Shown here: piece by piece, positions 1-64,000 of the stretch | Numbering within the stretch: position 1 is the first letter of the stretch | Layout: each line of letters begins with the position of its first letter | The notes under the pieces: generated by a model | The model's database searches: none | What the model saw: the letters and a program-made list of their open reading frames with translations, nothing else | What the model was told of the DNA's origin: nothing | DNA from: Limnohabitans sp. JirII-31 | Lineage (GTDB): Bacteria > Pseudomonadota > Gammaproteobacteria > Burkholderiales > Burkholderiaceae_C | Assembly (NCBI RefSeq): GCF_002778315.1 | Contig: NZ_NESA01000002.1 | Coordinates: forward strand, 124,001 to 188,000 | DNA: 64,000 nt | Direction: 5' to 3' | Translations under genes and position numbers: made by a program

Positions 1-873
1 GTGCGTGTCATCCACCGGCACATGCATCTGGGTGATGGTCATGGTTTCAGACAGCGGAATCACAAAGGTGTGCGGAAAAATCGCATTCGTCACCCGCACA
101 TGGGTCAAGGCCTCGGTCATCGGGCGGAGGCTGGTCAGACGCATGCCAAACGGCATGGCCTCCACGCTGATCTGTGGCTGGTCGAACTCGCGCATCACCC
201 GGGTCATGGGCCAGCGTTGCCCGTCAATCTCGCCAGCACTGGCGCCGCGAAACTGTTTGCCATAGGTGTCGTCCAACGACGCGTCGTTGAAAAAACGGTG
301 CAAGAACGACGCATGCGCCGGGTCCACGCCCACCTCAAAGGCCTGCAACCAGTTGCATTGCCACAATCCTTTGAAGGCAAAGGTGTGGCTGTTGGGGGCG
401 GTGAAACAGTCGAGCGCTGGAAAGGCTGGGGGCGTGCTGTCTTGCGGTCCGAACCAGCCAAACAAAATGCCGCTGCGCTCCACCAACGGGTAGCTGCGTT
501 GCTTCACATGCGCGCACAGCTTGCTGCCCGTGGGCTCGGCCGGGGTCTCGGTGCATTGGCCGGTCACATCAAATTTCCAGCCGTGAAACGGGCAGCGCAG
601 GCCATCTCCCTCGTTGCGTGCAAACGCCAGGTCTGCGCCCCGGTGCGCACAGTCACGGTCGAGCAAGCCAAACATGCCTTGCGCGTTTTTGAACAGCACC
701 AAGTCTTGTCCCAGCACCCGCACCGCCTTGACAGGGCGCACGCCCATGCGTGCATCGAGCGTGGGGTTGAACTCGTCCACCAGCGCCACCGGTTGCCAGT
801 AGTGGCGCATCAAGTCGCCGCACGGTGTGCCCGGGCCAATGCGCGTGATGCGCTCGTTGAGTTCTGCTTTCAT
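1..873 (-). CDS. Rieske non-heme iron oxygenase, large subunit (partial, C-terminus beyond window)
   Basis: The minus strand reads open from an ATG at 873 to the window edge (291 codons, no stop), so the C-terminal part is missing. Residues 75-97 carry a Rieske [2Fe-2S] site (C75, H77, C94, H97; CAHRGADL and CPFHGW). A mononuclear iron site follows, [10 protein letters not shown], with His187 and His192 as likely ligands. This is the order seen in ring-hydroxylating oxygenases of the phthalate 4,5-dioxygenase/vanillate demethylase type, cytoplasmic enzymes that need a separate reductase. No reductase gene is visible. The substrate cannot be read from the sequence; the catabolic genes 3 kb away suggest but do not prove an aromatic or alicyclic acid. 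The gene diverges from the next one across 106 bp. Confidence 0.9.
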
Positions 874-909
874 GGCTTGCCTCTGTCTCTTGGTGATGCG
901 CTCTTTATA

Positions 910-923
910 CAACGCAGGCGTTG
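910..923. repeat. Perfect inverted repeat between divergent genes
   Basis: CAACGC-AG-GCGTTG is a perfect 6-bp inverted repeat 37 bp upstream of the Rieske oxygenase start, in the divergent intergenic region. Its position suits a transcription-factor operator for the oxygenase gene, but no adjacent regulator is visible. A short T-run follows on the plus strand, but the 2-nt spacer makes a terminator unlikely. Confidence 0.35.
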
Positions 924-979
924 CGTCTTTTTTGACCTGGCACAGCCCGCGTGCACGTGGGCGACAGCACAATACGCCC

Positions 980-1381
980 ATGACGCATCTGTTGTTTGTG
1001 TACGGCACCTTGTTGCCTGGCTTGTGTCGCCATGAGGTGATGCAAGGCGCACGCCCTGTGGGCGCTGCCCACGTGCCAGGCAGTTTGTTTGACTTGGGCG
1101 CTTACCCCGCGCTGGTGGGCGGTGCAGGCCAAGTACTGGGCCAAGTGTTTGAGGTGGACGACGCCATGCTCGCGCGCCTGGACGAGGTGGAGTCCTACCA
1201 GCCTGAACGCCCCGAGCGTTGCGAATACCTGCGCGAACGTGTGGTGGTTGACCTCAGCGATGGCCGCAGCTTGCAAGCGTGGACTTATGTGTACAACCGC
1301 AGCTTAGAAGGCTGTGTGCCGATTCCCCACGGTGACTACCTGCGCTATTTGAAAGACACGGGGTACACCCCGACGTGGTGA
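980..1381 (+). CDS. Gamma-glutamylcyclotransferase-fold (GGCT/AIG2-like) protein
   Basis: The ATG at 980 gives a 133-aa protein starting [14 protein letters not shown]. The YGTL motif near the N-terminus is the signature of the GGCT/AIG2/YtfP superfamily, which forms a small beta-barrel that binds gamma-glutamyl-type substrates. The acidic stretch [10 protein letters not shown] holds the expected central Glu (in V-E-S-Y), which acts as acid/base in characterised members. Length fits the single-domain family. A longer reading frame opens at 827, but the first 51 residues have no family resemblance, so the ATG at 980 is preferred. The exact substrate (glutathione degradation, gamma-glutamylamines or other) is not decided by the sequence. 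Confidence 0.85.
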
Positions 1382-1388
1382 TGCGTGT

Positions 1389-1757
1389 TTAAGGGTTGGG
1401 GGCGTCGCGTGCTTGCTGACGCACAGCGCGCAAGTGCTGCAACAACTCAGGCAGTGCTGTTTGCAAGGTGTCCCACACCACATCAAGGTTGATATCAAAG
1501 TAGCCATGAGCGATGCGGTTGCGCATGCCTCGCATGCTGCGCCATGGCACTTGCGTATGCGTCTCTGTGAACTCGGTGTAGCCGTCCATCACCTTTGTCG
1601 CGGCTTCGCCAACGATGATGAGGCTCATGATGACCGCTTGCTGTGTGCGTTTGTCCTCTAGGAAATCTGCTTTCTCCATACCTTCAACAAAGATGCAAGC
1701 ATCTGTCGCAGCTTGCTGCATATGGTCAAGGTAGTCGGCAAGTCGGTTCTCACTCAT
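1389..1757 (-). CDS. hepT: HepT-like toxin RNase (DUF86/HEPN)
   Basis: This 122-aa alpha-helical HEPN-domain protein holds the RX4HXY ribonuclease motif as R79...H84-G-Y86 (RNRIAHGY). Known HepT toxins cleave RNA and are silenced when the partner MntA adds AMP groups to the Tyr of this motif. The upstream mntA-like gene overlaps it by 4 bp (ATGA), so the two are translationally coupled with the antitoxin first, as in characterised MntA-HepT pairs. The motif is intact, so the toxin is probably functional. It sits between unrelated housekeeping genes. Confidence 0.9.
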   Translation of the reverse strand: MSENRLADYLDHMQQAATDACIFVEGMEKADFLEDKRTQQAVIMSLIIVGEAATKVMDGYTEFTETHTQVPWRSMRGMRNRIAHGYFDINLDVVWDTLQTALPELLQHLRAVRQQARDAPNP

Positions 1758-2044
1758 ACCGGCTGCGCCTGAGCAAGTACTTGAGCCCGAAACTTGGAGG
1801 GCAGGTCAGCAGGGGTCAACAAATCGACACGAATGCCCAGCAGCGATTCGAGTTCATCTTGTAGTCCGCCTAAGTCAAACAGTGTGGCACCAGGCAGTGC
1901 GTCGACCAACAGGTCCAAGTCACTGCCGTCTTGGTCAGTCCCGCTGAGCACCGAGCCGAAGATGCGCAGGTTCGCAACGCGAAAGCGGCTTGCCGCTTCA
2001 TGCATGGCTTGTCGATGGAGGGCAAGTACGAGCGAGGGTCGCAT
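1754..2044 (-). CDS. mntA: MntA-like minimal nucleotidyltransferase antitoxin
   Basis: This 96-aa protein carries the complete nucleotidyltransferase motif GSX10DXD (G30-S31...D42-L-D44, followed by LLVD). In MntA antitoxins this site transfers AMP from ATP to the HepT toxin. The ATG at 2044 is preferred over an in-frame GTG six bases upstream because AGGAAAGG lies at Shine-Dalgarno distance before it. The stop overlaps the hepT-like start by 4 bp. A toxin-antitoxin role is inferred from the pairing and the intact motifs. Confidence 0.88.
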   Translation of the reverse strand: MRPSLVLALHRQAMHEAASRFRVANLRIFGSVLSGTDQDGSDLDLLVDALPGATLFDLGGLQDELESLLGIRVDLLTPADLPSKFRAQVLAQAQPV

Positions 2045-2071
2045 GGGCACCTTTCCTGTTTGATTCGTGCT

Positions 2072-3415
2072 TCAAACCGTTTCTTTGACCAACACCTGTC
2101 CACGCAGCGAGTGCGGATAGGCTTCGCTGATCGTCACGTCGATCATTTGTCCCAGCAAGCGCTCCGAGTTGGGGCCACCTGCAAAGTTGACGATGCGGTT
2201 GCACTCGGTGCGGCCCATCAGCTCAGTGGCATCTTTGCGTGACCAGCCTTCCACCATGATGCGTTGGGTCGAGCCCACGCGCTGCACGTTGATGGCGCGC
2301 ACGTTGTCGTCGATGATTTTTTGCACCTCTTGCAAGCGGCGCAGCTTCACGCTGTGCGGTGTGTCGTCGTGCAAATTGGCGGCCGGTGTGCCGGGACGTG
2401 GACTGAAGATGAAGCTGAACGAGTTGTCGTAATACACATCGTGCATGAGCTTGATCAGCTTTTGATGGTCTTCCTCGGTCTCACCGGGAAAGCCCACAAT
2501 AAAGTCGCTGCTCATCGCCATGTCAGGGCGGATGGCGCGCAGTTTGCGCACCGTGCTCTTGTATTCCATGGCGGTGTAGCCGCGTTTCATGGCCATCAAA
2601 ATGCGGTCGCTGCCGTGCTGCACGGGCAAGTGCAAATGGCTCACCAGCTTGGGCACCTTGGCGTACACATCGATCAAGCGCTGTGTGAATTCATTCGGGT
2701 GACTGGTCGTGTAGCGGATGCGCTCCACGCCTGGAATTTCAGCCACATATTCAATCAGCAGAGCAAAGTCGGCGATCTCAGCCGTGCCACCCATCACGCC
2801 CCGGTAGGCATTGACGTTTTGGCCCAGCAGCGTGATTTCTTTCACGCCTTGTGCAGCCAAGCCCGCCACTTCCACCAGCACATCGTCAAACGGGCGGCTC
2901 ACCTCTTCGCCACGGGTGTAGGGCACCACGCAGTAGCTGCAATATTTGCTGCAGCCTTCCATGATGCTCACAAAGGCGCTGCCGCCTTCCACCCGTGCGG
3001 GGGGCAAGTGGTCGAACTTTTCAATCTCTGGAAAACTGATGTCCACCTGGGGCCGCATCTGCGATTCGCGCTGGTTCAACAGCTCGGGCAAGCGGTGCAG
3101 GGTTTGCGGGCCAAACACCACATCCACATAAGGCGCGCGCGCAATGATGGCGTCCCCCTCTTGGCTGGCCACGCAGCCACCCACGGCAATCTTGACGCCT
3201 TTGGCCTTGAGGTGTTGCACCCGACCCAGGTCAGAAAACACTTTCTCTTGTGCTTTCTCGCGCACCGAGCAGGTGTTGAACACAATCAAGTCGGCCAGTT
3301 CGGGGTCGTCGGTTTTTTCGTAGCCATCGGACTGCCCAAGCACATCCGCCATCTTGTCCGAGTCGTACTCGTTCATTTGGCAACCGAAGGTTTTGATAAA
3401 GACTTTGCGGCTCAT
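2072..3415 (-). CDS. miaB: tRNA-2-methylthio-N6-dimethylallyladenosine synthase
   Basis: MiaB is a radical-SAM enzyme that adds a methylthio group to i6A37 of tRNAs reading UNN codons. The 447-aa protein has the N-terminal auxiliary-cluster cysteines C12 (TFGCQMN), C49 (NTCSVRE) and C81 (GGCVASQ), the radical SAM triad C155/C159/C162 (CSKYCSYC), and a C-terminal TRAM-like region ([21 protein letters not shown]). Length and motif order match the family. The start at 3415 ([20 protein letters not shown]) is chosen over an in-frame ATG 24 bases upstream because homologues begin close to this Cys motif. It looks like a housekeeping gene with its own promoter. Confidence 0.97.
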
Positions 3416-3487
3416 GCGTGAGCCTCCCCGAGGGGACAAGTGCAGCGTTTCATGGGGTTCATCCAGAGGCTGTTGAAGAAGACCGCC

Positions 3488-3493
3488 ATTGTA
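3488..3493 (-). promoter_or_regulatory. Possible -10 element for miaB
   Basis: The minus strand reads TACAAT here, 72 bases before the miaB ATG, in the only sizeable gap upstream (3416-3614). A recognisable -35 hexamer is not seen at 17 bases; a GCCTGC...GCAGGC inverted repeat lies in that place. Weak call. The rest of this gap shows no gene. Confidence 0.3.
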
Positions 3494-3614
3494 AGTGCGG
3501 CCTGCTTGCGCAGGCTTTGTGATGTGCCTCGGGCGGTCATCTTTCCATGCTCAGGCATTGCAGGGCACACGCACATGGGGCATGGCCTGCGTGCATGTTG
3601 ACGTGTGATGGTGT

Positions 3615-5363
3615 TTACGCGCCGCGTGCGCGTGCCACCGCGTGCTCGGCGGCCAAATAGCCAAAGGTCAAGCCCGGGCCGATGGTGATGCCAGGACCCG
3701 GATAAGCCCCGCCCATGATCGAGTGCATGTCGTTGCCACAGGCGTACAAGCCAGCGATGGGCGTGCCTTGGGCGTCCAGCGCGCGGGCATGCACATCGGT
3801 GCGCAAACCCGTGGCTGCACCAATGTCACCCGGGTACAAACGCAGGGCACAAAACGGCGCTTGCGTGAGCGGGCCCAAACAGGGGTTGGGGCCATCCCAG
3901 GTGGCGTCGCCGTTGGCGCGTTGGTAATCGGTGGTGCCACGCGAAAACGCGGTGTCTGTGCCCTTAGTTGCCATGGCATTGAATTCGCGCACCGTGGCTT
4001 CCAGCGTGCCAGGGTTCATCCCCAGTTTTTGTGCCAACTCGCTCAAGCTGTGGGCTTGCGTCAAGTAGCCATCGGCCAAGAACGGTGCCAGGCCGCCACC
4101 GCCTGGTCGCACCATGCCCATGCCGTAGCGCTTCAAGGCCGCAGCGTCGGCCAGCAACCAGGCCGGCACGCTCGGCGCGTGTTGGTGGGCTTGCTGCATG
4201 GCGATGCCAAACAGGTGGTACGAGGTGGATTCGTTCACAAATCGCTCGCCCGCTTGGTTCACCGTCACCATGCCAGGCTTGCCTCGGTCCATCACAAAGT
4301 GGGGAAACACGGCGGTGCTGCCATCGGCGCGTTGGCGCGTCGACACCGGGGCCCAAAACGCATGGCTCATGCCGCCCGTGCCAAAGCACGCACCCGCAGC
4401 CAATGCCAAGTCTTGCGCCGAGCCGGTGTGGCCCGGTGCACCGGGGCACCAACGCACATCGGCACCGGGCAACATTTCGCCGCGTTTTTGCGGATGTCGG
4501 TTGAAGCCACCACTGGCCATCACCACACCGCCCCTCACGCGCACGGTGCGTTGCACATCGCCTTGGCGCAGCACCACCGCTTGCACGGCATCGCCTTCTT
4601 TGACCAAGCGTTCCACCTGGGTGTTTGTCACGATCGTCACCCCGCGTTGCAGCAGCGAATACAACAGCCGTGCGATCAAGGCGTTGCCCATCACCAAGCG
4701 TGTGCCACGTCCCCACAGCAGTTTGTCCAACGCGTGGCGCACGATGATGCGGGTGGCGTATTTGAACGATGTCCACGACTGGCCAAGTTTGAGCAAGTGG
4801 CCAATGTCGTCGCGGTCCACCATCATGCCGCCGAGCACGGTGAATTCAGGAATCGGCGGGCGAATCAGCTTCAAGGCCGCGCCTAAGCGGCGTCCGTCAA
4901 ACGGCATGGGTTCAATCGCGCGGCCGCGCAACACCGAGCCCTCCAACTCCGACAGATAGTCCGGGTGCAGTGTGCGCACTTGGTACTGCACCTCGGTGTG
5001 GGCTTCTAAGGTCGCCACGGCTTTCGCGCCATGGTCCACAAAGGCGTTGCGCAGGGCCGCGTCGGCCTTGTCGCCCACCGCATGGTTCAAAAAGGTTTTG
5101 GCACGTTCAAGCGTGTCGCCAGGCTCCACGGCCAAGCCCTTGGCGGTGCCAGGAACCCAGCTGGTGCCGGCCGACAACGCGGTGGTGCCGCCCACGTACT
5201 CGGTGCTTTCCACCAACAGCACGCGTGCGCCTTGGAGCGCCGCAAACAGGGCCGATGACATGCCCGCCCCGCCAGCACCGATGACCAGCACATCCACGCT
5301 GGCGTCCTCGCTGAGTTGGTCGAGCTGGGTGTTGGGTGGCGTGCTAGGAGACCAGGTACTCAT
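3615..5363 (-). CDS. FAD-dependent oxidoreductase, 3-ketosteroid dehydrogenase/fumarate reductase family
   Basis: This 582-aa flavoprotein starts with a Rossmann FAD motif (VLVIGAGGAGMSSALFAA, about residues 24-41), then GGTTALSAGTSWVPG. It ends with the FAD-clamping Gly-rich segment YPGPGITIGPGLTFGYLAAE. This order matches the 3-oxosteroid 1-dehydrogenase / fumarate reductase flavoprotein family, whose members introduce double bonds next to ring ketones. The Rieske gene is not adjacent. The gene overlaps the upstream AroE-like gene by 4 bp (ATGA), so they are coupled. A second family member lies across the IclR regulator. The substrate is unknown; desaturation of an alicyclic ketone is an inference. 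Confidence 0.85.
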   Translation of the reverse strand: MSTWSPSTPPNTQLDQLSEDASVDVLVIGAGGAGMSSALFAALQGARVLLVESTEYVGGTTALSAGTSWVPGTAKGLAVEPGDTLERAKTFLNHAVGDKADAALRNAFVDHGAKAVATLEAHTEVQYQVRTLHPDYLSELEGSVLRGRAIEPMPFDGRRLGAALKLIRPPIPEFTVLGGMMVDRDDIGHLLKLGQSWTSFKYATRIIVRHALDKLLWGRGTRLVMGNALIARLLYSLLQRGVTIVTNTQVERLVKEGDAVQAVVLRQGDVQRTVRVRGGVVMASGGFNRHPQKRGEMLPGADVRWCPGAPGHTGSAQDLALAAGACFGTGGMSHAFWAPVSTRQRADGSTAVFPHFVMDRGKPGMVTVNQAGERFVNESTSYHLFGIAMQQAHQHAPSVPAWLLADAAALKRYGMGMVRPGGGGLAPFLADGYLTQAHSLSELAQKLGMNPGTLEATVREFNAMATKGTDTAFSRGTTDYQRANGDATWDGPNPCLGPLTQAPFCALRLYPGDIGAATGLRTDVHARALDAQGTPIAGLYACGNDMHSIMGGAYPGPGITIGPGLTFGYLAAEHAVARARGA

Positions 5364-6166
5364 GGTGTGGGCATGCTTTCCAACAAAAACTGCACCATCA
5401 AATCGCGCACTTGCGCAAACATGTCAGCACCCGTCAGGGTGCGGCAGCCCAAGGCGCGTGCGGCGTCAATGAGCGGCGTCACGGCCGGGGCGGTGATCAC
5501 ACAGCCCACCAACGTGTCGCGACTGAGGCCTTGCACATCCAGGGGCAAGGGGTCGGTACTTGCCATGCCGATGGGCGTGGCGTTGATGGCGATGTCAAAG
5601 CCTGCGGGGTTGGGGCTGCCTGCGCTCACCTGGGTCAGCCCCAGTCCGGCCAAACGCGCCACCAAGGTGTCGCGCCGCTTGGTGTCGGGGTCGTGGATGG
5701 CCAGTTCGCGCACACCCGCCATCACCAAAGCATGGGCAATGGCCGATCCAGCGCCTCCTGCGCCCACCAGCAAAGCCTTTTGGCCCTCGGGCGCGCAGCC
5801 TTTCAAGCGCATCGCTTGCACATAGCCCAGGCCATCGAACATGTCGCCGTGCCAACTGCCGTCGGCATGGCGGCGCATGGTGTTGACGGTTTTCAAAAAC
5901 TCGGCACGCGGCGAGGCCGTGGTGCACAGGCCATAGCAGTCAAACTTGTGCGGCACGGTCACGATCACGCCATCCACATTGCGTGACTTGGACACACCGT
6001 CCAGCCAAGCCGGCAAATCGGCGGTGGCCACATGGGCTGGCACGCAAACCGCATCGCGACCGGCTTGCTCAAACGCCTGGGTAACGCCGAAGGGCGATTT
6101 GACTTGGGCGATCGGGTCCCCCACGATGAAATGCACCCGGGTGGCACCACTGAAGTTGTCGAGCAT
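5360..6166 (-). CDS. Shikimate dehydrogenase-like NAD(P)-dependent oxidoreductase with altered substrate motif
   Basis: This 268-aa protein has the AroE/YdiB fold. The family catalytic Lys is present (K74 in VPHK), as are Asn95 (VNTM) and Asp111 (GDMFDG), and an NAD(P)-binding GAGGAGSAIAH loop (about 135-145). The N-terminal substrate motif, which in AroE reads S-K-S in PIAHSKSP, reads PIAQVKSP here, so the first Ser is replaced by Val. That residue contacts the shikimate carboxylate in AroE, so a non-shikimate substrate is likely. The gene starts a two-gene operon with the flavoprotein and diverges from the IclR regulator. It is probably catabolic rather than the aromatic-biosynthesis enzyme. 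Confidence 0.85.
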   Translation of the reverse strand: MLDNFSGATRVHFIVGDPIAQVKSPFGVTQAFEQAGRDAVCVPAHVATADLPAWLDGVSKSRNVDGVIVTVPHKFDCYGLCTTASPRAEFLKTVNTMRRHADGSWHGDMFDGLGYVQAMRLKGCAPEGQKALLVGAGGAGSAIAHALVMAGVRELAIHDPDTKRRDTLVARLAGLGLTQVSAGSPNPAGFDIAINATPIGMASTDPLPLDVQGLSRDTLVGCVITAPAVTPLIDAARALGCRTLTGADMFAQVRDLMVQFLLESMPTP

Positions 6167-6209
6167 GTCTGAACTCAGAAATTGGAAACAGGCTGATCAT
6201 AGTTAAAAG

Positions 6210-6240
6210 TGGAATACCATTCAACTATTGAATTTAATTC
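6210..6240. promoter_or_regulatory. Overlapping palindromes, likely IclR-type operator
   Basis: Three inverted repeats overlap in the divergent gap between the AroE-like gene and iclR: TGGAAT-ACC-ATTCAA (6210-6224), TTCAA-CTA-TTGAA (6220-6232) and GAATT-T-AATTC (6230-6240). IclR-family operators are commonly AT-rich palindromes of the TGGAA...TTCCA type. The AT-rich tract contrasts with the GC-rich genes on either side. The regulator most likely binds here and controls both directions; this is inferred. Confidence 0.55.
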
Positions 6241-6292
6241 TGAAAATAGCTAGACTGCCCGCCAATCCCCACCCCAGAACGGTTGCACAACG

Positions 6293-7108
6293 ATGAACGG
6301 TGTCCTCGAACGAACCCTCGGCTTGCTGGAGCTGCTCAGCGCCCATGGCGAAGGCATGGAGCTGGCGGCCATGGCCGACCAGCTCAATATCCCGCGCAGC
6401 GCGGTGCACCGCTTGCTGGCCGATCTGATCCGCTGTGGCTATGTGCGCCAAACCCGCGACCACGGCGACTACGTGCTCACCACCAAGCTGGTGTCGATGG
6501 GCCTGAGCTTTTTGAGCAACACCGGCATCGTCGATGTGGCCCAGCCGCTGCTCGACCGTTTGGCCGCCATCTCGGGTGAGCTGGTGCGTTTGTCGGTGGT
6601 CGACGGCGAGCGCCTGACCTGGGTGGCCCGCGCCCAAGGGGCCCGCCAGGGCCTGCGTTACGACCCCGACATGGGCAACGACGCCCGCTTGAGCTGTTCG
6701 GCCTCGGGCTTGGCCTGGCTCATGGCGCTGCCAGACGACGCGGCTTTGGCCTTGGTCTCCAAACAAGGCCTGGGCCTGCCCGCCGACTACGGCCCCAACG
6801 CCCCCACCAGCTTGCAGGCGGTGTTGGACCAACTGCACGCGGCACGCGCACGTGGCTACAGCCTGACGCAAGAAACCTTCACAGCGGGGCTCAATGCCAT
6901 GGCCGCGCCCGTGTGCCTGAACGGCCAGCCACCCATGGGCATCTTGACCATCGCGGGGCCCACGGTGCGCTTCACCGAAGCGCGCATGCTGGCCCTGGGC
7001 GACGAATTGCAATCGTTTGCGGCGCAACTGGCTGCGGCCAGTGGGGCGTCGCCGTTCTTCAACCAACGGGCCTCGGCGAAAGATCGCCAACCGATCTACG
7101 CCCCTTAA
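6293..7108 (+). CDS. IclR-family transcriptional regulator
   Basis: This 271-aa protein has an N-terminal winged helix-turn-helix (about residues 1-65; LERTLGLLELLSAHGEGMELAAMADQLNIPRSAVHRLLADL) and a C-terminal effector-binding domain (about 85-250) with the typical GLAWLMALPDDAA and GYSLTQETFTAGLNAMAAPV stretches. IclR proteins bind small acids or aromatic compounds and regulate nearby catabolic genes. It is the first gene of a plus-strand run that continues 6 bp later with a flavoprotein, and it diverges from the AroE/flavoprotein operon. It is probably the local regulator of the whole cluster. Confidence 0.92.
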   Translation: MNGVLERTLGLLELLSAHGEGMELAAMADQLNIPRSAVHRLLADLIRCGYVRQTRDHGDYVLTTKLVSMGLSFLSNTGIVDVAQPLLDRLAAISGELVRLSVVDGERLTWVARAQGARQGLRYDPDMGNDARLSCSASGLAWLMALPDDAALALVSKQGLGLPADYGPNAPTSLQAVLDQLHAARARGYSLTQETFTAGLNAMAAPVCLNGQPPMGILTIAGPTVRFTEARMLALGDELQSFAAQLAAASGASPFFNQRASAKDRQPIYAP

Positions 7109-7114
7109 AGCTCC

Positions 7115-9508
7115 ATGCCGTCTTCGCACCTGCCGTCAGACGCGGCCTCCACCACCTGCGACCTGTTGGTCGTGGGCTCGGGTGCTGGCGCGCTGTCGGC
7201 CGCTGTGACGGCGGCGCATTTGGGACTCAAAGTCATCGTGGTCGAGAAAGACCCGCAGTACGGCGGCACCACCGCTTGGTCGGGCGGCTGGATGTGGATT
7301 CCACGCAACCCACTGGCATTGGCCGCTGGCATCGCCGAGCCTTTGGAAAAACCGCTGTCCTACCTGCGCCATGAACTGGGCGCGCAGTTTGACGAGGCGC
7401 GTGCCTTGGCCTTTTTGACCCAGGCCCCGAACATGGTGCGTTTCTTTCAGCAGCACACCGCCTTGCAGTTTGTCGATGGCAACAGCATTCCCGACTTCCA
7501 TGGCCGCAGCCCCGACGCGGCCACCGGTGGTCGCTCCGTCTGTGCCGCGCCCTTCGATGGGCGCGCGTTGGGTGAGCACATCGCGCAACTCAAACCCCCG
7601 TTGTATGAGACCACGCTGTGGGGCATGGGCATTGCGTCGGGCGCTGACCTGCGGCACTTCTTCAACAGCTTGCGCAGTTGGACCTCTTTCGTGCACGTCA
7701 CTGCGCGTGTGTTGCGTCACGTGCGTGATCTGCTCTGGCACGGCCGGGGCATGCAGTTGGTCAACGGCAACGCCTTGGTCGCCGCCTTGGCCAAGTCGGC
7801 GCTGGATGCCGGCGTGGACCTGCGCGTCAACAGCCCGGCGGTGTGCTTGCTCACGCAAGGGCAGGGTGGTGCGCAGGGTGATGCGGTGCGCGTGTGCGGC
7901 GCCGTGGTGCGCACGCCCCAAGGCGAGCAGCAGGTGCACGCGCGACGCGGGGTGGTGTTGGCCACCGGCGGCTTCCCGCACGACCCCGCGCGCAAACGCG
8001 CCTTGCTGCCACACGACCCGCAAGGCGACGCCCATTTCTCAGCCGCTTCACGCGGCAACACCGGCGACGGTTTGCGTCTGGGTGAAAGCGTGGGTGCGGT
8101 GGTGGCCAACGACTTGCGCCAAGCAGCTGCCTTGGCTCCGGTGTCGCTGGTGCCGCAGCCAGACGGCGGCGTCACCCACTTTCCACATTTGATGGAGCGT
8201 GCCAAGCCCGGGCTCATCGCGGTCACGCGCTTGGGCCAGCGCTTCGCCAACGAGGCCGATTCGTACCACGACTTCATGCAAGGCTTGATGCAAGCCCTGC
8301 CTGCGGGCGAGCCCGTGCAGGCCTGGTTGGTGTGCGACCACCGCTTCATCCGCCGCTGGGGCCTGGGTGCTGTCAAGCCCGCCCCCATGCCTTTGGCTAA
8401 GTGGCTGGCCAATGGCTACTTGCAACGGGGCGCCACCTTGCCAGAACTGGCCGAGCGTTGTGGCATTCAGGCCGATACCTTGCAAGCCACTGTGGCGCGC
8501 TACAACGTGATGGCCCACACCGGCAGCGACGCCGAGTTTGGCAAAGGCGAAACACCCTACAACCGCATCCAAGGCGACGCCACGCACCCCGGCCCCAACC
8601 CCTGCATGGCAGCGCTGCAACACGGGCCTTTCTACGCCGTGCGCGTGGTGGCGGGCAGCTTGGGCACCTTTGCCGGCTTGCGTTGCAACGAACACGCCCA
8701 GGTGCTCAACGCCCAAGGCCAAGCCATTGGGGGCTTGTACGCCGGGGGCAACGACATGAACAGCATCATGGGCGGCCACTACCCCAGTGGCGGCATCACC
8801 CTCGGGCCCGCCATGACCTTTGGCTACATCGCCGCCCACCACGCGGCGGCCCAACCGCTTCACCACACATTTTTCAAAAGGACATCCATGTATTACGAAC
8901 TCGCCACCCTGACCCTGCCGTTTGGCACTGCGGTCCAAGCCGCTAAAAACGTCGAAACCTTTGCCGCCCAAGGGCAGGGCGAGTTGTTGGGCTGCTGGTT
9001 CACCGACATCGGCACCTTGAACCAAATGGTGGTGTTGCGTGGCTTTCATGACTTGGCCAGTTTGCACGCCGAGCGCGAGCGCACCCAGCGCAACGCCAGC
9101 CCCTTTGGCTGTGGCGACATTTTTCAATCGTTGGAGCAACACAGCTACCAGGGCTTTCCATGGATGAAGCCGGTGCGCCCCAGCGCCGAGAGCGGCATCC
9201 ACGGCCTGGTGTATGAAATTCGCACCTATGGCATCAAGCCGGGTGGTGTGCAACCCACCCTCGACTTGTGGGAGCAAGCCGTGCCCGCGCGCGACAAACT
9301 CTCGCCCTGTGTGGTGGCCATGGTGGCTTTGGATGGTCCGCTGCGCTTCACCAACATTTGGGCCTACCCCTCGCTGGATGCGCGCGCAAAAGCCCGTGCC
9401 GATTCGGTGGCCCAAGGCATTTGGCCACCTAAGGGCGGGCCTGCATGGCTCACCACCGCCATGACCTCGACCATTGCCATGCCTACGGCGGTGTCGCCTT
9501 TGAAATAA
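7115..9508 (+). CDS. FAD-dependent oxidoreductase fused in frame to a NIPSNAP-family domain
   Basis: This 797-aa reading frame joins two units. Residues 1 to about 580 are a 3-ketosteroid dehydrogenase-like flavoprotein (VVGSGAGALSAAVTAAHLG, GGTTAWSGGWMW, and the C-terminal YPSGGITLGPAMTFGYIAA), a relative of the protein at 3615-5363. From Met592 (8888) the frame continues as a NIPSNAP-like protein (MYYELATLTLPFG...YEIRTYGIKPGGVQPTLDLWE), with two ferredoxin-like halves. About ten linker residues (QPLHHTFFKR) separate them. AAAAGGA lies five bases before the Met592 codon, so the NIPSNAP part may also be made alone. The other flavoprotein copy ends at the equivalent of residue 580. Either a natural fusion or the loss of a stop codon between two genes explains this. 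Confidence 0.85.
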   Translation: MPSSHLPSDAASTTCDLLVVGSGAGALSAAVTAAHLGLKVIVVEKDPQYGGTTAWSGGWMWIPRNPLALAAGIAEPLEKPLSYLRHELGAQFDEARALAFLTQAPNMVRFFQQHTALQFVDGNSIPDFHGRSPDAATGGRSVCAAPFDGRALGEHIAQLKPPLYETTLWGMGIASGADLRHFFNSLRSWTSFVHVTARVLRHVRDLLWHGRGMQLVNGNALVAALAKSALDAGVDLRVNSPAVCLLTQGQGGAQGDAVRVCGAVVRTPQGEQQVHARRGVVLATGGFPHDPARKRALLPHDPQGDAHFSAASRGNTGDGLRLGESVGAVVANDLRQAAALAPVSLVPQPDGGVTHFPHLMERAKPGLIAVTRLGQRFANEADSYHDFMQGLMQALPAGEPVQAWLVCDHRFIRRWGLGAVKPAPMPLAKWLANGYLQRGATLPELAERCGIQADTLQATVARYNVMAHTGSDAEFGKGETPYNRIQGDATHPGPNPCMAALQHGPFYAVRVVAGSLGTFAGLRCNEHAQVLNAQGQAIGGLYAGGNDMNSIMGGHYPSGGITLGPAMTFGYIAAHHAAAQPLHHTFFKRTSMYYELATLTLPFGTAVQAAKNVETFAAQGQGELLGCWFTDIGTLNQMVVLRGFHDLASLHAERERTQRNASPFGCGDIFQSLEQHSYQGFPWMKPVRPSAESGIHGLVYEIRTYGIKPGGVQPTLDLWEQAVPARDKLSPCVVAMVALDGPLRFTNIWAYPSLDARAKARADSVAQGIWPPKGGPAWLTTAMTSTIAMPTAVSPLK

Positions 9509-9523
9509 ATCCCGGGGGTTGCC

Positions 9524-10348
9524 ATGTCACGGATCTATTCGCAGGCCTACCTCACGGCCGAGGCTTCCACCGCCCCCGAGGCCATTGCCCAGGCGGGGCA
9601 GTTGGGCTACCAGTTCGTGGGCTTGCGCCTGCTGCCCAACGCACCGGGCGGGCCACACCAGCGTTTGCTGGGTGACAAGGCGGTGCTGCGCGAATGCCAG
9701 GCGCGCTTGGCCGACAGCGGTGTGGGGGTGTTTGATTTGGAGATCATCCGCATCGGCCCTGCGTTTGACCCCACGGACTACCTGCCCTTGCTTGAAGCAG
9801 GAGCCGCGCTCCAAGCGCGTGCGGTGTTGGTCGCCGGTGACGACCCCGACTTGAACCGCTTGAGCGACCACTACGCCCAGTTGTGCGCGCTCATGCAGCC
9901 TTACGGCATGACGGCCGATTTGGAGTTCATGCCCTGGACGGCGGTGCGTCACGCCCGCGAAGCCTTGCAGGTGGTCACCGCCGCAGGGCGCCCGTCCAAC
10001 GCGGGCATCTTGGTGGACGCGCTGCATGTGGCCCGCTCCGACACCTCCTTGGCTGACATTGCGGCGCTGCCGCGCGCGTTGCTGCACTACGCGCAAATGT
10101 GCGATGCCCCCAGCACCAACGCCCAAGGCAGCAGCGACTTGAGTGTGGACGACATGATCCACACCGCGCGCTGCGAGCGCTGGCTGCCGGGTGAAGGGGC
10201 GATTGATTTGCGCGCTCTGTTTCAGGCCTTGCCGCCAGACCTGCCCATCAGCGTGGAAGTGCCCCACCACGTGCGTGCCCGCGCGGTGGGTGACCTGGCT
10301 TGGTCGGGCCAAGCCCTGGCGGCGAGTCGCGCCTTGCTCGACCTTTGA
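9524..10348 (+). CDS. Xylose isomerase-like TIM-barrel protein (sugar phosphate isomerase/epimerase superfamily)
   Basis: This 274-aa protein has the AP-endonuclease-2/xylose-isomerase TIM-barrel pattern. Acidic metal ligands are likely in TADLEFMPW, GILVDALHVAR and the late SVEVPHHV, as in the superfamily. Members include hydroxypyruvate isomerase, inosose dehydratase and 3-dehydroshikimate dehydratase, so the neighbouring AroE-like enzyme makes a dehydratase on a cyclic polyol acid conceivable. That is only inference. The gene lies 15 bp after the flavoprotein fusion and 18 bp before an acyl-CoA dehydrogenase, and is clearly part of one operon. Confidence 0.8.
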   Translation: MSRIYSQAYLTAEASTAPEAIAQAGQLGYQFVGLRLLPNAPGGPHQRLLGDKAVLRECQARLADSGVGVFDLEIIRIGPAFDPTDYLPLLEAGAALQARAVLVAGDDPDLNRLSDHYAQLCALMQPYGMTADLEFMPWTAVRHAREALQVVTAAGRPSNAGILVDALHVARSDTSLADIAALPRALLHYAQMCDAPSTNAQGSSDLSVDDMIHTARCERWLPGEGAIDLRALFQALPPDLPISVEVPHHVRARAVGDLAWSGQALAASRALLDL

Positions 10349-10366
10349 TTTGATCTGGAGACCCCC

Positions 10367-11527
10367 ATGGATTTCGCCCTCAACGATGAACAAAAAATGA
10401 TGATCGACACCATCCGTCGCTTCATCGCCGAAGAACTGCACCCGCTGGAGCAACAGGTGGAAGACCAGGGCTTTCTGGCCCCCGAAGTGGCCCAAGCCAT
10501 CCACGACAAAGGCAAAGCCTTGGGGCTGTATGCCCTCAACATGCCCGAGCACTTGGGCGGCGGTGGTTTGAGTGCGGTGGACCGCATGTTGTGTGAAGAG
10601 CAGTTTGGCCACACCAGCGACATCTTGATTCGCCGTGCCTTTGGCAATGTGTACGAAGCCTTGTTGGCCTGTGAGGGGGCGCAGATTGAGCGTTGGCTGA
10701 CACCCTGTGTGCGTGGCGAGCGCGTGTGCGCCATTGCCATCACCGAGCCCGGAGCGGGGTCAGACGCGCAGGGCATCAAAACCCGGGCCGAAAAAACAGC
10801 CACCGGTTGGGTGCTCAACGGGGCCAAGCACTTCATCAGCGATGGCGAGGTGTCCGACTTTTTTCTGGTCTCGGCCAAAACCGGCGACAAAGAAATCTCG
10901 CTCTTCGCGGTGGACAAAGGCCTGCCCGGTTTCACCGTGGGCAAAGACCAAAAAATGATGGGCTTGCGCGGCACACCGCACCTGGAGCTGTGGTTTGACA
11001 ACGTGCCCTTGGAACCCATCGCCATGCTGGGCCAGCAAGGCCAGGGCTTCAAGATGGCCATGGGCGTGTTGGGCCAAGTGCGCTTGGCCCAGGTGGGCGC
11101 ACGTGCCGTGGGTAAAGCCAGTCATGTGTTGTCGCTGATGGTGGACTACGCCAAACAACGCCAACAATTTGGCCAAGCCATTGGCGACTTCCAACTGGTG
11201 CAGCAAATGCTGGCCGACAGCGTGATCGAGATCAACGCCGCGCGCTGGATGGTGTTGCACGCCGCTTGGATGTTGGACCAAAAAATGGACGCGCGCGACC
11301 ACATCGCCATGGTCAAGGTGCACGCGGCGGAAACCTTGGGCCGTGTGGTGGACCGCGCGGTGCAAGTGTTTGGTGGCATGGGCTTTTGCAAAGAATTGCC
11401 GATTGAGCGTTATTACCGCGATGCACGCATTTACCGCATCTTTGATGGCACCAGCGAAATTCACCGCACCGTCATTGCCAAACGCGTCATGAAGCAGGGC
11501 GATGCCTTGTTTGAATTGAACAAATAA
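10367..11527 (+). CDS. Acyl-CoA dehydrogenase family protein, Asp at the catalytic base position
   Basis: This 386-aa protein covers the full acyl-CoA dehydrogenase fold. It has an N-terminal helical domain (MDFALNDEQKMMIDTIRRF), the FAD/substrate loop AIAITEPGAGSDAQG, and a C-terminal domain with QVFGGMGFCKELPIERYYRD and RIYRIFDGTSEIHR. In medium-chain dehydrogenases the catalytic Glu sits in YEGT; here the aligned residue is Asp360 (FDGT). Some dehydrogenases of cyclic acyl-CoA esters are known to use Asp, but other subfamilies also vary here. It is embedded in the flavoprotein/CoA-transferase operon, which suggests oxidation of an acyl-CoA made by the next gene's product. Confidence 0.93.
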   Translation: MDFALNDEQKMMIDTIRRFIAEELHPLEQQVEDQGFLAPEVAQAIHDKGKALGLYALNMPEHLGGGGLSAVDRMLCEEQFGHTSDILIRRAFGNVYEALLACEGAQIERWLTPCVRGERVCAIAITEPGAGSDAQGIKTRAEKTATGWVLNGAKHFISDGEVSDFFLVSAKTGDKEISLFAVDKGLPGFTVGKDQKMMGLRGTPHLELWFDNVPLEPIAMLGQQGQGFKMAMGVLGQVRLAQVGARAVGKASHVLSLMVDYAKQRQQFGQAIGDFQLVQQMLADSVIEINAARWMVLHAAWMLDQKMDARDHIAMVKVHAAETLGRVVDRAVQVFGGMGFCKELPIERYYRDARIYRIFDGTSEIHRTVIAKRVMKQGDALFELNK

Positions 11528-11542
11528 GCAAAGGCATACAGC

Positions 11543-13132
11543 ATGAGCAAGTTCATGTCAGCCGCCGACGCGGTGGCCTTGATTCGCGACGGTGACACCG
11601 TCGGCCTGATGGGCGGTGGTGGCGGTTTGATGGAGGCCACCTGCCTGTTTGAAGCGGTGCAAGCGCGCTATCTGCAAACCCAACACCCCAAGCGCCTGAC
11701 CGTCATCCACGCCTTGGGCATTGGCGACAAACACACCAAAGGCATGAACTGCTTTGCCCACGAGGGCTTGGTCAAGCGCGTGGTGGGCGGGCACTGGGTG
11801 TGGTCACCCGCCATGCAGCAATTGGCCGAGGCCGAAAAGATCGAGGCCTACATCTTGCCCGGCGGCGTGTCGTCGCAACTCATGCGTGAGATCGGTGCCG
11901 GCCGCCCCGGCTTGTTCACCCACGTGGGTTTGGGCACCGTGTGTGACCCACGCTTGGGCGGCGGCAAGATGAACGCCAGCGCCCAGGAGGACCTGAGCGA
12001 AGTGGTGCAGATGGATGGGCGCGAGTACCTGCGCTACAAACCCTTTCCCATCCACGTGGCCCTGGTGCGCGCCAGTGCAGCCGACGAAGACGGCAACATC
12101 AGCTTCGAGCACGAGGCGGCCAACCTAGATTCGCAGTCTTTGGCCCTGGCCGCGCGCAACAGCGGTGGCAAGGTGATCGTGCAAGTCAAAGAGCGCTTGC
12201 CACGCGGCGCGCTCAAAGCGCGTGAGGTGCGCATCCCGGCCGCTTGGGTGGACGCCATCGTGGTCGACCCGGACCAGCGCACCAGCTACGGTATTCCTTT
12301 TGACCCGGCCCTCAGTGGCGAGCTGCACGGTCAGGCCCGCTTGAGCAGCGAAGCGGCCGACCAAGCCGCTGAACAAGCGCAAGCCGCCGAGCAGTTCAGC
12401 GAGCGCCAGGCCATTGCGCGCCGTGCGGCGCTGGAACTCTTCAACACCGACAAAGAACGCCCAGTGGTCAACTACGGTGTGGGCGTGCCCGACGCCGTGG
12501 CCAAGCTGCTGTCTGCACGCGGCGAGATGCACCGCATCTACCAAACCATTGAACACGGCACCTACGGCGGCACCTTGCTCGACGGCGTGCTGTTTGGCTA
12601 TGCCCGCAACGCCAGCGCCATGCTCGACGCGGCCACCCAGTTCGACTTTTACGCCGGGGGCGGTTTGGACATTGCCTTCTTGGGCTTTGGCGAGTTCGAT
12701 GCCCAGGGCAACGTCAACGTGTCGCGCTTAGGGGGCTTGACGGTGGGGCCTGGCGGCTTCATCGACATTGCGCAAAACGCGCGCAAGGTGGTGTTTTGCG
12801 GCACCTTGAGTGCCAAGGGCGTGCGCTTGCAAACCGGTGACGGCCAGATGCGTGTGGTGCAGCAAGGGGCGGTGAAAAAACTGGTGCTACAGGTGGAGCA
12901 AATCACCTTCAGCGGTGCGCAGTCTTTGCTGCGTGGGCAACAGGTCTTGTATTTGACCGAGCGTGCCAGCTTTCGTTTGACGCCGCACGGAGTGGAGCTG
13001 TTTGAAGTGGCACCCGGCATCGACGTGCAGCGCGATGTGCTGGATCAAATGGACTTTGTGCCCCAGCTCGCGTCGCCCTTGGGCGTGATGGCTGCTGAGC
13101 ACTTCTTGTCAGCCCCGTCCAGTCAAGGGTAA
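11543..13132 (+). CDS. Fused-subunit acyl-CoA transferase (propionate/acetate CoA-transferase type)
   Basis: This 529-aa protein joins the alpha and beta halves of a class I CoA transferase in one chain, as in propionate CoA-transferase and YdiF. The N-terminal half has GDTVGLMGGGGGLMEA and the C-terminal half has VVNYGVGVPDAVA. The catalytic Glu that forms the glutamyl-CoA thioester is E337 in TIEHGTYGG. It is 15 bp downstream of the acyl-CoA dehydrogenase gene and ends the operon. It probably activates the pathway acid with CoA from acetyl-CoA or succinyl-CoA; the acceptor cannot be named. Confidence 0.9.
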   Translation: MSKFMSAADAVALIRDGDTVGLMGGGGGLMEATCLFEAVQARYLQTQHPKRLTVIHALGIGDKHTKGMNCFAHEGLVKRVVGGHWVWSPAMQQLAEAEKIEAYILPGGVSSQLMREIGAGRPGLFTHVGLGTVCDPRLGGGKMNASAQEDLSEVVQMDGREYLRYKPFPIHVALVRASAADEDGNISFEHEAANLDSQSLALAARNSGGKVIVQVKERLPRGALKAREVRIPAAWVDAIVVDPDQRTSYGIPFDPALSGELHGQARLSSEAADQAAEQAQAAEQFSERQAIARRAALELFNTDKERPVVNYGVGVPDAVAKLLSARGEMHRIYQTIEHGTYGGTLLDGVLFGYARNASAMLDAATQFDFYAGGGLDIAFLGFGEFDAQGNVNVSRLGGLTVGPGGFIDIAQNARKVVFCGTLSAKGVRLQTGDGQMRVVQQGAVKKLVLQVEQITFSGAQSLLRGQQVLYLTERASFRLTPHGVELFEVAPGIDVQRDVLDQMDFVPQLASPLGVMAAEHFLSAPSSQG

Positions 13133-13154
13133 TGCAAAAGGCATCACAGAGAAC

Positions 13155-13176
13155 CAGCGGCAATAATGCGCCGCTG
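13155..13176 (+). repeat. Hairpin after the CoA-transferase gene
   Basis: CAGCGGC and GCCGCTG form a perfect 7-bp stem with an 8-nt loop, 22 bp after the CoA-transferase stop. No T-run follows, so it is not a classical intrinsic terminator. It may protect the 3' end of the mRNA or slow transcription before the next promoter. Confidence 0.4.
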
Positions 13177-13187
13177 CAAGAAGCCAT

Positions 13188-13215
13188 TAAAGCTTCCGCT
13201 ACACCGTGCCGATAC
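13188..13215 (+). promoter_or_regulatory. Sigma28-like promoter upstream of carbonic anhydrase
   Basis: TAAAGCTT-N12-GCCGATAC is close to the FliA consensus TAAAGTTT-N11-GCCGATAA, with 7 of 8 matches in each box but one extra spacer base. It lies 78 bp before the carbonic anhydrase start. The box quality is better than at several flagellar genes in this window; the spacing is the doubt. Confidence 0.5.
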
Positions 13216-13292
13216 CAGCTTACCTGCCCAAAGTGGATGCGCGCTGCGTGTTTGCGAAGGGCGCTTCATCGGATGCACCCACTCAAAAGTGA

Positions 13293-14498
13293 ATGGCTAT
13301 GAAAAAATATTTACGCTTAATGGTTGAAGTTGTCTTAGGTCTGCTGCTGGCAGGTGCCTTGGCTTTTGGTTACTGGAGCTACACCGGTAAAACCCACGCC
13401 ATGCATGAGTTGACCGATGCCAGCGAAGGCATGAGCGAAGCACAAGAAGAACTCGACAAGCTCACCAAAGAACTGGCCGAAACCAAAGAAAAGGTCGACG
13501 AGTTAGAGCCAGCAGCCAAAGAATTGGCAGCCGTCAAAGACTCGTTTGCCAACGGTGTGGTGTTGCAAGACTACGAAGCGTTCATCAAAGCTCAAAAGGG
13601 TCAAATCATCAGCGAACGCCAATTGGGCTTGGGCGCATTGCGCTTGTTGACCAAAGGTGCGCAAGATCCAGAAACCGTCAGTGCCTTCCAAAAAGCACTG
13701 GAGATGGCCGAATGGTCGTCACGCCTGAAGTCGATTTGCGCCGCGCAAAACGCCTTGGCTGCTGCGGGCCAAAAAGTCAAAGTGTTGGCTGATTGCGCCG
13801 CTGAAAAAGAAGCAGGTCACGGCAAAAAAGGTGGCCATGCCGTGCATTGGGACTATGCCGGTGAAATGGGCCCTGAAAACTGGGGTGACGAATTTCCTAC
13901 CTGTGGCAAAGGCCTCAAGCAGTCGCCGTTGAACATCACCGGTCCGTTCGAGAAATCGAAAGACACCTTGGTGGTGAACTACAAAGAGGGTCCGCTGAAA
14001 ATTTTGAACAACGGTCACACCATCCAAGTCAACGTGGAGCCAGGCAGCACCCTCAAGATCAACAAAGACGTCTACAACCTGTTGCAATTTCACTTCCATC
14101 GCCCCAGCGAAGAACAAATTGATGGCAAGCCCATGGCCATGGTGGCGCACTTTGTGCACAAAAATGCCGAAGGTAAGCTGGCTGTGTTGGGTGTGTTGCT
14201 CAACGAAGGTAAGGACAACGAGGCCATCAACGTGTTGTGGGACAACGCACCCAAGAGCGAAGGCCCTGAGGTGATGCCTGAGAAGGTCAAGTTCAACCCC
14301 ACCAGCTTGGTGCCAGCCGCCCTCACGCACTACAGCTACGAAGGCTCGCTCACCACGCCCCCATGTACCGAAGGTGTGAACTTCTACATCCTCAAAACCA
14401 CGGTGGACATCGCCAAGAAGCAAGTGGCCGACTTCCCCTTCAAGCGCAATGCACGTCCAGTGCAGCCTTTGAACGGACGCAAGATCAACGCCAACTGA
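13293..14498 (+). CDS. Membrane-anchored coiled-coil alpha-carbonic anhydrase
   Basis: This 401-aa protein has one N-terminal membrane helix (about residues 8-28), a Glu/Lys-rich coiled coil (about 38-82), a helical linker (85-170), and an alpha-carbonic anhydrase domain (about 182-400). Zinc ligands are H267, H269 (LLQFHFHRPSEE) and H286 (MVAHFVHK). C204 and C358 can form the usual disulfide, which implies a periplasmic catalytic domain. YEGSLTTPPCTEGVNFY is the family's substrate-pocket segment. The enzyme interconverts CO2 and bicarbonate. Bacterial alpha-CAs are normally about 230-250 aa with a cleaved signal; the anchor plus coiled-coil extension is unusual. The start could also be the ATG at 13299. 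A sigma28-like promoter precedes it and a terminator follows. Confidence 0.93.
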   Translation: MAMKKYLRLMVEVVLGLLLAGALAFGYWSYTGKTHAMHELTDASEGMSEAQEELDKLTKELAETKEKVDELEPAAKELAAVKDSFANGVVLQDYEAFIKAQKGQIISERQLGLGALRLLTKGAQDPETVSAFQKALEMAEWSSRLKSICAAQNALAAAGQKVKVLADCAAEKEAGHGKKGGHAVHWDYAGEMGPENWGDEFPTCGKGLKQSPLNITGPFEKSKDTLVVNYKEGPLKILNNGHTIQVNVEPGSTLKINKDVYNLLQFHFHRPSEEQIDGKPMAMVAHFVHKNAEGKLAVLGVLLNEGKDNEAINVLWDNAPKSEGPEVMPEKVKFNPTSLVPAALTHYSYEGSLTTPPCTEGVNFYILKTTVDIAKKQVADFPFKRNARPVQPLNGRKINAN

Positions 14499-14517
14499 GC
14501 CCGACGTTGCCCCTCGA

Positions 14518-14547
14518 AAAACGCCTGCTGATGCAGGCGTTTTTTTG
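14518..14547 (+). terminator. Intrinsic terminator after carbonic anhydrase gene
   Basis: ACGCCTGC-TGAT-GCAGGCGT forms a perfect 8-bp stem followed by a run of T, 20 bp after the stop codon. It isolates the carbonic anhydrase transcript from the next gene. Confidence 0.92.
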
Positions 14548-14578
14548 TTTAAGCACCGATTGCACGACTGAGTACGCG

Positions 14579-14594
14579 ATATGGCGCTCCATAT
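14579..14594. repeat. Inverted repeat upstream of TPR gene
   Basis: ATATGG-CGCT-CCATAT is a perfect 6-bp inverted repeat in the AT-rich region 30-45 bp before the TPR gene start. Its size and position suit a repressor operator or a promoter element. No regulator can be assigned. Confidence 0.35.
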
Positions 14595-14624
14595 ACTTGT
14601 ACATCCTTTGTATTATTTTTATGT

Positions 14625-16328
14625 ATGGAAAAAAGTCTTGCCTCTCAAGATGAGTCGTCTCAAAACACGGTCGTGCCAGATCTGAAAACCCGCCTGCAAC
14701 AAGCGTTTGAGCACCATCAAAGGGGACGGCTAGAGCAAGCACGTGCGGGTTATGAACAGATTCTGTTCGAGCAACCGCAGCATGCCGATGCACTTCATCT
14801 GTTGGGCGTTGTTGCCATCCAGACCCAGAATTATTCCCAAGCTGTTGAATGGATTGGCAAAGCCATCCAGGTGAATCCGAAGGCGCCAGCGTTTCATGCC
14901 AACCTCGGCTGCGCGTTGCATGAACTCAAACAGTACGAGGCGGCGGTGGCGGCCCATGACCAGGCCATTGCGCTACAGCCCGATTTTGCAGATGCCTATA
15001 CCAACCGTGGCAATGCATTTCGACAACTCAAGCAATGGCAAGCTGCGTTGGAGAGTTATGACAAGGTGCTCCACCTCAGGCCTGATCACGCGCAAGCACA
15101 TGCCAACCGTGGTGTCGCTCTGCGCAAGCTTGGGCAATGGATGGGGGCGTTGGAGAGTTATGACACTGCGATCCGTTTGGCACCCAACGAGGCGGGTGCA
15201 TACAACCGGCGTGGCAATGTGCAAAAAGATTTGATGCAACTGGAGGCTGCGCTGGCAAGCTACAACCAAGCCATCGCGTTGGATCCGAATTTCGCCAACG
15301 CCTACTTCAACAAATCGTTGCTACTTTTGTTGATGGGTGACTTTGCACAAGGTTGGCCATTGTATGAGTGGCGTTGGACGCAAGACCCGTTGCTCTCCGC
15401 CAAGCCCCGCCTTACCCAGCCGCTGTGGTTGGGTGACGTGTCGATTCAAGGCAAAACCATTTGGCTCTACGCCGAGCAAGGCTTGGGAGATACCTTGCAG
15501 TTTTGTCGTTATGTTCAGTGGGTGGCCGACTTGGGTGCGCGGGTGGTGCTGACCGTGCCACAGTCTTTGCTGGCTTTGCTGCGTGGCTTGGATGGCGTGA
15601 CCGAGCTGCACCAAGAGGGGCAGCCCTTGCCAGTGTTTGACTACCACTGCCCTTTGATGTCGCTGCCATTGGCCTTCAAGACACAGAAGGGGACCATTCC
15701 CAGCTACTCGTCGTATCTCTCGTGCGACCCGGACCTGGTGCAGCAGTGGGCACAAAAACTCGGCCCCAAAACCAAACCAAGGGTGGGCCTGGTGTGGTCC
15801 GGCAGCACGCGGCACGACGACGACCACACCCGCAGCCTGACGCTGGCGCAATTGCTGGCCTATTTGCCTGCAGACATCGACTATGTGAGCTTGCAAAAAG
15901 ACGTGAGGCACGCAGACCAAGCCACACTGCAAACCCATCCCGGCATCCGACACCTTGGCGATCAACTCGGCGACTTTGCCGATACAGCCGCTGTGTGTGC
16001 GCTGATGGATGTGGTGATCAGCGTGGACACCAGCGTCGCGCATCTGAGTGCTGCGCTGGGTCAACCCACCTGGATCTTGTTGTCGTATGTGCCCGATTGG
16101 CGCTGGTTGTTGGCGCGAGAAGACAGCCCGTGGTATCCCTCGGCCAAGCTCTACCGACAAACACAACACAGAGCCTGGGCCGAGGTGTTGACCCAGGTGA
16201 GGGCAGACCTGACCGGTCTGTTTAAATCAGCTTCAGACGCTCAGAAGAAGGCACCACACGCGTCAGACGCACGCCATAGCGGTCGTTTACCAGCACGATT
16301 TCGCCTTGGGCCACCACCGAGTTGTTGA
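14625..16328 (+). CDS. TPR protein with C-terminal glycosyltransferase-like domain
   Basis: This 567-aa protein has about six tetratricopeptide repeats (residues 20-235; repeated motifs such as AFRQLKQWQAALESYDKVLHLRPDHAQAH). A C-terminal half follows with EQGLGDTLQFCRYV (about 283-296), VGLVWSGS and a late DVVISVDTSVAHLSAALGQPTWIL, the pattern of GT9/GT41-like glycosyltransferase folds. A related protein lies at 53946-55553 inside the flagellin region, so a role in surface or flagellin glycosylation is possible. The last ~34 codons overlap fliN on the other strand by 107 bp and read as low-complexity tail. No clear Shine-Dalgarno precedes the ATG. Confidence 0.75.
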   Translation: MEKSLASQDESSQNTVVPDLKTRLQQAFEHHQRGRLEQARAGYEQILFEQPQHADALHLLGVVAIQTQNYSQAVEWIGKAIQVNPKAPAFHANLGCALHELKQYEAAVAAHDQAIALQPDFADAYTNRGNAFRQLKQWQAALESYDKVLHLRPDHAQAHANRGVALRKLGQWMGALESYDTAIRLAPNEAGAYNRRGNVQKDLMQLEAALASYNQAIALDPNFANAYFNKSLLLLLMGDFAQGWPLYEWRWTQDPLLSAKPRLTQPLWLGDVSIQGKTIWLYAEQGLGDTLQFCRYVQWVADLGARVVLTVPQSLLALLRGLDGVTELHQEGQPLPVFDYHCPLMSLPLAFKTQKGTIPSYSSYLSCDPDLVQQWAQKLGPKTKPRVGLVWSGSTRHDDDHTRSLTLAQLLAYLPADIDYVSLQKDVRHADQATLQTHPGIRHLGDQLGDFADTAAVCALMDVVISVDTSVAHLSAALGQPTWILLSYVPDWRWLLAREDSPWYPSAKLYRQTQHRAWAEVLTQVRADLTGLFKSASDAQKKAPHASDARHSGRLPARFRLGPPPSC

Positions 16329-16641
16329 CCAACAGATCGAGCGGTTCGCCCGCAATGCGGTCGAGTTCCACCACGCTGCCTTGGGTCAGGCGCATCAGGT
16401 CTTTGATCTTGATTTGCGCACGGCCGACCTCGATCGACAACGTGACCGAAATGTTTTGCAACACCTCGGGGTTGATGTTGCCGGGTGACATCGGCTTGAA
16501 GTCCTCCAGCGAGGGGTCTTCGTTGTGGCCATGTGCCGATGCGTGGTCGTCGTGCTCGTCCACGCTCACTGCGACGTGGTCGGCCTCAGCCAGGGCGGCT
16601 TCGCCGTCTTCGGCGTTAGGGTGTTCGGTTTTTTCAGTCAT
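16222..16641 (-). CDS. fliN: Flagellar motor switch protein FliN
   Basis: FliN forms the lower part of the cytoplasmic C-ring with FliM and FliG and helps dock the export ATPase complex. This 139-aa version has a long acidic/His-rich N-terminal tail (about 1-55) and the conserved SpoA domain (NISVTLSIEVGRAQIKIKDLMRLTQGSVVELDRIAGEPLDLLVNN...ARGEIVLVND-like end). The ATG at 16641 is chosen because ACAGGA sits upstream; the TTG seven codons earlier overlaps the fliM stop. It is last in fliK-fliL-fliM-fliN and overlaps the convergent TPR gene. Confidence 0.95.
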   Translation of the reverse strand: MTEKTEHPNAEDGEAALAEADHVAVSVDEHDDHASAHGHNEDPSLEDFKPMSPGNINPEVLQNISVTLSIEVGRAQIKIKDLMRLTQGSVVELDRIAGEPLDLLVNNSVVAQGEIVLVNDRYGVRLTRVVPSSERLKLI

Positions 16642-16658
16642 GGTGTGTGTCCTGTCTC

Positions 16659-17651
16659 TCAAAGTTTGCCGTGAACGTGTTCGTGGTCAATTTGCACGGC
16701 CACTTGCGAGCCACGCGTTCCCACATTCACGTGGAAGGTGGGCACGCCGTTGGCAGTCATCAGCGCGGTGTCGTCTTTCTTGAAGAACAGCAATTCGCCT
16801 TCTTGCAAGTTGTTGAGGTGTTGCAGGGTGGTTTTGATTTCACCCATGGTGACTTGCAATTCCAGGCGTGCATCGCCCACTGCCGCGGCCAGGTCTTTGC
16901 GCCATTTGCGGTCTGATTCCTCGTTGCCTTCGCCGCTTTGCACGCGGCTGCTGAGCAACTCTCGAATGGGCTTGAGCGTGGCATAGGGGTACACCAGATC
17001 GATGAAGCCTTTGCCGCCGCTCACGGTAGCGTCGGCTTCAAAGCGGCTCAACACGACCAAGTCGTTCTCGTCTGCAATTTGGGCAAACTGTGGGTTGATC
17101 TCCGAGCTCACGTGCTCACACTCGATGGGCATCAAGGGCCCCCAAGCTTCAGTCAGTGAGCGAAAGAACACTTCCAAAATGATCTTGATGATGCGTGTCT
17201 CGGTGGGTGTGAACAAACGGCCTGAAGGCAGTTCGCCCACCCCTTTGCCAAAGCCACCAAAAAAGCTGTCGAGCGAGCTAAACACCACGTTGGGGTCGAT
17301 GATGATCACCGAGTTGCCACGCAGCGGGTTCATGCGCACGATGTTCACGGACAACGGGGCTTTGAGGCCTTTGAGGTAGTCGCCGAACTTCAGAATCTGC
17401 ACCCGTGTGGGGTTCACCCGTGGGCTGGTACGCAGCACCTCCAGCAAGCCCAGACGGAACAGTCGAATGAAACGCTCATTGATCATGTCGACCGACGAAA
17501 CGTTCACTCCCAGGCTGCTGTCTTCGCTGGCCAGGTCGTGTTTGCGCACGCGCGCGCGGGTGTTAAAGCCCGTGTCGGTCTCGATCGAACCGTCGCGCAC
17601 CCCGTCAGACAGGGCGGCCAGTTCTTCTTGCGAGAGCAGGTTGGATTTCAT
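16659..17651 (-). CDS. fliM: Flagellar motor switch protein FliM
   Basis: FliM (330 aa) is the middle C-ring protein and the receptor for CheY-P. The N-terminal LLSQEELAALSDGV matches the CheY-binding EIDALL-type peptide. The central domain carries the conserved GDYLKGLKAPLSVNIVRMNPLRGNSVIIIDPNVVFSSLDSFFGG, and the C-terminal SpoA-like part (DARLELQVTMGEIKTTLQHLNNLQEGELL) pairs with FliN. Length is typical. It lies 9 bp after fliL and is followed closely by fliN. Confidence 0.97.
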   Translation of the reverse strand: MKSNLLSQEELAALSDGVRDGSIETDTGFNTRARVRKHDLASEDSSLGVNVSSVDMINERFIRLFRLGLLEVLRTSPRVNPTRVQILKFGDYLKGLKAPLSVNIVRMNPLRGNSVIIIDPNVVFSSLDSFFGGFGKGVGELPSGRLFTPTETRIIKIILEVFFRSLTEAWGPLMPIECEHVSSEINPQFAQIADENDLVVLSRFEADATVSGGKGFIDLVYPYATLKPIRELLSSRVQSGEGNEESDRKWRKDLAAAVGDARLELQVTMGEIKTTLQHLNNLQEGELLFFKKDDTALMTANGVPTFHVNVGTRGSQVAVQIDHEHVHGKL

Positions 17652-17660
17652 GGGCTTGGC

Positions 17661-18251
17661 TTACTGCATCACAAACGAGGTGAAAAACACATCTTCAATG
17701 CCACCGAAGTCTTCGTACTTCATCAGCATTTCATTCATCACCACTTTGATCTTGGCCGCCAACTCGGTGCGGAAGTCAGGCCTGGCCGTGTCGGCCTCGG
17801 TCGACTGACGCATCACATCCAGAATGGCTGAACGGATGGCGAACTCATGCTTTTTGACGTTGTCAAACACGCGTGCGTCGTAGTGGGTCATCACAGCAAT
17901 CTGCACCACCATCACCTTTTTGCTGCTGGTGATGTTGGTCATGAACTCTTTGTCGATCTGAAGGTAAGTGTTCTCAAAGCGCGTGGCTTCGGCTTCTTTC
18001 TTCACCTTCGATGGACCTTCGGGCATGGCGTGTGCGTCTTCTGCGGCTTTGTCGAGCTCGTCAATCTTCTCGTGCGCGGCGGCTTCGCTCTTGTGTGCGA
18101 AATAGCCTGACATGAAAAGTGTGCCGAACACCACCGAGACAATCAAAAGAATCACCGACAAAGCGATCACGGCGATCAGAAGAATCGGCTTCTTCTTTTT
18201 GGGTGCGCCTTCGACTTCTTCGGTGCTGGGGGCTGCTGCTGCTTCTGCCAT
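17661..18251 (-). CDS. fliL: Flagellar basal-body-associated protein FliL
   Basis: FliL (196 aa) surrounds the stator in the inner membrane and supports torque. It has a short cytoplasmic tail ending in KKKK, one membrane helix (about 22-52, ILLIAVIALSVILLIVSVVFGTLFMSGYF), a charged linker, and a stomatin-like periplasmic domain with the C-terminal DVFFTSFVMQ signature. It sits between fliK and fliM in the usual order. Confidence 0.95.
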   Translation of the reverse strand: MAEAAAAPSTEEVEGAPKKKKPILLIAVIALSVILLIVSVVFGTLFMSGYFAHKSEAAAHEKIDELDKAAEDAHAMPEGPSKVKKEAEATRFENTYLQIDKEFMTNITSSKKVMVVQIAVMTHYDARVFDNVKKHEFAIRSAILDVMRQSTEADTARPDFRTELAAKIKVVMNEMLMKYEDFGGIEDVFFTSFVMQ

Positions 18252-18289
18252 TTTTCGTACTCCTGTTATTCCAGATTGTCGTGCGTCAT

Positions 18290-20131
18290 TTATGCATAGA
18301 GGTCAAGCAAGGACGCATTGGCCTTGGTGGACACAGCCTCAGCGCTGGTGACGCTGCTGCTGCTCTTGACTTGCGAGGGTGAATTTTCGCCAGGTTGAGA
18401 CTGCTTTGCAGAGCCTCTCGATGGGTTTTGCTGTGTGCCACGGCTGTCTTGGCCGATGTGGAATTGACCCGCATGAATGCCAAAGTTTTCAAGTGCATCG
18501 CGCAAACGCTGACTGCTGTTTTGCAACAAGTCACGCGTGAGTGGGTTGTCGGCATGAATCACGGCATCGAGCTTGCCATCTTTCATTTCAAGCTGAATTT
18601 CAACGCCGCCCAAGTTGGCAGGACGCAAACCAAACTTCATCTTCCATTCGCCGTCGCTGAGTTGCTTGTGCATGCGTGCGGCCATCTCGGTGGCCATCTT
18701 GTCGCTGAGCTGGTCATAGACCTCGCTCATGTGCACATCCGATGCCGCATGCGTGCTGCTGACGATGCTCGTGTTGGTTGGCACAACTTGGCGTGACATG
18801 GCTTGGCCAAATTGGCCCGCGCTGGCGTCACCGCTGGAGGCTTGTTGTTGCCCGGCGTCTTCGCCTGCAGTCCCTGGCTCAAAGCTGGCAGCCAATGCGG
18901 TGATGTCTTGTTCGTTCACACCAGAGCCCATCAACGACAACACCGCAGCGGTGCTGGGCGTGCTGCTGATGGCCGAGGTCAGTGCCACAGCGGGTGGCAA
19001 GACGGTGATTTGAATGTGTTGAATGCTGGCCAGGTCGCTCGGCGTCAAGCCTTGCAACGCGGCCCCCACGGTGGTGGGGGGTGTGGATGTGGCGGTAGGT
19101 GTGACCGTCGTGGCGGCCATGTTGTTCACCACGATCGTTTGTGTCAGATCAGCGTTGGGGCCTGGGGCCGCCAGCGCGGCGATGTTGACGTGGATGTTGC
19201 CATTGTCATTGGCTTGAATCGCGACGTTGAGCAAAGGCGACGCCAGTTTGTCGGCCAGCTGAGCGGATGGATTGTTCAGCGACACCGTCAGTTCAGACAC
19301 GGTATCCGTTGTGCTGGGTGTGGTCGCGCCAGGCTGCACATCGGCGCTGGTGGACACAGGGCCCATCAGCTTTTGAATGGCGGCTTCGTCCAGGCCCATG
19401 GACTTGGCAAAGGCCGTCAAGCTTTCAGGGCTGGGTGCTTGGCGTGGGTCGGTGATGATGCGCATGTGGGGACTCAACGCCACGGTGCGCAACGGTGTGG
19501 CCGTGGCTGCATCGCTGCTGGGCAAGGCCACGTCTTTCAAATAAGGGTTGGCTTGCAGCGCTTGAGGGCGAACTTCTGCCGTGCCTGGTGTGGGCAAGGG
19601 CGCCGCCGCGAGCACCGTGACTGGGGTGTCGGAGGACACCACGCTGGGGAGGGGACTGGCACTGCTGGCACTGATGGCGTCGGTGGCCACGCTGTTTTCT
19701 GGGCTGGCTTTGTGCGGTGCCCGTTTGCTGGTGTGTGTCTGGCCTGACGCATCGTTGGCGTTGGACGAGTACTCGTCGGCGCGTGCCTGGCTGTTGCGCG
19801 TGTCAGATCCTTCATCACTGTTTGCGGCATCGAGTGCCTGCCGATGGGCTGTTTGCTGGCTCTTGTCATCGGCTTGCGCTTGGGCATTGGCACGTGTGGT
19901 GCGTGTGTTGTCCGTCGCAGGTGATGGGGAGGGAGAAGGAGCGGCAAAAACTTGCCGCTGTGACGATGGCATGCGTTCGAATTGCCGCGCCATGATTTTG
20001 GCGAAGTCCAGCCCCAGGCTGGCACCCGCAGCAAGGCCCACCCCTGCCGCAGCCCCTGCGGGCAGGGCGGTGCTGGGTGTTGGTGACACCGACGGAGCCG
20101 GTGGCATTTGAAGGTAACTGGACAAGTTCAT
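18290..20131 (-). CDS. fliK: Flagellar hook-length control protein FliK
   Basis: This 613-aa protein is low complexity (Ala, Ser, Thr, Pro) for its first ~470 residues, as expected of the secreted molecular ruler. It then has the conserved globular C-terminal domain (GEWKMKFGLRPANLGGVEIQLEMKDGKLDAVIHADN...LRDALENFGI, about 490-560), which switches FlhB export specificity. FliK length varies widely; this is on the long side, which could fit the very large hook subunit in this window. It opens the fliKLMN operon, divergent from flhA, with a sigma54-like site 32 bp upstream. Confidence 0.93.
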   Translation of the reverse strand: MNLSSYLQMPPAPSVSPTPSTALPAGAAAGVGLAAGASLGLDFAKIMARQFERMPSSQRQVFAAPSPSPSPATDNTRTTRANAQAQADDKSQQTAHRQALDAANSDEGSDTRNSQARADEYSSNANDASGQTHTSKRAPHKASPENSVATDAISASSASPLPSVVSSDTPVTVLAAAPLPTPGTAEVRPQALQANPYLKDVALPSSDAATATPLRTVALSPHMRIITDPRQAPSPESLTAFAKSMGLDEAAIQKLMGPVSTSADVQPGATTPSTTDTVSELTVSLNNPSAQLADKLASPLLNVAIQANDNGNIHVNIAALAAPGPNADLTQTIVVNNMAATTVTPTATSTPPTTVGAALQGLTPSDLASIQHIQITVLPPAVALTSAISSTPSTAAVLSLMGSGVNEQDITALAASFEPGTAGEDAGQQQASSGDASAGQFGQAMSRQVVPTNTSIVSSTHAASDVHMSEVYDQLSDKMATEMAARMHKQLSDGEWKMKFGLRPANLGGVEIQLEMKDGKLDAVIHADNPLTRDLLQNSSQRLRDALENFGIHAGQFHIGQDSRGTQQNPSRGSAKQSQPGENSPSQVKSSSSVTSAEAVSTKANASLLDLYA

Positions 20132-20162
20132 GTTGGTTCAAATCGAGTTGACCCAGGAGTAA

Positions 20163-20178
20163 AGCAAAAACCGTGACA
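20163..20178 (-). promoter_or_regulatory. Sigma54-like promoter for fliKLMN
   Basis: The minus strand reads TGTCACG-GTTT-TTGCT. The -12 box and spacing fit the sigma54 consensus TGGCACG-N4-TTGCW, but the second G of the -24 GG is T, which usually weakens binding. It is 32 bp upstream of fliK and back to back with the stronger flhA site. Confidence 0.5.
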
Positions 20179-20229
20179 GGTCAGTTCTTGCCGTTTCTCA
20201 TGTGGTTTGCTCACCATGTCAGTTTGGGC

Positions 20230-20245
20230 TGGCACATCGATTGCT
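20230..20245 (+). promoter_or_regulatory. Sigma54 promoter for the flhA operon
   Basis: TGGCACA-TCGA-TTGCT is an essentially perfect -24/-12 element with 12 bp from GG to GC. It lies 75 bp before the flhA ATG, leaving a normal leader. Confidence 0.85.
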
Positions 20246-20319
20246 TGAGGTACTTGCCGAGGAAATCATTTCCCGACAAAAAGAAACCTAAACGTTCCAC
20301 TTTCAACTGGATTTCACTG

Positions 20320-22416
20320 ATGAGCACGCTCACTCTGTCAACGATTCGACAGAACTTGTCAAAGTTTGACCTCAACGGACTAAGTATTCCGGTGGTCGTG
20401 CTCGTCATCATGGCGATGTTGGTGTTGCCACTGCCCCCGCTGTTGTTGGACTTTTTGTTTACTTTCAACATCATGTGCAGCTTGGTGGTCATCATGATCG
20501 CCATCGGTACCCGCAAACCGCTGGAGTTCTCTTCTTTCCCCACTGTGCTGTTGTTTGCCACCATGCTGCGCTTGGCGCTGAACGTGGCATCGACCCGCGT
20601 GATCTTGGTCCATGGCCACGAAGGCGCGCATGCTGCTGGCAAAGTGGTGGCGGCGTTTGGTGAGTTTGTGATTGCCGGTAACTATGTGGTGGGCTTCATC
20701 ATCTTTGCGATTTTGATGATCATCAACTTCGTGGTGGTGACCAAAGGTGCGGGCCGTGTCTCTGAAGTGAACGCGCGTTTCACCTTGGACGCCATGCCTG
20801 GCAAACAAATGTCCATCGACGCCGACTTGAACGCTGGCGTGATTGACCAAGAGACGGCCAAGAAGCGTCGCGCTGAGTTGGCCCAAGAGTCTGACTTCTT
20901 CGGCTCGATGGACGGTGCTTCCAAATTTGTCAGTGGCGACGCCATGGCCGGTTTGTTGATTCTGCTGATCAACTTGGTCGGTGGCTTGATCATCGGTGTG
21001 GCGCAACACGACTTGCCCGTGGGCGAAGCCGGCAAGCTCTACACCTTGTTGACCATTGGTGATGGTTTGGTGGCACAAATTCCATCGTTGCTGTTGTCCT
21101 TGGCCACTGCCATCGTGGTGACCCGTGTGACCACCGCCGAATCTATTTCAGAGCAGGCCTCTAGCCAATTGGCCAACCCGACCGCGCTGTTTATTTCTGC
21201 TGCCATTTTGGTGGTGTTGGGCATGGTGCCTGGCATGCCTCACCTGATGTTCATCACCCTGGCCGTGGCTTCAGCCGGCTTGGCGCTGATGATCGTGACC
21301 CGCGAAGTGCAAGACGAGCAAGCCGTGCAAGCCGTCAAAGATGCCGCGCCTGTGGAAGCCCCCAAAGAGCTTGACTGGGACGATGTGGACCAGGTCGATT
21401 TGATCGGTTTGGAAATTGGCTATGGCTTGATTCCTTTGGTCAACGCCGACACCGGTGGCGAGTTGATGAACCGCGTCAAAGGCGTGCGCAAAAAGCTCTC
21501 CGCTGAACTGGGCTTTTTGGTGCAGCCCGTGCGCATTCGCGATGACCTCAACATCGATCCCGACGCCTACAACATCGTGCTCAAAGGCGTGGTGCGCGGC
21601 AAAGGTGAAGTCAAAGTGGGCCGTGAATTGGCCATCAACCCCGGTCATGTGTACGGTCAACTCGAAGGCATTGCCACCCGCGAACCCGCTTTCGGTTTGG
21701 AAGCGGTGTGGATTGAACCCTCACAACGCGACCAAGCGCGCACACTGGGCTACACCGTGGTGGATGCGGCGACTGCCATTTCGACCCACCTCAACAAAGT
21801 GCTGCGTGAAAACGCCTCTGAAATGTTGAGCCATGACGAAACCCAACAACTGCTCGACAAACTGGCCGCCAAGTCGCCCAAGATTGTGGAAGACCTGGTG
21901 CCTGGCAAGTTGTCATTGGGCATCTTGACCCGCACCTTGCAAAACCTGTTGGCCGAGTCGGTGTCGATTCGCGACATGCGCACCATCGCCGAAGCTTTGA
22001 CCGAGGCCAGCACACGCACCCAAGACCCCGAACAACTCACCGCCATGGTCCGTCCCAAGCTGGGCCGCATGATCATGCAAAGCCTGGTCGACAGCGACAG
22101 TGGTTTGCAAGTCATGACCTTGGAGCCTTCGTTGGAGCAGCTCTTGCACAACGTGTTGCAACAAAGCCAACCTGGCCAACCCGTGGTGATGGAGCCTGGT
22201 TTGGCAGAAAACTTATTTGCCGGTTTGCGCGATGGCGCCCGCACTGTGGAAGACATGGGCCACCCCGCCGTGCTGGTGGTCTCGCCTGTGATCCGTGGCT
22301 GGTTGTCCAAAGCGGCACGCTTTCGGGTGAACGACTTGACAGTGCTGTCTTACAGCGAAATCCCAGATGACCAGGCTGTCAAAGTGATCCACACCGTGGA
22401 CGCCAAAGCCCGATAA
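20320..22416 (+). CDS. flhA: Flagellar export gate protein FlhA
   Basis: FlhA (698 aa) is the large inner-membrane component of the flagellar type III export gate and couples proton flow to export. The N-terminal half has about eight membrane helices (from VVVLVIMAMLVLPLPPLLLDFLF to the conserved FVVVTKGAGRVSEVNARFTLDAMPGKQMSIDADLNAG loop). The C-terminal cytosolic domain (from about 340) docks chaperone-substrate complexes. The ATG at 20320 (MSTLTLSTIRQNL) is chosen because the upstream in-frame stretch contains the sigma54 promoter and lacks family similarity. It begins flhA-flhF-flhG-fliA. Confidence 0.97.
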   Translation: MSTLTLSTIRQNLSKFDLNGLSIPVVVLVIMAMLVLPLPPLLLDFLFTFNIMCSLVVIMIAIGTRKPLEFSSFPTVLLFATMLRLALNVASTRVILVHGHEGAHAAGKVVAAFGEFVIAGNYVVGFIIFAILMIINFVVVTKGAGRVSEVNARFTLDAMPGKQMSIDADLNAGVIDQETAKKRRAELAQESDFFGSMDGASKFVSGDAMAGLLILLINLVGGLIIGVAQHDLPVGEAGKLYTLLTIGDGLVAQIPSLLLSLATAIVVTRVTTAESISEQASSQLANPTALFISAAILVVLGMVPGMPHLMFITLAVASAGLALMIVTREVQDEQAVQAVKDAAPVEAPKELDWDDVDQVDLIGLEIGYGLIPLVNADTGGELMNRVKGVRKKLSAELGFLVQPVRIRDDLNIDPDAYNIVLKGVVRGKGEVKVGRELAINPGHVYGQLEGIATREPAFGLEAVWIEPSQRDQARTLGYTVVDAATAISTHLNKVLRENASEMLSHDETQQLLDKLAAKSPKIVEDLVPGKLSLGILTRTLQNLLAESVSIRDMRTIAEALTEASTRTQDPEQLTAMVRPKLGRMIMQSLVDSDSGLQVMTLEPSLEQLLHNVLQQSQPGQPVVMEPGLAENLFAGLRDGARTVEDMGHPAVLVVSPVIRGWLSKAARFRVNDLTVLSYSEIPDDQAVKVIHTVDAKAR

Positions 22417-22461
22417 CCCCTTGATACCTATAACAACTTCAAAGACTGAGTGAGCTGACAC

Positions 22462-23862
22462 ATGGAACTGAAACGAATCCTTGCCCGCGATGCACGTTCC
22501 GCCAACGAAAAGGCGGTGGCCCAGTACGGCCCAGATGTGATGGTCATCTCTACCAGTCAAGTCAATGGTCTGACCGAACTGATCGTGGCTGTCGACTTGG
22601 CGCCGCTCACCCCCGAGGAGGCCGAGCCATTTTTGAAGACAGACTTTGCGCGTCCTCACAGCTTGAAGCCCACGCCGAAATTCGATGTGTTGTTGGGCCA
22701 GACACTGGACCACAACAAACGCACCTCGCGTGAACGTCAAGCCACCCAAGTGGCCAAGTCGATTGTTGAAGTGTCTGCCAACCCCACACACACGGCAGCT
22801 GTGAAAACCAAAACAGTGCCGCACAAAGCCAGCAAGCCAGTGGCTGACGAGACAGACTCTGTCAAGGCGCAAGAACACGACAGCCTGCGTGGCAAAGAAA
22901 TCGTGGCCTTGGTGCGTGAAGAGCTGGCCTCTTTGCGACGTGAATTCAAACTGGGTCAGCAAATGGCGGCGTGGCAAGGTGGCATACCACTGCCCGCTGC
23001 ACTCAACCCCTTGCGTGACGCGCTCAACGATGCCCCTATTCCTGTGGCCTTGCGTGCTTTGCTGATTGACAGCATCAAAGACCACGACAACTTGGCCGAC
23101 GCCATGGGTGCGCTGCAACGCCAACTCAGCCACGCCGTGGCGCAAACGCCGGCACCTGCCCCGATGACTGGCATGCATGTGCTGGCCGGCCCGTCGGGTG
23201 CTGGCAAGTCGCTGATGGTGGCGCGTTTGGCCCAAACCGCAGCCGTGCAACATGGCTGCGAACAAGTCATGGTCATCAGCTACCAAGACCAGCGCGCTGG
23301 CGCCTGGAACCAAACCCAATTGCTCAGCGCCCAGTCCGGCGTGGATTGCTTTCGCGCCACCAGTGCGGCCACGCTGAAACTCTTGCTGGAAGAGCATGCA
23401 GACCGTCAACTGGTGATCATTGACACCCCCGGCGTACAAATGAACGAGCGTCTGGCCGATATCCGCGCCTTGCGTGCCGATGTGCAGTGCCACGCGGTGG
23501 TGCCCGTGGATGCGTCTGCGGCCACCCTGCGTCGCGTGTTTGAAAACACCGACAACCGCTGGGCCAGCCTGATGTTGAGCAAGCTCGACGAAGCCTGCCA
23601 GCCCTGGGCGTTGTTGCAGTTTCTGACAGAAAAAACCTTGGGCGTGTCCGTGGCCAGCCGCGGCGACCGTACCGCTGACTTGGTGCAAGATGTGTCGATG
23701 GGTGACTTGGTGCAGCGTGCCTTGGATAATCTGCCCTTGGCGCCCAGCGACGAAGCGTCGCCCAGCTTGCGTGATGCTGCCGTGAACAGCCTGGCTGCTT
23801 CCAAGCTGTCGCAAATCGCTGCGCGATTTCAACCCGAAACCACAGGCATGACCCATGAATAA
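22462..23862 (+). CDS. flhF: Flagellar SRP-like GTPase FlhF
   Basis: FlhF (466 aa) is the SRP-family GTPase that places polar flagella. The N-terminal segment MELKRILARDARSANEKAVAQYGPDVMVIS is followed by a variable basic linker, a helical N domain, and the GTPase G domain: G1 GPSGAGKS (243-250), G3 DTPG (321-324) and G4 SKLDE (373-377). Together with the next gene it implies spatial and numerical control typical of one or few polar flagella. It overlaps flhG by 8 bp. Confidence 0.95.
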   Translation: MELKRILARDARSANEKAVAQYGPDVMVISTSQVNGLTELIVAVDLAPLTPEEAEPFLKTDFARPHSLKPTPKFDVLLGQTLDHNKRTSRERQATQVAKSIVEVSANPTHTAAVKTKTVPHKASKPVADETDSVKAQEHDSLRGKEIVALVREELASLRREFKLGQQMAAWQGGIPLPAALNPLRDALNDAPIPVALRALLIDSIKDHDNLADAMGALQRQLSHAVAQTPAPAPMTGMHVLAGPSGAGKSLMVARLAQTAAVQHGCEQVMVISYQDQRAGAWNQTQLLSAQSGVDCFRATSAATLKLLLEEHADRQLVIIDTPGVQMNERLADIRALRADVQCHAVVPVDASAATLRRVFENTDNRWASLMLSKLDEACQPWALLQFLTEKTLGVSVASRGDRTADLVQDVSMGDLVQRALDNLPLAPSDEASPSLRDAAVNSLAASKLSQIAARFQPETTGMTHE

Positions 23863-24682
23863 ACCTCGCAAAACAGAAGTCATTGGCATCGCCAGTGGCA
23901 AAGGCGGCGTGGGTAAAACCACCACCTCCATCAACCTCGCGGTGGCTTTGAGTCAGATGGGACACAAGGTCATGCTATTTGACGCTGACCTCGGTTTGGC
24001 CAATGCCCAAATTGCTTTGGGTGCGCGCGCCGAATACAACCTGGGTCACTTCTTGGCAGGACAAAAGAGCCTCAACGAGATCATGGTCACCACACGCCAA
24101 GGCATCCGCTTGATTCCGGGTGCATCGGGCATGCAAGAGTTGGCCGCCTTGAGCCAGCTGCAAGCGGCCAGCATCGTGCAGTCGTTCAGCGTGTTGGCTG
24201 ACGATGTGGACTACTTGATCGTTGACGTCGCAGCCGGCATCTCGCCTTCGGTGTTGTCGTTCTTGGCGGCCTGCCAGCGTCGCTTCATCGTGGTCAAAGA
24301 CGACCCTTCCTCCATTGCAGATGCTTACGGCACCATCAAAATTTTGACCAAAGAGATGGAACTCAACGAGATCTATCTGTTGCCCAACATGGTTCACAGC
24401 CAATCCGATGGCTGGAAGCTGTACAAAAAACTCAACGACGTGTGCGTGCGTTTCTTGGGGGAGCCCGTGCATTACCTGACCTCGATCGAAGAGGATGAAA
24501 TGGTGTTGCGTGCCCTCAAAAAATACCAGTCAGTGCTTGAACTCGCGCCTGGCAGCGGGGCCGCACGCGATTACCGCCGCTTGGCCGAAGCCTGCACACA
24601 GCTGCGTCCCTTGGGCCACCTGCGCGGTGGAATGCAATTTTTCATGGAGCGACTGATTCAAACCAGTCCGTCAGACACATGA
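23855..24682 (+). CDS. flhG: MinD-like ATPase FlhG (FleN), flagellar number regulator
   Basis: This 275-aa ParA/MinD-type ATPase limits flagellar number and in other species stimulates FlhF and restrains FleQ. The deviant Walker A motif GKGGVGKTT starts at residue 15, DADLGLANAQ follows, and the switch region is DYLIVDVAAGISPSVL. Homologues often carry an N-terminal DQAxxLR activator helix before this; the present protein begins only 14 residues upstream and lacks it. A C-terminal amphipathic stretch (GGMQFFMERLI) may bind membrane. It overlaps flhF by 8 bp and fliA by 4 bp. Confidence 0.95.
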   Translation: MNKPRKTEVIGIASGKGGVGKTTTSINLAVALSQMGHKVMLFDADLGLANAQIALGARAEYNLGHFLAGQKSLNEIMVTTRQGIRLIPGASGMQELAALSQLQAASIVQSFSVLADDVDYLIVDVAAGISPSVLSFLAACQRRFIVVKDDPSSIADAYGTIKILTKEMELNEIYLLPNMVHSQSDGWKLYKKLNDVCVRFLGEPVHYLTSIEEDEMVLRALKKYQSVLELAPGSGAARDYRRLAEACTQLRPLGHLRGGMQFFMERLIQTSPSDT

Positions 24683-25434
24683 AAGCCATGTCACCCGTTC
24701 AAATGTACGAATCCTGCAAGCCCAAGGGCGAGGATTTGGTCATGGCCCATCTGGGCTTGGTCAAGCGTGTGGCGCTGCACCTCAAAGCACGCATTCCCGC
24801 CTTCATGGAGCTTGATGAGTTGATCCAGGTCGGCATGATTGGTTTGCTCGAAGCCTCGCGTGCGTTTGACCCCGTCAAAGGCGTGGAGTTTGAAAACTTC
24901 GCCCACAGCCGTGTGCGCGGTGCCATGCTCGACGAGGTGCGTCGCCTGTCGTTTTTGCCTCGCTCAGCGGTGGCGTTCAACAAATCGCACAACGAAACCA
25001 TCCACACCTTGGCGGCTGAGTTGGGGCGCACGCCCACCCAAGCCGAAATTGCCGATTACATGGGCAAAGATTTAGAGGATTTCCACAAAGAGCGGGGCAA
25101 GGCCAAGCGCTTTGAGACTTACTCGATGGAAGTGGTCACTGAAGAGGTCATGAGCATTGCCGACGATGCATCGCAACAGCCTGATGTGATTGTGGAAGAA
25201 GCCCAGTTCATGGATGCGGTGACCGATGCGATTGCACAGTTGCCCGAACGCGAGCAACTGGTTATGCAGCTTTACTACGTGGAAGAGTTCAACCTGAAAG
25301 AGATTGGTGAGACCCTGGGGGTGAGTGAATCGCGGGTGAGCCAAATTCTGTCCTCGGTGGTCAAGAAACTCCGTGGCACCTTGAAAGTGGACGGGGGGGA
25401 GACGGATACACCCGCCATGAGGAGACGTGCATGA
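24679..25434 (+). CDS. fliA: RNA polymerase sigma factor FliA (sigma28)
   Basis: FliA (251 aa) directs RNA polymerase to late flagellar promoters. Region 2 (HLGLVKRVALHLKARIPAFMELDELIQVGMIGLLEASRAFDPVKGVEFENFAHSRVRGAMLDEVR), region 3 (LAAELGRTPTQAEIADYMG) and region 4 (LPEREQLVMQLYYVEEFNLKEIGETLGVSESRVSQILSSVVKKLR) are complete. Its anti-sigma factor FlgM is at 33951-34271, and candidate target promoters lie throughout the window. It is coupled by ATGA overlaps to both flhG and the downstream unknown gene. Confidence 0.97.
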   Translation: MKAMSPVQMYESCKPKGEDLVMAHLGLVKRVALHLKARIPAFMELDELIQVGMIGLLEASRAFDPVKGVEFENFAHSRVRGAMLDEVRRLSFLPRSAVAFNKSHNETIHTLAAELGRTPTQAEIADYMGKDLEDFHKERGKAKRFETYSMEVVTEEVMSIADDASQQPDVIVEEAQFMDAVTDAIAQLPEREQLVMQLYYVEEFNLKEIGETLGVSESRVSQILSSVVKKLRGTLKVDGGETDTPAMRRRA

Positions 25435-26225
25435 GTAACTTCATGATGAACATGATCTCGTGGGTCTTGCTGCTCTTGGTGATTTTGACTTTGTATTTGA
25501 TCGACAAGGTCAACCATCTGGCCAAACTCTATGAGCCGCCCAAACCGCCAGAACCTGTGGCACAACCCGAAGCAGAGCCGTCGGGTGACTTGCTGTTTGT
25601 CGGCCTGGAAGGCAAGAAGCTATGGGACGCCATGAACGGCAAAGCCGTCGACGGCTTTGACAGCAAGTTGCTGGACTCCTTGCGTTTGCACTACGAGCCC
25701 ATTTTGCGCGCGCACATCAGTGCTGCATTCCACGACGGCGTGCGTGACGCCAACGAAGCCGAGGCCCAAACGCCCAGCTCGCAACGCCAAATCAGTACCG
25801 TGCGTGGTCATGTGCAGTCGTGGTTACCGCCTCAGCATTTGGGCAGTATTTATCGCGTCGGTGTGGAGTACGGTGGTGCTTACGCCAAAGACCCCAATCC
25901 CGATGTGTTGGCACGCCTGAAACAAACCCTCGACAGCGTGAGCAGCATGCTGTACCAGCGCGCAGGTGTCACTTTGGATGTGCCGTACTCCGAGCTTTTG
26001 TTGTCGCCCCCTGAGCCCGAGCCGCAAGCGGAGGCGCAAACACCCGAAGACGTGCTGGCACTGACCGACCAAACCGATCAAGTGCAGGTGTTGGAGCCCA
26101 ACCTGGCCCAAGGCCTGGAGCACGCACAAGCATATGAAGAGCAGCAGCGGCAAGATCTTGCCGCTGGGGCGGATGCCGAGGTGATTGAAGCCACCTTGTC
26201 TGAGCACGAACTCAAGCCCGCGTAA
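25431..26225 (+). CDS. Unknown membrane-anchored protein coupled to fliA
   Basis: I do not recognise this 264-aa protein. It has one N-terminal membrane helix (about residues 7-27, ISWVLLLLVILTLYLIDKV), a Pro/Glu linker (33-50), a soluble domain (about 51-190) with repeated charged helices (KLLDSLRLHYEPILRAHISAAFHDGVRDANE; GVEYGGAYAKDPNPDVLARLKQTLDSVSSMLYQRAGV), and an acidic Gln/Glu-rich C-terminal tail. The ATG overlaps the fliA stop by 4 bp, so it is made together with the sigma factor and is very likely flagellar. Possible roles are motor assembly, polar placement or FliA control; none is shown by the sequence. Confidence 0.85.
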   Translation: MSNFMMNMISWVLLLLVILTLYLIDKVNHLAKLYEPPKPPEPVAQPEAEPSGDLLFVGLEGKKLWDAMNGKAVDGFDSKLLDSLRLHYEPILRAHISAAFHDGVRDANEAEAQTPSSQRQISTVRGHVQSWLPPQHLGSIYRVGVEYGGAYAKDPNPDVLARLKQTLDSVSSMLYQRAGVTLDVPYSELLLSPPEPEPQAEAQTPEDVLALTDQTDQVQVLEPNLAQGLEHAQAYEEQQRQDLAAGADAEVIEATLSEHELKPA

Positions 26226-26254
26226 GAACATCGCGATGTGCACCATCTCCTATC

Positions 26255-26281
26255 TCAAGTTTGGCGTGTCGCTACCGATAC
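26255..26281 (+). promoter_or_regulatory. Sigma28 promoter for fliS
   Basis: TCAAGTTT-N11-ACCGATAC matches the FliA consensus at 7 of 8 (-35) and 6 of 8 (-10) with the exact spacing. It lies 37 bp before the fliS start. Confidence 0.8.
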
Positions 26282-26318
26282 TGCCTGTGTCAAGTAGAAA
26301 ACACAGGAGTTAAATCAC

Positions 26319-26741
26319 ATGCGAGCCAACCAACGAGCCATCCAAAGTTACGGCGATGTCAAAGTCACCAGTGGCGTGTCCTCGGCCAACAATGTGCAAT
26401 TGATTCAAATGCTGTTTGATGGACTGCTCGAAAGCCTGGTGGCTGCACGGGGTCACATCCAACACAAAAATATCACCGAAAAATCCAAAGCCATTGCACG
26501 TGCCAGCCGCATCGTGATTGGTTTGCAAGGTGCTTTGGATTTCGAAAAAGGCGGCGATCTGGCCAACAACCTCAACGAGTTGTACAGCTACGTGACCCGC
26601 CGTTTGTTTCATGTCAACGCCCAAAACGACGTGCTTGTTTTGGACGAGATCCATGGTTTGATGCGCGAGATTCGCGATGCCTGGGAAGGCGTGCCCGCCT
26701 TGGTTCCCGCGACTGCCCGACCTGCTAGTTTCATGAATTGA
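26319..26741 (+). CDS. fliS: Flagellin export chaperone FliS
   Basis: FliS (140 aa) binds the C-terminus of unpolymerised flagellin in the cytoplasm and delivers it to FlhA. The conserved pattern is clear: RAIQSYGDVKVTSGVSSANNVQLIQMLFDGLLESLVAARGHI, KSKAIARASRIVIGLQGALDFEKGGDLANNLNELYSYVTRRLF and a final helical pair. A good Shine-Dalgarno (CAGGAG) precedes the ATG. It is separated from its usual partner fliD, which is 24 kb away here. Confidence 0.95.
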   Translation: MRANQRAIQSYGDVKVTSGVSSANNVQLIQMLFDGLLESLVAARGHIQHKNITEKSKAIARASRIVIGLQGALDFEKGGDLANNLNELYSYVTRRLFHVNAQNDVLVLDEIHGLMREIRDAWEGVPALVPATARPASFMN

Positions 26742-26778
26742 GAAAGCTTTCTTGCTGTGAGGCGAGATAGCTCTCTTT

Positions 26779-26806
26779 TTAAGTTAATCTAGCAGGTTGA
26801 CGAGAA
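26779..26806 (+). promoter_or_regulatory. Weak sigma28-like promoter for motAB
   Basis: TTAAGTTA-N12-GACGAGAA resembles the FliA consensus (6 of 8 in each box) but with one extra spacer base. It is 58 bp before motA. motAB are sigma28-dependent in many bacteria, which supports it. Confidence 0.4.
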
Positions 26807-26812
26807 ATTTCA

Positions 26813-26843
26813 GGCGCATATCAGAGATCCCTCTGAATGCGCC
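26813..26843 (+). promoter_or_regulatory. Strong hairpin in the motA leader
   Basis: GGCGCAT and TCAGAG pair with CTCTGA and ATGCGCC, giving a 13-bp stem with a single bulged A and a 4-nt loop. It ends 21 bases before the motA ATG and has no T-run, so it would form in the mRNA leader rather than end transcription. A role in message stability or translation control is inferred. Confidence 0.7.
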
Positions 26844-26864
26844 ATCCTGCTTAGGGAGTGTTAG

Positions 26865-27725
26865 ATGTCAGCAATTATTGGTTTGGTGGTTTTGTTCATT
26901 TGCGTGTTCGGCGGCTTCGTGATCGCCGGCGGCAGCTTGGCACCCATCATCAAATCCACTCCCTTCGAGATGTTCATCATTGGTGGTGCCGGTGTGGGCG
27001 GCATGATCACCGGTAACTCCAGCCACATTTTCAAAGGCGCTTGGGGTGGTATGGGGCGCGTGATCAAAGGCCCCATGTACAAGAAAGAAGATTACATCGG
27101 CATCATCGCGGTCATCTCCAAGCTCATGAAGACGCTCAAAGCAGAAGGGGCGGTGGCGATGGAATCGCACGTCGAGAACCCTGAGGCCAGTGCCATTTTT
27201 GGCGAGTGTCCCAAGATGCTGCATGACCACGGCCTGGTGGCCTTGGTCTGTGACACCATCCGTTTGATGGTGGTGTCTTCAGGCACCTTGAGCCCTTATG
27301 CGGTGGAAGATGTCATGACCGCCTCTATCAAGCTGCATCACCACAACGAAATGAAAAACGCCGAAGCGATTGCCACCCTGGCGGGCGCCTTGCCTGCGTT
27401 GGGCATTGTGGCTTGCGTGTTGGGTGTGGTGAAGACCATGGGCGCGATTGACCAACCGCCTCCTGTGCTGGGCGGCTTGATTGGTGGCGCTCTGGTGGGT
27501 ACGTTCTTGGGTGTGTTTTTGGCTTACGGTATTTTTGAGCCCTTTGGCAGCCGCCTCAAACAGATCATTGACGAAGACGGTGAGGCCCTCAACGTGGCCA
27601 AACAAATCATCATCGGCAACATGCATGGCTACCCCGTGCCCTTGATCATTGAAGCTGGACGCGTGTGCATCAGTCACACCAACCAGCCCTCCTTTGGCGA
27701 AGTCTTTGATGCGCTGAGGAAATAA
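26865..27725 (+). CDS. motA: Flagellar motor stator protein MotA
   Basis: MotA (286 aa) forms with MotB the ion channel that turns the motor. Four membrane helices are visible (residues 2-22, 32-52, about 170-190 ATLAGALPALGIVACVLGVVKTMGAI, and 200-222 GGLIGGALVGTFLGVFLAYGIFEPF). The large cytoplasmic loop (about 60-165) contacts FliG. The protein resembles the proton-type MotA of E. coli in TM3/TM4 and length. Its stop overlaps the motB start by one base. Confidence 0.96.
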   Translation: MSAIIGLVVLFICVFGGFVIAGGSLAPIIKSTPFEMFIIGGAGVGGMITGNSSHIFKGAWGGMGRVIKGPMYKKEDYIGIIAVISKLMKTLKAEGAVAMESHVENPEASAIFGECPKMLHDHGLVALVCDTIRLMVVSSGTLSPYAVEDVMTASIKLHHHNEMKNAEAIATLAGALPALGIVACVLGVVKTMGAIDQPPPVLGGLIGGALVGTFLGVFLAYGIFEPFGSRLKQIIDEDGEALNVAKQIIIGNMHGYPVPLIIEAGRVCISHTNQPSFGEVFDALRK

Positions 27726-28744
27726 TGGCTGAAGAAAAAGACGAAGCCGCCCTGGCTGCACAAGCGGCGGCCGCTGCTGCGGCTGCTGCCGAAGCAGAAA
27801 AGGCTGCCGCTGAAGCCGCTGCGGCAGCAGCCGCACCTGCGCCTGTCATCATCATCAAGAAAATCATTGACGATGGCCATGGCGGAGCGCACGGCGGCGC
27901 TTGGAAAATCGCTTTGGCCGACATGATGACCGCCATGATGGCGTTCTTCTTGTTGATGTGGCTGTTGGGCGCGTCCAACGAAGACCAGCGCAAAAGCATC
28001 GCTGACTACTTCAAGCCCACCTCGCAAAGTCTGGTGGCCATTGGACAACTCGCAGGCTCTAACGGTGTCTTGGGTGGACGCTCCATCATTGACCCCGACG
28101 GCTTTCCATTTGCGGCCAAACAAACTGCGTTGCTGGAACGTTTGACACCTCGCTCGGAGGGCGGGCCCAACCCCAGCACCGACCCTGGCCAAGAAAATAA
28201 CAACCCCTACTCAGACCCCGACAAGTTGACGCCTGAGCAGAAAAAAGACATTGCTGCTGCGCAAGAGAAAGCCGACTTTGACAAGTTGGAAAAAGAGATC
28301 GAACAAAAGCTGTCTGAAAACAAAAAACTCGGCGGTCTGAAAGACCAAGTGTCTGTCACGCGTGACAAGCAGGGCTTGCGCATTGAGATCATTGACAAAG
28401 CCGACTTTGCGATGTTCCCCAGCGGTGGCATGAGCATGCAGGGCAAGGCGTCGAGCCTGATCAGCGAAATTGCGGCTTCTTTGGCAGAAATGCCCAACAA
28501 GATTGCGATTCGTGGCCACACCGACAGCGTGCCGTTCCAAAACAAAGAAGGTCGCAACAACTGGTCGCTCTCGGCCGAGCGCGCGGAAGTCACGCGTGCC
28601 TTGCTTGAAAAGAGTGGCATCAAAGAAAATCGTTTTGCGCGCATTGAAGGGGTGGCTGACACCGATCCGTTCAACCCCAAAGATCCACGCGATCCGCGCA
28701 ACCGGCGCATGAGCATCACGGTGCTCTACAACGACCAAGACTAA
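27725..28744 (+). CDS. motB: Flagellar motor stator protein MotB
   Basis: MotB (339 aa) anchors the stator to peptidoglycan. The proton-binding Asp is D66 in ALADMMTAMMAFFLLMWLL, the single membrane helix. A plug/linker follows and then the OmpA-like domain (about 220-330; IAIRGHTDSVPFQNKEGRNNWSLSAERAEVTRALLEKSGI). The first ~40 residues are an Ala/Glu-rich cytoplasmic extension with runs of Ala, longer than the short N-terminus of classical MotB. It is coupled to motA and ends at a strong terminator. Confidence 0.95.
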   Translation: MAEEKDEAALAAQAAAAAAAAAEAEKAAAEAAAAAAAPAPVIIIKKIIDDGHGGAHGGAWKIALADMMTAMMAFFLLMWLLGASNEDQRKSIADYFKPTSQSLVAIGQLAGSNGVLGGRSIIDPDGFPFAAKQTALLERLTPRSEGGPNPSTDPGQENNNPYSDPDKLTPEQKKDIAAAQEKADFDKLEKEIEQKLSENKKLGGLKDQVSVTRDKQGLRIEIIDKADFAMFPSGGMSMQGKASSLISEIAASLAEMPNKIAIRGHTDSVPFQNKEGRNNWSLSAERAEVTRALLEKSGIKENRFARIEGVADTDPFNPKDPRDPRNRRMSITVLYNDQD

Positions 28745-28771
28745 AAAAAGCAGCCCTCGGGCTGCTTTTTT
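28743..28771. terminator. Bidirectional terminator between motB and the sigma54 activator
   Basis: AGCAGCCC-TC-GGGCTGCT is flanked by an A-run and a T-run, so it can end both motB (plus) and the convergent activator gene (minus). Confidence 0.92.
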
Positions 28772-28812
28772 CATGGGGACAGCGCGTGGCGCATTTCCTA
28801 GGTCGTGAGGGC

Positions 28813-29910
28813 TCAAGCCGCCCGTAACTCATATTTGTTGATCTTCTCAATCAAGGTGGTGCGTTGCAGGTTGAGCAACTTGGCCGTGCGTGACACATTG
28901 CCCGAGTTGCGCTCAAGCGCTTGCTCAATGATGCTGCGCTCGATTTGCGCCATGCGCTCTTTCAGAGACAAGCCCTCGGGTGGCAGATGCGGCATGCCTT
29001 GTGCCAGCATGATGATGCTTTCCACATCGTTTTCTTCTGATTCGGGTTGCTCTTGCATTTCCGCCAACACCTCGGGGGGCGGTGTCATTTCCAGCTTGGC
29101 CAGCAATGGTGCTTGGGCTTGCAGTTCGGCCTGCGCGCTCACCAAGCCTTTGGGCAGCAAGGTGGGTGGGATGGCGCGCAGGTCTAGCTCTTGGCCCGCG
29201 TACAAGGTGCTGAAGCGGTCAACCAGGTTGGAGAGTTCGCGCACATTGCCTGGCCAGGGGTACTTTTGCAAGGCCGCCATGAAGTCGGGTTTGAAGCGAA
29301 TGGCTGGCTTGCCAAAGTTGACACATTTCTGCGCGTAAAAATTCAGCAGCTCAGCCACATCGGCGGCGCGTTCGCGCAACGGGGGCGTCACCACGGGCAA
29401 CACATTCAAACGATAGTACAAATCTTCGCGGAAACGGCCAGCAGAAATTTCGTTCTCTAAATCGCGGTGTGTGGCGGCAATGACACGCACATCCACATGC
29501 ACCTGTCGGGTTCCGCCAATCGGGTCGATGGTGCGTTCTTGCAAAACACGCAGCAATTTGACCTGCATGTCCAACGACATGTCGCCAATTTCGTCCAGAA
29601 AAATGGTACCCCCATGTGCCAATTCGAAGCGGCCCACACGGTCTGCCACAGCACCCGTGAAGGCACCTTTGCGGTGACCAAAGAGTTCACTTTCGAGTAG
29701 GTCTTTGGGGATGGCGGCGCAATTGATAGGCACAAAGTTCGCGCCACAGCGGTGTGACTGGTCATGCAACAAACGTGCAAGCAGCTCTTTTCCGGTACCA
29801 CTTTCACCTGTGATCATGACCGTGGCATTCGAGTTTGCCATGGTGGCGACAAGGTCGCGCAAAGCTTGTGCTGACTCGCTCGAGCCGATGAAGTTGGTGA
29901 TGGGTTTCAT
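28813..29910 (-). CDS. Sigma54-dependent activator without receiver domain (flagellar regulator candidate)
   Basis: This 365-aa protein starts directly with an AAA+ domain: Walker A GESGTGKE (35-42), the sigma54-contacting GAFTGA (82-87), Walker B GTIFLDEIGD (101-110), and arginine-finger region REDLYYRLNVLPV. The C-terminus is a Fis-type helix-turn-helix (about 325-362, RSIIEQALERNSGNVSRTAKLLNLQRTTLIEKINKY). There is no N-terminal receiver or other sensory domain. The ATG at 29910 has TAGGAA upstream and is preferred. Given the sigma54 sites before flagellar and pse genes, it is a good candidate for a FleQ/FlrA/FlrC-like flagellar activator; that role is inferred. Confidence 0.85.
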   Translation of the reverse strand: MKPITNFIGSSESAQALRDLVATMANSNATVMITGESGTGKELLARLLHDQSHRCGANFVPINCAAIPKDLLESELFGHRKGAFTGAVADRVGRFELAHGGTIFLDEIGDMSLDMQVKLLRVLQERTIDPIGGTRQVHVDVRVIAATHRDLENEISAGRFREDLYYRLNVLPVVTPPLRERAADVAELLNFYAQKCVNFGKPAIRFKPDFMAALQKYPWPGNVRELSNLVDRFSTLYAGQELDLRAIPPTLLPKGLVSAQAELQAQAPLLAKLEMTPPPEVLAEMQEQPESEENDVESIIMLAQGMPHLPPEGLSLKERMAQIERSIIEQALERNSGNVSRTAKLLNLQRTTLIEKINKYELRAA

Positions 29911-29996
29911 GTCAAAAATTCCTACACTGCATTGTCTGAAACTTCTCAAATTTCACAAGACAGAGAAAGTATTCATCGCTCATTCATCGCCTGAGT

Positions 29997-30023
29997 TAAA
30001 GATGCTTTGCTTGGTGTCGAATC
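29997..30023 (+). promoter_or_regulatory. Possible sigma28 promoter for flgP
   Basis: TAAAGATG-N11-GTCGAATC has an intact TAAAG and correct spacing but only 4 of 8 matches in the -10 box. It is 29 bp before the flgP ATG. Confidence 0.4.
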
Positions 30024-30052
30024 GTGGGGGAGACCTATTCAAGGACAACGAC

Positions 30053-30571
30053 ATGAAATGCTTTACCTCTTCGGCGCTGGTTGCCGCAGCCTTGCTATTG
30101 GGCGGATGCTCTGCGTTCAAGTTCAACCATGTGCATGAGTGGAAAAACGACGAGTCCGCAGCCAACAGCGAGCGCAAGCCTGCTGAGCCCGTGGCCACCA
30201 TGATCAGTCCCATGACCGACAAGCGTGAAACACTCATGGCCACCGGTTATGCCGTCATCAGCATTCAGAACCACCGACTCCCAGCACAACAACGCTTGCT
30301 CGCCATTCGTGCGTCCAAGCTGGATGCTTACCGTGCCTTGACCGAACAGGTCTACGGTCAACAACTCGATGCCAACACCACCGTGGCTGACATGACCGTG
30401 ATGAGCGACACCTTCCGCGCGCGTGTCGAGGGTGTGATTTATGGTGCGGTGTTGGTCAGCATCACGCCGGTGGGCGACGACACATACGAGACCACCATGT
30501 CGCTCGATCGCAGCTTGGTCAACGACTTGCGTTCGCTGTATGTGGCGCACCTCACCAGCAAGCGTCGTTGA
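30053..30571 (+). CDS. flgP: Flagellar outer-membrane lipoprotein FlgP-like
   Basis: This 172-aa protein has a lipoprotein signal with lipobox LLGG-C19 and an LPP20/FlgP-type domain (ATGYAVISIQNHRLPAQQRLLAIRASKLDAYRALTEQVYGQQLDANTTVADM). FlgP forms an outer-membrane ring or basal disk around polar flagella in Vibrio and Campylobacter. The ATG at 30053 has AAGGA upstream; the longer frame to 29705 runs through the divergent promoter. It is followed by flgT, as in the Vibrio flgOPT cluster. Confidence 0.85.
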   Translation: MKCFTSSALVAAALLLGGCSAFKFNHVHEWKNDESAANSERKPAEPVATMISPMTDKRETLMATGYAVISIQNHRLPAQQRLLAIRASKLDAYRALTEQVYGQQLDANTTVADMTVMSDTFRARVEGVIYGAVLVSITPVGDDTYETTMSLDRSLVNDLRSLYVAHLTSKRR

Positions 30572-30594
30572 GTTTGAGACACCAAGGTTTGGCC

Positions 30595-31686
30595 ATGTTC
30601 CCTCGTCGTGTGTTTCCTCATGCTTGGCTGCGTTGTGCGCAGGTGCTGCTGCTGTCGGCATGCTGTGCCCACGGTGTGCTGCACGCCGCTGAATTGAACC
30701 CAGAGCAACGCTTGCAAGCCATCCGCCAGGCACTGGTGGAGGCCGCCATGAAAAGCAACACCCGTGTCAGTGCCACCAGTTGGATGGACTCGACCGGTGC
30801 ACTGCGCGAGTTGAACCGCTTCTCGTCTGAAATCAAAGTCCGTGACTTGCAAGTCACGCGTTACGGACGTGACGAAGCACAAGAGCCTGAAGCTGACATC
30901 GTGGCAGTGAGCACCCAAGCGGTTGAGCCCACCCGATGCACAGCACCGCAAGCCAAATCTGCCTTGATGCATGTCATGTCACTGGGTCTGGACTTGTCAC
31001 CCAGCCTGACTGCGAGTCAACGCTACATGGCACAGCAAGTGGGCCTCAGTGCGCGCCAGCGTGTGCTGCAGGCTGCCACGCAGGCGCAGCACTGGCGCGT
31101 GATGACGGAGCCTGTTTACCCTCGCACCTACGAGCGCTTGACCTACAGCCATGGCGAAGAAAAGGTGCAGTGGCACATGCAACTCACTGTGGCGCCTGCG
31201 CCGCCGGGTTTGAGCACCGACGACAGTGCAGCCTTCGTGTTGCTGTGGCATGTGCAAGCTCCCGGGCAACTGCATGCCATGCACAGTTCGCAAGACGTGT
31301 TGCTGGGGTCACCTGTTCCTGTCAGCGCGACCACCCCCAAGTTGGACACCGACATGCGTCAAGCCATCGATCAGGCCGTCACACGCATGGGTCGGGCGTT
31401 GGATATTCAGTTGTCGTGCGAGCCCCCCAGCATTGAAGTGACCCAAGGCGACAGCGGACGTTTGACAGTCAATGCCGGAGGACGCGCGGGCTTGCGAGTG
31501 GGGGACAAGCTGATGTTGTCCGATGCCCGTGTGCTGCCCAAGCACGCGCTGGAAGCAGGCGCACTGGACGCTGCTGTGTTGGTCGAAGTCAAATCCGTCA
31601 GCCTGTACCAGGCTGAGCTCAAGCAAGTGGCGGGGCGAGCCCAGAAGTTTCAGGGCGCCTGGGTGGCATGGCCCTATACCTATTGA
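30595..31686 (+). CDS. flgT: Flagellar assembly protein FlgT-like (H-ring)
   Basis: This 363-aa exported protein has an N-terminal signal (about 1-34, ending near GVLHAAE). Its C-terminal third resembles the FlgT fold (DIQLSCEPPSIEVTQGDSGRLTVNAGGRAGLRVGDKLMLSDARVLP). In Vibrio, FlgT builds the H-ring around the LP-ring and supports stator assembly. The ATG at 30595 with AAGG upstream is preferred; a TTG at 30568 overlaps the flgP stop. The pairing with flgP supports the call. The full Vibrio-like ring set (FlgO, MotX/Y) is not seen here. Confidence 0.75.
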   Translation: MFPRRVFPHAWLRCAQVLLLSACCAHGVLHAAELNPEQRLQAIRQALVEAAMKSNTRVSATSWMDSTGALRELNRFSSEIKVRDLQVTRYGRDEAQEPEADIVAVSTQAVEPTRCTAPQAKSALMHVMSLGLDLSPSLTASQRYMAQQVGLSARQRVLQAATQAQHWRVMTEPVYPRTYERLTYSHGEEKVQWHMQLTVAPAPPGLSTDDSAAFVLLWHVQAPGQLHAMHSSQDVLLGSPVPVSATTPKLDTDMRQAIDQAVTRMGRALDIQLSCEPPSIEVTQGDSGRLTVNAGGRAGLRVGDKLMLSDARVLPKHALEAGALDAAVLVEVKSVSLYQAELKQVAGRAQKFQGAWVAWPYTY

Positions 31687-31718
31687 TCATCCAGATGACT
31701 GTTGATTGGAAAACCGAG

Positions 31719-32111
31719 ATGAAAGCGTTGTTTGTTGGGTCACGTTGGGTCTGTGTGAGCACATGCCTGGTGGTTGCGTCAGTGGCCCTGCCTGCATGGG
31801 CTCAGCCCAGCACCTACGAGGTCAAGCCGGGTGACACCGTCGAACAGGTCATTCGCCACACCATGGGCGACAGTCCGCTGAAAACATCGGTCTTGCGACA
31901 AGCCTTGATGGCACACAACCCACAGGCCTTCACCCAATCCACGCCTCGCGTGCTGATTGCGGGTGCCATTCTCAAAGTGCCAAGCACGGAGAATCTCTTG
32001 CACCAGCAATTGCCCAGCAAATCGGCCACCCCAGCCGTGGCACCTGTGGGTGGCTACACCACCGCCGACATGAACATGAACGAGCGCAAAAACTGGGTGC
32101 GCTTTCCCTGA
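31719..32111 (+). CDS. Exported LysM-domain protein, flagellar cluster
   Basis: This 130-aa protein has a signal peptide (MKALF...ALPAWAQ, about 29 residues) and one LysM-type peptidoglycan-binding module (TYEVKPGDTVEQVIRHTMGDSPLKTSVLRQALMAHNPQAF...GAILKVP). The tail is Pro/Ser-rich. The ATG at 31719 has GGAAAA upstream; in-frame ATGs further up lack a signal-like start. It lies between flgT and the fliK-like gene, so it may help seat the outer rings in peptidoglycan. Its C-terminal tail is not recognised. Confidence 0.75.
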   Translation: MKALFVGSRWVCVSTCLVVASVALPAWAQPSTYEVKPGDTVEQVIRHTMGDSPLKTSVLRQALMAHNPQAFTQSTPRVLIAGAILKVPSTENLLHQQLPSKSATPAVAPVGGYTTADMNMNERKNWVRFP

Positions 32112-32112
32112 C

Positions 32113-33204
32113 ATGGCCATCCTCGGGCCCGAGGGCGTCCACCAGATCCCGCGTGTTGCACCCGTCCATTTGGACATGCGGCAGGTGTATGTCGAGGCGG
32201 CTGTCGCCCGCCAGCTGGGTTTGCACGATGGCCAAGTGGTTCAGGCTACGGCCGCTTTGCGGCACGATCAGCTCAAGCTGGTGCTCAATGAACATGTGTT
32301 CAACCTGCCCCTGTCGCCTTACATCAAAGAAGGTGACCTGGTGCAACTGCGTGCCCACCTGTTGCCCACCGGGCAATGGTCTTTGCAGCTCTTGCACTCG
32401 GGCAGTTTTGCGGGGCACGACCCGCTCAATCCGGCACCCGCACAGCCTTCACGCCTGAACACCTTGTTATTTCAGCCCTCGGGCTTTGCCAATTGGCTGG
32501 GCTTGCTGCGTCCCGGGGTGTTGGAAGCCTTGCTCCCCGCTGGGCAAAGCCAAGGACTTTTAGAGCGCTTCAATGCCCAGCGTTTGTCCATGGCCAGTTT
32601 GCAGCCGCAAACACTCAAGCGTTGGGTTCTCAAGCACACCAAATCGGCAGAGGCCAATTTGGCCGAAGGCGTGACCGTGCAAGACGATCCCAAAGTCTTG
32701 CTGCGATGGCTCCTCAACGCACAGGCCAGCGAAGACACGCAAGAGACCCAGGCCAATTCAGACATGTTGCAACACGCCCTCGATGAGCTGGAAGGCGCAC
32801 AGGTGCAGGCTGTACAAGACCTGCACAAGGGAGATGTCAATTTCTCCCTGGTGATTCCGTTTGCCGACGCCGACCCCCTGGAGATGCAGTTTGAGCGCCA
32901 AGGCCACAAGCCTGGTCAACCTCACAACCCGATGGTGGTGAACATGCACACGCACAGCCGAAGCTTGGGCGAGGTGTGGCTCAAGACCACCATCCGTCAA
33001 AACGCACAAGTGGACTTGACCATGTGGGCGGTCAAGGAAGAGGTGGCATCACTGGCCCGCTTCAACGCCAGCGAGCTGACCTACGAGTTGGAGAGCGCAG
33101 GCTTGGTGATGGGGAGTTTTCAAGTCTTCAATGCCCGACGTCCCGACAGCCAGCCCATGCGCGAGCCAGTGGACCACGGCGCCCTCATTGACACGCGGGT
33201 GTAA
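32113..33204 (+). CDS. Second FliK-like protein (hook-length control C-terminal domain)
   Basis: This 363-aa protein ends with a FliK-C-like domain (about 265-345; MVVNMHTHSRSLGEVWLKTTIRQNAQVDLTMWAVKEEVASLARFNASELTYELESAGLVMGSFQVFNARR), with the LGEV...L pattern of FliK. The N-terminal ~230 residues are not the low-complexity ruler of the main FliK. It is directly followed by an FlhB-C-terminal-like gene, and such pairs occur in other proteobacteria. A role in export-switch control is inferred; it is distinct from fliK at 18290-20131. Confidence 0.75.
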   Translation: MAILGPEGVHQIPRVAPVHLDMRQVYVEAAVARQLGLHDGQVVQATAALRHDQLKLVLNEHVFNLPLSPYIKEGDLVQLRAHLLPTGQWSLQLLHSGSFAGHDPLNPAPAQPSRLNTLLFQPSGFANWLGLLRPGVLEALLPAGQSQGLLERFNAQRLSMASLQPQTLKRWVLKHTKSAEANLAEGVTVQDDPKVLLRWLLNAQASEDTQETQANSDMLQHALDELEGAQVQAVQDLHKGDVNFSLVIPFADADPLEMQFERQGHKPGQPHNPMVVNMHTHSRSLGEVWLKTTIRQNAQVDLTMWAVKEEVASLARFNASELTYELESAGLVMGSFQVFNARRPDSQPMREPVDHGALIDTRV

Positions 33205-33212
33205 GAACCGTT

Positions 33213-33497
33213 GTGAAAGCCATGAATCCCAAACCCTACACAGAAGCCGTGGCCCTGGAATATGGCCGCAACAAAACCCCGGTGGTCAGTGCCAAGGGCG
33301 ATGGTGAGCTGGCGCAACGCATTGTGCGAGAGGCCCAGCGTCAGGGGGTGTATGTGACCGAAGACCCACGCTTGCTGGCCATGCTGAGCCGACTCGATGT
33401 GGGGCAAGAAATTCCAGCCGACATGTTCAATGCCGTGGCGGTGATTTTGTCTTGGGTGTACTGGCTCAAGGGCATGCAGCCCGGCGACGAGAAATGA
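33213..33497 (+). CDS. flhX: FlhX: stand-alone FlhB C-terminal-domain homologue
   Basis: This 94-aa protein matches the cytosolic C-terminal domain of FlhB/EscU (VALEYGRNKTPVVSAKGDGELAQRIVREAQRQGVYVTEDPRLLAMLSRLDVGQEIPADMFNAVAVILSWVYWLKG), without the membrane part and without the NPTH autocleavage site (residues before it read NPKPYTEA). Such FhlB/FlhX proteins can stand in for the cleaved FlhB fragment. Start is GTG 33213 or ATG 33222. It ends one base from the convergent flgN stop. Confidence 0.88.
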   Translation: MKAMNPKPYTEAVALEYGRNKTPVVSAKGDGELAQRIVREAQRQGVYVTEDPRLLAMLSRLDVGQEIPADMFNAVAVILSWVYWLKGMQPGDEK

Positions 33498-33498
33498 A

Positions 33499-33933
33499 TC
33501 AAGCGTCGCTGTAACCGCGCCCGCGCCCACGCCGCGTGCGTGAGAGCTGACCGAGGCGGTCATAGATTTCGACCGTGCTGGTCGGGTCCTGGACCTGCAA
33601 ACTTTGCAGGGCACCACGGATGGCGTCAATTTTTCGATGGATCAACACTTCGTTGCGGCGATGCAAGTCGCGGCAATGCACCATGTGTGCTTTGAAGCCG
33701 TCCCACTCGGGGCTCAAAGCGTCCGCAGACTCAGGGCCTTGAATGTCTGCGAGTTGCGTGAGCTCTTGCAGCAGGGCGTTCTTGCGCACTTGGGTGGCCT
33801 CAAAGGCATCCAAGTTTTGCGCTTTCAGGTGCTCGAACTCAGTTTCCAACAAGGCTTCGAGTTCGCCAGCCACAGCCAAAGCACGCGACAGGTTGTCGCT
33901 TAGTGCTTCAGCGCTGGCTACGGAGCTGTGCAT
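33499..33933 (-). CDS. flgN: Flagellar export chaperone FlgN
   Basis: FlgN (144 aa) is the cytoplasmic chaperone for the hook-filament junction proteins FlgK and FlgL. The protein is almost all helical with LETEFEHLKAQNLDAFEATQVRKNALLQELTQL and the C-terminal VEIYDRLGQLSR motif found in FlgN family members. It ends with a basic Arg/Gly-rich tail (RTRRGRGRGYSDA). It is the last gene of flgA-flgM-flgN, the usual order. Confidence 0.88.
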   Translation of the reverse strand: MHSSVASAEALSDNLSRALAVAGELEALLETEFEHLKAQNLDAFEATQVRKNALLQELTQLADIQGPESADALSPEWDGFKAHMVHCRDLHRRNEVLIHRKIDAIRGALQSLQVQDPTSTVEIYDRLGQLSRTRRGRGRGYSDA

Positions 33934-33950
33934 GTTCAGTCAGAGACCGT

Positions 33951-34271
33951 TCAGTTCGAGATCATTTTTTCCAGCGCCACAAAGCTCTCGGCGATGCGGC
34001 GTGGATTGATGGGGTAGTTGCCATCTTTGATCGCTTGCTTGATGGACTCCACCTTGGCGCGGTCAAAGTCCGGCTGTGCCATGACTTTCTGGGCAACGTT
34101 GCTCAAACTCACTTTGTCTGCTCCGGCTGCTGCCTTGTCAGGCGCTTGCGTGGTGGACTCTTCTTTGCTTTGTGCGGCTGAAGAGCTTTTCTTGTCGACC
34201 TTATCGATGGCGCTGCGCATTGCAGCATTCGATTGGGCCATTCGTCCGTAGTTCGAAATAGCGTCACTCAT
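33951..34271 (-). CDS. flgM: Anti-sigma28 factor FlgM
   Basis: FlgM (106 aa) binds FliA until the hook is finished and FlgM is exported. The disordered N-terminal half (Ser/Ala/Lys-rich) is followed by the FliA-binding part: DKVSLSNVAQKVMAQPDFDRAKVESIKQAIKDGNYPINPRRIAESFVALEKMI. Size and pattern are typical. It lies 17 bp before flgN and has its own sigma28 promoter in the gap after flgA, giving the usual feedback loop. Confidence 0.95.
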   Translation of the reverse strand: MSDAISNYGRMAQSNAAMRSAIDKVDKKSSSAAQSKEESTTQAPDKAAAGADKVSLSNVAQKVMAQPDFDRAKVESIKQAIKDGNYPINPRRIAESFVALEKMISN

Positions 34272-34327
34272 GATGTTCTCTCTTTCTTGAACCCGTCAAA
34301 GCGGGTCAAAACCTTTTCACAACACTT

Positions 34328-34354
34328 CAATCGACCCCAAATTCTAGAACTTGA
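34328..34354 (-). promoter_or_regulatory. Sigma28 promoter for flgMN
   Basis: The minus strand reads TCAAGTTC-N11-GTCGATTG, 6 of 8 and 5 of 8 matches to the FliA consensus with exact spacing, 57 bp before the flgM ATG. A small inverted repeat (ACCCG...CGGGT, about 34292-34308) follows in the leader. Confidence 0.72.
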
Positions 34355-34390
34355 GGGCTTTTTTTGAATTCTTTTCGAGGCTAACACTTT

Positions 34391-35191
34391 TCACCTCAGT
34401 CGAGCCGTATTGGGCCCAGTGATCACTGCTGTCAAAGATCGACCCGACTCGCTGTTTTTCAAGCGAATTTGCTCACCCAAACCACCATCTTGCAAAGATT
34501 CTGCGCGCATGGTGATCAAAAAGCCTTGCCCGGCTCCAGCGGTGACCTGAACTTCTTGACCGCGCTTGACCAGAACGGCCATTTTGAGGTCATAAGTTTT
34601 CAAAGGGGTGTTGGGTGTCAGATCACGCACCAGCTCCATGTTGGCAATCAACTGGGGGTCGATGATCAATTGGCTCTCCATCCCCGCAGCGGGCATCTCG
34701 GCCACGCTGAACATGGACGGGCTGAGTTGGGTGCCGCGCTTCAACAATTCCTTGCTCACCAAAACTTTGTGCAACACGGGCGCTGCAGGCCCCCCGCGTG
34801 TGACCACGGCAGGTTCAGCGCCCTGGTTCAAGGTCACATACAACTGCCATTGCGGTTGTGGGCAGCGCACACGCACCGACGGTTGGCCTGGAAAGGGTTG
34901 GTCAAATTGCAGGGTTTGTTGACAGTTTTGCACGTTGATGCGGCTGTCCAGTGGTGCCACGTGCACGGTTTTGCCCTGGAAAGCAGGGGCGCTGGCCGCC
35001 CATTGCAGCGCTTGTTTTTGCAGCACATCGAAGGCGCTGGGTGGGGCTTGGTTGGGTTCTGCCGCAGCTGCCTCGGTCAGGCTGAGCGCCCACCACAGCA
35101 GGCTTGCAAGCGCCAGCATCCATCCCCAGCGCCTGGCCTGGAGGGCAGGGCGACTGTCGGAATTTATTAGGCACAGCACTTGCATATTCAT
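34391..35191 (-). CDS. flgA: Flagellar P-ring assembly chaperone FlgA
   Basis: FlgA is the periplasmic chaperone for the P-ring protein FlgI. The protein (266 aa from the ATG at 35191) has a signal/membrane helix (about 22-44, RRWGWMLALASLLWWALSLTEAAA) and a C-terminal SAF/ChapFlgA domain (VLVSKELLKRGTQLSPSMFSVAEMP...LTPNTPLKTYDLKMAVLVKRGQEVQVTAGAGQGFLITMRAESLQDGGLGEQIRLKNSESGR). An upstream ATG at 35236 lies almost on the candidate sigma54 -12 box, which favours 35191 (or 35185). Confidence 0.93.
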   Translation of the reverse strand: MNMQVLCLINSDSRPALQARRWGWMLALASLLWWALSLTEAAAAEPNQAPPSAFDVLQKQALQWAASAPAFQGKTVHVAPLDSRINVQNCQQTLQFDQPFPGQPSVRVRCPQPQWQLYVTLNQGAEPAVVTRGGPAAPVLHKVLVSKELLKRGTQLSPSMFSVAEMPAAGMESQLIIDPQLIANMELVRDLTPNTPLKTYDLKMAVLVKRGQEVQVTAGAGQGFLITMRAESLQDGGLGEQIRLKNSESGRSLTAVITGPNTARLR

Positions 35192-35241
35192 TCGGGTCTG
35201 GTGTTGGTTTTTTGACTTTTTTCGAAAGACCTTCACCCTGT

Positions 35242-35257
35242 TGCAAGAACGAGACCA
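35242..35257 (-). promoter_or_regulatory. Sigma54-like promoter for flgA
   Basis: The minus strand reads TGGTCTC-GTTC-TTGCA: GG and GC at the correct 12-bp distance and a perfect -12 box, but a degenerate -24 box. It is 50 bp before the preferred flgA start and resembles the pseC site (TGGTCTG-N4-TTGCT). Confidence 0.5.
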
Positions 35258-35290
35258 GCTTTTTTAACCACGGACTTCACAAGGCCAGCC

Positions 35291-36442
35291 ATGCGATTTG
35301 ATCCGCCCACGACCCCCACGGTGACCAACACCGATGCCTCTGGCTTCCCCCAGCTGGCTCGCAGTCCCTTGGCGTTCGCGCGCTCGGCGCCTGCCTTCAC
35401 GCGCGCACTCGCGGCAGCCCAACCGCAGCCCAGTGGCGATCTGGTGGTGCCTGCGGGGCTGTCAGCCAGTCTGTCCGCCGGTTCAGCGCCTGTGGCCAAC
35501 GCCGCACCCTGGAATATTTCGGTCCAGGCGGGTCAAACCTTGAGTGGCATCGTGCGCGACCAAATGGCGTCGCGGGGTGTCAGTATTTCCAACAACGAGG
35601 CCATGCGTTTGTCGCAAAGCGTGGCGCGCGCCAACAACATCAACAACGCCAACCTGATCCATCCCGGTCAGCGTGTGAGCCTGGACAGCCTGACCCCCTT
35701 GGTCAATCAGGCCCAGGCGGCTTACAACGCCAAAGCCGTCACGGCTGGCAACAACAACGCGACCACCACCGCATTGGCAGGCACGGCCCAGGTGCAACTG
35801 TTGTCACGCATAGACCGCAGCAACAACCCGGTGTTGGAGAAGACCATTGACCGTGCGGTTGAAAAAGGCTTCATTCCCGCGCAAGACAAACAAGCCGTGA
35901 TGAACAAAATTGTGCAGTTGTCAGAGCAACACCGCTTTGCGCCCGATGACTTTGCCCGTCTCACCTTGATGGAGAGCGATGGCATGAATCCCAAAGCCAG
36001 CAACAGCCGCTGTCACGGCATCATCCAGTTTTGCGATGGTCCTGACCGTGGTGCGGCCAGTGCAGGGTTCGGCGCCAACCCCAAAGCGATTCTTGGCCAC
36101 AGCGTCTTGAAGCAACTCGACATGGTGGACAAATACTTTGAAGACACCGGGCTGAAAAACTTTGGCCCTGTGGGTTTGGATGATTTGTATTTGACCGTGC
36201 TCACGCCCTCCGCGCGCAACGAAACGCGTCCCAATGTGGCGCTCAACATTCCAGGCCAGCAAGCGGCTTACCTGCACGTCAACCGCGACACGCGCGCGCC
36301 CATCACACGCAACTCCATCTTGGCGGGCTTGCACCAAAACGCCAACGAGCGCTTGGGAACCGATGTGGCTCAGCGCAACAGCTTGCAAGCCGCGCGCATG
36401 AGCGCATATGCCGCGCAAGCGGTGGTCACCGAAGTGAACTGA
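35291..36442 (+). CDS. LysM lytic transglycosylase, likely flagellar peptidoglycan hydrolase
   Basis: This 383-aa protein has a variable N-terminus, a LysM module (about 73-131; ISVQAGQTLSGIVRDQMASRGVSISN...NLIHPGQRVSLDSL) and a lysozyme-like domain (about 170-340). The probable catalytic Glu is E228 in FARLTLMESDGMNPKASN, followed by GIIQF. No clear Sec signal is visible, so export through the flagellar apparatus is possible. It stands between flgA and flgB. FlgJ in this locus has no hydrolase domain, so this enzyme probably opens peptidoglycan for the rod, like separate flagellar transglycosylases in some other bacteria. Confidence 0.75.
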   Translation: MRFDPPTTPTVTNTDASGFPQLARSPLAFARSAPAFTRALAAAQPQPSGDLVVPAGLSASLSAGSAPVANAAPWNISVQAGQTLSGIVRDQMASRGVSISNNEAMRLSQSVARANNINNANLIHPGQRVSLDSLTPLVNQAQAAYNAKAVTAGNNNATTTALAGTAQVQLLSRIDRSNNPVLEKTIDRAVEKGFIPAQDKQAVMNKIVQLSEQHRFAPDDFARLTLMESDGMNPKASNSRCHGIIQFCDGPDRGAASAGFGANPKAILGHSVLKQLDMVDKYFEDTGLKNFGPVGLDDLYLTVLTPSARNETRPNVALNIPGQQAAYLHVNRDTRAPITRNSILAGLHQNANERLGTDVAQRNSLQAARMSAYAAQAVVTEVN

Positions 36443-36502
36443 AGCACGCGAGCCGCTTGAACCAAGCCCAGACGTGGGGCTCGGGCTGAGAGCGGCAACA
36501 CA

Positions 36503-36520
36503 GCGGCAAGTTGTTGCCGC
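36503..36520. repeat. Hairpin before flgB promoter
   Basis: GCGGCAA-GTTG-TTGCCGC is a perfect 7-bp inverted repeat, 20 bp upstream of the flgB sigma54 site. It lacks a T-run on either strand. It could be a leftover terminator stem or an activator-binding region. Confidence 0.3.
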
Positions 36521-36539
36521 AAACAGCGTCAAAAACACT

Positions 36540-36555
36540 TGGCACATCTTTTGCA
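36540..36555 (+). promoter_or_regulatory. Sigma54 promoter for the flgB operon
   Basis: TGGCACA-TCTT-TTGCA is a near-perfect -24/-12 element (GG to GC 12 bp) located 75 bp before flgB. The distance is the same as at flhA. Confidence 0.88.
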
Positions 36556-36629
36556 CCCATCGACATGAAGCCTCACAACTTGAGGTTAGGTGTCAATGAA
36601 TTGGAGTCAATCCAGATGGGAGCTGTGTG

Positions 36630-37013
36630 ATGGATGTTTTTTCAAACGCATTTGGAATACACGAGAAAGCGTTGGGCGTGCGCAGCCAACGCATGGAAGT
36701 GTTGGCGCGCAACATCGCCAACGCGGACACGCCCAACTACAAAGCGCAAGACGTTGACTTCAAGGCCATGCTCAAAGAAGCCAAGACCGAGTACTTGACG
36801 GCCACCAACGAAAAACATTTCGCGGGTATTCAAGAAGCACCTGACAACGGCATGCGCTACCGCACGCCTTTCAACAGTTCGTTTGACGGCAACACCGTCG
36901 AGATGAACGTTGAACAAGCCCAATACGGTAAGGCGGCCACGGACTACCAGGCCACCTTGCAATTTTTACAAAACCGCATCGGCGGTCTGCGCAAAGCCAT
37001 GCGCGGGGAGTGA
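36630..37013 (+). CDS. flgB: Flagellar proximal rod protein FlgB
   Basis: FlgB (127 aa) is a proximal rod subunit. The rod/hook N-terminal motif is QRMEVLARNIANADTPNYKAQDVDFKAML, and the C-terminal half has the amphipathic YGKAATDYQATLQFLQNRIGGLRKAMRGE. The ATG at 36630 has GGGAG upstream. It is the first gene of the long flgB-to-flgL run. Confidence 0.96.
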   Translation: MDVFSNAFGIHEKALGVRSQRMEVLARNIANADTPNYKAQDVDFKAMLKEAKTEYLTATNEKHFAGIQEAPDNGMRYRTPFNSSFDGNTVEMNVEQAQYGKAATDYQATLQFLQNRIGGLRKAMRGE

Positions 37014-37019
37014 TGACAC

Positions 37020-37445
37020 ATGCAACTCGATAACGTCTTTGGCATTGCAGGCACGGCGCTCAACGCGCAGTCCATCCGCATGAACACCACGGCCTCGAAC
37101 TTGGCCAACGCCAACTCGGTGGCCGGCAGCGAGGCCGAGGCCTTTCGGGGCAAACGCCCCCTGTTCAAGGCCTTGATGAAAGAAGAGATGACCCACGCAG
37201 GCGCGCAATTCGTCGGCGGCGTCAAGGTGGACCGCATCGTGGACGACACCGCGCCTGTGCGCAAAACCTGGGAGCCGGGTAACCCGTTGGCTGACAAAGA
37301 AGGCTATGTCTTTCACTCCAACGTGAACGAAATGTCTGAGATGGTCGACATGATGGCCGCCTCGCGCTCTTACCAAAACAACGTCGAGGTAGTCAACACC
37401 GCCCGACAACTGATGTCGCGCACCCTCGACATCATCAAAAGCTAA
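37020..37445 (+). CDS. flgC: Flagellar proximal rod protein FlgC
   Basis: FlgC (141 aa) is a proximal rod subunit. It shows the N-terminal TALNAQSIRMNTTASNLANANSVAG motif and the C-terminal NVNEMSEMVDMMAASRSYQNNVEVVNTARQLMSRTLDI helix typical of FlgC. It lies 6 bp after flgB. Confidence 0.97.
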   Translation: MQLDNVFGIAGTALNAQSIRMNTTASNLANANSVAGSEAEAFRGKRPLFKALMKEEMTHAGAQFVGGVKVDRIVDDTAPVRKTWEPGNPLADKEGYVFHSNVNEMSEMVDMMAASRSYQNNVEVVNTARQLMSRTLDIIKS

Positions 37446-37470
37446 CAGCTAACGCTGCGGAGAAACACAC

Positions 37471-38181
37471 ATGGCGATTGACACCACTTCCAGCCTGAGC
37501 GCATTGCCCAGCAACATCATGAGCACGGCGCAGTACAAGGCACAGCAAGATGCTGCCAAGTCTGCGGCTGCCACCAAGGGCATGGGCCAAGACGCTTTCC
37601 TCAAGCTGTTCACCACACAGTTGACCAACCAGGACCCCACCGACCCTGTCAAGAACGAAGCCTTCGTGGCCCAGTTGGCGCAGTTCTCGCAACTCGAAGC
37701 CACCACCGCCATGAAGACCAGCATGGAAAACATGGCGGCCTCCATGAGCGGAGACCGCATGCTGGGCGCTGCGTCGCTGATCGGTAAAACGGTTTCGGTG
37801 CCCGATGGCCCGGTTGCCGTGACCGACACCACGGTGGCGCAAGGCGTGATCAATTTGCCCACGGGTGCCGACGGCATCAAGTTACAAGTCTTCAACGACA
37901 AAGGCGCGTTGGTTCGTTCGCAAATCATTGGCGCGCAGCCGGTGGGCGACTTCACCTTGGCGTGGGACGGCATGACCGACGGCGGTGCTGCGGCACCCAA
38001 CGGCACTTACCGCTATGTCGCCACGGTCAACAGTGCTGGCAAAACAACCACCCCCACTGTCAACACCTACGCCACGGTGCGTAGTGTCAGCAGCTCATCC
38101 ACGGGCGACGGCACTTTGTTGTTGGAAGTTGATGGCGGCAAAACCGTGAATTTGGCAGACGTCAAGCGCGTCGGTTCCTGA
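37471..38181 (+). CDS. flgD: Hook assembly scaffold protein FlgD
   Basis: FlgD (236 aa) caps the growing hook. The N-terminal exported part has GQDAFLKLFTTQLTNQDPTDPVKNEAFVAQLAQFSQLEATTAM. The C-terminal part holds the tudor/Fn3-like FlgD-Ig module (LVRSQIIGAQPVGDFTLAWDGMTDGGAAAPNGTYRYVATV). Both are standard for the family. It precedes flgE by 39 bp. Confidence 0.96.
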   Translation: MAIDTTSSLSALPSNIMSTAQYKAQQDAAKSAAATKGMGQDAFLKLFTTQLTNQDPTDPVKNEAFVAQLAQFSQLEATTAMKTSMENMAASMSGDRMLGAASLIGKTVSVPDGPVAVTDTTVAQGVINLPTGADGIKLQVFNDKGALVRSQIIGAQPVGDFTLAWDGMTDGGAAAPNGTYRYVATVNSAGKTTTPTVNTYATVRSVSSSSTGDGTLLLEVDGGKTVNLADVKRVGS

Positions 38182-38220
38182 TCCGCAGATTTAAGAATTT
38201 CTCACTGGAGTTAAAGCACC

Positions 38221-41200
38221 ATGTCTTTTTATACCTCTCTGACCGGCTTGAACGCCGCCACTGCCCAGTTGGGTGTGACCGCCAACAACATCGCCAACGT
38301 GAGTACCGTTGGTTTCAAGCGCAGCCGCGCTGACTTTGGTGACATTTTTGCCACCTCGCCTTTGCAAAAAGCCTCTTCGACCATTGGCCAAGGTGTGTCG
38401 CTCAAACGTGTGACGCAAGAGTTCGGGCAGGGCAACATGACCTTCTCGTCCAACACCTTGGACTTGGCGATCAGTGGCGACGGTTTCTTCCCGCTCAAAT
38501 CGCAAGACGGTTTCCAAGACATCTTCACGCGCAACGGCTCGTTCATGATGAACGACCAATACAACGTGGTGAACTCGGCAGGTCAACGTTTGATGGCGGC
38601 GTCAGTCGACTCGTCCGGCAAGGCCAACTTGACCGACATGAATGTGTTGACCATTCCGCAAAAAACCACCGGCATGGCCACGCAGACCAGCAAGGTGCAA
38701 TTGGGTCTGAACTTCCCGGCTGACGCGCCGGTGATCAAAGCAGATTTCAACCGCAACGACCCCACCACCTACAACAAAAGCACAGCGTTGACGGTGTATG
38801 ACGGCGGTGGTAACGGTTACCTGGCCACGGTGTATTACGTCAAAACACAAAACGCGAGTCAAGCAACCCCCAACAACAAATGGCAAACCTTTGTCTATGT
38901 GGGTGACCAATTGGTCGATGCCTCTTTGCAGCAAGCCACCAACAAGACCGGTGACTTGATGTTTGTCAACAAATACGGCGAACTCAAAGCGAAGGGCGAC
39001 TTCAAGTCAGCGGAAGACATTGCCGCCTTGAACAGCAGCTTCTCCAAGAAAACCTACAAATTCTCGCTGGACCAGTTGAACGATGTGCGCACCTCTCAGC
39101 CCGCAGCCATCACTGGCGGCAGCGCCATCAACCTGGGCACTGGCTCCAACGACGGCGTGGACTTTTCTACCTACAACGATTTGAACAAATCCGACCTGCT
39201 GTGGAAGCAAGGCAGCAGCGCTGTCACCTACGCTTTGAGCACAGGTAGCTTGGCCACCACGGACTCCGTGTCTTTGACCTTCGGCAGTCCGACCACAAAA
39301 ACCATTTCTGTGCCGGTGGCCGCGTCTACCGAATTGACCACAGCCGCCATGGCCAAGGCCTTGAATGCTGACTCCGACTTTGGCGCTAAATATGTGGCCC
39401 AAGTGCCCACCACAGCGACTTTGACTGGCGTGTCTTTTGGCTCTACGCCCGCTGCGGGCGACTTCTCCAGCTTTTCCATGACCTTGGGTGGCAAGTCCAT
39501 CAGCATCAGCAACCTCGCGCCCGTGTCAGGCTCCCTGACCTCGTTGGCCGCTGAGTTGGAAACTCGCTTGCGTCGTGAAGACGGCGGCAAAACAGACATC
39601 AGTGTGAGCGTGAACGGCAGCAACCTCAACATTGTGGATGCCTCGGGGCGCCTCATCACCACCGCCGCACTGACCAAGACCGTGGCTTCTGCGGCCATTG
39701 GCACCTCCACCTTCTCCAGCGGAGAGCTCAAAATCACGGCCATCGACCCCAATGTGTCTGCCACTGCCATTGCAGCAGACATCGCCGTGTCTCAGGCTGG
39801 AACGCCCCTCGCGACAGGCTTCATCACAGCCAACGACACGCCCTACCCGCGTAGCCAAGCAGGCTATGTGTTGACGGCTGCGAGTTCTCCATTCAAAGCC
39901 ACCTTTGGTCCAGATGCAGCGCCCATCACGGTCACCGGTACCAGTGTGGCCGCCTTTGCCCAAAGCTTGAACGACGAAGCGACTTTTGCCCAGTCTTACA
40001 AAGCCAGTGTGTTGCCCGATGGCGTGACCTTGGTCGTCACGGCCTTAGACCCGACCACCGCCAACGCTGCGGCGATCACAACCGCCCTGAATATTTCTCA
40101 AACCCCATCTGGGGGCAGCTACACCCCTGTCCTCAGCTCGGCAGCTTCAGCCAGTGGACCGACCTTCAACGGACGGCCCGCTGACGCCAACTTCGCAGGT
40201 AAGAAAAGCGTTGACGATTTGAAAGACTTGTTCTCTATCAACATTGACAACTCGATCGACCCGGTGACGGTTGGCCTAGAGAGCTTGGTGGGTAAAAACT
40301 TGCGACTCTCGGGTGCTCAAATTGCAGCCGAGTTGACCAATGCCATCAACCGTGCCTATGGTGACGAAAAGCCTTTCAACTTTTCGTCTTTGATTGGGCC
40401 AACCTTTTCAATCCAACTCACCCCAGCCAACGGGTCGACACCACCAGCCAAGCTAGACATTGACTTGTCGCAAGCGGGTGACGCCAGCCACAACATGCGT
40501 TACGAAGACTTGGTCAAGTCAGTGCAGTCGGTGGTGGACGCCAACCCAGCCTACAAAGGCATTGTTGTCTCCTACGACACGGTGACACAAAAACTGGTGT
40601 TCACGCCTGGTGGCAACGACAAGGTGACCATCAGCAGCATTCAAAGCTCGATTGGCTTGACCAATCCTGCCGTGCAAGGCGTCAACGACGACAACGTGGG
40701 CATCAGCTTGAGCCCCTCTGCATCGGCCAGTTCTTACCGTGCCGTCAACGATGAACGCTTTGGTGCCAAGGTCGAGTACGACGCGGTCAAAGGTGCGTTT
40801 GTGTTCAAGTCCGGCACCACAGGTGACGCGTCCAGCGTGATCATCTCCAACATCAAACCCAACAGCTTGGCGACCCAAAGCTCCAAAGGTCTGGGCATGA
40901 CAGGGGATGCCAACAACTATGTGGTCAAACCCTCCAAGGTGGACGCCATGCGCGGCATCAGTTCATTGCCGGCGGTGCTCAATGGCAACGCCATGGCGGT
41001 GAACGTCGACAACAACTTTTCGGTGGATGACACCAACAACAAATTCGTGGTTTCGGTCAATGGCGTGACGGGCACGGTGGTCGTGCCCCCCAAAGACACC
41101 TACACCTTGGGTACCTTCATGGAAGCCCTGCAATCAGGCATCAACAGCTTGCAAGGCCCGTCTGTCGATGGCGCTACCCCGCAAACGGTAGATGGTGTCA

Positions 41201-42003
41201 AAGTCACTTTCGACTCGAAGAAAAATGCCCTGGTGTTCACCACCGGCACGGCATCCACCGAGTCCTACATCAAGGTCACAGGCGATTCGCGTTGGGGCTT
41301 GGACGGTTTGGATGCCCAGTTCGGTAAAACCACCACGTGGATCAAACCCACCCCATTCAAGGACGCGAAAAACGCCACGGTGTACATCGACGGTTTCGGC
41401 AAAGAGTCCTCCACGGCTGCGGGCTTTGATGTCTTGCCCGAGTGGTCACCGGTTTACTTCGACAAAGGCGAGCTGACCTTTGACACGGCGGGTAACTTGG
41501 TCTCTCCCAAACAAGGCGCACAACTCGACACCGTGTATCTGCCAAACGGTAAAGGTTCTTTGACCATCAACATCGACTACTCCAAGTCGACCCAGTTTGC
41601 CTCGCCCTATGCGGTGTTGTCGCAGTCGCAAGACGGCGCACCCGAAGGTGACCTGGTGGGCTTGGCCATCAAGGACGATGGCTTGGTCAACGCCAGCTAT
41701 TCCAACGGCGCCCAAAAGTCGCTTGGCAAAGTGGTGTTGGTGAACTTCTCCAACCCCACGGGCTTGCGCCAGATTGGCGACACCAGTTACTACAAAACCT
41801 CTGACTCCGGCACGCCTAAGTACGGTGAGGCAGGTTCAGCTGGTTACGGCACGGTGCGCTCGGGCGCGACCGAACGTGCCAACGTGGACTTGACGCAAGA
41901 GCTGGTGGACCTGATCACCGAGCAACGTAACTTCCAGGCCAACGCCAAAGCGATTGAGACCAGCACCTCGCTGACCTCGACCATCATTCAAATCCGTAAC
42001 TAA
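38221..42003 (+). CDS. flgE: Giant flagellar hook protein FlgE
   Basis: The ends are classical FlgE. The N-terminus is SFYTSLTGLNAATAQLGVTANNIANVSTVGFKRSRADF, followed by FSSNTLDLAISGDGFFPL. The C-terminus is VDLTQELVDLITEQRNFQANAKAIETSTSLTSTIIQIRN. At 1260 aa it is about three times the usual 400-450 aa. The extra ~800 residues (about 290-1090) are Ser/Thr/Ala/Val-rich beta-type sequence with several modules of about 70-100 residues. These should form large surface domains on the hook. One module (415-480) resembles one in FlgK. The reading frame is continuous with neighbour-like codon use, so it is not a frameshift artefact. Confidence 0.95.
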   Translation: MSFYTSLTGLNAATAQLGVTANNIANVSTVGFKRSRADFGDIFATSPLQKASSTIGQGVSLKRVTQEFGQGNMTFSSNTLDLAISGDGFFPLKSQDGFQDIFTRNGSFMMNDQYNVVNSAGQRLMAASVDSSGKANLTDMNVLTIPQKTTGMATQTSKVQLGLNFPADAPVIKADFNRNDPTTYNKSTALTVYDGGGNGYLATVYYVKTQNASQATPNNKWQTFVYVGDQLVDASLQQATNKTGDLMFVNKYGELKAKGDFKSAEDIAALNSSFSKKTYKFSLDQLNDVRTSQPAAITGGSAINLGTGSNDGVDFSTYNDLNKSDLLWKQGSSAVTYALSTGSLATTDSVSLTFGSPTTKTISVPVAASTELTTAAMAKALNADSDFGAKYVAQVPTTATLTGVSFGSTPAAGDFSSFSMTLGGKSISISNLAPVSGSLTSLAAELETRLRREDGGKTDISVSVNGSNLNIVDASGRLITTAALTKTVASAAIGTSTFSSGELKITAIDPNVSATAIAADIAVSQAGTPLATGFITANDTPYPRSQAGYVLTAASSPFKATFGPDAAPITVTGTSVAAFAQSLNDEATFAQSYKASVLPDGVTLVVTALDPTTANAAAITTALNISQTPSGGSYTPVLSSAASASGPTFNGRPADANFAGKKSVDDLKDLFSINIDNSIDPVTVGLESLVGKNLRLSGAQIAAELTNAINRAYGDEKPFNFSSLIGPTFSIQLTPANGSTPPAKLDIDLSQAGDASHNMRYEDLVKSVQSVVDANPAYKGIVVSYDTVTQKLVFTPGGNDKVTISSIQSSIGLTNPAVQGVNDDNVGISLSPSASASSYRAVNDERFGAKVEYDAVKGAFVFKSGTTGDASSVIISNIKPNSLATQSSKGLGMTGDANNYVVKPSKVDAMRGISSLPAVLNGNAMAVNVDNNFSVDDTNNKFVVSVNGVTGTVVVPPKDTYTLGTFMEALQSGINSLQGPSVDGATPQTVDGVKVTFDSKKNALVFTTGTASTESYIKVTGDSRWGLDGLDAQFGKTTTWIKPTPFKDAKNATVYIDGFGKESSTAAGFDVLPEWSPVYFDKGELTFDTAGNLVSPKQGAQLDTVYLPNGKGSLTINIDYSKSTQFASPYAVLSQSQDGAPEGDLVGLAIKDDGLVNASYSNGAQKSLGKVVLVNFSNPTGLRQIGDTSYYKTSDSGTPKYGEAGSAGYGTVRSGATERANVDLTQELVDLITEQRNFQANAKAIETSTSLTSTIIQIRN

Positions 42004-42037
42004 GCGGATTGACGCACGCATCGACTGAAAGAGTGAC

Positions 42038-42802
42038 ATGGACCGCTTAGCCTTTAACGCGATGGCCGCGATCAACGAAGAGCGCATTGGGCGCCACCAG
42101 TTGTCCAACGACATCGCCAACGTGTCCACCGTCGGTTTCAAAAGAACCTTCGAAGTCACCTTGCAGCCACACCAAGCCGTGGGCGAGGGCTTTGACTCAC
42201 GCTTGCAGCCGCGCATGTATGCCAACGACCAAATCATTTTGGACCCTGGTCCTTTGATGGTCACCGGGCGTGACTTGGACGTGGCCATGAACCACAAGAC
42301 CGTGTTGGGCGTGACCGCCAGCAACGGTGAGTTGGCTTTCACACGGCGCGGTGACTTGAAGGTCAACTCCAATGGCGTGCTGGAAACCGGCTCGGGCCAC
42401 ATTGTGCGCAGCCAAGACGGTGGGCCCATCACTGTGCCGCAAGGCTTCAAGCTGTCGTTTGGCTCAGACGGCAACCTCTACGCCATCGACCCGGCCCAAC
42501 CGGGCGTGCCGCAACAACAAGTGATTGCACAGCTCCTGCTCAAGGACGCCAGCGACACCGCCTTGGCCAAACGTGAAGACGGCTTGTTCAAAGTTGACGG
42601 AAAACCTCCTGGCACAGACTTTGCAAGTGGTACAGGGCCAGTTTCTTTGACACCGCAGGCCCTAGAGGGCAGCAGCGTCAATCCAATGGCATCGATGGTC
42701 AAGCTGATTGAACAGAGCCGCTCGTTTGAGCATCAGGTTCGAATCATCAAAGAAAGCAAGTCCAACGACGAGTCCGGCGCTTCCATGATGAAGGTCGGCT
42801 GA
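42038..42802 (+). CDS. flgF: Flagellar proximal rod protein FlgF
   Basis: FlgF (254 aa) is a rod subunit. It carries the N-terminal AINEERIGRHQLSNDIANVSTVGFKRTFEV, the central GPLMVTGRDLDVAM and the C-terminal VNPMASMVKLIEQSRSFEHQVRIIKESKSNDESGA. The usual SNNLANVNTTGFK motif is varied (SNDIANVSTVGFK). It lies between flgE and flgG as normal. Confidence 0.95.
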   Translation: MDRLAFNAMAAINEERIGRHQLSNDIANVSTVGFKRTFEVTLQPHQAVGEGFDSRLQPRMYANDQIILDPGPLMVTGRDLDVAMNHKTVLGVTASNGELAFTRRGDLKVNSNGVLETGSGHIVRSQDGGPITVPQGFKLSFGSDGNLYAIDPAQPGVPQQQVIAQLLLKDASDTALAKREDGLFKVDGKPPGTDFASGTGPVSLTPQALEGSSVNPMASMVKLIEQSRSFEHQVRIIKESKSNDESGASMMKVG

Positions 42803-42832
42803 ATTTGACAGATTACTAGGGAGCGAACAACC

Positions 42833-43618
42833 ATGGACGCATCATTGTGGGTAGCCAAGACAGGTTTAGACGCGCAGCAAACGCGTATGAACGTGATCTC
42901 CAACAACTTGGCCAACGTGAACACGACCGGGTTCAAACGCGACCGCGCGGTGTTTGAAGACTTGCTCTATCAAAACATCAAGCAACCCGGTGGCCAAACC
43001 ACGGCCAACACACAGTCTCCCACCGGCTTGATGCTGGGTACGGGTGTGAAGATCAATGCCACTGAAAAACTGCACATGCAGGGCAACATGGTCAACACGC
43101 AGGCGCCGTTGGATGTGGCCATCACGGGTGACGGTTACTTCCAAGTTCAAATGCCCGATGGCACCACCAGCTACTCGCGCGACGGCAACTTCAAAATCTC
43201 CAGCACCGGTCAATTGGTCACGGCTCTGGGTTTCCCGATGGTGCCCAACATCACCATTCCCAACAACGCAGCTGCGTTGACGATCGGCCGCGATGGCGCG
43301 GTGAGCGTGGAGTTGGTGGCAGGTGCAGGAGCACAAAACATTGGCCAGGTTCAATTGGCGCGTTTCGTCAACCCAAGTGGCTTGAAGCCCATTGGCAACA
43401 ACTTGTACGAAGCCTCACAAGCCAGCGGCGCTGCGCAAATTTTGCAACCCGGTGTCAACGGTGCGGGTACTTTGAACCAAGGTTCTTTGGAGGCCTCCAA
43501 CGTCAACGTGGTGGAGGAGATGGTCAACATGATCGAAACCCAACGCGCCTACGAGATCAATTCCAAAGCCATCTCGGCGGTGGACGGCATGCTCAAGTTC
43601 TTGAACCAAAACGTTTGA
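42833..43618 (+). CDS. flgG: Flagellar distal rod protein FlgG
   Basis: FlgG (261 aa) forms the distal rod. It has MDASLWVAKTGLDAQQTRMNVISNNLANVNTTGFKRDRAVFEDLLYQNI, APLDVAITGDGYFQVQMPDGT and the C-terminal EASNVNVVEEMVNMIETQRAYEINSKAISAVDGMLKFLNQNV. Length and motifs are canonical. Confidence 0.98.
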   Translation: MDASLWVAKTGLDAQQTRMNVISNNLANVNTTGFKRDRAVFEDLLYQNIKQPGGQTTANTQSPTGLMLGTGVKINATEKLHMQGNMVNTQAPLDVAITGDGYFQVQMPDGTTSYSRDGNFKISSTGQLVTALGFPMVPNITIPNNAAALTIGRDGAVSVELVAGAGAQNIGQVQLARFVNPSGLKPIGNNLYEASQASGAAQILQPGVNGAGTLNQGSLEASNVNVVEEMVNMIETQRAYEINSKAISAVDGMLKFLNQNV

Positions 43619-43630
43619 TCAAGGCACATC

Positions 43631-44314
43631 ATGAACACGCTGCGCTCCCTCTCTGCTTTGGCCCTGGTGGCCTTGTTGCAAGCCTGTGCTGCCGACAACA
43701 CCGAGTTGGTGTTGAAGCCATCACCCGAATTTGCCCCGGTCTATCCACTGGCCTCCGACCGGCCAAAAGTTGCCACCGGCGGCATCTACAGCAACCGCCA
43801 AAGCGATGCCTGGTTTGGCCGTGGCCGCAATTACCAAGTGGGCGACATCATCACGGTGTTGTTGAACGAATCCACCCAAGCCGCACGCACTCAAAACAGC
43901 GAAATCAACCGTGATTCGAAAAACACCTTGCCCTCGGGTTTCAGCACCCAGGTGGGCAAGATGAGTCCGTTCTTGAACGGCATTGATTTGACCAACAACG
44001 CCATTGACAGCAAGAGCAAAGGCCAAGCAGACCAACAGGCCTCCTTGGTGGGCTCGGTGGCTGTGACGGTGGTTGAAATTTTGGCCAACGGCAACTTGGT
44101 CATCCGCGGTGAAAAGAAACTCGGTTTGGCCGAGGGCACCGAAGTGATTCAAGTCACCGGGGTGATTCGCCCTGAAGACGTGGGCCCCAACAGCACCGTG
44201 CAGTCGCGCCGTTTGGCCAACGCACAAATTGCTTACCGTGGTACCGGCGACTTGGCCAATGCCACACGCGTGGGCTGGGGAACCAGCTTGATGCACAAGC
44301 TTTGGCCTTTCTGA
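43631..44314 (+). CDS. flgH: Flagellar L-ring lipoprotein FlgH
   Basis: FlgH (227 aa) forms the outer-membrane L-ring. The lipoprotein signal ends at ALLQACAAD, with the lipid-anchored Cys near residue 18. The conserved body includes GRNYQVGDIITVLLNESTQAARTQ, GSVAVTVVEILANGNLVIRGEKKLGLAEGTEVIQVTGVIRPEDVGPNSTVQSRRLANAQIAYRGTGDL. It is followed directly by flgI. Confidence 0.97.
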   Translation: MNTLRSLSALALVALLQACAADNTELVLKPSPEFAPVYPLASDRPKVATGGIYSNRQSDAWFGRGRNYQVGDIITVLLNESTQAARTQNSEINRDSKNTLPSGFSTQVGKMSPFLNGIDLTNNAIDSKSKGQADQQASLVGSVAVTVVEILANGNLVIRGEKKLGLAEGTEVIQVTGVIRPEDVGPNSTVQSRRLANAQIAYRGTGDLANATRVGWGTSLMHKLWPF

Positions 44315-44329
44315 TTGAACGAGATACTT

Positions 44330-45469
44330 ATGACGCGCTTTTCTCACATGGTTAAAACCTGCCTGGCTGGCTTGTGCCTGTTGGCTGCGGGTGCAGCGTG
44401 CGCTGACCGCGTTAAGGATTTGGCTTCTCTGGCTGCCCAACGCCCCAACCAATTGATTGGTTATGGTTTGGTGGTGGGCTTGCAAGGCACAGGTGACGAC
44501 GCCTCAGTACCTTTCACCACCCAAAGCATGAAAGCCATGTTGGCGCAAATGGGCGTGCGTATCGACGGCCCGTTGACCGACTTTGAACAAGCCACCACGG
44601 CGGCACGTGTGGACATCAAAAACACCGCCGCAGTGTTGGTCACCGCTGACTTGCCAGGCTTTGCCAAGCCCGGTCAACGCATCGACATCAACGTCTCGGC
44701 CATCGGCAAAGCCACCAACTTGCGCGGCGGCAGCTTGGTCATGACGGCCATGCGCGGTGTGGACGGCGAAATTTATGCCTTGGCTCAGGGCGCGCTCACG
44801 GCCACTGGCATTGATGCAGGCGCAGCAGGATCGAAAGTCCAAATTGGCGTGCCCACCTCGGCGCGTATCCCGGGTGGTGCCATCGTGGAACGCGTGGTGG
44901 ACACGCCGTTTGAGAGTTCAGAGAACATCATCTTCAACATCCGTGAAAACGACTTCTCCACCACGACGGCCATCGTCAACGCGATCAATAAAAAATTTGG
45001 CGGCGACATTGCACAAGCTTTGGATGGTGTATCGGTATCGGTACGAGCCCCCCAAAACTTGAACCAACGTGTGGCCTTCATGAGCATGGTGGAGTCGCTG
45101 GAAGTCACCCCAGGTGAACCACCGGCACGCGTGGTCATCAACTCACGCACCGGTACGGTGGTGATCAACCGCTCGGTGCGCGTCACTGCCGCGGCTGTGT
45201 CGCACGGCACTATCTCGGTGGCCATCACTGCCACCAACGAAATTTCACAGCCCAATATGCTGGCCGGTGGTCAAACCGCTGCGGTGCAAAACGCCGATGT
45301 CAAAGTGGCCGAACCCAACAACCCCATGTTCTTGTTCCAGCCCGGTGTGGAGCTGCGTCAAATTGTGGATGCGGTCAACCAAGTGGGTGCCACACCGTCG
45401 GCCTTGATTGCCATTCTTGAAGCCTTGAAAAGTTCTGGCAGCTTGCGTGCCGAGCTGATCATCATCTAA
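44330..45469 (+). CDS. flgI: Flagellar P-ring protein FlgI
   Basis: FlgI (379 aa) forms the periplasmic P-ring. It has a cleavable signal (about 1-25, ending ACA), followed by DRVKDLASLAAQRPNQLIGYGLVVGLQGTGDDASVPFTTQSM and a C-terminal MFLFQPGVELRQIVDAVNQVGATPSALIAILEALKSSGSLRAELIII. The ATG at 44330 begins a good signal peptide; a TTG five codons upstream is less likely. FlgA (34391-35191) is its chaperone. Confidence 0.97.
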   Translation: MTRFSHMVKTCLAGLCLLAAGAACADRVKDLASLAAQRPNQLIGYGLVVGLQGTGDDASVPFTTQSMKAMLAQMGVRIDGPLTDFEQATTAARVDIKNTAAVLVTADLPGFAKPGQRIDINVSAIGKATNLRGGSLVMTAMRGVDGEIYALAQGALTATGIDAGAAGSKVQIGVPTSARIPGGAIVERVVDTPFESSENIIFNIRENDFSTTTAIVNAINKKFGGDIAQALDGVSVSVRAPQNLNQRVAFMSMVESLEVTPGEPPARVVINSRTGTVVINRSVRVTAAAVSHGTISVAITATNEISQPNMLAGGQTAAVQNADVKVAEPNNPMFLFQPGVELRQIVDAVNQVGATPSALIAILEALKSSGSLRAELIII

Positions 45470-45487
45470 CCCGTCTCAGAGCACGCC

Positions 45488-45967
45488 ATGAGCAGCCCCG
45501 TCGACACCTCCACCGCCCGGTCCTATTTGGACTTTTCGGGCCTGGGCGAGTTGCGTGGCCAGGCGCAGCAAAACAGTGACAAGGCGCTGAAAGAGTCGGC
45601 GCAACAGTTCGAGGGCTTGTTCATCCAGATGATGATGAAGTCCATGCGCGAAGCTTCCACGCCAATGAAGGACGAAGACAACGAGTCCAATGCCCGCGAG
45701 AGCTTTGAAAACATGTTTGACAAAGAAGTCTCGGTGCAAATGGCCAAACGGGGCGCCATGGGGGTGGCCGACTTCATGGCCAAAGCCGTCAAGCAACAAA
45801 CCCAGCCCAGCACCGCCGACATGCTCAAAGCCCGCACCGGCATGGCTCTGCATCCCGCAGAACAAGCCATGCCCATGGGCAAACCGGCAGACCCCAGCAT
45901 GACGCTGCAAAAGCCGCGCATCAAAACGCTGGATGAACTCAAACTCATGAACAGGAGCGGTTCATGA
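45488..45967 (+). CDS. flgJ: Rod-binding protein FlgJ, lacking the peptidoglycan hydrolase domain
   Basis: This 159-aa protein contains only the N-terminal rod-binding half of FlgJ (DKALKESAQQFEGLFIQMMMKSMREAST...ENMFDKEVSVQMAKRGAMGVADFMAKAV) and a short tail. Full gammaproteobacterial FlgJ is about 310 aa and carries a C-terminal glucosaminidase/muramidase domain, which is absent here. The stop is followed at once by flgK with a 4-bp overlap, so it is not a truncation by frameshift inside a longer gene. The hydrolase function is probably supplied by the LysM transglycosylase at 35291-36442. Confidence 0.95.
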   Translation: MSSPVDTSTARSYLDFSGLGELRGQAQQNSDKALKESAQQFEGLFIQMMMKSMREASTPMKDEDNESNARESFENMFDKEVSVQMAKRGAMGVADFMAKAVKQQTQPSTADMLKARTGMALHPAEQAMPMGKPADPSMTLQKPRIKTLDELKLMNRSGS

Positions 45968-48900
45968 GCGACATGTTGGGCATCAGCAGCAATGCCATCG
46001 GCGCTTACCAGCGTGCACTGAGCACGGTGAGCAACAACATTGCCAACGTCAACACCGAAGGTTATTCGCGCCAAGACGTGGTGCTCAAAGACACGGCGCC
46101 TTCCAAAGCGGCCAATATGTTTTTTGGCACTGGCGTGGCACTGGAGGCCGTCAAGCGCCAGTTCGATGCTTTTGCCGAATCGAACCTGCGCAACAGCACC
46201 AGCGATTTGTCGAGTCAAAAGCCCATGGTCGAATACACCAAGCGGGTGATGGACATCATGGGCGACAAGAGCGTGGGCTTGAGTTCAGCCTTGGACGACT
46301 TCTTTGCCGCCGCCAACAGCCTGTCGGCCGATCCTGCATCTTCTGTTCAACGCAGCACCTTCTTGCGCAGCTCAGAGGGCTTGGGCTCTCGTTTTGCAGA
46401 ACTGTCTGGCCAGCTTGATTTGGTGGGCACCGAGACCCGTCAAGCGCTGGAAAGCACGACCAATCAAGTCAACACCCTCACGGCGCAACTGGCCCTGGTG
46501 AACCAAAACATGGCCAAGTCGGCCTCCTTGGAGGGACAGTCCGCTGAAATTTTGGACCGGCGTGATTTGTTGTTGCGTCAACTCTCAGACTTGGTCCGAA
46601 TCAAAACCAGTTTTGCCACCAACGGCACAGTGAATGTGAGTTTGGGCAATACCGCCACGCAAAGTGTGGTGGTGGACGGTCAAAAGTCGCGTCCGATTGG
46701 CATTGACACATCGGTCAAAGGCAAAACAGAACTCTTGCTGGACCCCTACGGAAAAACCGAGTCGCTGGCTGCTGCAAGCGGTGGTCAGTTGGGGGGCTTA
46801 CAAACTTTCATCAGTCAGGTCTTAGAGCCTGCGCAGAAAAACCTCAATTTCTTGGCCAAAACGGTGGTGACCGAGGCCAACAACATTCAGACCAACGGCA
46901 TCGACGGCTATGGCCAAACAGGGCAAAACCTGTTCGCCTTAGACCCCAGCGCCACGAATGAAGCTGCTGGTATTCATGTGGCTCTCAATGACGCCATGCG
47001 TGTGGCCACGGCGGCGCAATTTCGCGTCAGTGAAGCCAACGCCAACACCAGCAACACACGCGCCAGTGTGCAGTATTCAGTTGGCTCCAAGCCGATGGGC
47101 AACGGTATCAGCAACACCAGCTTGGTGAACAACCCCAACCCGACAGCAGGCGTCACCATCAAGGTGGAAGGGGCGCATGTTTTCAGTCCGGTGACCACTT
47201 TGTCTGCCGGCGTCAAAGCCACCTTTTATTTGGACGACGCCAAGCCAGGCCAGCAACTGCAAGTCTTGACCCGCGATGGTCGGCAACTGCTGGGACAAAC
47301 CTTGAGTGAGACGGAAAAGTTTCAGATGCTCACGCCCGACAACGGGTTTGTGCCTAACTCGACCTACAGTGACGCCTATCTCAACCAAACCGGCGATAAA
47401 AGTTATCGCCAGATGGACGTCTTTTACGGTGCCATGGCCAAGGTTCGGTACGCCCAGGTGTTCGATAAAAACGGGGCGGCCGCACCACCCCAAGCGCAAG
47501 CTGCCGTGCTTGAGACGGGGCGCATCCCCGACAACGCTGCGGGCACACAAATTCAGGCCGGCGCCATTGTGCTCAACGGGGTGAGTCTGCCAGACCTCAC
47601 CACACAGCCAGCCACCGCTTTGTCGCCCAACGACGTGGCCGCCTGGGTCAATGGTGCATCCAAAGTCACCGTGTCGATTCCTGACTTCAATGGGTTTCAA
47701 GCCTCTGTGGGTGGCGTCAAGCTCGACGCCCAGGCTTTGAATCCTGTCCCCAACGATTTGGTGACCTTGGCCAGCACCTTGCAAGCGCGTTTGCGCGCCT
47801 TAGATGGCAGCAACAACATCAGCGTGAGCTTGATCAACAACGACCAAGACATTCAAATCACCGACGCCATGGGGCGCGCGATCAGCGATGTGTCCGTGAC
47901 GCCCAATGGGGGTTCTACATCGGGCGGCACGGTCTCGGTCGTCAGCAGTTTGACCTCACAGACTGGCGTTCATGCCGAGGTGTTCAGCGAAATTCGCGTA
48001 CCCACGCAGCAACTGGACTTTTCCAAACACCTCAAAATCAATGGCCAATTGGTGACAGGGGCCTTCAAAGACGTGAAGGGCTTGGTCGATGCCGTGAATG
48101 CTTTGCAACCCGGCATCGGTGTGAAAGCCAGCGTCAAAGATGGCGAACTGGTGATTTCCTCACTCACCACCGGCGCGCCGATTGTGTTGAACACCGATGC
48201 CGTCGCGGGTGAAGGCAGCAACAACTTGCTGGGCTTGTCGGCGATGACTTACAACGGTCAGGTGCGTTTGGTGCAAGTCGCGCGTGACTTGCACATTCCA
48301 AGCACCAACATTGACTTGAATCGAAAAATACAAATCAATGGCGTGAGCATCAACACCGCAGGGCTTACCGCGTTGCCTTTGACCGATCGCCTACAGGCCT
48401 TGGCAGACCGTATCAACGATCCAAGCCAAGACCCAAGCCCAGGTGTCAAAGCCTCGATTGGTTTTTATGGCGATTTGGTGCTCACCACCACCGATGCCTC
48501 TGGCACGGCCAATATTTCCATCGGTCCAGGTAAAAACAGTGACGGTACGTACGAGCAAAACGGTTTGGGCCTAGAGCCGCTGGATTACTCGGTCGAAGAT
48601 CGCCTCAAACAGTTGTCTGTCAACGACCCTGCCAAGGTCGACATCCGTTTGTCCTTTGGCAGCTATGGCGACCCGGCCCTCATGGGCTCGCCTGCCGACT
48701 TGGCGAAAGCGGGCTTGCGCACAGGTGCCTACATCGAGGGTGGTTCACAAGACGATCTGTTGGTGTTTGTCACTGGACAAGGCAAAGCCAGTGTGGCGGC
48801 CAGTTTCAGTGGCACGCCCTCTGACATGCGTGATAACTTGCGCAGCCAGTCGCTGGTGGTCAACTTCACAGCGGCGGACCGCTACACCATCACCGATGCC

Positions 48901-49353
48901 AAAACGGGTACGCAACTCGCTGATCGACATTACGACCCGACGGTGCTGGAGCCTCTGATTGACTTCGAAGGATTGCAACTCAAGCTCTCGCACAACCCCA
49001 GCGTTGGCGACAGTTTCCAAATCGATGGCAACCAAGATGGCTTGGGCAACAACGTCAACATGTTGGCCATGGTGGACTTGGCGAAAAAGCCGGTCATTGG
49101 TGACAAAACCATTGCCAACAGTTACATCGACCAAATCAACAACGTGGGTAACTTGGCGCAACAAGCCAACATCACCCAACAAGCCTTGACAGTGGTGAAC
49201 GACCAAGCGGTGGCCGCACGCGACAAAGTCTCAGGCGTGAATTTGGACGAAGAGGCTGCTGCGCTGATTCGTTACCAGCAGGCGTACCAGGCGTCGGCCA
49301 AAGCGCTACAGGTGTCAGGCCAGTTGTTTGACTCGATCGTACAAATTCGGTGA
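45964..49353 (+). CDS. flgK: Giant hook-filament junction protein FlgK (HAP1)
   Basis: FlgK joins hook and filament. The N-terminal ISSNAIGAYQRALSTVSNNIANVNTEGYSRQDVVL and the C-terminal DKVSGVNLDEEAAALIRYQQAYQASAKALQVSGQLFDSIVQIR are standard. The protein is 1129 aa, about twice the usual length. The extra part (about 350-1000) is beta-rich and contains repeated modules, such as 577-643 (resembling FlgE 415-480), 685-750 and 780-850. It overlaps flgJ by 4 bp (ATGA). Confidence 0.95.
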   Translation: MSDMLGISSNAIGAYQRALSTVSNNIANVNTEGYSRQDVVLKDTAPSKAANMFFGTGVALEAVKRQFDAFAESNLRNSTSDLSSQKPMVEYTKRVMDIMGDKSVGLSSALDDFFAAANSLSADPASSVQRSTFLRSSEGLGSRFAELSGQLDLVGTETRQALESTTNQVNTLTAQLALVNQNMAKSASLEGQSAEILDRRDLLLRQLSDLVRIKTSFATNGTVNVSLGNTATQSVVVDGQKSRPIGIDTSVKGKTELLLDPYGKTESLAAASGGQLGGLQTFISQVLEPAQKNLNFLAKTVVTEANNIQTNGIDGYGQTGQNLFALDPSATNEAAGIHVALNDAMRVATAAQFRVSEANANTSNTRASVQYSVGSKPMGNGISNTSLVNNPNPTAGVTIKVEGAHVFSPVTTLSAGVKATFYLDDAKPGQQLQVLTRDGRQLLGQTLSETEKFQMLTPDNGFVPNSTYSDAYLNQTGDKSYRQMDVFYGAMAKVRYAQVFDKNGAAAPPQAQAAVLETGRIPDNAAGTQIQAGAIVLNGVSLPDLTTQPATALSPNDVAAWVNGASKVTVSIPDFNGFQASVGGVKLDAQALNPVPNDLVTLASTLQARLRALDGSNNISVSLINNDQDIQITDAMGRAISDVSVTPNGGSTSGGTVSVVSSLTSQTGVHAEVFSEIRVPTQQLDFSKHLKINGQLVTGAFKDVKGLVDAVNALQPGIGVKASVKDGELVISSLTTGAPIVLNTDAVAGEGSNNLLGLSAMTYNGQVRLVQVARDLHIPSTNIDLNRKIQINGVSINTAGLTALPLTDRLQALADRINDPSQDPSPGVKASIGFYGDLVLTTTDASGTANISIGPGKNSDGTYEQNGLGLEPLDYSVEDRLKQLSVNDPAKVDIRLSFGSYGDPALMGSPADLAKAGLRTGAYIEGGSQDDLLVFVTGQGKASVAASFSGTPSDMRDNLRSQSLVVNFTAADRYTITDAKTGTQLADRHYDPTVLEPLIDFEGLQLKLSHNPSVGDSFQIDGNQDGLGNNVNMLAMVDLAKKPVIGDKTIANSYIDQINNVGNLAQQANITQQALTVVNDQAVAARDKVSGVNLDEEAAALIRYQQAYQASAKALQVSGQLFDSIVQIR

Positions 49354-49365
49354 TAGAGAGAGCCC

Positions 49366-50289
49366 ATGAAAATATCCACCACGCTTTACTTTGACCGTGC
49401 CACCCAGCAACTGGGCAATGTGCAGGGCGAACTGGCCAAAACACAAGAGCAGTTGTCGACCGGTAAACAAATTGTCAAACCGAGTGATTCGCCAGACAAA
49501 GCTTCCTTGGTCACACGGCTGGAGTCAGAGTTGGCACGTCAAGCCAGCTACCAAAACACCTTGAAGTCGGTCAACACACGCCTACAGTCGGAAGAGACAG
49601 CCCTCAAAAACACCAGCGATGTGCTGTTGCGCATCAAAGAACTGTCGATTCAAGCGTCCAGCGATACCTTGGCTCCGGCAGATCGTCAGTCACTCGCGCT
49701 CGAAGTCACGTCGTTGAAAGAACAAATTTTGAGTTTGGCCAATTCGCAAGACACCAATGGAAATTATTTGTTTTCGGGCAGTCGTGTGGGGCAGCCTGCA
49801 TTTGGGCAAGACGCCAGCGGACAAGTGGTGTACCAAGGCGATCAGGCACGCATGAAAGTGGCGGTGGGTGACAACCGCCGCATGAACATGAACATGCCGG
49901 GCTCTGATGCGTTTGTCAAAGTGGTGCGCACAGACAGCAAAGGTCAAAAAACGGCAGTGAGTTTCTTCCAAGCCTTGGACGATCTGTCCAACGCCATCAA
50001 AAATTCCGACCACGCCAAGATGCAAAGTGGCATTGCCGAGATGGACAGTTTGCAACAAGGCACCAGCGATGCGCTGGCTCAGGTGGGCACGGACATGAAC
50101 GTGGTGGACATGCAAAACAGCGTGCTTGATGAGGTGACGCTGCGCTTGAAAACCACCAAGTCCGATACCGAAGACTTGGACTACACCTCAGCCATCACCA
50201 AAATGAACAAAGACCAGTTGGCGCTGGAGGCGGCGCAAAGCAGCTTTGCCAAGATTTCGCAACTGAGTTTGTTCAAGTACATGAACTGA
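49366..50289 (+). CDS. flgL: Hook-filament junction protein FlgL (HAP3)
   Basis: FlgL (307 aa) is the second junction protein. The N-terminus KISTTLYFDRATQQLGNVQGELAKTQEQLSTGKQIVKPSDSPDKASLVTRLESELARQASY and the C-terminal helix EDLDYTSAITKMNKDQLALEAAQSSFAKISQLSLFKYMN match the family. Unlike FlgE and FlgK it has normal length. It lies 12 bp after flgK and ends the flgB run. Confidence 0.96.
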   Translation: MKISTTLYFDRATQQLGNVQGELAKTQEQLSTGKQIVKPSDSPDKASLVTRLESELARQASYQNTLKSVNTRLQSEETALKNTSDVLLRIKELSIQASSDTLAPADRQSLALEVTSLKEQILSLANSQDTNGNYLFSGSRVGQPAFGQDASGQVVYQGDQARMKVAVGDNRRMNMNMPGSDAFVKVVRTDSKGQKTAVSFFQALDDLSNAIKNSDHAKMQSGIAEMDSLQQGTSDALAQVGTDMNVVDMQNSVLDEVTLRLKTTKSDTEDLDYTSAITKMNKDQLALEAAQSSFAKISQLSLFKYMN

Positions 50290-50294
50290 TCGAT

Positions 50295-50321
50295 TCAAGA
50301 AAACGTGTATTCAACCGATTG
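50295..50321 (+). promoter_or_regulatory. Sigma28-like promoter directly at fliD
   Basis: TCAAGAAA-N11-ACCGATTG has exact spacing and a good -10 box (5 of 8 with the CCGAT core). The -35 box keeps only TNAAG. The fliD ATG lies 8 bases after the -10 box, so the transcript would be almost leaderless. Confidence 0.5.
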
Positions 50322-50328
50322 ACAGACC

Positions 50329-51795
50329 ATGACCACAACGACCGCCACCTCTACCAGTTCATCAGCCTCTGCAGGCCTGATTGCCGCTTTAGGTGCAGGT
50401 TCTGGCATGAACACCCAGGCCTTGGCACAGAGCTTGGTCGATGCTGAAAAGACACCACAAGCCAAAATCATCAATGACAAGATTGATGTCACCAAAAAAG
50501 AAATCACGGGTTACAGCGGATTGATGTTCGTGGTGTCCGAGGTCAAAAAAGCGTTCGATGTGTTGGCTGACCCGACGCAGTTCGCAGGCCTTGTCACTAA
50601 GAATTCTCAGCCTGCGGCTTTTGACGTGATCACCAATCCCAGCGCCCAGCCTGGCATGCACGACATCAGCGTGACCAACGTGGCCAAACCACAGCGTTCA
50701 CTCACCAATGCGGGCTTTGCCGACAGCGCGAGCACCGTGGTGTCCGGCACAGATTTCACATTGAGTTTGACCACAGGAACGGCCACGGCCGTACCCATCA
50801 CAGTCCCTGCCAACAGCACCTTGGTGGGCGTGAAAGACGCGATCAACTCAGCCAATGCGGGTGTGACGGCTCAAATCATCGACTCAGGCGTGCAGGGCGC
50901 GACAGACCGCTACAAAATCATGGTCACAGGTCAACCTGGGGCCAGCAATGCTTTCACATTGAGTTCGTCCATTGCGGGCGTTGGTTTCAACACCAACCCA
51001 ACGCCGGGTCAGTCCGACAGCACCTTGCAGGCGGCGCTGAATGCCAACATTGTGGTGGATGGCATCAGCTATTCACGCTCTTCGAACACCATCCCTGATG
51101 TGGTGCCAGGCGTGACGTTTGACCTGCTCTCTGAAACGGTGGGCTCTTCGGCATCCATTCAGCTGAGCCGAGACACCACCGATTTAAAAACGAAGATCGA
51201 CAAGGTGGTGTCCACCTTCAATGATTTTCAAAACTTCATCAAGATTGCGACCGACCCTAAATCGACCGACCCAGACTTTGGTGGTTCTTTGGCCAAAGTT
51301 TCTATCGGTAAAACAGTCCAAGCCAAACTGCGACAACTGGTGTTTGGCACTGCGGGCTCCAGCACCAACAACAGCGTGCGTGGTTTGCGTGATTTGGGCG
51401 TGACCTTGCAGCAAGACGGCACCTTGACCGTTGACGCCACGGTGTTTCAAAAAGTCAGCACTGCCAATTACGACAAAGTCGTCTCGATGTTCTCAGGTAA
51501 AAGCTTGCAGAACGAAAAAGGTGCCACCACAGATGGTGTGGCAGTCTCTCTCACCGGTTGGGTCAAAACCTTGGTGTCCGCCCAAGGCCCTTTGCTGCAG
51601 GGGAGCCAAAATGATTCGACCAAGGTCAACAAATACCAAGACGACCTGACCAAACTGCAAACACGCATGGACGCATTGCTGGCGCGTTACACCAAGCAGT
51701 TTGCAGCCATGGACTCTATCGTGGGTAAGAGCAACAGCTTGAAGACCAGTTTGACATCCACCTTCGACGGCATGATGAACGCCTATAAGAAATAA
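50329..51795 (+). CDS. fliD: Filament cap protein FliD (HAP2)
   Basis: FliD (488 aa) forms the cap that polymerises flagellin. Typical features are the N-terminal LIAALGAGSGMNTQALAQSLVDAEKTPQAKIINDKIDVTKKEITGYSGLM, a Flagellin_IN-like middle (TLVGVKDAINSANAGVTAQIIDSGVQGATDRYKIMVTG), and the C-terminal helix YQDDLTKLQTRMDALLARYTKQFAAMDSIVGKSNSLKTSLTSTFDGMMNAYKK. No clear Shine-Dalgarno precedes the only plausible ATG. A strong terminator follows. Confidence 0.96.
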   Translation: MTTTTATSTSSSASAGLIAALGAGSGMNTQALAQSLVDAEKTPQAKIINDKIDVTKKEITGYSGLMFVVSEVKKAFDVLADPTQFAGLVTKNSQPAAFDVITNPSAQPGMHDISVTNVAKPQRSLTNAGFADSASTVVSGTDFTLSLTTGTATAVPITVPANSTLVGVKDAINSANAGVTAQIIDSGVQGATDRYKIMVTGQPGASNAFTLSSSIAGVGFNTNPTPGQSDSTLQAALNANIVVDGISYSRSSNTIPDVVPGVTFDLLSETVGSSASIQLSRDTTDLKTKIDKVVSTFNDFQNFIKIATDPKSTDPDFGGSLAKVSIGKTVQAKLRQLVFGTAGSSTNNSVRGLRDLGVTLQQDGTLTVDATVFQKVSTANYDKVVSMFSGKSLQNEKGATTDGVAVSLTGWVKTLVSAQGPLLQGSQNDSTKVNKYQDDLTKLQTRMDALLARYTKQFAAMDSIVGKSNSLKTSLTSTFDGMMNAYKK

Positions 51796-51810
51796 CGGTG
51801 TCTATTCACA

Positions 51811-51839
51811 AAAAGCGGCAACCTGTTGCCGCTTTTTTT
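51811..51839 (+). terminator. Intrinsic terminator after fliD
   Basis: AAAAGCGGCAAC-CT-GTTGCCGCTTTT is a perfect 12-bp stem continuing into a T-run, 16 bp after the fliD stop. It separates fliD from fliC1. Confidence 0.95.
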
Positions 51840-51877
51840 ATTCTCTTAACACATTTCATTTTTTTTTATAAATTTTC

Positions 51878-51904
51878 TTAAGTTCCATTTCCAGGCGTCG
51901 ATCT
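51878..51904 (+). promoter_or_regulatory. Sigma28 promoter for fliC1
   Basis: TTAAGTTC-N11-GTCGATCT matches the FliA consensus at 6 of 8 and 5 of 8 with exact spacing, 61 bp before the flagellin start in an AT-rich gap. Confidence 0.75.
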
Positions 51905-51965
51905 ATAAGGTACGGAGCACAAGACTCCTACTTCTTAATCTTCAACTCTGAAAAGGGGAATTGCC

Positions 51966-53891
51966 ATGTCTCTCGTCGTTAATACCAACACCAAATCCAG
52001 CATCGCCCAAGACTCGATCATGAAAGTGGGCCGTGATCTGTCCACCGCCATGGAGCGTTTGTCGACTGGCAAGCGCATCAACTCAGCCAAAGACGATGCC
52101 GCTGGCTTGTCCATCAGCAACCGCATGACCTCGCAAATCCGCGGCCTGAACATGGCGATCAAAAACGCCAACGATGGCATCTCGTTGATGCAAACCGCTG
52201 AAGGCGCGTTGGACGAAGTGACCTCGTCTCTGCAACGCATGCGTGAACTCGCCGTGCAAGCCGCCAACGGCACCAACAACGCGCAAGACCGCGCTGCACT
52301 GGACGCTGAAGTTCAGCAGCTCAAGTCTGAGATTGACCGCACGGCCAAGACCACCCAGTTCAACAGCATCAACTTGTTGGATGGTTCGTTCCAAAACAAA
52401 CAACTGCAAATTGGCGACAAGGCCAACCAAACGCTCAAAGTGGGCATTGCCAGCACCAAAGTGTCTGACCTGGGTCTGGGCACCAGCGCTGCAGGTGGCA
52501 ACACCTTCATTGGCGGGCGCTTGGGCTTTACCAACACGGCCAGCACCATTTCTTCCTCGTTCGCCAGTGGCGGCAGCCTGAGCTTGGTGATCAACGGCAC
52601 CATCATCTCCAAGATCAAGTCTGACACCAGTGGTGCCAACAACACCAAGTTGGACATCCATGACGTGGTGACCGCCATCAACAACTCGCGCGCCGGTGTG
52701 ACGGCCAGTGCCTTCAACGAAGCCACGGCTGCAACAGCGGGTAACGGTGTGATTGGATCGACGGCCTCGTTGACCATCACGGTGACGACGGTTGACGATG
52801 CCGCCTCCTTGGCCATCAAGGTCTCCAACACCAACAACATGCAAGAAGTGGTTGACAAGATCAACGCACAAGGTGGTGCTGCGACGGTGCAAGCGCGCAT
52901 CAACGACGAAGGCAAGCTGGTGTTGTTCAACAACTCTGGCGCCAAATTGACCGTCACGGACACCATTGGCGGCACAACAGTAGGCTCTAACGTGGCCGTG
53001 GGCTTCAAGAGCGGCGATGTCTTCCAGGGCATGTTGAAGCTCGAGTCGCAAACGGATGCACCAATTCGCGTTGGTGTTCTGAGCAGTTCAGGGACACCTA
53101 ATGCAACGGATGCGAATGCTGCGTTGGACACCTTGGGGCTGGTGCAAACTTATGGCATGCGAAGCGGTGACTTGGTGACCACATCGCCAGGCACGTCGAC
53201 AGAACAATTCGTGGACGCTTACACCTATGAAGGTGCAGCCATCACGGATTCCACGGCGACATGGGCAGCAGGTGAGGTCAAGATCAACGGTGTCGACATC
53301 TATCGTTCGGGTGAACAAACTGACACCACGGCCAAGAAGATTCAGCTCATCAACACCTTTGCCGATCAAACCGGTGTGTTTGCACAAGCCATTACCAACT
53401 CAAGTGGTTCAGTTGCGATCCGATTGAACTCGGTGAACAACCGCCCCATCAGCGTGGACTTGGGCAATGACACCATCGGTACTTATGGCGGTTACTCGTC
53501 GCACGGTTTGCGTGAAGTCAACGTGGGCGACGCTTACTATGACACCACCAAACCCACCTTGGGTAACAGCGGTGGTTCGTCGATGACGGGGATGAACGTG
53601 TTGTCGGCTGCTTCGGCTGCTGATGCCATGAAGGCCATCGACAACGCGATTGAGCAAGTCAGCCAGTCACGTGCGCAGTTGGGTGCTTACCAAAACCGCC
53701 TGAATGCCACGGTGAACAACCTGAGCAACGTGGTGACCAACACCGAGCAGTCGCAGAGCCGCATCATGGACACCGACTACTCGAAAGAGACCACCGCATT
53801 GGCCAAGAGCCAGATCATTTCGCAAGCTGCCACAGCCATGTTGGCGCAAGCGAACCAGTCGGCACAGAACGTGATGTCGCTCTTGAAATAA
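51966..53891 (+). CDS. fliC: Flagellin, copy 1
   Basis: This 641-aa flagellin has the conserved N-terminal coiled segment ([92 protein letters not shown]) and C-terminal segment ([37 protein letters not shown]...[29 protein letters not shown]). The middle (about 170-520) carries Flagellin_IN-like modules ([42 protein letters not shown]) and is surface exposed. It is nearly identical to copy 2 at 56195-58117. The start has AAAGGGG upstream. A terminator follows. Confidence 0.98.
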
Positions 53892-53913
53892 GCTAAATCA
53901 AGCTGTTAGCATG

Positions 53914-53945
53914 AGGGCTGTGTCTGCTGACTCAGCCCTTTTTTT
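53914..53945 (+). terminator. Intrinsic terminator after fliC1
   Basis: AGGGCTG and CAGCCCT form a 7-bp stem with a 12-nt loop and a seven-T tail, 22 bp after the fliC1 stop. The T-run ends at the base before the ATG of the next gene. Confidence 0.88.
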
Positions 53946-55553
53946 ATGTCCAAGCCTCAACTTCACCATCTGTTTCTCAAGGCAGAAAAAGCCAGAAAAT
54001 CTGCCAACTTTGCCGAATGTAAACGTTTGTGTGAAGCGATATTGCGCATCAACAAAGACGAGATGGGGGCGGTTGAAACCTTGGCACTGTGCGCCCTAGA
54101 AACCAAGCACTTTGCTCAAGCCTATGACGCTGCGCGAAAACTCACCGAGGCGGAGCCTCTCAATGTCAACGGTGCCATGATTGCCTCTGTGGCATTGATG
54201 AACACCAGTCAAGACGAGTTGGCAGTTCACCTGCTCGAAGACCAAATCAGTCGTACTCCCGATGTACCCGCGCTTTTTTTCAACTTGCATTCGGCCTACG
54301 CTGCTTTAGGCTTGAACCAAAAAGCGCTTGAGGTGGCGATGAAGGCCATTCAGTTGGTGCCCACCAATGCAGACGCGTACAACAACTTGGGTGCGAGTTT
54401 GCACGCCTGTGCCCGCCAGTCCGATGCCGTGATTGCTTTTCAAACCGCGGTTGACCTGAACCCCAAGCACTACACCGCCCGATTGAATTTGGCCAATGCG
54501 ATTTCGGGGGATGATGAAAAAATCGTCAGTGAAATCGAGTACGTGGTGCGTGAGGCCAAAGGTGTTTTGAGCGAGCGAGCTTTGGTAGGTGCTTTGCACA
54601 ACACCGCTTTTCCGTATCTTCGACTTGGAAATTTAGAAAAAGGCTGGGAGAGACTTGAATATGGTTTTAGTCCTCTGATTGACTCCAACCGAGGTCGCCG
54701 CCCGCAACGCACGTTCAAAGAACCTCGCTGGACGGGGGAGCCCTTACACGGCAAAACGCTGCTGGTTTGGCGCGAGCAAGGTTTGGGAGACGAAATCATG
54801 TTTGCTTCCATGCTGGATGAATTACGCGCCTTGGACGGCAAGGTGATTGTTGAGTGTGAGCCTCGTTTGGTGTCGGTGTTTCAACGCTCGTTCCCTGAGT
54901 TTGAAGTACGGGCAGAAATTTACCGCGCTATTTTTCCGTTTGACAGCCCAAACAAAGACTTCAACGTACAAATTCCACTGGGTAGTTTGGCGGCTTTGTA
55001 TCGCCGAAAAATTGAAGATTTTGAGCGTTCAAAACCTTATTGGTTGCCTGAGCCTGTCAAGCAAGCAGACTACGCGCAGCGCTTGCAAGAAGCATGTGGC
55101 AGCAAACTGCGTGTGGGTCTGTGCTGGCGCAGTGCCGTGGTGTCACCTACCCGAAGCACCTCTTACACCATGCTGTCTGATTGGGCTGACCTGTTGAGGC
55201 GAGATGACGTGTGTGTGGTCAACTTGCAATATGGTCCGTGCGAAGAAGAGTTGCAACAAGTCGAAGCTGAACTGGGTTGCAAAGTTATTCGTTGGCCAGA
55301 CACCGATTTGCAAAGAGACTTAGAAGCCGTGGCCGCCATCATTGCCAATTTGGATGTGGTGTGTTCTGTGGGAACTGCGGTGGCTCAAATCAGCGGCGCG
55401 GTGGGAACCAAAACCTTGCTGTGTGCAGACTCTTACAACTGGACCTCTTTTGGCACTCAGGGCTACCCATTTCAACCGAGCATGCAATTGGTGGTGGGTG
55501 ACGAGAAAAGTAGTATGAAATCTGCTGTCGACAAGTCCATCCGAAATATTTAA
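53946..55553 (+). CDS. TPR protein with glycosyltransferase-like domain, flagellin glycosylation candidate
   Basis: This 535-aa protein has TPR-like repeats (about 5-180; KARKSANFAECKRLCEAILRINKDEMGAVETLALCALE, LNQKALEVAMKAIQLVPTNADAYNNLGASLHACARQSDAVIAFQTAVDLNPKHYTA) and a C-terminal half with WREQGLGDEIMFASML, VGLCWRSAVVSP and DVVCSVGTAVAQISGAVGTKTLLC. This layout matches the protein at 14625-16328 and resembles GT41/GT9-like transferases. Located between a flagellin and flaG, and near a complete pseudaminic acid pathway, it may move the sugar onto flagellin; this is inference. Codon use is a little more AT-rich than in the neighbours. The ATG touches the fliC1 terminator and has no Shine-Dalgarno. 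Confidence 0.72.
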   Translation: MSKPQLHHLFLKAEKARKSANFAECKRLCEAILRINKDEMGAVETLALCALETKHFAQAYDAARKLTEAEPLNVNGAMIASVALMNTSQDELAVHLLEDQISRTPDVPALFFNLHSAYAALGLNQKALEVAMKAIQLVPTNADAYNNLGASLHACARQSDAVIAFQTAVDLNPKHYTARLNLANAISGDDEKIVSEIEYVVREAKGVLSERALVGALHNTAFPYLRLGNLEKGWERLEYGFSPLIDSNRGRRPQRTFKEPRWTGEPLHGKTLLVWREQGLGDEIMFASMLDELRALDGKVIVECEPRLVSVFQRSFPEFEVRAEIYRAIFPFDSPNKDFNVQIPLGSLAALYRRKIEDFERSKPYWLPEPVKQADYAQRLQEACGSKLRVGLCWRSAVVSPTRSTSYTMLSDWADLLRRDDVCVVNLQYGPCEEELQQVEAELGCKVIRWPDTDLQRDLEAVAAIIANLDVVCSVGTAVAQISGAVGTKTLLCADSYNWTSFGTQGYPFQPSMQLVVGDEKSSMKSAVDKSIRNI

Positions 55554-55562
55554 TTTTTTCGC

Positions 55563-55589
55563 TCAAGTTCTTGGATTGAACGCCGATGC
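55563..55589 (+). promoter_or_regulatory. Sigma28 promoter for flaG
   Basis: TCAAGTTC-N11-GCCGATGC matches the FliA consensus at 6 of 8 in each box with exact spacing, 52 bp before flaG. This is one of the best FliA sites in the window. Confidence 0.82.
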
Positions 55590-55641
55590 ATAGATTGCCT
55601 AGTTTTAAGTTGGCACTATGACAGGTGCTTAAGGAGAATTT

Positions 55642-56046
55642 ATGAGTTCAATTAACAACACGGGTGGTGTCGTTACTGCTGCTTTTGCACAAAACCATGC
55701 AGGTTCAATCTCGCCTGCTCCCGCCGTGGCTACGGAGCCCGTGGCGCAGCCCTCTGATATTGCCAACCGTTTCAAAGACTTTCGTCAGGTGGTCGAGAAA
55801 TCATCGAGTCAACTCGATGACAGTCGCAGGCAATTGGAGCAGGCGGTGCAAGAACTCAAACGCACATCGGACAACGCAGGCCGAGCGCTTGGTTTTCGAA
55901 TTGATCCTGCGGTCAGTGGAACCATCGTGACGGTTTCTAACTTAGAAACCGGCCAAGTCATTCGCCAAATTCCCGACGAAGTGGTGGTGCGTGTCGCCCA
56001 CTCTATTGAGAAGATGAAGGGCTTGCTCTTCGACGGAAAACTTTAA
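55642..56046 (+). CDS. flaG: FlaG family protein
   Basis: This 134-aa protein has the FlaG domain in its C-terminal half (RALGFRIDPAVSGTIVTVSNLETGQVIRQIPDEVVVRVAHSIEKMKGLLFDGKL) after a low-complexity N-terminus and a helical segment (KDFRQVVEKSSSQLDDSRRQLEQAVQELKR). FlaG proteins affect filament length in polar flagellates and usually sit next to flagellin genes, as here. AAGGAGAA precedes the ATG. Tandem terminators follow. Confidence 0.92.
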   Translation: MSSINNTGGVVTAAFAQNHAGSISPAPAVATEPVAQPSDIANRFKDFRQVVEKSSSQLDDSRRQLEQAVQELKRTSDNAGRALGFRIDPAVSGTIVTVSNLETGQVIRQIPDEVVVRVAHSIEKMKGLLFDGKL

Positions 56047-56058
56047 TTTCGTCTTGTC

Positions 56059-56112
56059 AGCGGCATTGGCTTGCCGCTTTTGAAAAAAAGTGGCAAATAT
56101 TTGCCGCTTTTT
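56059..56112 (+). terminator. Tandem terminators between flaG and fliC2
   Basis: Two hairpins lie in a row: AGCGGCA...TGCCGCT followed by TTTT (56059-56081), and AAAGTGGCAAA-TA-TTTGCCGCTTT with one G-U pair and a T-run (about 56087-56112). Both stems share the GCGGCA/TGCCGC core seen in the fliD terminator. Confidence 0.85.
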
Positions 56113-56114
56113 CC

Positions 56115-56141
56115 TAAAGTAAGCCCAACACAGTCCGAATC
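56115..56141 (+). promoter_or_regulatory. Sigma28 promoter for fliC2
   Basis: TAAAGTAA-N11-TCCGAATC has a perfect TAAAGT, exact spacing and a CCGA core in the -10 box. It lies 53 bp before fliC2, immediately after the tandem terminators. Confidence 0.72.
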
Positions 56142-56194
56142 ACCAAGTACGGCGCCCAGAGCACCTACCTTTTAACTCTCTCTAGGAGAATGTG

Positions 56195-58117
56195 ATGACT
56201 GTTGTTAATACCAATGTGAAGGCGTCAATAGCCCAAGACTCGCTCATGAAAGTGGGCCGTGATCTGTCCACCGCCATGGAGCGTTTGTCGACTGGCAAGC
56301 GCATCAACTCAGCCAAAGACGATGCCGCTGGCTTGTCGATCAGTACCCGCATGGATTCGCAAATCCGCGGCCTGAACATGGCGATCAAAAACGCCAACGA
56401 TGGCATCTCGTTGATGCAAACCGCTGAAGGCGCGTTGGACGAAGTGACCTCGTCTTTGCAACGCATGCGTGAACTCGCCGTGCAAGCTGCCAACGGCACC
56501 AACAGCGCTCAAGACCGCGCTGCACTGGACGCTGAAGTTCAGCAGCTCAAGTCTGAGATTGACCGCACGGCCAAGACCACCCAGTTCAACAGCATCAACT
56601 TGTTGGATGGTTCGTTCCAAAACAAACAACTGCAAATTGGCGACAAGGCCAACCAAACGCTCAAAGTGGGCATTGCCAGCACCAAAGTGTCTGACCTGGG
56701 TCTGGGCACCAGCGCTGCAGGTGGCAACACCTTCATTGGTGGTCGCTTGGGCTTTACCAACACGGCCAGCACCATTTCTTCCTCGTTCGCCAGTGGCGGC
56801 AGCCTGAGCTTGGTGATCAACGGTACCGTCATCTCCAAGATCAAGTCTGACACCAGTGGTGCCAACAACACCAAGTTGGACATTCATGACGTGGTGACCG
56901 CCATCAACAACTCGCGCGCCGGTGTGACGGCCAGTGCCTTCAACGAAGCCACGGCTGCAACAGCGGGTAACGGTGTGATTGGATCGACGGCCTCGTTGAC
57001 CATCACGGTGACGACGGTTGACGATGCCGCCTCCTTGGCCATCAAGGTCTCCAACACCAACAACATGCAAGAAGTGGTTGACAAGATCAACGCACAAGGT
57101 GGTGCTGCGACGGTGCAAGCGCGCATCAACGACGAAGGCAAGTTGGTGTTGTTCAACAACTCTGGCGCCAAATTGACCGTCACGGACGCTATTGGCGGCT
57201 CGACAGTGGGCTCTAACGTGGCCGTGGGCTTCAAGAGCGGCGATATCTTCCAAGGCATGTTGAAACTCGAATCCAAAACCGATTCGCCTATCAGCATTGG
57301 CGTGCTCAGCAATGCAGGTACGGTGTCAGCGACCGTGACCACGGCTGCGTTGGACACCTTGGGGCTGGTGCAAACTTATGGCATGCGAAGTGGTGACTTG
57401 GTGACCACATCGCCAGGTACGTCGACAGAACAATTCGTGGACGCTTACACCTACGAAGGTGCAGCCATCACGGATTCCACCGCGACATGGGCAGCCGGTG
57501 AGGTCAAGATCAACGGTGTTGACATCTACCGTTCGGGTGAACAAACAGACACGACAGCCAAGAAGGTTCAGCTCATCAACACCTTTGCCGATCAAACCGG
57601 CGTGTTTGCACAAGCCATTACCAACTCTGACAGCTCTATTGCGATCCGATTGAACTCGGTGAACAACCGCCCCATCAGCGTGGACTTGGGCAATGACACC
57701 ATCGGTACCTACGGCGGTTTTGCCTCGCACGGTTTGCGTGAAGTCAACGTGGGCGACGCTTACTATGACACCACCAAACCCACCATGGGCAACAGCGGTG
57801 GTTCATCGATGTCTGGTTTGAATGTGTTGTCCACTGCTTCTGCAGCAGACGCCATGAAAGCCATCGACAACGCGATTGAGCAAGTCAGCCAGTCACGTGC
57901 GCAGTTGGGTGCTTACCAAAACCGCCTGACCGCGACGGTGAACAACCTGAGCAGTGTGGTGACCAACACCGAGCAGTCGAAGAGCCGCATCATGGACACC
58001 GACTACTCGAAAGAGACCACCGCATTGGCCAAGAGCCAGATCATTTCGCAAGCTGCCACAGCCATGTTGGCGCAAGCGAACCAGTCGGCACAAACAGTGC
58101 TCTCGCTGTTGAAGTAA
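56195..58117 (+). CDS. fliC: Flagellin, copy 2
   Basis: This 640-aa flagellin matches copy 1 almost throughout, at both protein and DNA level. The clearest differences are at the extreme N-terminus ([16 protein letters not shown] versus [17 protein letters not shown]), in a central island of about 50 residues ([33 protein letters not shown] versus [33 protein letters not shown]), and at scattered C-terminal positions. The ATG at 56195 follows AGGAGAA; a GTG one codon earlier is less likely. Both copies have their own sigma28 promoter and terminator, so both can be expressed. Confidence 0.98.
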
Positions 58118-58136
58118 GAAGTTAGATGGCAGTTCA

Positions 58137-58168
58137 GGGCTGGGTGTTCACGCACCCAGCCCTTTTTT
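58137..58168. terminator. Terminator after fliC2
   Basis: GGGCTGGGTG-TTCACG-CACCCAGCCC is a perfect 10-bp stem followed by six T, 19 bp after the fliC2 stop. It also lies just beyond the end of the convergent pseI gene. Confidence 0.95.
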
Positions 58169-58172
58169 GCGT

Positions 58173-59228
58173 TCACACCATGTGCTGCCAGCGCACGGGA
58201 GAGTTGATGGAGACACTTTGTTTCACAGTGCGGCCCAAAACATCGTCTAAGTGTTTAGGTGCCAAGCCAAAGCCTGGTCGCACACTGCGTACAGCGTCTG
58301 CTGTGATCACATCGCCTGCTTGCAAGTCCTTGACGAAATACAGTGAGCGCCGAAACTGCGCATTGGCTTGTTCGCTGGGCTTTCTGCCGTAATCCACACG
58401 TCCCAAGGCTTGCCAAGCGGTGCGTGCGCCACGACACAGCTCTGACAATTCTTTGGGTTCGAGCGAAAAGCTGTCATCGGGCCCACCACCTTGGCGGTTG
58501 AGTGTGAAGTGTTTTTCGATGATGCAGGCACCCAGGGCCACGCTGGTGATGGCGGTGGTGTTGTCGAGCGTGTGGTCAGACAAACCCGTGACAACGCCAA
58601 AGCGATCTTGCATGTCTTGCAGCGTGCGCAAGTTGTAATCTGCCGCTGGGGCAGGGTAGCCACTGACGCAGTGCAGCAGCGCCAACTCTTTGCATCCCCC
58701 TGAATAGGCCGCATCCACCGCCTCTTGAATTTCTAAGTCATCGGCCATGCCGGTAGAAATAATCATGGGCTTGCCCGTGCGTGCCACGTAGCGGATGAGT
58801 GGCAAATCGATGGCTTCAAAGGACGCTATTTTGTAAGCCGGTGCTCCCAGGCTTTCTAGCAAATCCACGGCTGTGGCATCAAACGGTGAGCTGAAGAGGG
58901 TGATGCCAATGTGGCGCGCATGTTCAAACAGGGGGGCGTGCCAGCTCCACGGCATATGGGCTTCTTGGTACAAGTCATACAGGGTACGGCCGTCCCACAA
59001 ACCACCGGTGATGCGAAAGTCTTCGCTGTCGGCATTGAGCGTGATGGTGTCTGGCGTGTAGGTCTGTAACTTCACCGCATCTGCCCCAGCCGTCTTGGCT
59101 GCTTCAATGAGGCGGTAGGCATTGTCGAGGCTGCCATTGTGGTTGGCAGACATTTCTGCAATCACGTACGGGGCAGCGTCTGCGCCAATCCAGCGTCCGT
59201 CAATGCGAAGAGGGTGAGGTTGTGACAT
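58173..59228 (-). CDS. pseI: Pseudaminic acid synthase PseI
   Basis: PseI (351 aa) condenses 2,4-diacetamido-2,4,6-trideoxy-L-altrose with phosphoenolpyruvate to give pseudaminic acid. The NeuB-type TIM barrel is clear (IAEMSANHNGSLDNAYRLIEAAKTAGADAVKLQTYTPDTITL; FSSPFDATAVDLLESLGAPAYKIASFEAIDLPLIRYVA; IEKHFTLNR). A C-terminal SAF domain follows (about 290-350; SLYFVKDLQAGDVITADAVRSVRPGFGLAPKHLDDVLG). EMSANHNGS and the GGGPDDSFSLEP segment fit PseI rather than NeuB. It is last in the pseC-to-pseI operon. Confidence 0.95.
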   Translation of the reverse strand: MSQPHPLRIDGRWIGADAAPYVIAEMSANHNGSLDNAYRLIEAAKTAGADAVKLQTYTPDTITLNADSEDFRITGGLWDGRTLYDLYQEAHMPWSWHAPLFEHARHIGITLFSSPFDATAVDLLESLGAPAYKIASFEAIDLPLIRYVARTGKPMIISTGMADDLEIQEAVDAAYSGGCKELALLHCVSGYPAPAADYNLRTLQDMQDRFGVVTGLSDHTLDNTTAITSVALGACIIEKHFTLNRQGGGPDDSFSLEPKELSELCRGARTAWQALGRVDYGRKPSEQANAQFRRSLYFVKDLQAGDVITADAVRSVRPGFGLAPKHLDDVLGRTVKQSVSINSPVRWQHMV

Positions 59229-59235
59229 GACGATC

Positions 59236-59769
59236 CTAGGTGAGAGATGTTTTTAACCATTCGCTGCGCAACAAACCAAAGCACAGCAGGTCACGGTACT
59301 GAGATGCAATGAACACTTGCGCACGCAAGCGCCCCTCCAGTGAAAATCCAAGCCGCTCATGGAACCGAACCGAGGCCGCATTGCCCTCTAGCACCTGTCC
59401 ACAGAGCTTATGCATTTGCATTTGTTCAAACGCAAATGACAGAGCGCTTTGCCCCAGCGCACGACCAGAACCCTTGGCTGCGTCCGGTGCCAAATAAAAC
59501 CCCCAATCGACGCTGGCTTGAGGTGCAATGCCCGTGAAATGCACCAGCCCAAAGGGCAGACCTTGGTTTTCCACCAACATGATCTTGCGTTGTGGGTTGT
59601 GCAGCGAGCGCTCAAACCACTGACGGTGTTCGTCTAGAGTGATCACATGCTGCGTGAGCATGTGCTGGCGAACATCGGGGTGATTGCGCCAAGCCAAGAC
59701 CATGTCCAAGTCTGTGGCTTGCATGGGTCTGATGTCGCAAGGGGCGTCGCAAGTGGCGGTCTCATGCAT
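59236..59769 (-). CDS. pseH: UDP-4-amino-sugar N-acetyltransferase PseH
   Basis: PseH (177 aa) acetylates the 4-amino group of the PseC product using acetyl-CoA. The GNAT fold is visible: DIRPMQATDLDMVLAWRNHPDVRQHML at the N-terminus and KGSGRALGQSALSFAFEQMQMHKLCGQVLEGNAASVRFHERLGFSLEG in the acetyl-CoA site. The ATG at 59769 overlaps pseG by 8 bp and starts just before the domain; the longer frame reaching 59928 lies inside pseG and has no similarity. Confidence 0.9.
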   Translation of the reverse strand: MHETATCDAPCDIRPMQATDLDMVLAWRNHPDVRQHMLTQHVITLDEHRQWFERSLHNPQRKIMLVENQGLPFGLVHFTGIAPQASVDWGFYLAPDAAKGSGRALGQSALSFAFEQMQMHKLCGQVLEGNAASVRFHERLGFSLEGRLRAQVFIASQYRDLLCFGLLRSEWLKTSLT

Positions 59770-60832
59770 GCAGCATCTCCCTGGCGACGCGTGCCGTGCC
59801 TGCGCCATCTGTGATGTGTGAGCAGGCGATGTGCATCGCTTGTCGCGGCGCATCTTGTTGCAACGCGCGCAGTTGTTGGTGCAATGCGTTTTCCCAGCCG
59901 TCTTGCAATTCAACCAAGGCAGCGGCATGGCTGGCGTGCAGGGCTTGGGCGCTCAAGCGCTGGTTGGCTGCCAACACCAAGTTGATGGATGGCAAGCCCA
60001 GGCAACAGCGCTCCAGGGCCGAGGTGCCTGCGGCACCAATGGCGATGTCGTGTGTGCACATGAGCCGAACAAAGTGGCTGGGGTTGTGGGCCACCTGTGT
60101 TGGCCAACGCATGGAGTGAGCCATCTCACTCACTTGTGTCAGCCACGGCGCATGCAGCCCCATGACGACTTGGATGTCGAGTGGTGCATCACTGTCAAAT
60201 TGATTCAAGGCCGACAGCACCTGACTGGTCACGTTGTTTTTGTCGACACCGCCGAGCGTCAGCAACACTTTGAGCGGTGCGTGTTGGTGGCGAGGCCTGG
60301 GTGTGTCCGTGCGAGATTGAGAAATTTCATGTCTGATCAACGCGTAATGAGGACCCGCCAAAACGCGACACCCTGGGGGCGTTAACGACGCGTAGTCATT
60401 GGCCAGTCGTCCAGGGTTGGCGTCCAACAACAGGTCGCAGTGGTGCGCGCGGTTGGCCAAATCGTCGATCACCATGAGTTGCGATACGTGTGGCGACAGC
60501 GCCATTTCCCAGGCTTGATCGAGTCCGTAATGGTCCACGACCAGCCAATCGACACTGAGGTGCTGGATGGCATCGATCGTCGCGCGTGCATCGTCTTGCC
60601 AATTGGGCAGCAGGCTTTCTGCGTTGTGCCTGGCATCGCTGAGTGTGTGATCGAGTGCCCGCACGTCAAAACCTTGGTCTCGCAGGTAGGTATTCAAATG
60701 TCCGGCATGGCTCGCGCAGACAAAGCTGCAATCGGCACCTTGGGCACGCAGTGCCTGAGCCAAACTGGCGCAGCGCATCACATGGCCATGGCCTATGGTC
60801 AAGGATGCATCGGCTCTGAAGACAATGTGCAT
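59762..60832 (-). CDS. pseG: UDP-sugar hydrolase PseG
   Basis: PseG (356 aa) removes UDP from UDP-2,4-diacetamido-2,4,6-trideoxy-L-altrose. The protein begins MHIVFRADASLTIGHGHVMRCASLAQALRAQGADCSFVC, the family signature GxGHxxRC, and has a GT28-like C-terminal nucleotide site (LLTLGGVDKNNVTSQVL; DIAIGAAGTSALERCCLGLPSINLVLAANQ). It overlaps pseH by 8 bp and lies 10 bp after the methyltransferase. Confidence 0.93.
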   Translation of the reverse strand: MHIVFRADASLTIGHGHVMRCASLAQALRAQGADCSFVCASHAGHLNTYLRDQGFDVRALDHTLSDARHNAESLLPNWQDDARATIDAIQHLSVDWLVVDHYGLDQAWEMALSPHVSQLMVIDDLANRAHHCDLLLDANPGRLANDYASLTPPGCRVLAGPHYALIRHEISQSRTDTPRPRHQHAPLKVLLTLGGVDKNNVTSQVLSALNQFDSDAPLDIQVVMGLHAPWLTQVSEMAHSMRWPTQVAHNPSHFVRLMCTHDIAIGAAGTSALERCCLGLPSINLVLAANQRLSAQALHASHAAALVELQDGWENALHQQLRALQQDAPRQAMHIACSHITDGAGTARVAREMLHA

Positions 60833-60842
60833 GGCCAGCGGC

Positions 60843-61472
60843 TTATTTCTTTTCCATCAAGAACCACGTGATGTCGTCTTGCGGAAAATTGGGGTCGCGT
60901 CGATAGGCAAATCCGTAATCGACCAACTTCATCTGTGGATGACGGTCCATGATGTCGCCTGCAAAATCACGTTTGAACAAACGGTCGCTGTGGCCCCGGT
61001 AAGGGATGGCCACCGGCGACGGGTTGTAATACTCGGCCACCAACAAATAGCGCTGGCATGACTGCACCAATTTGTCGTACACCACGGGCAGCACATCGGG
61101 GTTGAGGTGAATCAGCACGCCTTTGATGAGGGTCAAATCCCAGGTGCGTGTTGGTTCGAAATTCAACAATGATGTGGGGTAGACATGGTCCGCAGGAATG
61201 GTCTTGGCCAGCAAAGCGGCGGCGTTGGGATTGATTTCAATCCCGTGCACATCCAGCTTTGGAAACAGCAGTTGCAGCGCCTTCAAATTCATGCCGATGT
61301 TGGCACCAAATTCGATGCAGCTGCCGACATCGCGTGCCTGCTTCAAGGCCTTGACAAAGAAATCTAAATTGGCGGCCAACAAGGCATCGCCTTGGTTGCG
61401 GTGGATGTAGTCATCGCCAAATTCACCGGCCCAAAAGTTTTCTTGTTCAGTTTGAAATGTGGAATGTGGCAT
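60843..61472 (-). CDS. Pseudaminic acid biosynthesis-associated methylase
   Basis: This 209-aa protein resembles the SAM-dependent methylases found in pse clusters: TEQENFWAGEFGDDYIHRNQGDALLAANLDFFVKAL at the N-terminus, the SAM-binding CIEFGANIGMNLKALQLLFP (about 53-72), and the central TLIKGVLIHLNPDVLP. It overlaps the end of pseF by 26 bp, so it is tightly coupled to the pathway. It probably methylates pseudaminic acid or a precursor; the position is not known. This suggests the filament sugar is a methylated derivative. Confidence 0.88.
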   Translation of the reverse strand: MPHSTFQTEQENFWAGEFGDDYIHRNQGDALLAANLDFFVKALKQARDVGSCIEFGANIGMNLKALQLLFPKLDVHGIEINPNAAALLAKTIPADHVYPTSLLNFEPTRTWDLTLIKGVLIHLNPDVLPVVYDKLVQSCQRYLLVAEYYNPSPVAIPYRGHSDRLFKRDFAGDIMDRHPQMKLVDYGFAYRRDPNFPQDDITWFLMEKK

Positions 61473-62180
61473 GGTGTGCGTCTTTGTTCAATGGAAGTTC
61501 TTGTGTGTTGCTTTGGCACATGCGTTCTGCTCTGACCCAGTCTTCGGGCGTGTCAATGTCTTGCACGCGGTATCTGGGCAGCAGGTGCGCCATGGCGCGG
61601 GAAGAAAAAATGGGTGTCTGGTTCAGCCAGGCCGCAGGTGTGCCCCAATAAAACTGACCCGCATCATGGTAGGCGTGGGGCAAGTCTTGCGAGCGTGTGC
61701 CAAAGTGTTCTGGGTCAAACATCTCGACACGATGTTGTGCGTTCAACTGAAAGGCACGCTGGATGGGAAACGCATAACTGGTGGCTGCAAACACGTAATC
61801 ACAGTCGTTGCTCAACAAGGTGTGCAAGCTCTCTTGCACATCCATGGCGGTGATCATCGGCGCGGTGGCGTAAATGCAGCACACAGCCTGTGGCGTCATG
61901 CCCTGTGCGTGTGCCCACGCAACGGCATGGGCCACCACCGGAAGGGTGGGTGTGTGGTGATCGCTCAAATCCGCAGGGCGCATAAACGGCACCTCGGCCC
62001 CACAGCTTTGGGCCACAGCCGCAATGTCGGCGTCATCGGTGGAGACGATCACACGCTCAAAGCAAGCGCTGTGCAGCGCCGCTTCGATGGACCACGCGAT
62101 CATGGGCTTGCCGCAAAACATGCGGATGTTTTTGCGTGGAATGCGCTGGCTGCCACCACGCGCTGGAATGATGGCGATCT

Positions 62181-62184
<4 letters not shown>
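61447..62184 (-). CDS. pseF: Pseudaminic acid cytidylyltransferase PseF
   Basis: PseF (245 aa) activates pseudaminic acid with CTP. The N-terminal [37 protein letters not shown] is the CMP-sialate synthetase-type CTP-binding motif. STDDADIAAVAQSCGAEVPFMRP and the C-terminal DIDTPEDWVRAERM follow. It overlaps pseC by 4 bp (ATGA) and the methylase by 26 bp. Confidence 0.95.

Positions 62185-64000
<1,816 letters not shown>

Follow-up and report, generated by a model that had tools for sequence, protein, structure and literature searches.

Alpha-carbonic anhydrases (CAs) and FliA (sigma28) regulons are each known, and no report was found of their union, as suggested here by sequence comparison. 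The bacterial alpha-CAs of solved structure include those of Neisseria gonorrhoeae (1KOQ/1KOP), Thiomicrospira crunogena (4XZ5) and Persephonella marina (6IM0), and we know of no FliA control for any of them. The gene considered here lies in a stretch of 64,000 nt from Limnohabitans sp. JirII-31 (contig NZ_NESA01000002.1, positions 124,001 to 188,000 of the forward strand), hereafter the window, and its product shares the catalytic fold of these enzymes, with identities of 38-44% in the thirteen best Foldseek matches to CA structures. In contrast, the chains of the solved enzymes match its CA domain only, and not its helix, coiled coil or helical domain. On the regulatory side, the closest described systems are the FliA class 3 genes (fliC, fliD, fliS), as the CA gene carries the same type of box pair as the late genes of the window, near the Escherichia coli consensus; it differs from them in that its product is a metabolic enzyme and in the 12-nt spacer of its fliN-linked group. 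Regarding the shape of the protein, FliL and MotB, single-pass proteins around the stator, likewise have a single N-terminal helix and a periplasmic bulk, which for the CA is predicted only. A periplasmic coiled coil followed by TPR-like helices is found in YbgF/CpoB, and the TPR domain of YbgF was among the weak structural matches, with E-values >1 and query-normalised TM-scores of about 0.3 that give no evidence of homology. Moreover, the human CA IX and CA XII form 'transport metabolons', in which a tethered CA with an outward catalytic domain accelerates the movement of protons next to a transporter that uses them; however, these enzymes are eukaryotic and have a C-terminal anchor, and the likeness is one of analogy only.

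In a full-text literature search (titles and abstract openings, with few subscription papers), no description of a flagella-regulated bacterial CA was found. Two papers name a CA gene, with the FliA link absent from the parts examined (PMC4855414 and PMC5357869), and a CA is present in the RpoH table of another (PMC5493296). In the Bordetella values taken from PMC1965479, BB1478 stood at +4.05 and fliA at -16.05, so these values indicate no co-regulation. A motility match for 'can' of Vibrio fischeri was rejected, the phenotype as tabulated being a growth defect (PMC3948606). The locus suggests an apparently unrecorded connection of swimming with CO2 chemistry, in Limnohabitans-like bacteria of freshwater and in many of their relatives, and would make a metabolic enzyme a candidate member of the flagellar regulon in one group of lake bacteria.

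The carbonic anhydrase and its N-terminal part

The longest open reading frame spans 13293-14498 on the forward strand (401 aa). Among the 74 genus orthologues, an ATG was present at the position of 13299 in 72 and at that of 13293 in 23, so the true start is most likely the conserved ATG at 13299, giving a gene of 13299-14498 and a protein of 399 aa. The start conservation was not taken from the protein set, where the start codon is the one nearest to the expected place and is written as M. Behind the gene, a terminator-like hairpin followed by a T run (AACGCCTGC-TGAT-GCAGGCGTT, 14517-14546, forward strand) was noticed by eye and is absent from the terminator-scan list.

The catalytic domain occupies residues 184-397 (13848-14489, forward strand), as indicated by Pfam, residue alignment, Foldseek and sequence matches. 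The PF00194 match covered residues 193-400 of the 401-aa frame (E 7.4e-39, 134.3 bits against a cut-off of 27), and the best Foldseek match of the CA domain, to 4XZ5, had an E-value of 4.1e-23. In the 399-aa numbering, the zinc ligands are H265, H267 and H284, the proton-shuttle residue is H240, and E271 and T352/T353 complete the active site; their catalytic roles and their equivalents in hCAII are presumably those of H94, H96, H119, H64, E106 and T199/T200, respectively. With zinc histidines, shuttle histidine, gate glutamate and threonine all in place, the alpha-CA with an intact zinc site proposed by the first-pass annotation was confirmed. Among 83 aligned proteins, the equivalents of H94, H119 and H64 were each kept in 82, and those of H96 and E106 in all 83; the T199 equivalent was serine in five of the 83, and one truncated row lacked both T199 and T200. 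The gene product is predicted to be an active alpha-CA with its catalytic residues intact. A separate beta-CA is encoded elsewhere in the genome, so the cytoplasmic needs for bicarbonate may not require the alpha-CA.

The N-terminal part comprises a positively charged N-terminus with a hydrophobic helix (residues 1-26, 13299-13376), a coiled coil (residues 30-83, 13386-13547) and a four-helix, weakly TPR-like domain (residues 87-155, 13557-13763), all on the forward strand. In the AlphaFold2 models, built with a 38-sequence alignment, these appeared as one long helix at residues 2-83 and four helices at 87-155, with the CA domain behind a flexible linker; the mean pLDDT was 74-75, and values were <50 at residues 34-45 and 168-185 of the full model. 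The hydropathy of residues 30-83, averaged over homologues, scored 56 at a period of 3.5 residues, compared to 19 for the runner-up of 3.6 among the six periods tried, and such a heptad periodicity is characteristic of coiled coils. For the helical domain, Foldseek gave only weak TPR-like matches (best E 0.3), and the N-terminal part gave weak coiled-coil-type matches at most against Pfam. The near-invariant Glu10 (codon 10, 13326-13328) lies inside the predicted membrane helix and was kept in 78 of 80 cases. An A-x-A/G motif near residues 22-24 leaves signal cleavage possible, but the conservation of Glu10 and the unbroken predicted helix at 2-83 favour an anchor. Therefore, of the membrane helix and long coiled coil that had been proposed in place of a cleaved signal, the coiled coil held, while the anchor is favoured next to a cleavage site that is still possible. 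The N-terminal helix probably anchors the CA of the Limnohabitans group in the inner membrane.

As the helix, the coiled coil and the TPR-like domain resemble parts of scaffolds, the product might also have a structural role, in the flagellum or in association with the stator; the CA domain would then serve as a scaffold and catalysis would be unimportant. One copy agrees with this, that of G165 (L067, 421-1665), where Q, K and R stand at the equivalents of H94, H119 and H64, so that two zinc ligands and the shuttle histidine were lost and the helix and coiled coil retained; it is probably not a working CA, and it has no box upstream, yet its genome has FlhA. Nevertheless, the catalytic residues were kept in 82 of the 83 aligned proteins, and the boxed CAs of other genera differ in the N-terminus, which leaves a mere scaffold quite improbable.

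Sigma28-like boxes and the flagellar neighbourhood

A -35-type box (TAAAGCTT, 13188-13195) and a -10-type box (GCCGATAC, 13208-13215) of a sigma28/FliA-like promoter lie upstream of the gene on the forward strand. Each of them matches the E. coli consensus, given as TAAAGTTT-n11-GCCGATAA in PMC2859248, at 7 of 8 positions, but the spacer between them is 12 nt long instead of the canonical 11. The ATG at 13293 lies 78 bp downstream of the pair; thus, the matches and the distance previously described for this promoter were reproduced. Within the window, the pattern T[AC]AA[GT]...NCCGA[TA] with an 11-nt spacer occurred five times, namely upstream of fliS (start at 26319; TCAAGTTT-N11-ACCGATAC, 26255-26281), of fliD (50329; 50295-50321), of a flaG-like gene with matches below curated cut-offs (55642; TCAAGTTC-N11-GCCGATGC, 55563-55589) and of a flagellin gene (56195; 56115-56141), these four on the forward strand, while the fifth lies within a flagellin gene. 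For a spacer of 12 nt the count was likewise five, the CA site and four on the other strand. Furthermore, an inverted repeat (CAGCGGC-aataatgc-GCCGCTG, 13155-13176), terminator-like on the reverse strand, separates the promoter from the upstream gene; similar repeats were observed upstream of flagellin genes and in many fliN-convergent relatives.

The promoter statistics of a single genome were unconvincing, as TAAA-N14-17-GCCGATA had four matches in this genome against three for the reversed pattern; therefore, only conservation would exclude chance, and a comparison between genomes was used instead. No sigma70-like site was found in 12900-16800, yet only 1.4 would be expected there, so this result gives no support for FliA control.

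The flagellar locus begins just downstream, as the first-pass annotation had stated. The CA gene is followed by fliN, its neighbour in the genus (16222-16662, TIGR02480 over cut-off), fliM (16659-17651, TIGR01397 over cut-off), fliL (17661-18251, PF03748) and fliK (18290-20131, PF02120), all four on the reverse strand, and then by flhA (20173-22416, forward strand, TIGR01398 over cut-off, start codon uncertain), this linkage being kept in the genus where contigs show it. The gene of sigma28 itself, fliA, is found at 24679-25434 (forward strand, NF005413 and TIGR02479 over cut-off). In the 51 rows where the piece includes fliN, the alignment ends of CA and fliN lay 10 to 2103 nt apart, and both orientations occurred. 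As 19 of the 33 convergent relatives have a gap of ≤152 nt, the gene of a TPR protein that separates CA and fliN in the window (14625-16328) looks like a recent insertion; it has a weak glycosyltransferase-9-like stretch and shares 16222-16328 with the end of fliN. Another TPR protein is encoded between flagellin genes (53946-55553).

In the genus survey, the protein was found in 78 of 84 genomes. The upstream set had 84 rows, of which two (G009 and G035) were dropped as the gene start was missing at the contig edge, and the 82 usable rows minus eight second copies or sequences of other genera gave the 74 genus orthologues. Using the strict pattern T[AC]AA[GT]-N14/15-NCCGA[TA], boxes were detected in 32 of 32 genes convergent with fliN, in 7 of 8 lying >300 nt behind it and in 24 of 24 without fliN on the fetched piece, including the window's own gene, for which the piece was short. 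Overall, 63 of the 64 orthologues not directly behind fliN were boxed, compared with none of the 10 that share its direction and start 41-177 nt after it (Fisher test, 1.5e-11, relatedness ignored), these genomes being related and the counts not independent events. The only unboxed gene of the 64, in G010, reads TTAAGGTT-N12-TCCGATTC by eye. The spacer was 12 nt long in all 63 boxed orthologues, with a varying sequence, while the box columns of the box-anchored alignment are invariant by construction of the pattern. Moreover, at least 12 of 16 matches were present in 30 of the 32 real sequences of the convergent set, compared to 1.1% of dinucleotide shuffles, and in a clade of five the box occurs at -49 with unrelated DNA upstream, against about -105 elsewhere. 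The simplest reading of the loss of the box directly behind fliN is that the gene can ride the fli transcript there, as a CA gene inside a fliKLMN transcript would need no FliA promoter of its own.

Alternatively, the gene might encode an ordinary periplasmic CA, with boxes that arose by chance or belong to another regulator. Both the pattern being no rarer than its reversed control in one genome and the non-canonical 12-nt spacer are in line with this; however, the conservation of the boxes, their loss directly behind fliN, and their presence in separate CA groups but in none of 14 short CAs (see below) make it very unlikely. Judged from these upstream sequences, the alpha-CA is very probably a member of the FliA (late flagellar) regulon. 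The promoter very probably works like a FliA promoter, with a spacer of 12 nt and not 11 that leaves membership of the regulon putative.

Relatives beyond the genus and the presence of flagella

At least three further genera of the family (g75, g78 and g83) have the full architecture as well, and so do records titled Comamonadaceae, Rhodoferax sp. and Limnohabitans sp. Rim11. In the cultured Limnohabitans Jir61, the fliN-linked gene and its box are found on contig L135. A record titled Bordetella parapertussis (L150) encodes a protein 62% identical to that of the window, adjoining fliN, and its title is probably a misassigned MAG label. Among 77 usable coiled-coil loci, 34 formed a set without matches to FliN, FlhA or two other reported neighbours, from which nine orthologues of the fliN-linked group had been removed by hand; three loci at edges (L164, L166 and L203) were left out. 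The genomes of the coiled-coil loci overlap those of the genus survey. On the examined pieces around these 34 copies, neither FliN nor FlhA was matched. The same architecture was found in other genomes, with a linkage to fliN that holds in the genus and not around these copies. The strict box was present in 18 of the 34 and the relaxed one in 26 (relaxed shuffle rate of 1.3%), being missing in eight, and the spacing was 11 nt in the boxed copies listed.

Regarding other alpha-CAs of the family, 38 of 66 loci, taken from the top of a ranked list and not at random, carried the strict box, compared to 0.15% of shuffles, and 28 did not; other spacings were found in 0, 2, 0 and 0 of the same 66. 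The surroundings of 20 family CA genes contained about 0.012 box matches per kb, from which about 0.3 would be expected. The relaxed box was present in 48 of 52 long forms and in none of the 14 short forms, a division drawn from the protein tree but after the boxes were known. The spacers of the 38 boxed CAs were 11 nt long in 26 and 12 nt in 12, and their alternation within the long group is the best argument for one sigma factor reading both. Furthermore, among 28 top-ranked CAs of the order outside the family (again from the top of a ranked list, of 30 CAs), the strict box was found in 14, belonging to six families, compared to 0.7% of shuffles. The boxes of the unlinked copies and of the longer alpha-CAs in family and order are of the form TCAAG-N14/15-CCGA, at frequencies that greatly exceed chance. 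In the CA-domain tree, which omits G235, the coiled-coil group formed one branch of 31 rows (SH-aLRT 99), all 38 boxed CAs fell within a group of 51 rows with a moderate support of 85, and the 14 short CAs were placed on two other branches. The alpha-CAs of other genera had been tried as signal-peptide negative controls and failed, with boxes in 9 of 19 (score ≥11), and were replaced by the short CAs defined by the tree.

The coiled-coil branch includes two rows with a different N-terminus (G054b and G031b). Second CA copies (L068, L069 and L070, in G054, G031 and G051, respectively) have the same CA domain and a different N-terminus, lipoprotein-like in G054, and their best upstream boxes are 11-nt spaced and fail the strict pattern. 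When 20 loci of other-genus CAs were compared with the proteins of the window to look for flagellar linkage, a single weak match was obtained, to a protein near its 3' end. The neighbours of some unlinked and other-genus CAs included the OMP decarboxylase family, MFS transporters, NnrU and a sensor kinase, and four had no Pfam match.

As alpha-CAs of other genera with signal-peptide-like N-termini have the same type of promoter, a coiled-coil anchor had to be abandoned as the general basis of the flagellar link, and the phenomenon is, by its promoters, broader than the coiled-coil architecture. We conclude from these sequence comparisons that many Burkholderiales have a putative FliA-regulon alpha-CA, whose form in the Limnohabitans group is linked to fliN and probably tethered to the membrane.

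The presence of the CA tracks that of flagella, with exceptions. A hand count of the 67 genus genomes with a completeness of ≥80% gave 61 with both CA and FlhA, one with CA only (G068), one with FlhA only (G017) and four with neither (G018, G029, G061 and G063), where any FlhA match with an E-value of 0.001 or better was accepted, fragments included, and the match of G029 was reclassified as SctV (Fisher test, 3e-5). This SctV (L128, 1501-3537) belongs to a type III secretion system in a genome without CA and flagellar FlhA. FlhA was thus missing in four of five CA-less genomes and in one of 62 CA-bearing ones, and homologues widespread in non-motile relatives, proposed as an argument against the flagellar link, were not observed in the genus. 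In G068 (96% complete), CA and box were kept, and neither FlhA nor FliA was found over cut-off. Two genomes (G037 and G053) had two FlhA genes each over cut-off, which could reflect a pair of flagellar systems or a mixed assembly. In the family, FliA was found over cut-off in 64 of 66 genomes bearing the top-ranked CAs, compared to 10 of 20 CA-less ones (Fisher test, 2.7e-6), the latter being the first 20 of 199 and including G118, with a split FliA match below cut-off; relatedness and genome size were uncontrolled in all these counts. The two CA-bearing genomes without FliA over cut-off (G096 and G276) had unboxed CAs. Since half of these CA-less genomes have FliA, motility needs no CA, and the presence in all flagellated relatives expected of an integral motor component was not found in the family.

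Possible roles in swimming cells

In the proposed mechanism, FliA would read the 12-nt-spaced promoter and the CA would be made together with the late flagellar proteins. The N-terminal helix would stay as an anchor in the inner membrane, with the catalytic domain facing the periplasm on its flexible linker, and the coiled coil would hold the CA as an oligomer. In swimming cells, the enzyme would then speed the periplasmic reaction CO2 + H2O <-> HCO3- + H+, so that in freshwater of low buffering capacity the CO2/bicarbonate pair might both deliver and buffer the protons that the MotAB stators take up. We are evenly divided on this reading as a whole, that is, an alpha-CA of a FliA-class regulon, tethered in the Limnohabitans group, which supplies or buffers the protons of the motor. 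Taken separately, a role of the CA in the proton supply of the motor is put forward tentatively from these sequence data. Somewhat more doubtful is the broadest version, in which a dedicated periplasmic alpha-CA would feed and buffer the H+-driven motor throughout the Burkholderiales as a 'proton metabolon', with a coiled-coil oligomer beside the stators in the Limnohabitans group.

The main rival to proton or pH support of the motor, our leading guess, keeps the regulon and changes the job to the sensing of CO2, bicarbonate or pH, or to the capture of inorganic carbon by motile cells, and we consider it possible at a similarly low level of confidence. According to this rival, the CA would equilibrate periplasmic CO2 and bicarbonate so that chemoreceptors or bicarbonate uptake meet defined species, a version that we hold to be no more probable. 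FliA regulons typically include chemotaxis receptors, the forms with signal-peptide-like N-termini share the promoter type, which fits a role across the periplasm, and neither FliN nor FlhA was found near the unlinked copies. In contrast, the orthologues of the genus have remained close to fliN, which is a motor switch gene, whichever way they are oriented, and bulk equilibration needs no anchor and no coiled coil.

Returning to the support of the motor by protons, if FliA drives a periplasmic CA, the way in which H+-driven motors are supplied with protons in weakly buffered freshwater of pH 8 could be tested directly, and if the broad version were true, cells swimming in poorly buffered water would have CO2 as their proton reservoir. 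The MotA found is of the TIGR03818 MotA1 type, which we take to be the proton type. In a rough calculation with assumed constants, which ignores other periplasmic buffers and proves nothing, the diffusion limit of free protons at pH 8 to a sink of 1-5 nm was about 350-1760 per second, below the assumed demand of roughly 5000 protons per stator per second at 100 revolutions per second. For a volume the size of the periplasm, the hydration of CO2 yielded about 3-33 per second when uncatalysed and 10,000-100,000 with 200 CA copies, again with assumed constants; as the catalysed rate exceeds the demand, which diffusion falls short of, catalysed proton delivery would be physically plausible.
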